DNA of 33,865 nucleotides, taken from the IMG/VR virus record IMGVR_UViG_3300046369_000819, positions 1 to 33,865 of that record; one strand, given 5' to 3'. The notes under the pieces are model-generated. The model did not search any database and was not told the origin of the DNA. It was given only the letters and a program-made list of their open reading frames with translations. Shown piece after piece: positions 1 through 33,865 of this stretch (position 1 is its first letter; every line of letters starts with the position of its first letter). The stretch is from a virus. The position numbers and the translations under genes were made by a program.

Positions 1-127
1 AAAACAAATGAAGAACTTGCAAAATTAGGTGAAACTAATGTAAAAATAGTTACACCTATTGCTAATACAAATACTGCTTTAGAAACTACTGCAACAAAAT
101 TAAAAGCAATTAGTGTTAATGCAATTA
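1..127. repeat. Terminal direct repeat, left copy
   Basis: Bases 1-127 are identical to 33739-33865. A 127-base exact overlap at both contig ends is what a de Bruijn assembler with k=127 leaves on a circular or circularly permuted genome. It lies inside the tape measure gene, an unlikely place for a true packaging terminus, so it is best read as an assembly overlap and not a biological repeat. Confidence 0.95.
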
Positions 128-699
128 GTGTCAAAGAGGGTTTTGCTAAAGTTGGTGAGGGTGTACAAATTGTAGGAACTATTTTAACAGAATCAATGGA
201 ACCAGCTGTAAAAAAAACAACTCAATTTAGTAATATATTAGAATATATAGGTGAGCAATTACCATCAATGTTTGCATCAGCTTTTGAAAGCATGATGAAT
301 GGTGAAAGTTTTATAAAATCACTTGGTAAAATGATACTTGGATTAATTAAAAAATTAGTTGCGGCGGCGGCGGCGGCATTGGTTTTAAGCACATTATTAG
401 GCGGTATTGGTATTGGAAAAATTGGCGGTACTGTTGCAAGTTTTAAGGGCATATTTGGATCAATTACTGGCTTTGCAAAAGGTGGTATTGTATCTGGTCC
501 AACTATGGGATTAATGGGCGAATATCCTGGTGCTAGAAGCAATCCAGAGGTTATTGCTCCACTTGATAAATTAAAATCATTAATCGGTGATCGAGGTGGT
601 TCATCTAATGTCCAAGTAAGTGGTCAATTTGCACTTAAAGGGCAAGATCTAGTTGTTGCATTACAAAGAGCAGACAGAAACAGAAACAGAATTAAATAA
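1..699 (+). CDS. Tape measure protein, C-terminal part (continues from 32260-33865)
   Basis: This is the 3' end of the tape measure gene, entering the window in frame at base 1. The open frame runs codon by codon from base 1 to the TAA at 697-699; the internal ATG at 196 is not the start. Because bases 1-127 equal 33739-33865 and the frame matches, the intact gene is 32260-33738 plus 1-699, 2,178 nt or 725 residues. This part contains a hydrophobic, Gly/Ala-rich segment (about residues 45-95 counted from ATG 196) with a run of six alanines, typical of tape measure C-termini. The protein sets tail length and is threaded through the tail tube. The stop overlaps the next start as TAATG. Confidence 0.9.
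   Translation, partial: KTNEELAKLGETNVKIVTPIANTNTALETTATKLKAISVNAISVKEGFAKVGEGVQIVGTILTESMEPAVKKTTQFSNILEYIGEQLPSMFASAFESMMNGESFIKSLGKMILGLIKKLVAAAAAALVLSTLLGGIGIGKIGGTVASFKGIFGSITGFAKGGIVSGPTMGLMGEYPGARSNPEVIAPLDKLKSLIGDRGGSSNVQVSGQFALKGQDLVVALQRADRNRNRIK
361..378 (+). repeat. GCG trinucleotide run in tape measure gene
   Basis: Five GCG codons followed by GCA encode six consecutive alanines (about residues 614-619 of the joined tape measure protein). In a genome that otherwise strongly prefers A/T at third positions this is a local GC-rich microsatellite that could slip in steps of three bases without breaking the frame. Confidence 0.8.
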
Positions 700-2666
700 T
701 GGCATACGGAGTTAAATTTAGATTAGAATTTTCTGATGACTTAGAAAATGGTAAAAAAATAGAAATCTTAAAAGATGGCTATACTGGAACTGTATATGAT
801 TTAATAGGCACTAATGATCCAGTGCAAATTAGCTGGGATCAAGATGATAATTTTTATGATCCTATAATTGGTTCAACTTGTCAAATAAATCTTTTTGTTA
901 CAGATACAACAAATTATGATGATTTTTATATTGCAGATGAGAGAGAATATAAAATAAAAATATCTTATAAAGATTCTAGTAATAATTATCAAACATATTG
1001 GCAAGGGTGGTTATTAGTAGATCAATTTCAAGAAGCAGTTACATCAACTCCCTATCCTATAACCTTAAGAGGTTATGATGCTTTAGGTAGTTTGGGTGGG
1101 TTTACACAGCCATTAACAACATCAGCTGGTAATCAGCTAGCTGGGGTTTTTATGGTTTTTATACATGAAATTCTTGAAAATATTGATTTGGGTTTTGATA
1201 TATATGTTTCAAATGATATAAAAAAAGATTCTAATTTTGGAAACAATATATTTGATCAAGCAAGTTGTGGTGCTGACAGTTTTTTTTCAGATGGTGTTGA
1301 TCCAAAAAATTGTAAAGAAGTTTTAGAACAAATATTAAAATTTACAAACTCAAGAATTTTCCAAAGTTATGGCAGATGGTATATAATAAATAATTCTAGT
1401 TATAGTGAACAATCAGTAAAAGATAGCAGTGCAACAACTGCTAATGGTGGTACAATTCCAACTGGAATTAGAGCCGCTGAAACTGCAAGCTTGCAAAATA
1501 ATAATGATGAGGATATAAAATATTACATTTATAATTCAGCTGGTGTATATCAATCCACTAGCACTGTTGATGTTTTATCTATTGTGCCAAGTGATCTGCA
1601 ACCTATTGGCAATAACTTAACAAAAGAATATTTGCGACCATTAAAAGAATATACACAAAGCGTTAACATGGCTGGTTTTTTTAGTTCAAATATTATTGGC
1701 AATTCTGGTTTTGAATTCGGCACATCTGGTTGGACATTAACAAATAGTTCTATTGACACTAATTTTAGTTTTCAAGGTGATGCATCTTTAAAATCAACTA
1801 ATTTACAAACATCAGCAAGTGGAACTAATGTAACGGCTACTTTGGCAAGTTTTATTGATGAAGCTGGATCAGATTTTGTTGGTTATAAATTAAAATTAAA
1901 TAATTTTTTTAATTCAACATCTAGTGTTGTTAGAGGTTTTAGATGGCAAGTCAAAGCTGTTGCATTTACAATTCCAGGTGATCCGCCAATAGCAACAAGA
2001 TATTGGGATGGTAATGCTTGGACAACAACAGCTACAATTAATGAAGTCAATATTGTAAATAATAGAAGATGGAAAAGCTATGATTTTACAGCTCCAGCAT
2101 TGCCAAGTAATTCATGGCAATTGTATTTTTATTTATATGATCCGTTCCAAACTGGTAGTTCATCTGGATTTACAGATACTCACTGGGATTCTATAATATT
2201 TGACAAAGTTTATATAAATGCAGATGGTCAAAGATCTGAATTTTTTGAAAAGTTTGATTTATTACAATTTATAAGAAAACGATCTGGTAATTTTTCTGGT
2301 TTATTAAATTTAGATGGTTTAATATTAACCAATCAAGAATATGCAAAAATAGATGGTGAATTTTATAGATCGAGAGATAAAACAAATTACTTAAAATCAA
2401 TAGAACAAATTACAAGTCAACAAGTCATAAATGATTACAGAGATTTTGTAATTAGATATGAGGGCGATTTTTACAATAATAATATATTGCCATTAGGGTT
2501 ACATAATAAAGTATGGATTAACTTTGGATCTAGTGTTTTACAAGAACCAGTTAGTTGCTATATAGATTCAATGTCCTATAATGTCAAAAAAAATACATAT
2601 AATGTTATAATGCATATACCAAATCAGAATGATGACTTAGCATCTGATTTTTTAATAAAGTTTTAA
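699..2666 (+). CDS. Tail hub / distal tail protein
   Basis: A 655-residue protein directly after the tape measure, in the position of the distal tail (Dit) or tail-associated hub protein of siphophages. Its ATG overlaps the tape measure stop (TAATG), indicating translational coupling. The N-terminal 150 residues are a beta-rich region with several aromatic residues (WQGWLL, ITLRGYDALG) like the hub proteins that follow the tape measure in Bacteroidota phages. Around residues 330-505 lies a region starting NSGFEFGTSGWTL, a pattern typical of carbohydrate-binding jelly-roll modules, so the protein may touch cell-surface glycans. It is the last gene before a terminator, closing the structural operon. 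The hub role is inferred from position and general composition; I do not recognise a precise family. Confidence 0.65.
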   Translation: MAYGVKFRLEFSDDLENGKKIEILKDGYTGTVYDLIGTNDPVQISWDQDDNFYDPIIGSTCQINLFVTDTTNYDDFYIADEREYKIKISYKDSSNNYQTYWQGWLLVDQFQEAVTSTPYPITLRGYDALGSLGGFTQPLTTSAGNQLAGVFMVFIHEILENIDLGFDIYVSNDIKKDSNFGNNIFDQASCGADSFFSDGVDPKNCKEVLEQILKFTNSRIFQSYGRWYIINNSSYSEQSVKDSSATTANGGTIPTGIRAAETASLQNNNDEDIKYYIYNSAGVYQSTSTVDVLSIVPSDLQPIGNNLTKEYLRPLKEYTQSVNMAGFFSSNIIGNSGFEFGTSGWTLTNSSIDTNFSFQGDASLKSTNLQTSASGTNVTATLASFIDEAGSDFVGYKLKLNNFFNSTSSVVRGFRWQVKAVAFTIPGDPPIATRYWDGNAWTTTATINEVNIVNNRRWKSYDFTAPALPSNSWQLYFYLYDPFQTGSSSGFTDTHWDSIIFDKVYINADGQRSEFFEKFDLLQFIRKRSGNFSGLLNLDGLILTNQEYAKIDGEFYRSRDKTNYLKSIEQITSQQVINDYRDFVIRYEGDFYNNNILPLGLHNKVWINFGSSVLQEPVSCYIDSMSYNVKKNTYNVIMHIPNQNDDLASDFLIKF

Positions 2667-2691
2667 ACTTTTTTCTTTTCCTTGTTTGCTG

Positions 2692-2735
2692 AGAAACCCC
2701 TCTAGTGCCTAACACTTTTGGGGTTTCGTTTTTGT
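2692..2735 (+). terminator. Rho-independent terminator after tail operon
   Basis: GAAACCCC (2693-2700) pairs with GGGGTTTC (2720-2727). Inside the loop AGTG and CACT can pair as a nested stem. A T-rich stretch follows (2728-2733). It separates the late tail genes from the early region. Confidence 0.85.
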
Positions 2736-2753
2736 AAAATAAATCAAAATAAT

Positions 2754-2784
2754 TCTTTTATTTAAAAATATTTTTTTATTTTTG
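2754..2784 (+). promoter_or_regulatory. Putative Bacteroidota-type promoter of early region
   Basis: TATTTTTG at 2777-2784 fits the -7 box TAnnTTTG. The -33 element is weak (TTTT at 2756-2759 in place of TTTG). It lies between the tail terminator and the first early gene at 2803, leaving a short leader. Confidence 0.5.
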
Positions 2785-2802
2785 TATGCTAAATAACAAA
2801 AT

Positions 2803-2988
2803 ATGATATTTGAAATTCACTTTAGGAATGAGCTTAAGAGGTTAAAATTTAAGCGATACCAAATTTGTACAATCTTAGGTTGTACCATGCCAACACTTAA
2901 AAGCAAAATTGAGAATCCAGGGCGATTAACTGTTGATGATATTACTAAATTAAAAAACTCTGGATTCGACATTAACAGATTAATTTAA
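2803..2988 (+). CDS. Small helix-turn-helix DNA-binding protein
   Basis: A 61-residue protein, the first gene of the early region. Residues 10-45 (KRLKFKRYQICTILGCTMP, then TLKSKIENPG) have the spacing of a helix-turn-helix in which the second helix begins at TMPTLKSKI, as in Cro/CI-like or excisionase-like small regulators. It directly follows the early promoter, so it could autoregulate early transcription. There is no divergent partner gene, so it does not form a classic lysis-lysogeny switch. The function is inferred from size, position and the motif only. Confidence 0.65.
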   Translation: MIFEIHFRNELKRLKFKRYQICTILGCTMPTLKSKIENPGRLTVDDITKLKNSGFDINRLI

Positions 2989-3003
2989 AAAAAACTATTA
3001 TTT

Positions 3004-3501
3004 ATGAAATCAGTAAACATTAAAGGCAAAGAATATATTACAGTCAATGAGAGATTGATATATTTTAGATCGCAACCACAATTTAAAGGTTGGCGAATTT
3101 CTGAGGAGCTTGTTTCCTTAGATGAAAAAGAGGGGTTATTTAAAGTAACCATAATAAATCCAGATGGATTTGAAATGGCTGTTGCTCATGCTCAAGAATA
3201 TAGAGATTCAAGCTATATTAATAAAACATCATTTGTTGAAAATGGTTTTACTAGTGCTTTAGGTAGGGCATTAGGTTATTTGGGCATTGGAATTAATACA
3301 GCTATTGCATCAGCTGATGAGGTTCAAACAGCTGTTAAAAATCAACCAGAAAAACAAGAAGATAACCGACCTTGGTTGAATGAAGATCAAAAAAATGCTG
3401 TATTGAAAAGCAATAAACAAGAAGCTCAAAGAATTATTAAGCAATACAGAATGAAAAACGATTATAGAACTGAAATTAACAATAAATTTAAAATTAAATA
3501 A
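3004..3501 (+). CDS. Putative single-strand annealing / recombination protein
   Basis: A 165-residue protein. Residues 62-110 contain a conserved-looking block (SSYINKTSFVENGFTSALG, then RALGYLGIGI and IASADEV). This resembles the pattern TSAxGRALxxLG found in phage proteins annotated as ERF/Rad52-like or otherwise linked to single-strand annealing. The tail (about residues 115-165) is charged and probably disordered. It sits immediately before an SSB-like gene and shortly before a RecE-like exonuclease, the set expected for phage homologous recombination: exonuclease, annealing protein and ssDNA-binding protein. I am confident that it belongs to a common phage family but only moderately confident of annealing activity. 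Confidence 0.5.
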   Translation: MKSVNIKGKEYITVNERLIYFRSQPQFKGWRISEELVSLDEKEGLFKVTIINPDGFEMAVAHAQEYRDSSYINKTSFVENGFTSALGRALGYLGIGINTAIASADEVQTAVKNQPEKQEDNRPWLNEDQKNAVLKSNKQEAQRIIKQYRMKNDYRTEINNKFKIK

Positions 3502-3502
3502 C

Positions 3503-3832
3503 ATGGAAGTAAAAGGAGTAATTAAATTAATTAACCCAACCAAAGAATATGGTGAAAAGGGTTTTAAAAAAAGAGAGGTTGTTATAACAACTGTTGAAGA
3601 TTATCCACAAGATATTTTAGTGGAATTTGTACAAGATAAATGTGCTGTTTTAGATGCATATAAAGTCGGATCAAATGTTAGTATTGGTGTAAACTTGAGA
3701 GGTAGAGAATGGACAAACCCACAAGGAGAGGTTAAGTATTTTAATTCAATTCAAGGTTGGAAAATATCTAACGAAAATCAATCACAATCATCAGCACCAT
3801 CACAAAATGGTGAAAATGATTTACCATTTTAA
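3503..3832 (+). CDS. SSB-like protein (DUF3127-type)
   Basis: A 109-residue protein with the layout of DUF3127, a Bacteroidota OB-fold family resembling single-stranded DNA-binding protein. The N-terminus (MEVKGVIKLINPTKEYG) is followed by beta strands KREVVITT and DILVEF, then VGSNVSIGVNLRGREW and the strand GWKIS. Residues 88-104 are low-complexity (Q/S/N), and the C-terminus ends NDLPF, matching the acidic DxxxPF tip that bacterial SSB uses to recruit replication and repair enzymes. It starts one base after the stop of the annealing-type gene, so the two are co-expressed. It probably coats ssDNA during replication and recombination. Confidence 0.75.
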   Translation: MEVKGVIKLINPTKEYGEKGFKKREVVITTVEDYPQDILVEFVQDKCAVLDAYKVGSNVSIGVNLRGREWTNPQGEVKYFNSIQGWKISNENQSQSSAPSQNGENDLPF

Positions 3833-3834
3833 TT

Positions 3835-3978
3835 ATGCCAATTAATGGTGAAACTTTTGAATATTATAAAATCCAACAAAGAGTCAAAGAAATTAAAAAG
3901 TGTATTAATATATTAAAATCACATGGGTACACAATAGTTGACTTAGAAGGTAAAATTATTGAAAAGGACATAAAGTAA
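3835..3978 (+). CDS. Small hypothetical protein (47 aa)
   Basis: ATG at 3835, two bases after the SSB-like stop, opens a 47-residue frame ending TAA at 3976-3978 (starts MPINGETFEYYK, ends IIEKDIK). It is charged, with a predicted amphipathic helix around residues 10-30, and has no membrane segment. It is the last gene before a terminator at 4012. No family recognised; its tight spacing with the SSB-like gene supports its being real. Confidence 0.5.
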   Translation: MPINGETFEYYKIQQRVKEIKKCINILKSHGYTIVDLEGKIIEKDIK

Positions 3979-4011
3979 TTCTCTTTTTAATACTGGCAAA
4001 CAAAGGGAAAT

Positions 4012-4044
4012 AAAAGGGCATAATTAATTTTGTGCCTTTTTTTT
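4012..4044 (+). terminator. Putative rho-independent terminator
   Basis: AAAGGGCA (4013-4020) can pair with TGCCTTT (from 4032) with one bulged base, followed by eight or more T residues. It lies after the recombination mini-operon and before a second promoter. Confidence 0.6.
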
Positions 4045-4052
4045 ATAATTTA

Positions 4053-4084
4053 TTTGAATAATTAAAAATATTTTTTTAAATTTA
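4053..4084 (+). promoter_or_regulatory. Putative Bacteroidota-type promoter
   Basis: TTTG at 4053-4056 and TAAATTTA at 4077-4084 (one mismatch to TAnnTTTG) are separated by 20 nt. The pair follows a terminator and precedes the gene at 4108, which supports the call. Confidence 0.45.
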
Positions 4085-4107
4085 AAATTCATTTTAAAAA
4101 TTATATT

Positions 4108-4320
4108 ATGAAAGTAACTAAAGAAATTAAAATTTATCGACCAATGAGAATTTGGGGTAAATTAATTAAAGATTTATTTTTTAGCAGTTCTATTGAATCA
4201 ACACATAAATGGTGTAGATATAAAATGCATTTTAATAATAGAAATGAGCAAAAAAAATTTAATATAAAACTTATAAAATCAATATTAAAAAATCAAATAG
4301 TAGGCAATGAAAATAATTAA
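4108..4320 (+). CDS. Small basic hypothetical protein (70 aa)
   Basis: A 70-residue Lys/Asn-rich protein (KVTKEIKIYRP... ending VGNENN), first gene of the second early transcription unit. It overlaps the RecE-like exonuclease start by 14 nt, so translation is likely coupled. Basic and aromatic content (RIWGK, HKWCRYKMHF) is compatible with nucleic-acid binding, but no motif decides it. No family recognised. Confidence 0.5.
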   Translation: MKVTKEIKIYRPMRIWGKLIKDLFFSSSIESTHKWCRYKMHFNNRNEQKKFNIKLIKSILKNQIVGNENN

Positions 4321-5062
4321 AGACACTAATGAGGTATATCATTCACACAATTCTATAAGTGCTAGTGGTTTAAAAGAGATTTACAAAAAATCAGTATTTC
4401 ATTTTTTAAATAGAAAATTTAAAGAATCACCAGCAATGGCACTTGGCACAGCTGTTCATCAAGCTATATTAGAGCCACATGAATTTCATGACATTTACCA
4501 TGTAATACATAAAATTGATAAAAGAACAAAAGTTGGCAAAGAGGAGTATAAAAAACAAATTGAATTAGCTGGCAATAAGATTGTTTTAGAATCAGATACA
4601 AATGAAATAATTAAATCTATAACCCAAGAATTTAAAAAAAATAAATTAGCTCAGCATTATTGTAAAGGTGAAATGGAGCTTTCACATTATACTAAAATGA
4701 ATGGCATTGATGTAAGGGTGCGACCAGATTGTATAAATACTGTTTCTAATTTTATTAGTGATGTTAAAACTTGCCAAGACAATTCACCTGGTGCTTTTAA
4801 AAGAGATGTATATAACTGGGGTTATCATTTACAAGCGGCATTTTATATGGATGTTTGTAATATTGATAATTTTAAATTTATAGCTTGTCAAACTAAATAT
4901 CCATATACTGTTGAAGTTTATACATTAGATGAAAAGGACATTGAATTTGGTCGAATGGGTTATAAAAATGCATTAAGACAATGGGAAAAATATTTACAAA
5001 CTGGCATACAAACAAGTTATGAATGGCACAAAACACATGAAGATGGTTCCTATATATTATAA
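4307..5062 (+). CDS. RecE-like PD-(D/E)XK exonuclease
   Basis: A 251-residue protein that fits the phage RecE/exonuclease VIII-type family (PDDEXK, DUF3799-like). Near the N-terminus are SxSGLK and GTAVHQAILEP (His51), the entry motif shared with Cas4/RecB-type nucleases. The active site is visible as RPDCI (Asp141), then SDVKT (Asp152, Lys154), followed by HLQAAFY (Gln176, Tyr180), the QxxxY motif. It should degrade one strand of linear dsDNA to give 3' tails for the annealing protein at 3004. It is separated from that gene by a terminator and a promoter, so the two partners may be expressed at different times. Confidence 0.8.
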   Translation: MKIIKDTNEVYHSHNSISASGLKEIYKKSVFHFLNRKFKESPAMALGTAVHQAILEPHEFHDIYHVIHKIDKRTKVGKEEYKKQIELAGNKIVLESDTNEIIKSITQEFKKNKLAQHYCKGEMELSHYTKMNGIDVRVRPDCINTVSNFISDVKTCQDNSPGAFKRDVYNWGYHLQAAFYMDVCNIDNFKFIACQTKYPYTVEVYTLDEKDIEFGRMGYKNALRQWEKYLQTGIQTSYEWHKTHEDGSYIL

Positions 5063-5516
5063 AAACAAATATGATCTATATAAAAGTATTGTTGAAAAGC
5101 ATACTGAATTAAAACTAGATAAAATAACTAGACAATTTGACTATGTTTTTGCAAGGGGTTGTTATTACTATTTATGCAGAAATTTTGGTAAAATGAGTTT
5201 TGGTAAAATTAGTAAAACAGTTAAAAAAAATCATGCTACTGTAATGCATAGCTTAAAAGAATTGCCATATATAATTAAACATGATAAAAGTAGAAATGTA
5301 ATATTTCAAAAAATTGTTAGTGAGGTCAAAGAAGATTATTTTATTCCAAAAACAAAAAAGACAATAGATCAATTAGTTCTTAACCATAATTATTACTTAT
5401 TAGAAAATAGTAATTTGAAAAATAATATCAAAAGATTAGAGAGTAAAGTGAAAAGATTAAAAGATAATAATAATGAAATGAAAAGAATTATTTACATTAT
5501 GGCTGATGTTGACTAA
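5019..5516 (+). CDS. DnaA domain IV-like DNA-binding protein
   Basis: Up to 165 residues. Residues about 40-85 resemble the C-terminal DNA-binding domain of the replication initiator DnaA: FARGCYYYLC corresponds to the basic-loop helix, MSFGKISKTV to the first HTH helix, and KNHATVMHSLKEL to the signature DHTTVlhA helix. There is no AAA+ ATPase domain. The remainder is a lysine-rich coiled coil (about residues 122-160). It may bind DnaA-box-like sites on host or phage DNA, or compete with DnaA. Starts at 5019, 5037 and 5043 are all possible; 5043 gives the smallest overlap (20 nt) with the exonuclease gene. Confidence 0.7.
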   Translation: MNGTKHMKMVPIYYKNKYDLYKSIVEKHTELKLDKITRQFDYVFARGCYYYLCRNFGKMSFGKISKTVKKNHATVMHSLKELPYIIKHDKSRNVIFQKIVSEVKEDYFIPKTKKTIDQLVLNHNYYLLENSNLKNNIKRLESKVKRLKDNNNEMKRIIYIMADVD

Positions 5517-5544
5517 ATATTTTTTAATTTTATAAAAAAACTTT

Positions 5545-5916
5545 ATGAAAAGGAACCCATATCAAAAGTATCTTGGAAAAGAAGATGTATTGCAAAACCA
5601 AGTTATGAGATATATAGCTTTAAAATATCCTAAAGCATTATTTACTCATGTTGCTAATGAGGGTAAAAGAACTCCATTTGAGAGATATAAAATGAAATAC
5701 TTAGGCACTAAGCCAGGTATTCCAGATATTATGATATTTGATCCAAATAAAACAAAGAACGGATTAGCCATTGAATTAAAAGCTGGGTATAATAAACCTA
5801 CCGAAACACAGAAAAAGTGGCTTAAAGAGCTTAATAATGCTAACTGGGTGGCTGTTTGGAGTAATAATTTAGATGAGTGCTTAGAAATAATAGATAACTA
5901 TTTTAATAATAAATAA
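5545..5916 (+). CDS. VRR-NUC domain nuclease
   Basis: A 123-residue single-domain VRR-NUC (PD-(D/E)XK superfamily) protein. Visible motifs are ED..QNQV (Glu13), ANEGKR (Asn38-Gly40), GTKPGIPD (Asp61), AIELK (Glu77, Lys79) and the helix starting with Gln89. Stand-alone VRR-NUC proteins are common in phage replication regions, and the fold is known from FAN1 and from virus-type structure-specific nucleases. It probably trims flaps or branched DNA made during replication or recombination. Its stop overlaps the next start (TAATG at 5914-5918). Confidence 0.85.
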   Translation: MKRNPYQKYLGKEDVLQNQVMRYIALKYPKALFTHVANEGKRTPFERYKMKYLGTKPGIPDIMIFDPNKTKNGLAIELKAGYNKPTETQKKWLKELNNANWVAVWSNNLDECLEIIDNYFNNK

Positions 5917-6167
5917 TGGCGAAATCAAAAAAAATATTCTTTGAGGAAGTCGAACAACGAGTAAGGTGGACACAAAGCTCAACTGATGATTTTAAATACA
6001 ATTATAAATTTATTGGTGTGGCAAGTGAAGCAGAATTTGATTTGCTAATGGAGCTTTTATGGTTCATGCATGAAGAAGATGAAATATCTTATAATCAGTT
6101 TTTCGATACTTTTAGAGAATTAAAAACATTTTGTGATGGAATTAAAGGTTTGATTGACAAACAATAA
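5916..6167 (+). CDS. Hypothetical acidic protein (83 aa)
   Basis: An 83-residue protein translationally coupled to the VRR-NUC gene by a one-base overlap and placed 20 nt before the replisome organiser. It is acidic and rich in aromatic residues (LLMELLWFMHEEDE, YNQFFDTFRELKTF), apparently helical, with no signal peptide or membrane segment. No family recognised; the location suggests a replication accessory role. Confidence 0.55.
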   Translation: MAKSKKIFFEEVEQRVRWTQSSTDDFKYNYKFIGVASEAEFDLLMELLWFMHEEDEISYNQFFDTFRELKTFCDGIKGLIDKQ

Positions 6168-6187
6168 TTTCTTTACTTTACTTATTT

Positions 6188-7033
6188 ATGAAATACAATA
6201 AGATTTTAAAACCTAAGAAGTTTGATAACTTTACAATTATACCTAGCTCAATATTTAGGCACAAAAATATTACAGTTGGTGCTACTGGCTTGTTTGCTTA
6301 TTTATTTTCTCACAAAGCTGAACAAGAAATAACAATACAATTTATTTGTGGGCATTTTAAAGAATCTAAAGGTGCTATTGGTCGTAAGCTGAATGAGCTT
6401 ATAGATGCTGGTTATATTGTTAGGGAAAGGGTAACTGACAAAGGTAAGTTTAAAGGTTTTAATTATATACTAAAAGCAAAACCGAAACCTCAAAAACCGA
6501 AACCCCAAAAACCGAAACCCCAAAATGAACCACAAAGTAATATTAATAATATACATACTATAAAAAGTAATATTACACAAACTGAGAAAATGCAAAATGC
6601 ATTCCCTCACTTTGTTAAATTATTTGATTTAAGATACCAGCCAAAAACTACTAAACAAAAAGAAGATTGGTTTGTTTGTTTAGACAGATGTGTTAGAATT
6701 GATAAATACGATCTTGATGAAATATATTTAGCTGTTAAAAGTGCTAGAGATGATGATTTTTGGAAAAATAATTTTTTAACATTACTAAAACTTAGGAATC
6801 AAGATAAAAACGGAATTATGTTTATCCATAGATTTATTGAAAATCATAGAAAATATAATAAACCAAAATGCTTTTATAAAATTAAAGGCATACAAGAATA
6901 CAAATTGTATAATGATCCAGATGGCTCACAAAGATTAGGTGCAATAACAAAATATAATAAACTCAATGAATTTAATTTATCACAAATTTTAAATAGAAAT
7001 GAAATTGAAGAGCTTAAAAAGTTTGTTAAATGA
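6188..7033 (+). CDS. Phage replisome organiser / replication initiator
   Basis: A 281-residue protein. Residues about 18-95 form a winged helix typical of phage replication initiators: IPSSIFRHKNI, GATGLFAYLFS, then GAIGRKLNELIDAGYIVRE and a KGFNYIL wing strand. A Pro/Lys linker made of three KPKPQ repeats follows (about 98-113). The C-terminal half ends in FWKNNFLTLLKLRNQDKNG, a block seen at the end of many initiator proteins of Bacteroidota and Firmicutes phages. It probably binds the phage origin and loads the primase-helicase. The linker is encoded by three 15-bp direct repeats that could be the origin itself. Four bases overlap with the next gene (ATGA). Confidence 0.75.
   Translation: MKYNKILKPKKFDNFTIIPSSIFRHKNITVGATGLFAYLFSHKAEQEITIQFICGHFKESKGAIGRKLNELIDAGYIVRERVTDKGKFKGFNYILKAKPKPQKPKPQKPKPQNEPQSNINNIHTIKSNITQTEKMQNAFPHFVKLFDLRYQPKTTKQKEDWFVCLDRCVRIDKYDLDEIYLAVKSARDDDFWKNNFLTLLKLRNQDKNGIMFIHRFIENHRKYNKPKCFYKIKGIQEYKLYNDPDGSQRLGAITKYNKLNEFNLSQILNRNEIEELKKFVK
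6481..6525 (+). repeat. Three 15-bp iterons inside the initiator gene
   Basis: Three tandem copies of ACCGAAACCCCAAAA at 6481-6495, 6496-6510 and 6511-6525; the first has T for C at position 10. They are more GC-rich than their surroundings, are 15 bp each and are followed by AT-rich DNA (6526-6600). Iterons inside the initiator gene mark the origin of lambda (gene O) and several other phages. The protein-level consequence is a KPKPQ linker, so coding and origin functions could coexist. Confidence 0.7.
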
Positions 7034-7542
7034 TTGTAGGCAAAGTTTACAGCTTAGATGAATACGAACAAGCTATTGTTAAATTATCAGCTGAGCAAAG
7101 GCATAACAATAAAATAAAAACTGGCTGGGATGGTTCTAAGACAGTAAATCCTAAGTCCGAGTTAGATTTAAATATAACTGGGTTTGGTGGTGAGTTTATA
7201 TTTGCTAGGGAAAATAATTTATACCCAGATTTTAAAATTCATAATATTAGCAAAGTTTTAAAAACTGATAATTATGATGCTAATTGGCTAGGGCATTCTG
7301 TTGATGTTAAAGTAAATAGGAAAAAACATCACCCATTAATGATTCCAGAATATGCTAATACTGATTGTAAAATATTTGCATTGTTTACTAGCAATTATCC
7401 TAATTATACTTTTGAGGGTTTTAGTTTAAACAATATTATTTTCCAAGATTGTAATAAAAGAATGACTAAGGTAAAATCCTATGTTATTGAAAAAAGCAAT
7501 CTATTAACAAAAAAAGAATTATTATTTTTATTAAATATTTAA
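7030..7542 (+). CDS. Putative PD-(D/E)XK nuclease-like protein
   Basis: A 170-residue protein overlapping the initiator gene by four bases. Residues GFGGEFIFARE (Glu55) look like the first helix of a PD-(D/E)XK nuclease, and YDANWLGHSVDVKVN supplies Asp83, Asp92 and Lys94, followed by a strand CKIFALFTS. This order is the usual E...D...DxK core. It could be a structure-specific or restriction-type endonuclease working in replication; no family could be named with certainty. Its neighbours are the initiator and the primase-helicase. Confidence 0.5.
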   Translation: MIVGKVYSLDEYEQAIVKLSAEQRHNNKIKTGWDGSKTVNPKSELDLNITGFGGEFIFARENNLYPDFKIHNISKVLKTDNYDANWLGHSVDVKVNRKKHHPLMIPEYANTDCKIFALFTSNYPNYTFEGFSLNNIIFQDCNKRMTKVKSYVIEKSNLLTKKELLFLLNI

Positions 7543-7576
7543 AATAAATTTCTATATTTAAAAAATATTTTTATTT

Positions 7577-9262
7577 ATGAATCACTATAATGACTTGACA
7601 GCTCTAGGTATTAACCTAAAAAGATCAACTGGATCTGTTAAAACTAAATGCCCAAAATGCTCACATGAAAGAAAAAACAAAACTGATGATTGTTTGTCAG
7701 TTAATATTGATGATGGGTTGTATAATTGCCATCATTGTGGCTGGGGTGGCAATGTAGGTATAAAGTTTAAGAAAAAAGTTGAATTTGTTTTACCACCAAA
7801 AGTAAATTCCAACATTGCCGAGAGAGTAATTAAATGGTTTGGCAATAGAGGCATAACAGAACCCACTTTAATACATTGGAAAATAGGCGAATCTTTAGAA
7901 TATATGCCACAAGTTAAAGCCAAAAGAAGATGTATAAATTTTAATTATTATAGAAATAATGAGATTGTAAATGTAAAATATAGAGATGGTGAAAAGAATT
8001 TTAAATTAGTTTCTGGTGCTGAGCTTATATTTTATGGCATTGATAATATTAAAGAATTAAATAGAGTTTACATTGTTGAGGGTGAAATGGATGCACTAAG
8101 TTTACATGAAGCTGGTTTGTATTCTGTTTGCTCAGTTCCAAATGGTGCTAGTAAAGGTTCACAGAAATTAGAATACCTAGATAATTGTTTTGAGTATTTT
8201 GAAGATAAAAAAGAAATAATACTTTGCACCGATAATGATGATGCTGGTTTACAATTAAGAAATGAGCTAGCTAGAAGATTTGGAAACTATCGTTGTAAGT
8301 ATGTTGAGTTTGGTGAATATAAAGATGCTAATGAGGTTTTAATTGAAAAGGGAGCTGAAACACTTAGAAATATTATTAAGGAAGCTAAGAACTTTCCACT
8401 AGAGGGTGTTTTAAATATTGATAATATCTGGCAAGATGTTTTAAATTATAATGAAAATGGCATAACTAATTATTCTATTGGCTTACCAGGATCTGATGAC
8501 TATTTTAAAATGGCATTTGGTGAATGGACAGTTGTTAGTGGAATTCCTAATAGTGGTAAATCAGATATATTAGATCAAATACTTTGCAACTTAGCTACTA
8601 AGCATGATTTTAGATGTGCAATGTTTTCGCCAGAGAGTTTTCCTTATGAGGGACATATTAAAAGAATAGCAAATAAACTAAATGAAAAAAATTGCAATAG
8701 TGATGATTTAAATAATACTAAAGATTTTATTGAAGATCATTTTTATTGGATTAAAATTGACTTAGAAAATTTAACTTTAAAAGGCATTTTAAATGCATTT
8801 AGGGAGCTTGTATTTCAAAAGGGTATAAATGTTTGTGTTATTGATCCTTGGAATATGCTTGATCATTCGGCTCAAAGAGATCATAGTTATATAGGCAAAA
8901 TACTTAGTCAAATAACACAATTTTGTCAACAGACAAACACTCATTTATTTTTAGTAGCACATCCAAGAAAAATTGAAAGTGAGGGCGGTGTTTATAAAAA
9001 GCCAACATTATATGATATTTCTGGCTCAGCTGATTTTTTTAATAAGGCATACAATGGTTTAATTGCTTATAGATGCATTGGGCAAAAAACTAAATATAAA
9101 AGTGATGTTGTTCGATTTCATGTTGAAAAGGTTAAAAGAAAAGAGAACGGACAATTAGGTGATTTTGAGATAGCTCCAGATTTTGATAATGGTGGCATCT
9201 ATAAAGAAATATATCAAGGCGAAAAGAAAATACAAGTAATAAAAGATAACGTACCATTTTAA
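7577..9262 (+). CDS. DNA primase-helicase (TOPRIM + RecA-like, T7 gp4 type)
   Basis: A 561-residue bifunctional primase-helicase. An N-terminal zinc ribbon uses Cys25, Cys28, Cys51 and Cys54 (CPKC, CHHC). A TOPRIM domain follows with IVEGEMDAL (Glu168) and CTDNDDAG (Asp219). A SF4 helicase core starts with the Walker A motif GIPNSGKS (322-329); the Walker B-like strand VCVIDPWN carries Asp423, and HLFLVAHPRK follows. It should synthesise primers and unwind DNA at the phage fork, placing replication partly under phage control. The C-terminus ends KDNVPF, resembling the SSB tip, which is unusual for this family and may recruit host partners. Confidence 0.9.
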   Translation: MNHYNDLTALGINLKRSTGSVKTKCPKCSHERKNKTDDCLSVNIDDGLYNCHHCGWGGNVGIKFKKKVEFVLPPKVNSNIAERVIKWFGNRGITEPTLIHWKIGESLEYMPQVKAKRRCINFNYYRNNEIVNVKYRDGEKNFKLVSGAELIFYGIDNIKELNRVYIVEGEMDALSLHEAGLYSVCSVPNGASKGSQKLEYLDNCFEYFEDKKEIILCTDNDDAGLQLRNELARRFGNYRCKYVEFGEYKDANEVLIEKGAETLRNIIKEAKNFPLEGVLNIDNIWQDVLNYNENGITNYSIGLPGSDDYFKMAFGEWTVVSGIPNSGKSDILDQILCNLATKHDFRCAMFSPESFPYEGHIKRIANKLNEKNCNSDDLNNTKDFIEDHFYWIKIDLENLTLKGILNAFRELVFQKGINVCVIDPWNMLDHSAQRDHSYIGKILSQITQFCQQTNTHLFLVAHPRKIESEGGVYKKPTLYDISGSADFFNKAYNGLIAYRCIGQKTKYKSDVVRFHVEKVKRKENGQLGDFEIAPDFDNGGIYKEIYQGEKKIQVIKDNVPF

Positions 9263-9271
9263 ATAATAACT

Positions 9272-9970
9272 ATGAAAATAAATCAAATATATAATGGAAG
9301 TGCAGTCGAACTATCAAAGACATTAGAAGATAATAGTATTGATTGTATAATTACATCACCCCCTTATTATAATTCAAGCCATAAATATCAAAGAGGCACA
9401 GGGTTTCATTATACAGCAGATGTCGGCGAACCTTTATATGTTATTGTAGATTTTTTTGAAACTATAAAAATTAAATTAAAACAAAATGGAATAGCTTGTT
9501 TAAATTTAGGATTTAGTTATGGTGAAACTGGAGTAATGCGACCATTTGATATAATAAACAGATTAAGGGAAAAACATGGATATTTTATTAATGATATAAT
9601 TATATGGCATAAAAATAATCCAATTCCCATGAATAATAGATTAACAAATGCAATAGAATATATTTTTATTTTAAGTAAACATCCAATAGGGAAATATTAT
9701 ACTAAAAAATATACTCATAATGTGTGGAAATTTCCTGTTGACAAAGGTGGCAGAAATCATAGTGCAGTTTTTCCTTTAACCTTGCCAAAATTATGTTTAG
9801 AACATTTTACAAAAGAGAATGATTTAGTTTTAGATCCTTTTATGGGAAGTGGAACTACTGGTTTAGCTTGTGTTAATATGAATAGAAATTATATAGGATT
9901 TGAAATAAATAAAGATTATATCGATGTTGCTAATAAGAGAATAAATACAAACCAAACAAAATTATTTTAA
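9272..9970 (+). CDS. Site-specific DNA methyltransferase (N4-cytosine/N6-adenine)
   Basis: A 232-residue beta-class amino-methyltransferase (N6_N4_Mtase). The catalytic motif TSPPYY (Ser29-Tyr32) precedes the SAM-binding motif DPFMGSGTTG (Asp188 onward) followed by YIGFEIN. The SPPY form is most common in N4-cytosine enzymes, though some N6-adenine enzymes also use it. The length suits a single small enzyme without a large target-recognition domain. No cognate restriction enzyme is adjacent, so it most likely protects phage DNA from host restriction or marks it for replication or packaging. It lies 9 nt after the primase-helicase. Confidence 0.9.
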   Translation: MKINQIYNGSAVELSKTLEDNSIDCIITSPPYYNSSHKYQRGTGFHYTADVGEPLYVIVDFFETIKIKLKQNGIACLNLGFSYGETGVMRPFDIINRLREKHGYFINDIIIWHKNNPIPMNNRLTNAIEYIFILSKHPIGKYYTKKYTHNVWKFPVDKGGRNHSAVFPLTLPKLCLEHFTKENDLVLDPFMGSGTTGLACVNMNRNYIGFEINKDYIDVANKRINTNQTKLF

Positions 9971-9993
9971 CATAGAAATAACATAAAAATAAC

Positions 9994-10332
9994 ATGAATA
10001 AAAAAGAATTTCAAGAAACTAGACAATATATCTTAGACAAAGCTCAGGATATAATGGATGCTAAGCAACCAGAATACACAAACAAAAGTATTGATGTATT
10101 AAATAATTTTAAACAAACAGCAAAAAGTTTAAATACAACTCCCTTTATTGTTTGGGGTACATTTTTTAATAAGCACATACAAGCTATTTTAAGCCATGCT
10201 GGTGATCAGAATATGCATCAAGCTGAGCCAATAGATAGTCGCTATTCAGATGCTTTAAATTATCTGTTTTTAGGGTTTGCATTACTTGTTGAAGATGTAA
10301 ATAAAAAAGATATAATTTCTGGAACAGAATGA
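9994..10332 (+). CDS. Conserved phage protein, nucleotide-modification-domain-like
   Basis: A 112-residue, all-helical-looking protein. The pattern KQPEYTNKSIDVLNNFKQTA, then FFNKHIQAIL, EPIDSRYSDALNYL resembles small phage proteins of the DUF1599 / MazG-like type (K..Y near the N-terminus, a KH helix, and a closing D..NYL). These are often found next to nucleotide metabolism or DNA modification genes, and here the methyltransferase is 24 nt upstream. A role in nucleotide or base modification is only a suggestion. It overlaps the next gene by four bases. Confidence 0.5.
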   Translation: MNKKEFQETRQYILDKAQDIMDAKQPEYTNKSIDVLNNFKQTAKSLNTTPFIVWGTFFNKHIQAILSHAGDQNMHQAEPIDSRYSDALNYLFLGFALLVEDVNKKDIISGTE

Positions 10333-10541
10333 ATGTATATTTAAAAGCACAATCCTGGTGTTTAGAAAATAATATTAAGGTTTATATAGTTCCTATAAAA
10401 GAATCTAAAGCAGTATTTATTGAGATTAATGATGATGGCACATTAATTAAATCACCTCACACATATACATCTCAAAAAGATGCAAGTGATAAAATCTGGG
10501 ATCTCTATTTATATCTGTATAATAAAAAAAACAATAAATAA
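10329..10541 (+). CDS. Hypothetical protein (70 aa)
   Basis: A 70-residue protein coupled to the preceding gene by an ATGA overlap. It is predicted as alternating strands and helices (CLENNIKVYIVPIKESKAVFIEINDDG, followed by a helix ending WDLYLYLYNKK). There is no signal peptide or membrane helix. It is the last gene before promoter P1. No family recognised. Confidence 0.5.
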   Translation: MNVYLKAQSWCLENNIKVYIVPIKESKAVFIEINDDGTLIKSPHTYTSQKDASDKIWDLYLYLYNKKNNK

Positions 10542-10553
10542 TTGAAAATATAT

Positions 10554-10583
10554 TTTGTAATTAAAAAAATATTTGTATATTTG
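10554..10583 (+). promoter_or_regulatory. Promoter P1 (TTTG-18-TAnnTTTG)
   Basis: TTTG at 10554-10557 and TATATTTG at 10576-10583 are separated by exactly 18 nt, an excellent match to the Bacteroidota sigma-A promoter. The upstream context (GAAAATATATTTTGTA) is shared with P2 at 17307, and the leader contains AACAAAAC as in P2. The start codon at 10613 lies about 23 nt after the expected transcription start. Confidence 0.8.
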
Positions 10584-10612
10584 AGTATAATTAATAACAA
10601 AACTTACAAATT

Positions 10613-10759
10613 ATGAACTATCAAGAATTTATTTTAACAGCTTTAAAAGCAGTAACAGTTAAACCAACAAAAGTTGAAATGCAATTTGCTTATGTTGTTT
10701 TATTTCAAGGATTAGGATTAAGTGTTGAACAATCAATTAACGAATCTATAAAACTATAA
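10613..10759 (+). CDS. Small hypothetical protein (48 aa) under promoter P1
   Basis: A 48-residue frame (begins MNYQEFILTALKAV, ends INESIKL) starting 29 nt after the -7 box of P1 and ending two bases before the next ATG. It is mostly hydrophobic-helical without a clear membrane segment. The strong promoter and tight spacing support expression. No family recognised. Confidence 0.55.
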   Translation: MNYQEFILTALKAVTVKPTKVEMQFAYVVLFQGLGLSVEQSINESIKL

Positions 10760-10761
10760 TT

Positions 10762-11058
10762 ATGACAAATTTAACTGTAAAAGAAACTGAGTTATTAAAT
10801 TTTATTCAAACTCAACAAAATGAAGAAGGGCATTCAGATTTTTTAAGTACTGATGCTAAAAGCAAAAAAAATGCTGGTATTATTTCAAGTTTATTAAAAA
10901 AAGGATTAATTTTTAATTCTTTTGATGGTATTACTAAAGAAGAATTTAAATATGATAATTCATTAAATTATCAAAATAATGGTAAGCCATGGAAAATGTG
11001 GGCGTTAACAAGAAAATCACTTAATTATGTTGAAACTCCTAAATGCTGGGAAATTTAA
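10762..11058 (+). CDS. Hypothetical protein, possible winged helix (98 aa)
   Basis: A 98-residue protein two bases after the preceding stop, in the P1 transcript and ahead of a terminator. Residues 5-50 (KETELLNFIQTQQNEEG, then SKKNAGIISSLLKKGLIF) have the helix-turn-helix-wing rhythm of a small winged-helix protein. The C-terminal part is aromatic (KPWKMWALTRKSL). A regulatory function, for example switching to late transcription, is an inference from fold-like pattern and position just before the packaging genes. Confidence 0.5.
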   Translation: MTNLTVKETELLNFIQTQQNEEGHSDFLSTDAKSKKNAGIISSLLKKGLIFNSFDGITKEEFKYDNSLNYQNNGKPWKMWALTRKSLNYVETPKCWEI

Positions 11059-11076
11059 AACCTTATATAAAACCCA

Positions 11077-11099
11077 GGATTAAGTTCTAATGGATTAAG
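11077..11099 (+). repeat. Two GGATTAAG direct repeats before TerS
   Basis: GGATTAAG occurs at 11077-11084 and 11092-11099, 15 bp apart, in the 92-bp gap before the terminase genes. CCTTA at 11061 and TAAGG at 11096 can also pair. Such repeats near terS may be a terminase binding site, but they are short. Confidence 0.35.
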
Positions 11100-11108
11100 G
11101 TAATTAAA

Positions 11109-11135
11109 GGGGGTTTTTTAAACTCCCTTTTTTTT
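11109..11135 (+). terminator. Rho-independent terminator before packaging genes
   Basis: GGGGGTTT (11109-11116) pairs with AAACTCCC (11120-11127), one G-U pair, with a TTT loop and a run of eight T residues. A possible -7 box TAATTTTG follows at 11139-11146, just before TerS at 11151, but without a visible -33 element. Confidence 0.85.
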
Positions 11136-11150
11136 ATGTAATTTTGTGGC

Positions 11151-11510
11151 ATGACTAGAGCCAACAAAACCAACACTATAAAAAAGAAATTATTAGAAGC
11201 TCTTGAGCTTTCATTAGGTGTGGTTACAACAGCTTGCGAAAACGTAGGTTGTAACCGAGCAACCTATTATGATTATTACAATAAGGATGAAAAGTTTAAA
11301 GCAAAAGTTGATGAGTTACAAAATGTAGCTTTAGATTTTGCAGAGAGCCAACTGCATGAGCAAATAAGAGATGGCAATACAACAGCAACAATATTTCTAC
11401 TAAAAACAAAAGGAAAAAAAAGAGGTTATGTTGAAAGGCAAGAAATACAACATGACGGCTCTATTGAAAGCAAAATTATTGAATGGACACCAGCAAACCA
11501 AAAAGAGTAA
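11151..11510 (+). CDS. terS: Terminase small subunit
   Basis: A 119-residue protein directly before TerL. The N-terminus has a helix-turn-helix (LGVVTTACENVGCNRATYYDY), the DNA-recognition part of small terminases, followed by an oligomerisation helix (AKVDELQNVALDFAESQL) and KTKGKKRGYVER, a block common in phage TerS of this type. It recognises the packaging site on phage DNA and hands it to TerL. It overlaps TerL by 28 nt. Confidence 0.8.
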   Translation: MTRANKTNTIKKKLLEALELSLGVVTTACENVGCNRATYYDYYNKDEKFKAKVDELQNVALDFAESQLHEQIRDGNTTATIFLLKTKGKKRGYVERQEIQHDGSIESKIIEWTPANQKE

Positions 11511-12664
11511 CTGAGTTTTGTAATAAGCAATTTTATCAAGCAGTCAACTCTAAAGCTAGATTAAACATATTTCAAGGGGGTACAAGATCTGGTAAATCCT
11601 GGAGCTTGATGCAATATTGTTTGTATTTAATGACTACTGAAAAGAAGCCAATAACTATTAGCATAGTTAGAAAAACATTACCAGCATTAAAGAGATCTGT
11701 ATTAAGGGATTTTCTACATATATCAAGGCAATTAGGTATTTACTGGAATGGGGTGCATAATAAGTCAGATAATACATTTGAATATAAAGGGCATACACTA
11801 GAGATGTTTAGTGCTGATGATGCACAAAAGATTAGAGGATCCGCTAGGGATTATCTTTTTTTATCGGAAGGAAATGAACTTTTTTTTGAAGATTTCCAGC
11901 AGTTAGCCATGAGAACCAGGAAACAGATATATATTGATTTTAACCCATCAGATCCTGTTCACTTTATTTATGACCTGGCTGAGAGAGATGATGCTAAGCT
12001 GTTTATATCCACATACAAAGACAATAAGTTTTTGCCTAAAGAGTTAGTTGATGAAATTGAAAGGATTAAAGAACGAGATCCAGATTACTGGCGAGTGTAT
12101 GGCGAGGGTCAAAGAGCTGTATTTAGTGAGAAGCAAATATTTAAAAATTGGAATTACATACCCTATAAAGATTTTCCAGAATTAGATGATGAGGTGCTTG
12201 GATGTGATTTTGGATTTTCCCAAGACAATTTAGCTATTGTAAAAGTTGGTAAACACAATAACAGCTTATACATTCATGAGCTTATTTATAAAAAAGGAAT
12301 GACAAACAGAGATATTGCTCAGTTTATTAAAAAGCAAAAGCTAGATGATATGCTAATGTATTGTGATAGTGCTGAGCCAAAAAGTATTGAGGAGCTTAGA
12401 CAAATGAGTATATGGGCAAAGGGTGCTGTAAAAGGTCAAGGGAGTATTAATGCTGGTATTAGCTTATTAAAAGAATTTGATATTTATGTTAGTGAGGAAT
12501 CATCAAACATATTAAAAGAACAACAAAGCTATATTTATGATGAGCTAAAAGATGGCACAATAATCAATAAACCAAAATCTAACCAAGCGGACCATTTGCT
12601 AGATTCGATCAGATATTGTGTTTACAGTAGGTGGCGAAATAGAAATGATTTTTTTGTTGTATAA
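11483..12664 (+). CDS. terL: Terminase large subunit
   Basis: A 393-residue packaging motor and nuclease. The Walker A motif is GGTRSGKS (32-39). The Walker B region is YLFLSEGNEL (124-133), in which the usual acidic pair is replaced by Ser-Glu, Glu129 being the candidate catalytic residue. The RNase H-like nuclease domain shows GCDFGFSQDN, MYCDSAEP and DHLLDSIRY, each carrying an acidic metal-binding residue. The length fits the short Terminase_3/PBSX-type proteins. It cuts concatemers and pumps DNA into the prohead through the portal encoded next. Confidence 0.92.
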   Translation: MDTSKPKRVTEFCNKQFYQAVNSKARLNIFQGGTRSGKSWSLMQYCLYLMTTEKKPITISIVRKTLPALKRSVLRDFLHISRQLGIYWNGVHNKSDNTFEYKGHTLEMFSADDAQKIRGSARDYLFLSEGNELFFEDFQQLAMRTRKQIYIDFNPSDPVHFIYDLAERDDAKLFISTYKDNKFLPKELVDEIERIKERDPDYWRVYGEGQRAVFSEKQIFKNWNYIPYKDFPELDDEVLGCDFGFSQDNLAIVKVGKHNNSLYIHELIYKKGMTNRDIAQFIKKQKLDDMLMYCDSAEPKSIEELRQMSIWAKGAVKGQGSINAGISLLKEFDIYVSEESSNILKEQQSYIYDELKDGTIINKPKSNQADHLLDSIRYCVYSRWRNRNDFFVV

Positions 12665-12709
12665 TAAAAGAATTTATTATTTTGTATTTTTACATAAAAT
12701 TTTAAATTA

Positions 12710-14461
12710 ATGGCAACTTTCTTTGATAAATTTAAATCACTAATAAATACAAAATCCCAAAATACAAGTGAACAATACAACAGAGCTATTTATAATTGGC
12801 TCGGTAATACTATTGTTTGGAATACTGAAAATGATGAAACTTATATTAATGATGGTTATAGAAAAAATGCTACTATTTATTCTATTATAAACCTTATTAC
12901 AAAGGCGGCATCTACAATTCCATATCACATTTATGAAAAGGTTAATGATGGTGATTATAAAAGATATAAGGCATTATCAAGTGGCATTGGTGATCCTAAT
13001 GTTATGATCAAAGCTCAGATGTTAAAGAAACACGCATTAGTTGAATTAGAGCATACAGAACTACATAAACTATTGGAACGACCAAACCCAGCTCAATCTT
13101 ATTCATCTTGGATTACTGAAATGATTGCATTTGGTAAACTAACTGGCAACAGATACATTTATGGTATTGGTCCAGAAACTGGTGATAACATTAATAAATA
13201 TACTGAGCTTTACATTATGCCCAGCCAGATTATGGAAATAAATTCTGGGGGTATAATGAAGCCAGTTGAATCATATACTATTGAATACAATGGTACATAT
13301 CATATTCCAGCTGAACAGATGTGCCACATTAAAGATTTTAACCCATACTTTGATGGTACTGGTTCACATCTTTATGGACAATCACCATTGAAAGCTGGTT
13401 TAAGATCAATGACTACTAACAATGAAGCAGTTGAAAGTGGTGTTAAGTTTTTACAAAACCAAACAGCTAGAGGTTTATTAATGAGTGATGAGGGTGATTT
13501 AAATGAGGTACAAGCTCAACAATTAAAAGATAAATTTAGAAAAGATCATCAAGGCAGTAAAAAAGCTGGTGATATTATTATTACACCAAAGAAATTATCT
13601 TGGGTTAACTTTGGATTAAATGCATCTGATATGAGTTTAATAGAACAATACAATGCATCTATTAAAGATTTATGCAACATATATAACGTACCCGTCACGC
13701 TTTTAAATAATACAGAATCTAGCACCTATAATAACGTTAAAGAAGCTAAAAAAGCATTATATCAAAATTGTGTTATTCCAGAGCTTTTAAAAATACAAGA
13801 TGAATTAAACAGATGGCTAGCTCCAATGTATGGTGATAATATTTGCATTGAATATGATTTTAGTGTTATTCCAGAATTACAAGAAGAAACTGACAAAGTG
13901 GTTGATCAAATGTCAAAGGCATGGTGGCTAACTCCAAATGAAAAGAGAGCCGCAATGTCGTATGCACATGATGAGGACAATCCAATACTAGATGAGTATT
14001 ATATACCAGCTAACTTAATTCCAGCATCTGGTAGTGATATTGATTTTGCAGATCCACAGCCATTAGCTGATGAGGATAGTAAAAAAAAAAATCCAATAAG
14101 TAATATTGAGGTCAAAGATAGCGTTAAATTAAAAGCATCTTATAATGATTATCCACAAAGTGCTAGTAATAATGCTAAGCGAATGATTGATTGGCGTGAA
14201 AAATATGGCAGAGATGAGGTGAGAGGTGGCACATCGGTTGGATGGCAAAGAGCATCGAGTTTGTCAAAAAGGGAAAGTTTATCTGAAAGCACTGTTGCTA
14301 GAATGGCACAATTTAATAGGCACAGAGAGAATGCAACTATTGATCCCAAATTTAAAGATACCCCCTGGAAAGATAATGGCTATGTAGCTTGGAATTTATG
14401 GGGTGGTACAAGTGGTGTTAACTGGGCAATAAAAAAAATAAAACAAATCAGAGATGAGTAA
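12710..14461 (+). CDS. Portal protein with extra C-terminal domain
   Basis: A 583-residue protein. Residues 1 to about 430 are an HK97-type portal: RKNATIYSIINLITKAAST near the N-terminus, LLERPNPAQSYSSW, GNRYIYGI, and YNVPVTLLN in the crown region. Residues about 460-583 form a separate domain (YPQSASNNAKRMIDWREKYG, GTSVGWQRASSL, ARMAQFNRHR, LWGGTSGVNWA) of a type more often found attached to prohead proteases or other head proteins. The portal forms the dodecameric DNA channel; the appended domain may bind scaffold, protease or DNA. It overlaps the MuF gene by eight bases. Confidence 0.88.
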   Translation: MATFFDKFKSLINTKSQNTSEQYNRAIYNWLGNTIVWNTENDETYINDGYRKNATIYSIINLITKAASTIPYHIYEKVNDGDYKRYKALSSGIGDPNVMIKAQMLKKHALVELEHTELHKLLERPNPAQSYSSWITEMIAFGKLTGNRYIYGIGPETGDNINKYTELYIMPSQIMEINSGGIMKPVESYTIEYNGTYHIPAEQMCHIKDFNPYFDGTGSHLYGQSPLKAGLRSMTTNNEAVESGVKFLQNQTARGLLMSDEGDLNEVQAQQLKDKFRKDHQGSKKAGDIIITPKKLSWVNFGLNASDMSLIEQYNASIKDLCNIYNVPVTLLNNTESSTYNNVKEAKKALYQNCVIPELLKIQDELNRWLAPMYGDNICIEYDFSVIPELQEETDKVVDQMSKAWWLTPNEKRAAMSYAHDEDNPILDEYYIPANLIPASGSDIDFADPQPLADEDSKKKNPISNIEVKDSVKLKASYNDYPQSASNNAKRMIDWREKYGRDEVRGGTSVGWQRASSLSKRESLSESTVARMAQFNRHRENATIDPKFKDTPWKDNGYVAWNLWGGTSGVNWAIKKIKQIRDE

Positions 14462-15287
14462 TGTTAAATGGCGAGATGCATTTGAAAAGCAAAGGCAAAT
14501 AACAGAAAAAAGAAATACATCAAGATTTACAAAATACTATCAAAGCCAATACAATAAAGGAGTTGATAATATTATAGCAACTGGATCAACTGACTACACA
14601 TCATTATTTACAATAAGTTTTTTTAATAGATTATATCATGAGCTTTATGATGACACATCAATGCATTTTGCTAAATGGTATGCTAAAACTTTTGATAAAT
14701 ATTTAAAAAAAGGTGTTTCTAGTAAAGATTATATTACACAATGGCAATTAGCATTTGGTGCTTATGCTGATCGTGCCGCCGCTAGAAATGTAACTTTAGT
14801 TAGTGGAACTGCCAAGAAAACATTAATAAAAATTACACAAAGATTATTTAGAGATCCTGAGTTTGTAGCATTAGGAGCTGATGCAAAAGCGAGAATACTT
14901 AAAAGACAATTTAAAAAATATTCAAGGTACCAAGCATTAAGATTAGTTAGAACTGAAACTACAAGAGCTGCAAATTATGGAGTTGAGCAAAGTGCCTTAA
15001 GTGTTTTTCCTGGTGAGAATCTAATTAAGGAATGGTCAACATCTATTGATGGCAGAGAGAGAGATTGGCACGCTCAAGCTAATGGGCAAAAAGTGCCAAA
15101 CAAAGATTCTTTTATTGTTGGTGGTGAAGCCATTATGCGACCTGGTGAGGGATCTGCTTTAAATGTTGTTAATTGTAGATGCTCAGCAATATATTATCCA
15201 GATCGTACAAATCAATATAATAACTCATCTAGTTTGTTAAATGTTATTGGTGCTGGCTTAGCTATTAATGAGTTAACAAAGGATTAA
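14454..15287 (+). CDS. MuF-type minor head protein
   Basis: A 277-residue protein downstream of the portal. The C-terminal region is a phage Mu gpF-like domain: LVRTETTRAAN, then KEWSTSIDGRERDWHAQANG, PGEGSAL and NVVNCRC. This minor head protein is carried inside or at the vertex of the capsid in Mu, SPP1 and many others. The N-terminal half is helical and basic. It is translated with an eight-base overlap from the portal gene. Confidence 0.88.
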   Translation: MSNVKWRDAFEKQRQITEKRNTSRFTKYYQSQYNKGVDNIIATGSTDYTSLFTISFFNRLYHELYDDTSMHFAKWYAKTFDKYLKKGVSSKDYITQWQLAFGAYADRAAARNVTLVSGTAKKTLIKITQRLFRDPEFVALGADAKARILKRQFKKYSRYQALRLVRTETTRAANYGVEQSALSVFPGENLIKEWSTSIDGRERDWHAQANGQKVPNKDSFIVGGEAIMRPGEGSALNVVNCRCSAIYYPDRTNQYNNSSSLLNVIGAGLAINELTKD

Positions 15288-15323
15288 AAATTAATTTAGT
15301 AATTTTACAAAAAATATAATTAT

Positions 15324-16001
15324 ATGGAATTTATTTATAAAGCCGCACCACTTGGGGATGTTGTTTATGACATTGATGAGAAAAATAGCTTAGTAAAAGG
15401 TTATGGATCTTTTTTTGACAATAAAGACAGCGACCAAGATATTATTAGAAAAGGAGCATACCAAAAAACAATTCAAGAAAACGGATCTAGGGTTAAATAT
15501 TTATATCAACATGATATGATGCAACCAATAGGTAAAATGACTGAACTATATGAAGATGACAAAGGATTGGTATTTGTTGCCGAAGTTCCTAAAACATCAT
15601 TAGGAAAAGATGTAATTGAACTAATGAAAGCTGGTGTTATTACTGAAAATTCTGTTGGTATTATGCCAATAGTAAAAGAAAACAAAGGCGATTATAGAGA
15701 GATTAGAGAAGTAAAATTATATGAAATTAGTGCTGTAACTTTAGCGGCAAATGATCAAGCTAAGATATTAGATGTAAAAGGCATTTCTAATATTGATCAA
15801 GTTTACAAAAGATATGACAACATTTGTAAGCTACTTAGGAAAGGCGATATTTCAGACAATCTGGGATATGCTTTAGAATCAGAAATACTTAAACTCAAAA
15901 CATATTTCATTAATGCTACTCAGCCAGTTGTAGAAACTACTGAGCCAGTTGAAAAAAGTCAAGAGGTTGATATTTACAAATACTTAATTAATAACCTTTA
16001 A
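15324..16001 (+). CDS. Prohead protease (S78, HK97 type)
   Basis: A 225-residue HK97-type prohead protease. The catalytic residues are visible as YLYQHD (His63), TENSVG (Ser110) and KLYEISAVT (Glu134). Residues 1-155 form the protease; the remaining 70 residues are a charged tail that may act as scaffold and be removed by self-cleavage. It processes the capsid protein's N-terminal delta region (gene at 16017) during maturation. Confidence 0.9.
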   Translation: MEFIYKAAPLGDVVYDIDEKNSLVKGYGSFFDNKDSDQDIIRKGAYQKTIQENGSRVKYLYQHDMMQPIGKMTELYEDDKGLVFVAEVPKTSLGKDVIELMKAGVITENSVGIMPIVKENKGDYREIREVKLYEISAVTLAANDQAKILDVKGISNIDQVYKRYDNICKLLRKGDISDNLGYALESEILKLKTYFINATQPVVETTEPVEKSQEVDIYKYLINNL

Positions 16002-16016
16002 AAAAATTCTACTAAA

Positions 16017-17216
16017 ATGGAAGAAAATGTAAAAAATCAGCTTGACCAATTAGGCAACATCATTGATGCTAAATTGGAAAAAGCTCATGGACAGGCAGTT
16101 GATTCAGCAACTGGTAAGGCAGATGTGGCTCTAAAAGGAGAGATCGCAAACCTAACACAAAAATTTACTGAGAGAATGGATGCTATTGAAGTTTCTAATA
16201 AAAAGAGATTTGAAGCATCTAAAAGAGAAGATAAATCATTTGGTGGTAACTTAACAAAAGCTATCAAAGAGGGTGCTTTAGATTCAATGAGAAATGGATC
16301 ATCAAGATCCGCAAATTTTTCTATAAAGGCGGATATGACTGTTGCGGCTGACTTTACTGGGGATGTAATTCCACCACAAAGAATACCAGGATATAAGTTT
16401 GATCCTACAACTCCACAAAACATAAGACAATTAATCCCAGTTGGTTCAACTAACTCTGATGTTGTTAAATATGTAAAAGAGAGTGGATATTCAAATGGTG
16501 CAGCAGCGGCAGCTGAGGGTGCAACACTTGCACAATCAGATTTCGATATGACTGCAACTGATGCTAATGTTAGAAAAATTGGAACGTACTTAAGAATCTC
16601 TGATGAGATGATGGCTGATACTCCACAAATTTCTAGCTATTTATCAGCAAGAGTACCAGCTAAATTAATGGAAGTTGAAGATGACCAAATATTAGGTGGT
16701 AATGGATCAGCTCCAAATTTAGATGGATTTTATAATTCATCATCTGACTTTGATGTTTCAAGTAATGGTAAATTTTACCAATCAGTTGAATCAGCAAACG
16801 AATTTGATGTATTAGTAGCGGCTTTGAACCAGTTACAAATTTCTAACTACAAAGCTGACTATATTATGTTAAACCCAACTGATTTTCACAAGATCTTATT
16901 ATTAAAAGATAGCACCAACAACTATCTTAAAGATCAAGTATATCAAGGGTTACAACCTAATTTCTTAGGTGTGCCAATCGCTGTTAACAACGAAGTAAAT
17001 CCAGGAACATTTTTTGTTGGAAACTTTGGACAAGCGGCTCAATTATGGGTTAGAGATAACGTTTCAATAGAGTTCTTTAGCGAAGATGGAACTAACGTTA
17101 GAGACGGATTTTTAACTGTAAGAGTAAAAGAGAGAGTTGCATTAGCGACTTATTTACCAAATGGTATTATAAATGGAACATTCAGTACTGCAAAAGCGGC
17201 ACTAGAAACACCATAA
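16017..17216 (+). CDS. Major capsid protein (HK97 fold)
   Basis: A 399-residue HK97-like capsid protein. Residues 1 to about 95 are a charged coiled coil (delta domain), probably removed by the protease just upstream. The shell domain follows: AADFTGDVIPPQR, RQLIPVGSTNSDVVKYVKE (the E-loop region), LRISDEMMAD, VEDDQILGGNGSAP and, near the end, GFLTVRVKERVALATYLPNG. The gene ends in a strong terminator, fitting a highly expressed product. Confidence 0.95.
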   Translation: MEENVKNQLDQLGNIIDAKLEKAHGQAVDSATGKADVALKGEIANLTQKFTERMDAIEVSNKKRFEASKREDKSFGGNLTKAIKEGALDSMRNGSSRSANFSIKADMTVAADFTGDVIPPQRIPGYKFDPTTPQNIRQLIPVGSTNSDVVKYVKESGYSNGAAAAAEGATLAQSDFDMTATDANVRKIGTYLRISDEMMADTPQISSYLSARVPAKLMEVEDDQILGGNGSAPNLDGFYNSSSDFDVSSNGKFYQSVESANEFDVLVAALNQLQISNYKADYIMLNPTDFHKILLLKDSTNNYLKDQVYQGLQPNFLGVPIAVNNEVNPGTFFVGNFGQAAQLWVRDNVSIEFFSEDGTNVRDGFLTVRVKERVALATYLPNGIINGTFSTAKAALETP

Positions 17217-17236
17217 TAATTGCTTTTATTATAATT

Positions 17237-17263
17237 AAAGGGGTATTTATTACCCCTTTTTTT
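17237..17263 (+). terminator. Terminator after capsid gene
   Basis: AAAGGGGTA (17237-17245) pairs perfectly with TACCCCTTT (17251-17259), five-base loop, followed by a T run to 17263. Confidence 0.92.
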
Positions 17264-17306
17264 ATGGAGTAAAGTGAAATAATAATAAAATAAAATGAAA
17301 ATATAT

Positions 17307-17336
17307 TTTGTATTTAAAAATATTCTTTTACATTTG
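17307..17336 (+). promoter_or_regulatory. Promoter P2 (TTTG-18-TAnnTTTG)
   Basis: TTTG at 17307-17310 and TACATTTG at 17329-17336 have an 18-nt spacer, as in P1 and P3. Expected transcription starts around 17342, so the ATG at 17339 cannot be the start of the next gene; ATG 17381 is used instead. Confidence 0.8.
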
Positions 17337-17380
17337 TAATGTATTTGCAATTAAGCATTACAGAAACAAAACTTATTATT

Positions 17381-17611
17381 ATGAATAAATTAGTAAAAAC
17401 AAAAACAGTTGAAGAAGTTGCTGAATCATTTAGTAATACATTTTTAATTAGTGTTGCAGTTGATCACAAAAAAAGAGAATCAATAATTGTTGTATTAGAA
17501 AATATTTTTTCAGCAACAGATGCAAAAGAACATTTAAGGAAAATTGGAATAAATGTTACAAGCGTTCAAAGATTAGAAAAAATTGATGCTCAAGATCAAT
17601 GGTTTAGCTAA
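17381..17611 (+). CDS. Small hypothetical protein under promoter P2 (76 aa)
   Basis: The start ATG 17381 is chosen because ATG 17339 coincides with the transcription start of P2; this leaves a leader of about 40 nt. The 76-residue product (MNKLVKTKTVEEVAESFSN..., ending DAQDQWFS) alternates helix and strand and contains FLISVAVDHKKRESIIVVLENIF, a beta-alpha pattern of a soluble small domain. A terminator follows 8 nt after its stop, so it is a one-gene transcript. No family recognised. It belongs to the accessory island behind the capsid gene. Confidence 0.65.
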   Translation: MNKLVKTKTVEEVAESFSNTFLISVAVDHKKRESIIVVLENIFSATDAKEHLRKIGINVTSVQRLEKIDAQDQWFS

Positions 17612-17618
17612 AAACAAT

Positions 17619-17642
17619 GGGGGTGTAAAAACCCCCTTTTTT
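17619..17642 (+). terminator. Terminator after P2 gene
   Basis: GGGGGT (17619-17624) pairs with ACCCCC (17631-17636), six-base loop, followed by six T residues. Confidence 0.88.
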
Positions 17643-17648
17643 ATTACA

Positions 17649-17780
17649 ATGAAAATAATCTACTATAATAAAATCAAAGATATGGCACTTAAAATGCCCA
17701 GATCATTTAGGCAATTACTACTGCATGAAATGTCAAAATCATTATTAGATGATAAAATAAATGCAAAAAATATTTTGTAA
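17649..17780 (+). CDS. Very small hypothetical protein (43 aa)
   Basis: ATG at 17649 opens a 43-residue frame (MKIIYYNKIKDMALKMPRSF..., ending KINAKNIL). A longer frame from 17583 would have to be translated through the terminator hairpin and is rejected. Its last codons overlap the -33 element of promoter P3 (17774). It is basic and helical. Located right after a terminator with no promoter of its own, it might be expressed only by read-through; existence is uncertain. Confidence 0.35.
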   Translation: MKIIYYNKIKDMALKMPRSFRQLLLHEMSKSLLDDKINAKNIL

Positions 17781-17803
17781 TTAAAAAAAAAGTTTTATAT
17801 TTG
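17774..17803 (+). promoter_or_regulatory. Promoter P3 (TTTG-18-TAnnTTTG)
   Basis: TTTG at 17774-17777 and TATATTTG at 17796-17803, 18-nt spacer. The stretch ATATTTTGTAATTAAAAAAA is shared with P1 (10551 onward). The next start codon is at 17823 and is preceded by AACAAA, as in the P1 and P2 leaders. Confidence 0.82.
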
Positions 17804-17822
17804 GTGTATAATTAGAAACAAA

Positions 17823-18011
17823 ATGAACAAAACAGTAATTAAAAATTTCAGAACATCAAAAGGTCAAAGAGTTACAATCGGAACTCAAATAACTATAATG
17901 CCATTAATGGGTATTACTAATAAAGTTGATTTAGTTCAAATAGTAGGTGAAAACTTTACAATGAATACACTTAGATCTCTAGCTGTCAAATTAACAACAT
18001 TAGAAAATTAA
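17823..18011 (+). CDS. Small hypothetical protein under promoter P3 (62 aa)
   Basis: A 62-residue basic protein about 12-15 nt after the expected transcription start of P3. It has short strands (VTIGTQITIMPLMG, KVDLVQIVGENFTM) and a C-terminal helix, suggesting a small beta-barrel or SH3-like domain, but no family is recognised. It begins a run of six small genes reaching 18972. Confidence 0.6.
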   Translation: MNKTVIKNFRTSKGQRVTIGTQITIMPLMGITNKVDLVQIVGENFTMNTLRSLAVKLTTLEN

Positions 18012-18016
18012 TTATT

Positions 18017-18121
18017 ATGTATAAAAAATTTCTTAAACAAGATCCTAACAACTGGAAATGGCTTATTGCTATTCATGTAGTTGTTTATTCAATAATGTTA
18101 ATCTTAATGTTAGATATATGA
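18017..18121 (+). CDS. Small single-pass membrane protein (34 aa)
   Basis: ATG 18017 (five bases after the preceding stop) opens a 34-residue frame ending TGA at 18119-18121, overlapped ATGA-style by the next gene. After a charged start (MYKKFLKQDPNN) the whole remainder (WKWLIAIHVVVYSIMLILML) is a single membrane helix. Small phage membrane peptides like this often block superinfection or alter the host envelope; the role here is an inference. Confidence 0.55.
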   Translation: MYKKFLKQDPNNWKWLIAIHVVVYSIMLILMLDI

Positions 18122-18414
18122 ATCGTAAAAACTTAAAATTAAAAGATGCATTCAAATTAGCTATGGCTGATATGACAGATGAGCTATGTTTAGCTTGGCA
18201 ACCTATAAATGATTATGTTATTGATAATACATTACATGATCTAGCAGTTAAGTTCAGTAATAATTGGCTAGAACATCATAGGGTTTTATATTCTAATGTA
18301 GATTGGAAACAACCAGTTTCTAAAACGTATTTAAACACTAAAGAACAAAGGCAGTTAAATAGTAAGCTAGGAATTACTAAAACTAAAGGAATAATAAATT
18401 GGTATAAAAATTAA
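18118..18414 (+). CDS. Hypothetical protein (98 aa)
   Basis: The start ATG 18118 is chosen because it overlaps the stop of the membrane peptide as ATGA; the longer frame from 18058 would run entirely through that gene. The 98-residue product is helical (LKDAFKLAMADMTDELCLAW, HDLAVKFSNNWLEHHR) and basic at the C-terminus. No family recognised. Coupling to the membrane peptide suggests a joint function. Confidence 0.55.
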   Translation: MNRKNLKLKDAFKLAMADMTDELCLAWQPINDYVIDNTLHDLAVKFSNNWLEHHRVLYSNVDWKQPVSKTYLNTKEQRQLNSKLGITKTKGIINWYKN

Positions 18415-18421
18415 TTTAACA

Positions 18422-18512
18422 GAGGGGTGTACAAAACAATCAAGGTGGATAGCTATAAGGTGTACAACTTTTAACCACTGCAACGGAGCAAGAGAGCCAA
18501 CCCACACCCCTC
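18422..18512 (+). ncRNA. Unexplained structured, GC-rich leader RNA candidate
   Basis: GAGGGGTGT (18422-18430) is perfectly complementary to ACACCCCTC (18504-18512), closing a 91-nt element. Inside, GGTGG (18444-18448) can pair with CCACT (18475-18479), one G-U pair. The 115-bp intergenic stretch is clearly richer in GC than anything near it. GGTGTACAA occurs twice (18426-18434 and 18459-18467), 33 bp apart. No T-run follows, so it is not a terminator, and no tRNA T-loop is present. It precedes the start at 18530 by 17 nt. It could be a cis-regulatory RNA, a stable small RNA or, at the DNA level, a paired protein-binding site. Confidence 0.5.
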
Positions 18513-18529
18513 ACATTAAAAGAAAAATT

Positions 18530-18679
18530 ATGAGCTACAATAAAAACAAGTTTGAGCATAACTTAAAAAAAGCTAAAAGACAAAATAAAGATGAAAGGTT
18601 ACTACTAAATAATATTTTTAGTGGGTATTCAAAAACTCTAATTGAAATTTGTAACCCAAATACATTAAAAGATGAATAA
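18530..18679 (+). CDS. Small basic hypothetical protein (49 aa)
   Basis: ATG 18530, 17 nt after the structured leader, opens 49 residues (MSYNKNKFEHNLKKAKRQNK..., ending NPNTLKDE). Very basic N-terminal half, probably a helix. The frame is open further upstream through the leader but has no ATG there. It overlaps the next gene by eight bases (ATGAATAA). No family recognised. Confidence 0.5.
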   Translation: MSYNKNKFEHNLKKAKRQNKDERLLLNNIFSGYSKTLIEICNPNTLKDE

Positions 18680-18827
18680 ACACTATATAAAGCACTTTAC
18701 AGCTTGCCTACTGCTTTATTTGTCATTTAGGGTATTGTTTATATCAAATGATTTATTAACATCTGTAATACTAGGTATTCTAGCTGTTTCAGTTTTAACA
18801 AGTAAAAGTAATGATGGCAAACAATAA
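18672..18827 (+). CDS. Small two-helix membrane protein (51 aa)
   Basis: A 51-residue product with two hydrophobic segments, FTACLLLYLSFRVLFI (about 9-24) and LLTSVILGILAVSVLT (about 28-43), and a charged tail. The size and topology match small holins or superinfection-exclusion proteins. Its start is inside the end of the preceding gene and its own end overlaps the next gene by 14 nt, so three genes are translated as a coupled set. Since a holin-like gene exists in the lysis cassette, exclusion is a reasonable alternative. Confidence 0.55.
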   Translation: MNKHYIKHFTACLLLYLSFRVLFISNDLLTSVILGILAVSVLTSKSNDGKQ

Positions 18828-18972
18828 AAAAATAGTGGTGTTAGATGTAGATACAATAGTTACAAGCTCTGTTGATAGGAATACATTTGAAAATTTGCCA
18901 CCAACTAAAAAAATAAGGATATATTATCATGCTCAAGAAATAGTTAAAATAATGCAATCACATCCATTGTAA
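18814..18972 (+). CDS. Small hypothetical protein (52 aa)
   Basis: A 52-residue frame (MANNKKIVVLDVDTIVTSSV..., ending QSHPL) overlapping the two-helix membrane protein gene by 14 nt. The N-terminal KIVVLDVDTIV could be a beta strand followed by a short loop. No family recognised. It is the last gene before a terminator. Confidence 0.5.
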   Translation: MANNKKIVVLDVDTIVTSSVDRNTFENLPPTKKIRIYYHAQEIVKIMQSHPL

Positions 18973-19011
18973 TAATTTTGTTTTGTTTTGTATAAATCTG
19001 TGATTGTTAAA

Positions 19012-19043
19012 AAGCCAGTTGTTTAGTCAGCTGGTTTTTTTTT
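19012..19043 (+). terminator. Terminator ending the small-gene operon
   Basis: GCCAGTTG (19014-19021) pairs with CAGCTGGT (19028-19035) with G-U pairs, six-base loop, followed by a run of nine T residues. Confidence 0.75.
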
Positions 19044-19054
19044 ATATTATAGGC

Positions 19055-19429
19055 ATGAATCATAACCAAAAAGGTTGTTTTGCTGAATATCATTTTGCAT
19101 CAACAGCCATTGCATTAGGTTATAATGTTTCAATGCCTTTGCTTAGTGCCAGCTATTATGATTGCATACTTGAAAAAAATGGTAAGCTCTTTAAGATCCA
19201 AATTAAATATTTAGGCAAAGATCGTACACAAAGAAAAAACAGCATACAAATCACATTAAGGCGAACTGGCTTGCCATCTTATGAAAAAAAATATGTTGAT
19301 TATTTTGCATTATGGGATGAAAGGCATAATGGTTTTTTTATAATACCTAATTTAGGACAAACAAGTTTAAAATTAAATCCTAATGGAAAGTATAAAGAAA
19401 ATTTTAATAACTTTGCCTTGATTTCATAA
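19055..19429 (+). CDS. Stand-alone PD-(D/E)XK endonuclease (intron-endonuclease type)
   Basis: The start ATG 19055 is chosen because the longer frame from 19004 spans a terminator hairpin. The 124-residue product matches the PDDEXK_5 pattern: NQKGCFAEYHFASTAIALG (Glu11) opens helix 1, YYDCILE gives Asp36, and FKIQIKYL gives Gln49 and Lys51. Relatives include group I intron endonucleases and mobile nucleases. It lies alone between two terminators with no visible intron or close repeats, as expected of a free-standing mobile gene inserted between capsid and neck genes. Confidence 0.7.
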   Translation: MNHNQKGCFAEYHFASTAIALGYNVSMPLLSASYYDCILEKNGKLFKIQIKYLGKDRTQRKNSIQITLRRTGLPSYEKKYVDYFALWDERHNGFFIIPNLGQTSLKLNPNGKYKENFNNFALIS

Positions 19430-19437
19430 ATAAGTTT

Positions 19438-19478
19438 AAGTGTCATTAGATTAAAACCTTAGTGGCACTTTTTTTTTA
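19438..19478 (+). terminator. Terminator after the PD-(D/E)XK gene
   Basis: AAGTGTCA (19438-19445) pairs with TGGCACTT (19463-19470), one G-U pair, with a long T run to 19477. A TATCTTTA (19477-19484) that could act as a weak -7 box follows. Confidence 0.75.
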
Positions 19479-19500
19479 TCTTTACATAAAATAAATAGTT

Positions 19501-19716
19501 ATGAAAATTAAACTACTAACATCAATCAAAAGAAATGGTCAAAATTATATTGCTGGTGATATTTTAGATATTCCAGAAAATAATGTGAGTAAATGGCTAA
19601 AAAATGGTTGGGGTGAATCTATTGAAAAAATAGTCAAGAAAAAAGAAGTTAAGATTAAAAAAGAAACTAAAGAACTAAAACTAGATTCTAAAGAAACCAA
19701 ACATGAGGGAAATTAA
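19501..19716 (+). CDS. Small head-neck-associated protein (71 aa)
   Basis: A 71-residue protein opening the neck operon. Residues 1-40 (KIKLLTSIKRNGQNYIAGDIL, then KWLKNGWGE) resemble a small SH3-like family that frequently lies between capsid and head-tail connector genes. The rest is a Lys/Glu-rich tail. It overlaps the next gene by 14 nt. Its role in the head is inferred from place and length. Confidence 0.55.
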   Translation: MKIKLLTSIKRNGQNYIAGDILDIPENNVSKWLKNGWGESIEKIVKKKEVKIKKETKELKLDSKETKHEGN

Positions 19717-20218
19717 AATCAATTCAACTGATGGATCTGAGATTGTATTAGTTGCAACAGCTAAAGATTACATGAGAGTTAGCTCAACTGTTGATGATAA
19801 TATTATTACCAGGATGATTACTCAAGCTAGAATCTGGTGTGAAAATTATATATCTAGGGATATTGTAGCTAAAACAAGAACCTATTATTTACCAGAAACT
19901 AATGGCATATTTGATTTGCCATTTGGTCCAGTAAGTAGTATTACAAGTGTAAAAAGTGATGATGTTGATATTGCCTATACTGTATTAGGTTTAAATAGTG
20001 AAAGTATAGAGCTTGATGGTGGTTATGCTGACAAAGTAAAAATAGTTTACGTTACAAGTGGTTTAAATGATGAATTATTACAATCGGCTATAATGCAATT
20101 AGTTTCAACATATTATGACAATAGAGCTGATTTTAGTTCTGATCAAAAAAGTAATGTTGAATCAATACCAACAAATGTTAGAGATATTTTAAACTCATAT
20201 AAAGCAATGTATTTATAA
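19703..20218 (+). CDS. Head-tail connector (HK97 gp6 / SPP1 gp15-like)
   Basis: A 171-residue protein of the gp6-like adaptor family. The N-terminal helical region (ATAKDYMRVSSTVDDNIITR, followed by MITQARIWCENYISR) is typical, then beta hairpin segments (TYYLPETNGIFDLPFGPVSS) and a C-terminal helix (ILNSYKAMYL). It docks below the portal to form the neck ring. The next start overlaps its stop (TAATG). Confidence 0.82.
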   Translation: MREIKINSTDGSEIVLVATAKDYMRVSSTVDDNIITRMITQARIWCENYISRDIVAKTRTYYLPETNGIFDLPFGPVSSITSVKSDDVDIAYTVLGLNSESIELDGGYADKVKIVYVTSGLNDELLQSAIMQLVSTYYDNRADFSSDQKSNVESIPTNVRDILNSYKAMYL

Positions 20219-20550
20219 TGGATGCTGGAAAATTAGATACTAGAATTGGTGTATATAGATTAAATCAAACAACTGATGGTTATGGTGGCTTTAGTGATTC
20301 ACCTACTTTATTAACAACATTATGGGCAAATGTTACTTATTTAAGTGGCGAAATGAAAACAGAAAATGGTAGTCGAAAACAAGCTCAAAAAATAAAATTA
20401 ATATTTAGAGATTTGGCTTTAGTTTCACCTAACAATTATTTTGAATATTATTTACAATTTTCTGGTGGTGCTTATAAATATAGGATTGTAAATATGTTTG
20501 AAAGCACACCTGATTTTTATACAACCATTGAAGCTGTAAGTTTTGCATAA
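20218..20550 (+). CDS. Head closure protein (SPP1 gp16-like)
   Basis: A 110-residue protein of the phage head-tail joining family: GKLDTRIGVYRLNQTTDGYG near the N-terminus, LWANVTYLSGEM, and a C-terminal strand KYRIVNMFE. It closes the channel after packaging and joins the tail. Its start overlaps the connector stop and its own stop overlaps the next start, so the neck genes are translated as a chain. Confidence 0.8.
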   Translation: MDAGKLDTRIGVYRLNQTTDGYGGFSDSPTLLTTLWANVTYLSGEMKTENGSRKQAQKIKLIFRDLALVSPNNYFEYYLQFSGGAYKYRIVNMFESTPDFYTTIEAVSFA

Positions 20551-20915
20551 TGAAAAGTAAATTAAAATTTAATAAAAGAGATTTAGATAATGTTGAAAAA
20601 ATATTAAAGAATTTAAGCATTGTAGTTAAAAATGCAAGTGACAATAGATTAAATAGAGCTGCGGCTGAAATGACAAAAGAAATAAAATTAGGATCGCCAG
20701 TTGATAAAGGTGATTTAAAAAAAACTACTCATTATGAAAAAACAAGTAAGGGTGTTTTTATAGAATCACCTATGGATTATGCAAGTTTTGTTGAATTTGG
20801 AACAAGTAAACAAAAACCAAATCCCTATTTTTTCAATCCTATTAGAGTTAGGTTTAGAAAATTTGTTGATGATTTAAGGCGAAAGGTTAATAAAGAAATA
20901 AAAAAAAGCAGTTAG
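20550..20915 (+). CDS. HK97 gp10-like neck/tail completion protein
   Basis: A 121-residue protein fitting the HK97 gp10 family: an N-terminal helical stretch (DLDNVEKILKNLSIVVKNA), then AAAEMTKEIKLGSPVDKGDL, FIESPMDYASFVEFGTSKQ and PNPYF. VEFGT followed by P..F is the family's hallmark. It acts at the head-tail junction. Confidence 0.85.
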   Translation: MKSKLKFNKRDLDNVEKILKNLSIVVKNASDNRLNRAAAEMTKEIKLGSPVDKGDLKKTTHYEKTSKGVFIESPMDYASFVEFGTSKQKPNPYFFNPIRVRFRKFVDDLRRKVNKEIKKSS

Positions 20916-20916
20916 T

Positions 20917-21354
20917 ATGAGAGAGCCAATGCAATATATTAGACAAGCTATTATTTCTGCAATAGGTAGTCAATCAATTAGTGGGCAACCAGTACAAGTA
21001 ACTAATAGAGTTAGTAAAAGTTTTGATCCGCCATATATTTGGGTTTACAGTGTTGCAACAAATGAAATTGATAATAACCAGCAATCATTTACAACTGAGG
21101 TTATAACAAGATTAGAAATTGTAACTAAATATCAAGGCGATTCTGGTGGTGATTTGGTAGCCAATACATTAGTAAATACTTGCTTAACTTTGCTTAGAAC
21201 TAGAACAAGTGGATATTTTGATTTGTCTAGTAATGATTTTAAAGTGTATGGGTGTAATGTAGAGAGTGTTAATTATAGCCAAGAAGATACAGATGGTGGC
21301 ACATATTTTAAGGGAGTTATAGAATTATCTAACAGAGTTGAACAATTAAATTAA
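20917..21354 (+). CDS. Tail terminator / tail completion protein
   Basis: A 145-residue protein after the gp10-like gene, the position of the tail terminator in this type of phage. The N-terminal helix (MREPMQYIRQAIISAIGSQS), the strand SFDPPYIWVYSVA and the central TRLEIVTKYQ agree with the tail terminator fold. Tail terminators cap the tail tube and bind the neck. It is followed by the lysis genes and not by the tail tube gene. Confidence 0.75.
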   Translation: MREPMQYIRQAIISAIGSQSISGQPVQVTNRVSKSFDPPYIWVYSVATNEIDNNQQSFTTEVITRLEIVTKYQGDSGGDLVANTLVNTCLTLLRTRTSGYFDLSSNDFKVYGCNVESVNYSQEDTDGGTYFKGVIELSNRVEQLN

Positions 21355-21355
21355 A

Positions 21356-21505
21356 ATGGGATATACAGACATGAAATTATATATGATAAATACTTTTGCA
21401 CTAGGAATTTCATTGACTAATATTGAGGTTACTTTAAGGATTATATTACTACTAGCTACAATAATTTATACAATACAAAAAATAAAAAAGAATAAAAATG
21501 AGTAA
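21356..21505 (+). CDS. Small holin-like membrane protein (49 aa)
   Basis: ATG 21356, one base after the tail terminator stop, opens a 49-residue protein with two hydrophobic stretches (MINTFALGISL and VTLRIILLLATIIYTI, about 10-20 and 25-40) and a basic tail (KKIKKNKNE). The size, lysine-rich end and position before the endolysin suit a small class II holin or antiholin. It overlaps the next gene by eight bases. Confidence 0.55.
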   Translation: MGYTDMKLYMINTFALGISLTNIEVTLRIILLLATIIYTIQKIKKNKNE

Positions 21506-21779
21506 AGAATTAAATGAAGATACTAGCTTAAATATTAGTATAAAAACATTGATAGCTATTGGAGCTGGTATGGCATCATTAATTGGAATGTGGTTTGCTT
21601 TACAAGCCGATATTGAAGAAGCTAAGTTGTTGCCAGAGCCAGAAATTAGTCGAACTGAATATGATCTAAAAGATCAATTAATTAGAGAAACTATTATGAA
21701 TACTGGTAAAAAAGTTGAAGAAAATAGCGATGCTCTGAAAAATATTGATGAAAAATTATTTGAAATAATAAGTAAATGA
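21498..21779 (+). CDS. Membrane-anchored coiled-coil protein, i-spanin-like
   Basis: A 93-residue protein with one membrane helix at about residues 15-37 (KTLIAIGAGMASLIGMWFAL) and an extracytoplasmic coiled coil (about 52-92, KDQLIRETIMNTGKKVEENS). This is the topology of inner membrane spanins (Rz) and of XhlA-type lysis accessory proteins. It sits in the lysis cassette, overlapping genes on both sides by 8 and 4 nt. No sequence match to a named family is claimed. Confidence 0.5.
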   Translation: MSKELNEDTSLNISIKTLIAIGAGMASLIGMWFALQADIEEAKLLPEPEISRTEYDLKDQLIRETIMNTGKKVEENSDALKNIDEKLFEIISK

Positions 21780-22093
21780 AAAAATATATATTATGTGTGA
21801 TATTTGTATTGGTTGCGGTTTGTGTTAAAGCTCAAGATATTACTGTTTTGCAAATAAATGCAAAATGGAATGAAAGGAACAATTTTGATTTAAGTGATCT
21901 GAATGGTGTTGTTGTTAAGTATAGCTACTTAAAAGATCAACCAAAAGATGTGCAAAAAAGCATTAGTGCTGTTCCAGTAATTGTTATAATTGATAAAACT
22001 GGCAGAGTTAGAATGCAATATACTGCTGATTTATCATTTAAAATTAAAGCATCAACAATGGAGATGCAAAACATTATAAATAAAATTAGATGA
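21776..22093 (+). CDS. Secreted thioredoxin-like protein lacking the CxxC motif
   Basis: A 105-residue protein with a clear signal peptide (MKKYILCVIFVLVAVCVKA, cleavage before Gln20). The mature 86 residues show a thioredoxin-like order: strand ITVLQINAKWN, where a thioredoxin would have WCxxC, then strand VVVKYSYL, a helix with KDVQKSIS and the cis-proline turn AVPVIVIIDKTGRV, then a C-terminal helix (MEMQNIINKIR). The active-site cysteines are absent (WNERN in their place), so redox activity is unlikely. A lysis-related or binding role is suggested by overlap with the endolysin gene. Confidence 0.5.
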   Translation: MKKYILCVIFVLVAVCVKAQDITVLQINAKWNERNNFDLSDLNGVVVKYSYLKDQPKDVQKSISAVPVIVIIDKTGRVRMQYTADLSFKIKASTMEMQNIINKIR

Positions 22094-22569
22094 TTAGTAA
22101 ACATATTTCAGAAAAGGAAGCAACAAAAAGCATTACAGCTATGCGACTTGGATTAGCTAATACACCAGATGGCAATATTTTGACTAATATGAAAAATGTA
22201 GCTGAACATATATTTGAGCCACTTAGAAAATGGGTTGGCGGTCCAATAAAGATTAATTCTTTTTATAGGTCAGAGGCACTTAATAAAGCTATTGGTGGTG
22301 CATCAAAAAATGGAAAACAAACCTCACAACATTGTTTTGGATATGCAATGGATATTGATGATATATATGGTCATAAATCAAATGCAGAGATGTTTAATTT
22401 TATTAAAGAAAATTTAAACTGGGACACGATTATATGGGAATTTGGAAACGAAGAAAATCCTGACTGGGTTCATGTAAGTTATGTTAGTGATTCTGTAAAT
22501 AGAAATAGAATATTAAAAGCAGTTAGAAATAAAGGCAAAACACAATACATTGATATTACAAATGGGTAA
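22090..22569 (+). CDS. Endolysin, M15-family D,D-peptidase
   Basis: A 159-residue peptidase of the M15 (Peptidase_M15_3) family. The zinc-binding residues are in TSQHCFGYAMDID (His81, Asp88) and PDWVHVSY (His128), with an acidic residue Glu117 as candidate base. The N-terminal block SKHISEKEATKS and FYRSEALNKAIGG complete the family pattern. It cuts peptide cross-links in the cell wall. It has no signal peptide, so it depends on the holin candidates encoded on both sides. Overlaps: 4 nt upstream, 8 nt downstream. Confidence 0.9.
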   Translation: MISKHISEKEATKSITAMRLGLANTPDGNILTNMKNVAEHIFEPLRKWVGGPIKINSFYRSEALNKAIGGASKNGKQTSQHCFGYAMDIDDIYGHKSNAEMFNFIKENLNWDTIIWEFGNEENPDWVHVSYVSDSVNRNRILKAVRNKGKTQYIDITNG

Positions 22570-22717
22570 TTTTCAATTTGGCATATTAGATATAATAAGT
22601 AGCGGACCATTATTAGGGTTTTCTTATTATCCAGATGATGAGCAAACAGAATATGCAGAGCTTAATATATATCTAATTTTATTTGGTTTACATTTTAGAT
22701 TTTTTAATAATGAGTGA
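22562..22717 (+). CDS. Small hypothetical protein (51 aa) in lysis cassette
   Basis: ATG 22562 (ATGGGTAA overlap with the endolysin stop) opens a 51-residue frame (MGNFQFGILDIISSG..., ending HFRFFNNE) that overlaps the next start by eight bases (ATGAGTGA). It has one hydrophobic stretch near the C-terminus (LNIYLILFGLHF) and may be membrane-associated. The unbroken chain of overlaps is the main evidence that it is real. No family recognised. Confidence 0.6.
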   Translation: MGNFQFGILDIISSGPLLGFSYYPDDEQTEYAELNIYLILFGLHFRFFNNE

Positions 22718-23174
22718 TAAAAAGAAATTCAAAGAAACAACAGTTGGCAAATTATTATTTGGTGCGGCATCAATGATAAATCCAACATTAGGAAAAGTAT
22801 TAAGTGGTGTTAGCTCGCCACAAGAAGCATTAGCAGAAATTGGTAAATCCAAAATATCTAATGAAGATAAAATTAAGCTCCAACAAATGATTTATGAGCA
22901 ACAAAATATTGAAATGGAATCAATCACAAGAAGATGGGAAGCTGATTCAAAATCTGATTCATGGTTAAGTCGTAATGTACGACCTATGGTTTTAATATGG
23001 TGTATTGTTGTATTTTCTTTAGCTGGTATTTTAGACAGTATTGAAAGCATACCATTTCACATAGGGGTTACTTGGAATGATACATTTGAAAAGGTTATGA
23101 TGGCTGTTGTAATATCTTATTTTGGTGGGCGATCAAGCGAAAAGGCAATTAACGCATTTAAGAAAAATGGCTAA
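22710..23174 (+). CDS. Holin, 3-TM GTA-type superfamily
   Basis: The start ATG 22710 (overlap ATGAGTGA) is preferred to 22683, which would lengthen the overlap. The 154-residue protein carries the family pattern RRWEADSKSDSWLSRNVRPM, followed by a membrane segment VLIWCIVVFSLAGIL and a second VMMAVVISYFGGRS. This is typical of GTA-type 3-TM holins. The N-terminal half is a soluble helical region. It probably opens the inner membrane for the endolysin upstream. Confidence 0.8.
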   Translation: MSDKKKFKETTVGKLLFGAASMINPTLGKVLSGVSSPQEALAEIGKSKISNEDKIKLQQMIYEQQNIEMESITRRWEADSKSDSWLSRNVRPMVLIWCIVVFSLAGILDSIESIPFHIGVTWNDTFEKVMMAVVISYFGGRSSEKAINAFKKNG

Positions 23175-23298
23175 AAATATAGTTCAAACATTTAGAGCAA
23201 ACACAAGAAAAAAAAGAAAGGGTGTCCATTCTAAAAATGCTAGTAAAGGACAAACTGGTTATAAAAAAAAGTATAAAGGGCAAGGGAAACAAAGGTAA
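23167..23298 (+). CDS. Very basic small protein (43 aa)
   Basis: ATG 23167 overlaps the holin stop by eight bases (ATGGCTAA). The 43-residue product is extremely basic (RKKRKGVHSKN, then GYKKKYKGQGKQR) and has no hydrophobic segment. Similar tiny Lys/Arg/Gly proteins occur in many marine phages, often near structural or lysis genes, with no known function. Nucleic-acid binding, or decorating the packaged DNA, would suit the charge. Confidence 0.65.
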   Translation: MAKNIVQTFRANTRKKRKGVHSKNASKGQTGYKKKYKGQGKQR

Positions 23299-23309
23299 AG
23301 GAAATTGCT

Positions 23310-23317
23310 TAAATTTG
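23310..23317 (+). promoter_or_regulatory. Putative -7 box before tail fibre gene
   Basis: TAAATTTG matches TAnnTTTG, 14 nt before the fibre start. TTAAATTTGTAAAAAAT at this site recurs exactly at 29859-29875. No TTTG lies at the correct upstream distance. Confidence 0.5.
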
Positions 23318-23330
23318 TAAAAAATACAAT

Positions 23331-26300
23331 ATGGCAACAACATTCACTGGATTAAGGGTTCAAGATACTTATAATGCAATTTTAAAAATTGGCGACAATT
23401 CCAACCTTAGCGGTACTGCAAAAATTCTTAGCGATGGTGTTGGTAATAGTTCTAGTATCTATTTATCTACTACGAGATTTGGAATAGGCATAACTCCAGC
23501 ATATCAATTTCACACTAGCGGAAACGCTAAAATTGGTGGCAATCTTATAATATCTGGCGATTTAACAGTCAATGGGGATCTCACTTATTTAAATGTAACT
23601 GATTTACAAGTAGAAGATCCTTTAATTAAATTAGCAAAAGACAATACATCAAATACTTTAGACATTGGATTTTTTGGTAAATATGTTGAATCAGCTACAA
23701 CAAAATATACTGGTTTATTTTGGGATGCAAGTACTGATAAATTTAGATTGTATGAGGGTTTACAAGTTGAGCCAACAACAACTGTCGATGTAACTGGAAC
23801 TGGATATACTAGATCACTTTTAAATGCTGATATAGAGGGTAACGTAACTGGAACTGTTAGCTCATTATCTAATCATGACACAAATGATCTGGTAGAGGGA
23901 TCTGTAAATTTATATTTTACAACCAATAGAGCTAGAGCTAGTTTTACTGCTGGTACTGGAGTTACAATAACTGATGGCGAAATTGCTATTGGTCAAGCTG
24001 TTGCTACTACAAGCAATGTTAATTTTAATAGAATTACAAGTAGTGAAGATATAAGATTTGATGGTACAAGCACTAGATTTAGATCAGACACTAGTTTTGA
24101 TTTTTTATTCACAGATGGTAACGCTCAAATTTTAAAAACTTTAGGGGTTGCGGCACAAACAGCATATAACGGTAATAGTGCTGCTTCTGGAATGTTTAAT
24201 GCTTTAAATGGTTACGCAGTTGGAACAGGAACAGGAACTACTGTTATTGATTCATCAAGAAATTTAACAAATATTGGTACTGGAAATTTTAGCGGTCAAG
24301 TAACTATTCCAGAAACTCCAACCGCTGATGCTCATGCGGCATCCAAAAAATATGTTGATGATAATACTGGTGATGCTGAAGTTGCTAAAAGAATTGATGT
24401 AACTGTTAAAAATGTAAGTGGTGGTTCACTTGCAAAAGGGGTTGTTGTCCATGCGGCACCAACAGCAACACCACCGAGTGGAAATGTTATAGAGGTTGTT
24501 CCAGCTGATGCAAATGTAGTGGCTAGTATGCCAGCTATTGGTGTACTAAACGAAACTATTGCAGATGAAGCTGAGGGTGAAGCTGTAATGTTTGGAGCAG
24601 TAAGTGGGATAGATACATCTAGTTTTAGTATAGGAGATGAATTATATGTGTCCGAAACTGCTGGTGAATTTACAGCTACAAAACCAACTGCATTTAGCAG
24701 TCAAGTACAAAAAATAGCAGTAGTAATAAAATCTCATGCTAGTAATGGATTAATAAAAGTTTTTGGTGCTGGTAGGGCAAATGATGTTCCTAACAGAGTT
24801 AATAGGGATATGAATTTTACTGATGGCAGTAAATTAGAGTTCGGAACTGATAGCGACTTAGAAATATATCATGATGGAACAGATGGGTATATTGATAATA
24901 TTAATGGCGAGCTTATTATTCAAAATAATAGTGATGATAAAAAAATAATATTTAAGTCAGATAATGGTATTGGTGATATTACAGAATACTTTAGAATAGA
25001 TGGTAATATTAATAGAAATGTTATAACTGTAACTACTCAATTAAATGACAATGTACCAATGATATTTGGTGATGGTGTTGGGCGACCAAGTATAAAATAT
25101 GATTCAACAGCTAGTCAATTATTTATTAGTGGCGAATCTAAGTTTTTAAATGATGTGCATTTTATTGGTGATCTATATGGTAAATCTGTTAATGATGAAT
25201 ATTCTAATTTATATAAATTTGGCGGAATATATTTTACTTGGGATAGTGATTCTTATGGCACAAACATACAGCATTCAATAAGATCAACCTACAATGATGT
25301 TTATGGTGATAATTTAACTATAAATTCTTATGGTAATGTTAGAATAAATATAGACAGTAATAACAATGGTGGTAATGAAAAGTTTGAAATTGGTTCACAC
25401 ACTACTGGATCAGCAAACTTATTATTTAGTATTGATGAAGCTGGTTATGGTAAAATGTTTGGTGATTATGAAATAACAGATCAATTATTTTTAGATCGTA
25501 TAGAAACTGAAACTGGTAATTATGCTGGTTTTAGATTTAAGGCAACTGATGGCACTAATAAATTTAAAGCATGGGCATACGATAGTGCAAATAATAATAT
25601 ATATGTTTATAATTATAATACTAACGATGAAGTTTTAAGAATTGATAATGATAATATAACTTATCTAACAAATAAACTAAAAGTTGGACCGACTGGAACA
25701 GCACCTACTTTTAATGTTGAAAATGTAGCAAGTGGCAGTAATAGATATTACGTTGAATCTACTAATAATGATACTGCTGGTATTTATATGGTAAACAAAG
25801 ATGCTGGAACTATGACATCTAATGGTACAATTAGAGTTAATAATACTGGTTATATGCAGTTTTTTACTGGTACAACATCAGCTAGTATTACTGTTGATAT
25901 TGGACCAGCTGGTGTGCTTTCAACCTTTTTAAGTACAAACTCACAAGATAGTATTAGATTTTATAACACTGATGGTAATTACTCGTATATAAGAACAACA
26001 GAGGCAAGTAATACAAATAATGTTTGGTTTGATGGGCATTTAGGATCAACTATGTGGCATGCTTGGGATAATCCAGGTTCATTACGAACAGCTGGTGTTT
26101 ATACAACACATTATTTTGGAGTTGGTCGAGGTACTACCACTGAATCTGTCGAGATTAACAGAGGTTCTATAATACAAAAAAATTCTGCTGGAACTGATAT
26201 AAATAAACTAAATGTAAGTGGTGTTAGTTATATTAATGCTGGTAATATTGGTATTGGAGTTACATCAGCTTTTGCTCCTATAACAATAAATAAAGCTAGT

Positions 26301-29300
26301 AATGAAGGTGCTTTAAATGCTGGTGTTGCAATAGCATTTGATGGTGGTGATTATGGATCATATGGTTATAGATTAAAAGCTAATGGAGCAAATTATTATC
26401 AAGTACTTTATGATGGTTCTGCCATTAATTGGAAACATTATGAATCTAGTACTTATAAGACAAAAATGTCTTTGCTTAATAATAGTAGATTACAAATTAA
26501 CAGAGATGCTACCAGCACATATCATGGTTTTGAATTATTAACAGATGGCACAATAGATTGGACAATAGGACAAAATTCTAATGGTGGCTTTATGATTTTT
26601 GAAGATGGTCAAGCATCAACTACTAGATTAACAATAAAAGATGGAGGAAATATTGGAATCAATACAGCAGATGCAACAATAATTTCTGGCGGTAAATTAG
26701 TTACACATTTAGGAACTAACTTAAATATTGCTCATAATACAACAACAATAAATTCAGCAGTTGTACCTAGAATAAGCTCTTTTAATGATGCTGTAACTAC
26801 AACCGAGCCACTAGCCATAAATGGTTCACCAATTTATTTGACTAGCAGTGATGTAAGAATAACAACCTCTAGCAGACAAACAACAGCTCCTTTATCAATT
26901 AGAAATAATGGTAGTAATATTGAGTTTGGTCATAATAATACAAGCTCAGGATATTTTGGAACTGTTGGATCAATGTATAATAATGGAACTCCTTTTATAT
27001 CTTTTAGTTGCTCTAGTGATTCAACAATAGGCGGCAATAATTTTAGAACTTATGGATTTAAAGGAAATGTTATACATGGTGAAACAAATGGTGATTTAAA
27101 GTTTTCACAAGCAACAACCGCAACTAGTGCAAGTCAAAGTTTAACTACTAGAATGGTTTTAAAAGCTGATGGGAATTTATATACTACTGGATTTATTGGA
27201 GTAGGTAATACAACATCACCACGAGGTAAAATTGATTTTGGGAATGCTGTAAATACAGATTTATATTTATATAGCTCAGGTACTGATTATTATGGTTTTG
27301 ACATGAGGCAATACGATTCTGGTCCTTATGGTACAAATATATTTTCTGGTAATAATGGTGTTATAAGGTTTAGAACTGAAACTGGCGGCACAAAAGCAAC
27401 TAGAATGTTAATTGCTGCTAATGGCACAGTTACGATGTATGGTTTGTTAAATGTTAATGATCTAGGAATCACAAATAATTTATCTGTTGGTAATTCAGCA
27501 AGGTTTGAAGGTACATCAACTCCAATAACTATTGGGGATGGTTTTGGTTATGGTGGCTCGGCTACAATATGTAAAAGAAATGCCGCTTTATATTTACAAT
27601 ATAATAATGGTCAAGCATCAACACAATTAAATATTGGTGGTGGCGGAACTGCAACTACTATACATGATGATCAGAATTCAGATTATCATTTTGGCTCTGG
27701 TGAAAATAGTTACTTTACAGAAAAATTAGGAGTTGGAGTTACCACACCAGATGCCAAAGTTGATATTCACATGAGCGATTCTAATGGTGCTTATGGTAGA
27801 GGTGAAAATGGTAATTTAAATTTACAAAATACCAATACAGCAAACACAGAGGGTGGCTGGATGTCTATTAGTGGTTATATGGGCAATCCCGCTCTTAATG
27901 GTTACTATCCAATGGGTGCTATTAGCGGAGGTAAAACAAGTGCCGCCGCAAATGGTAATTATGGCGCTTATTTAACATTATGGACAACAGCTGGCGGTTC
28001 AAATGGTGTTGGTGAAGCAAACTCTGGAATGTATGAAAGGGTTAGAGTGACACAATCTGGTGCAACTGGTATTAGAACTGGTAGTAATGTTAAAACAACT
28101 TTCCATGTTGATTCTTATGGTTTAGCAAATACAACTTTTGGTGGCACTAACGTAGGATCAATGAGTATATCTGATGGTAATTATAGCGGTGATAGAACTC
28201 CATGTATAGATTTTAGATCACAAAATCGTACTCATCCATTGGCAAAAATTGGAGTTACAATAGCAAACTCTGGTACATTTATGAAATTTGGTACATCAAA
28301 CAATTATAATAGTGGAGTTACAAACCAAGCCATGACCATAAATCCTAGCGGAAATGTAGCTATAAATTTAACAGATACCAGCTATAAATTTCAAGTAAGT
28401 GGAGAATCACAAATAGCTGGAATTAATTTTGAGGTTGGAAATTATCCTGGTATTAGATTTAGAGCAAATAATGATAATGTAAACCGATGGAAGTGGGGGT
28501 TAGAAACACCATCAGCTAATCAACTTTATTTATACGATTATGGTGCTAATACATCAATATTACAATTTGTTCAAAATGGAAACATTTATTTTAACCCAAC
28601 TGGTAATGTTAGTATTGGTATTGCTCAGGGTGGTGCAAATTCTTATAAATTTTCAGTTAAAGGCGGTGGAGCTGATTTAAATGGTGTTAGAGCTGGTCAA
28701 GATTGGCACATAGCAAATAGAGCTGGTATTAGATTAGATTCTAAAGGCACATCATATCCATCAGACATATTATTTGGACATACTGCGGCAGCAAATCAAT
28801 CTAGCTGGACAGGTGTTTACTGGGCGATGAGTTCAAGAGGAACATCATCATCAGTAGATAATAGCTTTTATTTTTATAGAGGTGGCGGTCAGCCATCACC
28901 TTATAATTCGGAATCAGTTATAATGTCTTTTAGAAATAATATGATGGTGGGTATAAATAAAGATACACCAGGTTATACTTTAGATGTTACTGGCTCAATA
29001 AGAGCAACTGGTGATGTTATTGCCTTTTCAGATAGGAGAGTAAAAGAAAATATAGTTACTATTAATAGTGCTTTAGAAAAGGTTACTAAATTAAGAGGGG
29101 TTAAATATAGTAGAAAAGATATAGATGATAAATCAACTAAAGTTGGTGTTATTGCACAAGAAGTTTTAGAAGTATTGCCAGAGGTTGTTGAAAAAGATGA
29201 AGAAGGTAATTATTCGGTTGCCTATGGTAATATGGCTGGAGTGTTTATTGAAGCCATAAAAGAATTAAAAGCAGAGGTTGATAGTTTAAAACAAGAAATA

Positions 29301-29318
29301 AAACAATTAAAAAAATAG
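23331..29318 (+). CDS. Tail fibre with C-terminal S74 intramolecular chaperone
   Basis: A 1,995-residue fibre or spike, 18% of the genome. Residues 1-150 contain the segment LTVNGDLTYLN and DLQVEDPLIKLAKDN, common in marine phage tail fibres. Residues about 350-480 form a globular region (VKNVSGGSLAKGVVVHAA). A degenerate repeat of the form G-I-G-x(5)-P-x(3)-F-x-V-x-G recurs near residues 49, 782, 970, 1105, 1287, 1465, 1674, 1758 and 1872. The last ~97 residues are the Peptidase_S74 chaperone: FSDRRVKENI (Ser1900, the expected self-cleavage point), VGVIAQEVLEVLPEVV and a coiled coil. The fibre binds the host surface and sets host range. Confidence 0.9.
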   Translation: MATTFTGLRVQDTYNAILKIGDNSNLSGTAKILSDGVGNSSSIYLSTTRFGIGITPAYQFHTSGNAKIGGNLIISGDLTVNGDLTYLNVTDLQVEDPLIKLAKDNTSNTLDIGFFGKYVESATTKYTGLFWDASTDKFRLYEGLQVEPTTTVDVTGTGYTRSLLNADIEGNVTGTVSSLSNHDTNDLVEGSVNLYFTTNRARASFTAGTGVTITDGEIAIGQAVATTSNVNFNRITSSEDIRFDGTSTRFRSDTSFDFLFTDGNAQILKTLGVAAQTAYNGNSAASGMFNALNGYAVGTGTGTTVIDSSRNLTNIGTGNFSGQVTIPETPTADAHAASKKYVDDNTGDAEVAKRIDVTVKNVSGGSLAKGVVVHAAPTATPPSGNVIEVVPADANVVASMPAIGVLNETIADEAEGEAVMFGAVSGIDTSSFSIGDELYVSETAGEFTATKPTAFSSQVQKIAVVIKSHASNGLIKVFGAGRANDVPNRVNRDMNFTDGSKLEFGTDSDLEIYHDGTDGYIDNINGELIIQNNSDDKKIIFKSDNGIGDITEYFRIDGNINRNVITVTTQLNDNVPMIFGDGVGRPSIKYDSTASQLFISGESKFLNDVHFIGDLYGKSVNDEYSNLYKFGGIYFTWDSDSYGTNIQHSIRSTYNDVYGDNLTINSYGNVRINIDSNNNGGNEKFEIGSHTTGSANLLFSIDEAGYGKMFGDYEITDQLFLDRIETETGNYAGFRFKATDGTNKFKAWAYDSANNNIYVYNYNTNDEVLRIDNDNITYLTNKLKVGPTGTAPTFNVENVASGSNRYYVESTNNDTAGIYMVNKDAGTMTSNGTIRVNNTGYMQFFTGTTSASITVDIGPAGVLSTFLSTNSQDSIRFYNTDGNYSYIRTTEASNTNNVWFDGHLGSTMWHAWDNPGSLRTAGVYTTHYFGVGRGTTTESVEINRGSIIQKNSAGTDINKLNVSGVSYINAGNIGIGVTSAFAPITINKASNEGALNAGVAIAFDGGDYGSYGYRLKANGANYYQVLYDGSAINWKHYESSTYKTKMSLLNNSRLQINRDATSTYHGFELLTDGTIDWTIGQNSNGGFMIFEDGQASTTRLTIKDGGNIGINTADATIISGGKLVTHLGTNLNIAHNTTTINSAVVPRISSFNDAVTTTEPLAINGSPIYLTSSDVRITTSSRQTTAPLSIRNNGSNIEFGHNNTSSGYFGTVGSMYNNGTPFISFSCSSDSTIGGNNFRTYGFKGNVIHGETNGDLKFSQATTATSASQSLTTRMVLKADGNLYTTGFIGVGNTTSPRGKIDFGNAVNTDLYLYSSGTDYYGFDMRQYDSGPYGTNIFSGNNGVIRFRTETGGTKATRMLIAANGTVTMYGLLNVNDLGITNNLSVGNSARFEGTSTPITIGDGFGYGGSATICKRNAALYLQYNNGQASTQLNIGGGGTATTIHDDQNSDYHFGSGENSYFTEKLGVGVTTPDAKVDIHMSDSNGAYGRGENGNLNLQNTNTANTEGGWMSISGYMGNPALNGYYPMGAISGGKTSAAANGNYGAYLTLWTTAGGSNGVGEANSGMYERVRVTQSGATGIRTGSNVKTTFHVDSYGLANTTFGGTNVGSMSISDGNYSGDRTPCIDFRSQNRTHPLAKIGVTIANSGTFMKFGTSNNYNSGVTNQAMTINPSGNVAINLTDTSYKFQVSGESQIAGINFEVGNYPGIRFRANNDNVNRWKWGLETPSANQLYLYDYGANTSILQFVQNGNIYFNPTGNVSIGIAQGGANSYKFSVKGGGADLNGVRAGQDWHIANRAGIRLDSKGTSYPSDILFGHTAAANQSSWTGVYWAMSSRGTSSSVDNSFYFYRGGGQPSPYNSESVIMSFRNNMMVGINKDTPGYTLDVTGSIRATGDVIAFSDRRVKENIVTINSALEKVTKLRGVKYSRKDIDDKSTKVGVIAQEVLEVLPEVVEKDEEGNYSVAYGNMAGVFIEAIKELKAEVDSLKQEIKQLKK

Positions 29319-29321
29319 AAT

Positions 29322-29849
29322 ATGGCTTGTCCAAGTATTACAGATGATGAATTGTCAATGCTAAAAACGGCTAGGGAAAGAACTGGAGCTGGCTATACAT
29401 CAAACTTTTATATAGCACCACCAATATATATGTCAGATATACAAAGATTATCTGGTGGTAATACAAGTGGCTCTGGTCGTAGCTATCCAGCAGTTGCATT
29501 AGCAAATCCAATAGAGAACCGACCAGATGGTGAAAATCCATTAGCGATGTCTGAATTTAGTTCATACGATCAAAACCCTCCAAGAACGGCATTTATGTCC
29601 AAAGATACTCCTAGTTCAACATATCAAAATGCTTGTCCTATTCAAATAGTAGCTGACACATATTATCATGATGATGCAAATAATCTAGTGCCAGATGCTA
29701 TAAATATTTATACTGCATATACAACACAAACTGGAACAACAGTATTAACTGCTGGTTACTATGCTATATATACAACTAGTGGTGTACGAGATGGGGATTG
29801 GATAAGAGTTGGTAATAATGGATTAATAATTGATATTGGAAGTTGTTAA
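29322..29849 (+). CDS. Tail-associated protein of unknown role (175 aa)
   Basis: A 175-residue protein three bases after the fibre stop. The N-terminus (ACPSITDDELSMLKTARER) is followed by PLAMSEFSSYDQNPP, a pattern (MSEFxxYD) seen in small proteins of Bacteroidota and marine phage tails. The C-terminal region is beta-rich with an AGYYAIYTTSG hairpin. It may bind the fibre or be an accessory fibre tip. The role is inferred from position. Confidence 0.55.
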   Translation: MACPSITDDELSMLKTARERTGAGYTSNFYIAPPIYMSDIQRLSGGNTSGSGRSYPAVALANPIENRPDGENPLAMSEFSSYDQNPPRTAFMSKDTPSSTYQNACPIQIVADTYYHDDANNLVPDAINIYTAYTTQTGTTVLTAGYYAIYTTSGVRDGDWIRVGNNGLIIDIGSC

Positions 29850-29859
29850 AATAATTGTT

Positions 29860-29867
29860 TAAATTTG
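29860..29867 (+). promoter_or_regulatory. Putative -7 box before gene at 29883
   Basis: TAAATTTG matches TAnnTTTG. The surrounding 17 bases are identical to those before the fibre gene (23309-23325). A TTGG at 29836-29839 is the closest upstream element. Confidence 0.45.
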
Positions 29868-29882
29868 TAAAAAATTAATATT

Positions 29883-30209
29883 ATGGCAAATACTTATAAT
29901 TGGAAAATAAACCAACTTGATGCTAAAATACAAGAGGGCGAATTACAAAATGTAATTTATACTGTTCATTGGTCATTATTTGCCCAAGATGATTCTGAGG
30001 AGCCAATTATAGTTAGTTCTATTGGAACTATTGGAGTTGAATATAAAGAGGGTGACCCATTTATTCCTTATGATGAATTAACAAAAGATGATGTTATAGG
30101 TTGGTTAAATGATCAATTAGATGTTGATGGTTTAAAAAATAATTTAGATCAACAAATTGAAATCAAAAAAAATCCTATTGATGAGTATTTACACCCAGAT
30201 TGGAATTAA
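29883..30209 (+). CDS. Conserved small phage tail-region protein (108 aa)
   Basis: A 108-residue protein. TYNWKINQLDAKIQEG, NVIYTVHWSLFAQD, GTIGVEYKEGDPFIPYDELT and VIGWLNDQL form a pattern I recognise from small proteins found beside tail fibre genes in many marine phages of different hosts. Their function is unknown. It precedes the coiled-coil protein at 30234 with a 24-nt gap. Confidence 0.65.
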   Translation: MANTYNWKINQLDAKIQEGELQNVIYTVHWSLFAQDDSEEPIIVSSIGTIGVEYKEGDPFIPYDELTKDDVIGWLNDQLDVDGLKNNLDQQIEIKKNPIDEYLHPDWN

Positions 30210-30233
30210 AAATCAATAATTAAATAAATAAAA

Positions 30234-30488
30234 ATGAGCAAACTAGAGGAAAAAGAATTAAAAGATTTACAAGAAAATCAAGGAAAATTAAACAACATTG
30301 TATCTAATATGGGTGCAATTTCTATTCAAAAAATTAACTTAGAAAAGTCAAAGGAATCTTTACTAGGTGAATTAAAAAAAATAGAAGATGAGCAAAACGA
30401 TCTTAAAAAAGAACTTGAGGAAAAATACGGAAAAATCTCTGTTAATTTAGAATCTGGCGAATACGAAATTATACCAGAACAAGAATAA
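30234..30488 (+). CDS. Small coiled-coil protein (84 aa)
   Basis: An 84-residue protein that is a continuous heptad-type coiled coil from about residue 3 to 65 (KLEEKELKDLQENQGKLNNI onward), ending in KYGKISVNLESGEYEI, a short strand. Proteins of this layout commonly sit next to the preceding family in marine phages. It may be a tail scaffold or an accessory structural factor; the function is not known. Confidence 0.65.
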   Translation: MSKLEEKELKDLQENQGKLNNIVSNMGAISIQKINLEKSKESLLGELKKIEDEQNDLKKELEEKYGKISVNLESGEYEIIPEQE

Positions 30489-30491
30489 ATT

Positions 30492-30959
30492 ATGGCTGTT
30501 ATAAATGCCACTAGCTTTTTGTTGTTAAAAGATACAACAGTTATAGGGCATTCAAAAAACACAAGTTTTAATGTTAATGTTGACTTGCCAGAATCAACTA
30601 GCAAAGACAGTTTAGGTTGGAAAGAAGTTATGCCAGGTATTAGATCTGGTACTTTAAATTGTGAGTGTTTAACTGATTATTCAGATGCTTTAAGTTTTGA
30701 GCAATTAGCCGACATGATTATAACTAAACAAAAAGCAACATTTTATTTTAAAGATGCTGTAAATCCTAAATTAATTGTTAGAGGTGAGGGGTTTATAAAC
30801 TCTGTCGATGAAACAGCTGAGTTTGAAACTGCAACAAGTTTTAACCTAGAAATTAATTTAACTGGTATTTTTACAATAACTGATCCAAGTGTTGGTTTAA
30901 CATGGGATAATGTATTTGCTAAGTGGGAAGATATTGCCACAAACTGGGAAGATGTATAA
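30492..30959 (+). CDS. Tail tube protein paralogue 1 (TP901-1 type)
   Basis: A 155-residue protein with the TP901-1-type major tail protein pattern: VNVDLPESTSKDSLGWKE, PGIRSGTLNC, LADMIITKQKATFYF and a closing strand NLEINLTGIF. It is clearly homologous to the protein at 31011 (DLPE.T.KDS.G, G..SG.L, and a final T.....I.V.G). It has an extra C-terminal tail (KWEDIATNWEDV) that the second copy lacks. One of the pair should build the tail tube and the other could be a tube variant or initiator. Confidence 0.8.
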   Translation: MAVINATSFLLLKDTTVIGHSKNTSFNVNVDLPESTSKDSLGWKEVMPGIRSGTLNCECLTDYSDALSFEQLADMIITKQKATFYFKDAVNPKLIVRGEGFINSVDETAEFETATSFNLEINLTGIFTITDPSVGLTWDNVFAKWEDIATNWEDV

Positions 30960-30971
30960 TTTTTTTATTTG

Positions 30972-30979
30972 TATATTTG
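30972..30979 (+). promoter_or_regulatory. Putative -7 box before tail tube paralogue 2
   Basis: TATATTTG is a perfect TAnnTTTG, 32 nt before the start of the next gene; no TTTG at the correct upstream distance. A separate promoter would allow tail tube overexpression. Confidence 0.55.
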
Positions 30980-31010
30980 TAAAAGATTAATAATTTAAAA
31001 AAATATAAAT

Positions 31011-31436
31011 ATGACAACTGGAGTATTTAATGGTACTGATTTACTACTAAAAATAACTGATGGTCCAACGGGTTCAATAACAACATCTACTATCATCGGA
31101 CATTCAACATCTTGTTCACTTTCACTTTCTAATGATTTGCCAGAGGCAACTACAAAAGATAGTAATGGTTTTCAAGAAGTTATTGCTGGTGTTAAAAGTG
31201 GTGAACTTAGTTTTGAAGGATTAATTGCTTATGATGATGATGCAAACCCAGTAGATTTTGCAGACATTCTAATTGCTCGTAGAGCTGTAACTTGGACATT
31301 TGGAACAGCTGATGCCGCAGATACTGTTTACACTGGATCTGGGTTTTTAAGTTCTGTTGAGATGAGTGCAGAAATGGAATCACCAGCAACTTATAGTGGA
31401 TCTATAACTGTTAATGGTGCAATCACTACTGTATAG
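31011..31436 (+). CDS. Tail tube protein paralogue 2 (likely main tail tube)
   Basis: A 141-residue TP901-1-type tail tube protein: SLSLSNDLPEATTKDSNGFQ, GVKSGELSFEG, FADILIARRAVTWTF and GSITVNGAITTV. It has a candidate promoter upstream and a hairpin immediately downstream, consistent with production in excess over the chaperone and tape measure genes that follow. It is probably the main tube subunit; paralogue 1 is directly upstream. Confidence 0.85.
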   Translation: MTTGVFNGTDLLLKITDGPTGSITTSTIIGHSTSCSLSLSNDLPEATTKDSNGFQEVIAGVKSGELSFEGLIAYDDDANPVDFADILIARRAVTWTFGTADAADTVYTGSGFLSSVEMSAEMESPATYSGSITVNGAITTV

Positions 31437-31461
31437 TAAGCAATACAATTTTTAAATAAAA

Positions 31462-31490
31462 AGGGGTATAACTTAAGGAATTATACCCCT
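31462..31490. other. Perfect hairpin between tail tube and chaperone genes
   Basis: AGGGGTATAA (31462-31471) pairs exactly with TTATACCCCT (31481-31490), nine-base loop. On the + strand no T-run follows (ATAAATATAT). On the - strand CCCCT is followed by TTTTATTT, a good terminator. It may stabilise the tail tube mRNA 3' end, reduce expression of the downstream chaperones, or stop antisense transcription. Confidence 0.75.
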
Positions 31491-31504
31491 ATAAATATAT
31501 TATT

Positions 31505-31891
31505 ATGGCAAACAAGAAACGAGGTTACTATACCTTAAAACTAGGTGGGAAAATGAGAACAATGCATTTTTCAATGAATTTCTGGAGCAACTTTACTGAA
31601 TTTTTACAAGTACCATTAGACAAAATCGGTGATGTATTTAGTCAAGGTGTATCTATAAAAGCAATTATAGGTTTGGTTTATTCTGGTTTATTAGCACATG
31701 ATCAAGAACAAGGCAACGAGATTGAATATAATGAGTTTCAAGTTGGGATGTGGCTTGAAGATTTTGATGCTGAAAAATTAACTGATGTTGTAAATGCAAT
31801 GATGCAATCAAGAATATTAGGTAATGATCTTAATATGGGTGTTGCTAGAAATATTAAAAAAACTACAAAGCCGACTAAAGAGGGAAAGTAA
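31505..31891 (+). CDS. Tail assembly chaperone G
   Basis: A 128-residue protein between tail tube and tape measure, where lambda-like phages carry gpG. It is helical (MHFSMNFWSNFTEFLQVPLD, then AEKLTDVVNAMMQSR) with a basic C-terminus. Immediately before its stop is the slippery heptamer GGGAAAG in frame (G GGA AAG TAA), allowing a -1 shift into the downstream frame. It coats the tape measure protein during tail assembly. Confidence 0.85.
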   Translation: MANKKRGYYTLKLGGKMRTMHFSMNFWSNFTEFLQVPLDKIGDVFSQGVSIKAIIGLVYSGLLAHDQEQGNEIEYNEFQVGMWLEDFDAEKLTDVVNAMMQSRILGNDLNMGVARNIKKTTKPTKEGK

Positions 31892-32220
31892 GTAGCCAGC
31901 TTGATTGGGATTCTCTTTTAGATTTTTACATTGGTCAAGTTGGCATAACTCCAGATTCTTTTTGGAAAAATACTTGGAAAGAAAATCACTTATTAGGTGA
32001 ATCTCACATGATTAAAATTAATACTAATTGGGAACAATCAAGATATATAGCTACTATGCTTTATAATGTAAATTGTCATAAAAAAGGGCAAATGATTACA
32101 CCAGATAAATTGTTTCCATTGCCACAAGATATTTATTTAGGCAAAGGAAAACCCAAGTCAACAAAAGAGAAGTTTTTAAGATTTAAAAATAAAGTTGCAA
32201 AATCTAAGCTACCAAAATAG
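31505..32220 (+). CDS. Tail assembly chaperone GT (-1 frameshift product)
   Basis: The frame from 31879 to the TAA at 32218-32220 is open but has no early ATG; its first ATG (32008) lies deep inside the domain. A -1 slip at 31882-31888 joins the 128 residues of G to 110 more residues starting VSSQLDWDSLLDFYIGQVG, followed by ITPDSFWKNTW, the pattern of T-type extensions (IGxxGxxPxxFW). The total is 238 residues. Expected translation: codons to 31888, then resume at 31888. GT bridges the tape measure and tail tube subunits in lambda. Confidence 0.82.
31882..31888 (+). other. Slippery sequence GGGAAAG for -1 frameshift
   Basis: Read in the G frame as G GGA AAG, immediately before TAA; the shifted frame reads GGG AAA G. 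This is the same heptamer as in the lambda G-T frameshift. No strong downstream hairpin is visible; the adjacent stop codon may promote pausing. Confidence 0.88.
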
Positions 32221-32237
32221 GTGGCTTATTTTTTTTG

Positions 32238-32245
32238 TATTTTTG
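32238..32245 (+). promoter_or_regulatory. Putative -7 box before tape measure
   Basis: TATTTTTG matches TAnnTTTG, 14 nt before ATG 32260, with no clear -33 element. The tape measure is also reached by read-through from upstream. Confidence 0.35.
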
Positions 32246-32259
32246 ATAAAAATTAATTC

Positions 32260-33865
32260 ATGGCAAAGTTAAGATTAGATTTACAGTTAACTGGCTTTCA
32301 ACAAGCATCTAGCAAATTAAAACAATTCGGCAGTAAAATGAAGTCGGTCGGCTCAAGTTTATCCGCAATAAGTTTACCATTAGCTATTGCTGGTGGAGCT
32401 GCAATAAAAATGGGTGCTGACTTTGATAAAAATATTACAAAAATAAAAGCATTAGTTGGAGCTAGTGAACAAGATTTAAAAGATTTTTCTGATGCATCAA
32501 AAAGAATGGCAAAAGAAACTGGTTTGTCATCTAAAGAAACTAGTGATGCAATGTTTTTTATTGCATCTGCTGGTTTAGAGGGTGCTGATGCAATATCAGT
32601 TTTAGAACAAGCATCTAAAGCTAGTGCCGCTGGTTTAGGTAATGTATCGCAAATTGCTGATTTAGCGACATCTGCATTAAATGCTTATGGTTCTGAGGCA
32701 TTATCAGCTGAGGGTGCAACAGATGTATTAACAGCGGCGGTTAGAGAGGGGAAATTAAATAGTGAGGAATTAGCTGGTGCAATGGGTGGTGTTTTACCGA
32801 TAGCATCTAATTTAGGTGTTAGCTTTGATGAGGTTGGTGCAACTTTAGCGGCAATGTCAAGAACTGGAACTAATGCGGCAAATGGTGCTACACAATTAAA
32901 TAGTATTCTAGCTGGTTTATTAAAACCTACAAATCAAGCAGAGGAAGCATTAAATGAAATGGGATTGTCTAGTGCTGGATTAAAACAGCAAATTAAAGAT
33001 GAGGGGTTATTATCAGTTTTAGAAACTTTGAAAACAGAATTTGATAAAAATAGTGATGCGGCGGCTCAAGTGTTTCCAAATATTAGAGCTTTAAAAGGTG
33101 TTTTAGATTTAACTGGTAAATCAGCTGAAACAACAAAAGAAATATTTGATGAATTAAACAAAGCTCAAGGTGCAACTAAAAAAGCATTTGAAGATACAGC
33201 TAAAAGTGCATCATTTAGATTAACAAAATCTTTAAATAGTGTTAAAGAATCTTTTGCATCTGTTGGAACTGTCTTATTAAATTCTCTATTGCCAGTCATT
33301 GAAAAAATAGCTGGTGGTATTGAAACTTTATTTACAAAATTTACACAATTAGATGGTACAACACAAAATATAATTATTGGTTTTGGTTTATTTGTCACTG
33401 CTATTGGACCAGTATTATTAGCAGTTGGCTCTTTAACATCTGTTATTGGTATTATGGCATCTGGTTTTGCCACTTTAAAAATTGCTTTAATTGCAGTTAA
33501 GGGTGGTTTTGCAAAATTAACAATAGTTATGATGGCGAATCCTTTTATTGCTATTGGTACTGCAATGGCTGTATTAATTGGATATGTAATTACTATGGGT
33601 AATAAAATGGCACCACTTATAAGTAAATGGCAAACATTTAAAAATATATTAAAATCTGGTGGCTCTTATGCAAAATTCGCTACGTTACAATTAATTGATC
33701 AAAATGCCGCATTAAAAAAACAAAAAGAGGAAACAGATAAAACAAATGAAGAACTTGCAAAATTAGGTGAAACTAATGTAAAAATAGTTACACCTATTGC
33801 TAATACAAATACTGCTTTAGAAACTACTGCAACAAAATTAAAAGCAATTAGTGTTAATGCAATTA
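32260..33865 (+). CDS. Tape measure protein, N-terminal part (continues at 1-699)
   Basis: ATG 32260 opens a frame without stop to the end of the window. The N-terminal 370 residues have the TP901-type tape measure pattern: LTGFQQASSKLKQFGSKMKS, GAAIKMGADFDKNITKIKAL, TGLSSKETSDAMFFIASAGL, ALNAYGSEALS and NGATQLNSILAGLL. Hydrophobic segments lie at about 374-405 and at 425 (MANPFIAIGTAMAVLIGYV). Joined with 1-699 it makes 725 residues; at the usual ~0.15 nm per residue that predicts a tail of roughly 105-110 nm. Confidence 0.92.
   Translation, partial: MAKLRLDLQLTGFQQASSKLKQFGSKMKSVGSSLSAISLPLAIAGGAAIKMGADFDKNITKIKALVGASEQDLKDFSDASKRMAKETGLSSKETSDAMFFIASAGLEGADAISVLEQASKASAAGLGNVSQIADLATSALNAYGSEALSAEGATDVLTAAVREGKLNSEELAGAMGGVLPIASNLGVSFDEVGATLAAMSRTGTNAANGATQLNSILAGLLKPTNQAEEALNEMGLSSAGLKQQIKDEGLLSVLETLKTEFDKNSDAAAQVFPNIRALKGVLDLTGKSAETTKEIFDELNKAQGATKKAFEDTAKSASFRLTKSLNSVKESFASVGTVLLNSLLPVIEKIAGGIETLFTKFTQLDGTTQNIIIGFGLFVTAIGPVLLAVGSLTSVIGIMASGFATLKIALIAVKGGFAKLTIVMMANPFIAIGTAMAVLIGYVITMGNKMAPLISKWQTFKNILKSGGSYAKFATLQLIDQNAALKKQKEETDKTNEELAKLGETNVKIVTPIANTNTALETTATKLKAISVNAI
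33739..33865. repeat. Terminal direct repeat, right copy
   Basis: Exact copy of bases 1-127, in the same reading frame of the tape measure gene (33739 is 493 codons after ATG 32260 and base 1 begins a codon). Supports circular closure with a unique length of 33,738 bp. Confidence 0.95.

Follow-up and report, generated by a model that had tools for sequence, protein, structure and literature searches.

The contig analysed here, one IMG/VR virus record that was studied over its whole 33,865-nt stretch (the window), comes from a tailed phage with HK97-type head genes. Its gene map includes a terminase large subunit (11483-12664), a portal (12710-14461), a major capsid protein (MCP; 16017-17216), a tail-completion protein (20550-20915) and a tail fibre (23331-29318). 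The element that we focused on (18422..18512, plus strand) is located 3' of the capsid gene; the surrounding island consists of small ORFs that match nothing in Pfam. The element lies between an upstream ORF of 98 aa (18118..18414, plus strand) and a downstream ORF of 49 aa (18530..18679, plus strand), neither of which has a match in Pfam. This capsid-to-connector accessory island, which is bordered by intrinsic terminators (17237-17259, 17619-17636 and 19009-19040) that are conserved whether or not a relative carries the RNA, looks like a hot spot of gene shuffling.

In the single sequence, the element is closed by a perfect 9-bp stem with arms GAGGGGTGT (18422-18430) and ACACCCCTC (18504-18512) separated by 73 nt, and its G+C content, correctly noted earlier as unusual, is 48% over 91 nt versus a window mean of 30%, a value equalled by 0.14% of 91-nt windows. 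As a single-sequence chance event such a stem is only moderately rare: of 200 dinucleotide shuffles made of the window, 10 contain a comparable pair. Folding z-scores range from -1.5 to -2.4 when the element is taken with 0-10 nt of flank, and wider flanks give -1.0. This doubt is removed by comparison, since compensatory change has kept the closing stem, P1, in 23 distinct homologues. The original prediction of an unexplained structured RNA at this site is thus borne out, the stem covarying in homologues and Rfam offering no match. That the element has no T-run after the stem and no tRNA signature also holds: the stem is followed by ACATTAAAAG and was not picked up by a terminator scan, which argues against an intrinsic terminator, and ARAGORN detects neither a tRNA nor a tmRNA. 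By contrast, the proposed protein-binding role of a repeat, GGTGTACAA, which does occur twice (at 18426 and 18459, start-to-start 33 bp), is not supported. The repeat is not conserved among homologues, its first copy lying within the variable P1, where GGATCGACAA and GGGTCAACAA are found instead, and its second being altered in L015 and L126 (L-numbers are labels of the homologous or related loci compared).

Comparative material came from two sources. A search with the capsid protein led to six element-bearing contigs along with many that lack it, and pattern scans of viral contigs raised the total to at least 25 distinct versions (~95 nt) in other IMG/VR contigs, which together with the window form subfamily S1; its covariance model matches the window at 18420-18514 with 118.5 bits. 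The same scans exposed a second, diverged subfamily, S2, with eight versions. Pair analysis of S1, carried out on 23 distinct rows, reveals compensatory changes of the kind that the original prediction had proposed to look for in the stem: five of the nine P1 pairs have changed on both sides (for instance, G-C to A-U and C-G to G-C), and the signal collapses when the partner is slid by one to three columns. Since the sequences are related, the null was simulated on trees, with 1000 alignments for each of two trees (all columns and non-stem columns) that preserved per-branch substitutions and column rates. The 30 double-change cells observed are reached by 0 of 1000 simulations on either tree, the null maximum being 19, and no simulation reaches the observed paired fraction. 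In a tree-aware test, helix pairs make up five of the eight top-scoring column pairs, including P1 columns, and the best single-pair E-value is a modest 0.01. The helices are therefore kept by compensatory change beyond phylogenetic expectation, as in structured noncoding RNAs. Only part of the helix set is backed by covariation, as P3 displays one-sided changes only. Furthermore, G-U cells outnumber A-C cells in both subfamilies (S1, 49 to 4; S2, 24 to 1), and therefore the functional strand is the plus strand, co-directional with the genes. Judged by these comparisons, the element is an RNA on the coding strand.

Its architecture, as established by the alignments, combines a variable closing stem of 8-10 bp with an asymmetric internal loop that hardly varies and a hairpin arm that can be replaced. 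The 5' strand of P1 (18422..18430) pairs with 18504..18512, and is followed by the 5' strand of the internal loop, ACAAAACAATCAA (18431..18443), whose AACAATC is common to S2. P2 is formed by GGTGG (18444..18448) and CCACT (18475..18479); L032 and L091 show a compensatory change here, from U-A to C-G. Between P2 and P3 lies an invariant self-complementary stretch, ATAGCTAT (18449..18456), of which 18450-18451 may pair with 18472-18473. The P3 hairpin, AAGGU-GUACA-ACUUU (18457..18471), was defined by RNAalifold and pair counts; its consistent, one-sided changes include A-U to G-U, plus G-U to G-C in L238. Its loop presents a self-complementary hexamer, TGTACA (18461..18466), which is a candidate kissing loop. 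The 3' strand of the internal loop, GCAACGGAGCAAGAGAGCC (18480..18498), contains CAACGGAGCAAGAGAGCC, which is identical in S2. Variation is almost absent from the core of the internal loop, ACAAAACAAUCAA / CAACGGRGCARGAGAGCC; conservation sits in the centre of the element, while the stem ends vary. On either side there is a conserved A/T flank, AATTAATTTAACA (18409..18421, including the upstream-ORF stop codon at 18412-18414) on the left, and a conserved A/T leader (18513..18529) preceding the next start codon on the right. A pseudoknot between the ATAGCTAT bulge and the core (GCU/AGC) was considered and dropped, as it is impossible in S2.

What S2 has in common with S1 is AACAATC in the 5' part and CAACGGAGCAAGAGAGCC in the 3' part; the P1 sequence and the hairpin arm are unrelated. 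Most S2 versions are matched by the S1 covariance model with E-values of 1e-5 to 2e-3 in 0.68 Mb, the outliers at E 0.2 being L197 and L198, in each of which an additional hairpin lies between P1 and the core (L197:1340-1463 and L198:7187-7310; UUGCA..UGCAA and UGCAAC..GUUGCA). These scores are not independent evidence because the shared core was used to fetch S2. The pairing of P1 is independent: it extends over 10-11 bp in S2 despite the different sequence, and was not selected for. S2 sits upstream of a DNA polymerase gene most similar to those of crAss-like phages, and this polymerase, the sole pointer to the hosts, makes Bacteroidota likely candidates; the content of the carrier contigs, which resembles that of marine phages, together with general knowledge of IMG/VR samples, suggests that they are largely marine. 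The S2 slot is occupied by another structured RNA (GGGAGGAAAA...GUAAU...CAGUGCUCCC, then UUGUUUU) in three polymerase-bearing relatives (L300:2788, L302:2776 and L303:2786, plus strand), with no Rfam match in L302 and L303, and often by a plain intrinsic terminator in more distant ones.

Searches for a known identity were negative. Rfam 15 (4227 families, curated threshold), a comparison that reaches described families only, has no match to the element in the window, L107, L208, L186, L188 or L197, and at a permissive threshold it returns chance-level matches alone (E up to 10). INPHARED searched by blastn with S1 and S2 gave no matches or chance matches only. One pattern run against GTDB (84,980 species genomes) gave six matches, none of which is the element, at least four of the six sharing a coding peptide, DWNGAREP, and the rest being without the surrounding structure. 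A looser viral pattern revealed no further subfamilies, weak covariance-model matches (L021, which is inside a gene, and others) look like chance, and no description of the motif was found in the literature searched, in which coverage of subscription journals is thin. A degraded gene is not supported, there being no conserved reading frame across the S2 core among L194, L197 and L186, and neither is a riboswitch, the downstream ORFs encoding unrelated small proteins with no single-pathway association. On these comparative grounds, the RNA family is new: it is real, matched by no Rfam family, and recurs in unrelated environmental phage groups.

The genomic distribution of the element is that of an accessory gene. 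S1 occupies the capsid-to-connector interval in capsid-group phages, where it is found in 17 of 88 MCP-to-connector islands, and elsewhere it precedes structural and exonuclease-like genes. At clean empty sites (in L121, L004, L132, L140 and others), the RNA and the ORF upstream of it are both missing. In L128 that ORF is retained and a different gene takes the place of the RNA, and therefore the RNA is not tied to that ORF. Other phages with the element likewise have unrelated ORFs where the window has its downstream ORF. Small genes do adjoin the element in the window, as the original prediction had pointed out, but the coupled set that it described is merely one context of many, since neighbours differ between phages. 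The immediate spacing, on the other hand, is constant. In each of 30 distinct loci, the upstream ORF (57-118 aa) has its stop codon 1-12 nt ahead of P1, and 29 of the 30 have their next ATG 28-32 nt past GAGAGCC irrespective of the ORF, usually 15-18 nt from the end of the element. This rule concerns S1, because the S2 leader is longer and different. From these comparisons, the element emerges as a portable accessory module, gained and lost between ORFs, with no fixed gene partner.

The terminal loop suggests a further property. S1 loops read UGUACA, UGCGCA (L126, L137 and L222) or UGCGUA (L015, self-complementary with G-U), and the unrelated arm of S2 ends in GCGCGC, so every loop version seen in either subfamily is self-complementary and the palindrome expected of a kissing loop is retained; this argument involves few independent changes and was spotted after the fact. 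The pattern suggests that the loop might mediate dimerisation by a kissing interaction. A hairpin with a six-base self-complementary loop is also the dimerisation initiation site of HIV-1, in which some subtypes have GCGCGC, i.e., the same hexamer as S2, but the genome and sequence context are unrelated and the loop idea alone is in common. GOLLD, ROOL and OLE are structured noncoding RNAs of bacteria and phages (GOLLD and ROOL are phage-borne) that are homo-oligomeric, with kissing loops among their contacts and symmetric loops that covary as palindromes (PMC12286853). Exchange of an internal dinucleotide with preservation of the palindrome is the signature that supports intermolecular kissing loops in OLE and GOLLD (PMC12286853). 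However, these RNAs are hundreds of nucleotides long versus ~91 nt here, there is no Rfam similarity, and oligomerisation of our element is a prediction. If the loop does dimerise, the element would be a compact and easily studied relative, in spirit, of phage RNA cages.

What could such an RNA do? Because of its fixed intercistronic position, exchangeable neighbours and highly conserved unpaired core, we regard it as a module complete in itself that serves some general task, and not as the regulator of a particular gene. The reading that we tentatively prefer, which falls somewhat short of an even chance, is that of a new small structured RNA family of environmental, largely marine phages that acts in cis between cistrons. 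The RNA would act at the boundary of two cistrons, folding right after the upstream ribosome leaves and presenting, 15-18 nt ahead of the next start codon, a core that is specifically recognised, and it might thereby insulate, process or license translation of the following accessory gene. The recognising partner could be a host factor, a small molecule or the RNA's own catalysis, and two copies could pair via the self-complementary arm loop. Placement in cis is proposed because the spacing to the stop codon and ATG holds with unrelated downstream ORFs. Against it, compact genomes and a minimal A-rich ribosome-binding leader travelling with the RNA could yield the same spacing, and identical covariation and portability would be expected if the RNA were excised from the transcript and acted in trans. 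The latter reading, a discrete and probably homodimeric noncoding RNA cut from a polycistronic accessory transcript, for instance directed against a host factor as a decoy or in counter-defence, is a close second in our ranking, although taken by itself it is rather doubtful. It would account for the accessory-gene-like presence and absence without fixed partner, for a core conservation that far exceeds the needs of a simple stabilising hairpin, and for a loop self-complementarity that outlasts sequence change as in the symmetric kissing loops of OLE and GOLLD (PMC12286853). Yet it does not require the constant stop- and start-codon spacing, and no promoter (sigma-70 patterns only) or terminator of its own was recognised around the element.

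The element could also be a new self-cleaving ribozyme separating the upstream from the downstream message, a reading that we consider improbable. Small self-cleaving ribozymes such as hatchet, pistol and twister occur intergenically in phages, and the element shares their general architecture, with a variable outer stem, a large conserved asymmetric internal loop, an exchangeable hairpin arm and a gene-independent intergenic site. It differs in that it matches no Rfam ribozyme, circular permutations are not seen and no cleavage site can be inferred. The remaining two readings have far less in their favour. A DNA site, either an integron-like cassette recombination site (attC) or a protein-binding inverted repeat, would explain a portable, structured palindrome a few nucleotides past the stop codon of an ORF, the clean cassette-like empty sites and a left flank, ATTTAAC, resembling RYYYAAC. 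It is nevertheless very unlikely. Integron attC sites, the substrates of the IntI integrase, have conserved end boxes and a variable centre, whereas here the centre is conserved and the ends vary; the one-strand G-U excess points to RNA, L128 has the ORF without the element, and no integrase was seen among the subset of window ORFs scanned. Least probable of all, by a little, is a processive antitermination RNA letting polymerase read through downstream late-operon terminators, as does HK022 put, a small phage antiterminator RNA encoded in the transcript. Strong intrinsic terminators do lie 3' of the element in the window (19009-19040) and in other element-bearing MCP-group phages. However, terminators do not track with the element: element-less relatives carry the same ones in the same places, which is why we disfavour this reading, and no terminator was found within 1.5 kb downstream in L108, L208, L091 or S2.

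As a source of structured RNAs, phages are rich and still poorly charted, and the element combines comparative support, no Rfam match and a sharply conserved core. Unusually, unrelated phages gain and lose it in the manner of an accessory gene. If the core were catalytic or bound a host factor, the element would represent a new RNA class. The boldest version of this idea, namely that the element is a phage RNA machine of a new class, portable and self-associating (a new ribozyme class or an RNA counter-defence factor), which spreads between unrelated phages as an accessory gene, is one that we would at present rather doubt than back. Among the neighbours of S1, a 57-59 aa ORF (MYFNSHHYETLNPDAYWDR...) with no match in Pfam or INPHARED lies directly upstream of the element in L015, L091, L103, L107, L108, L208, L212 and L221, which are otherwise unrelated phages. 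L208 also harbours a tRNA gene (L208:2023-2095), ~0.9 kb upstream of the element.
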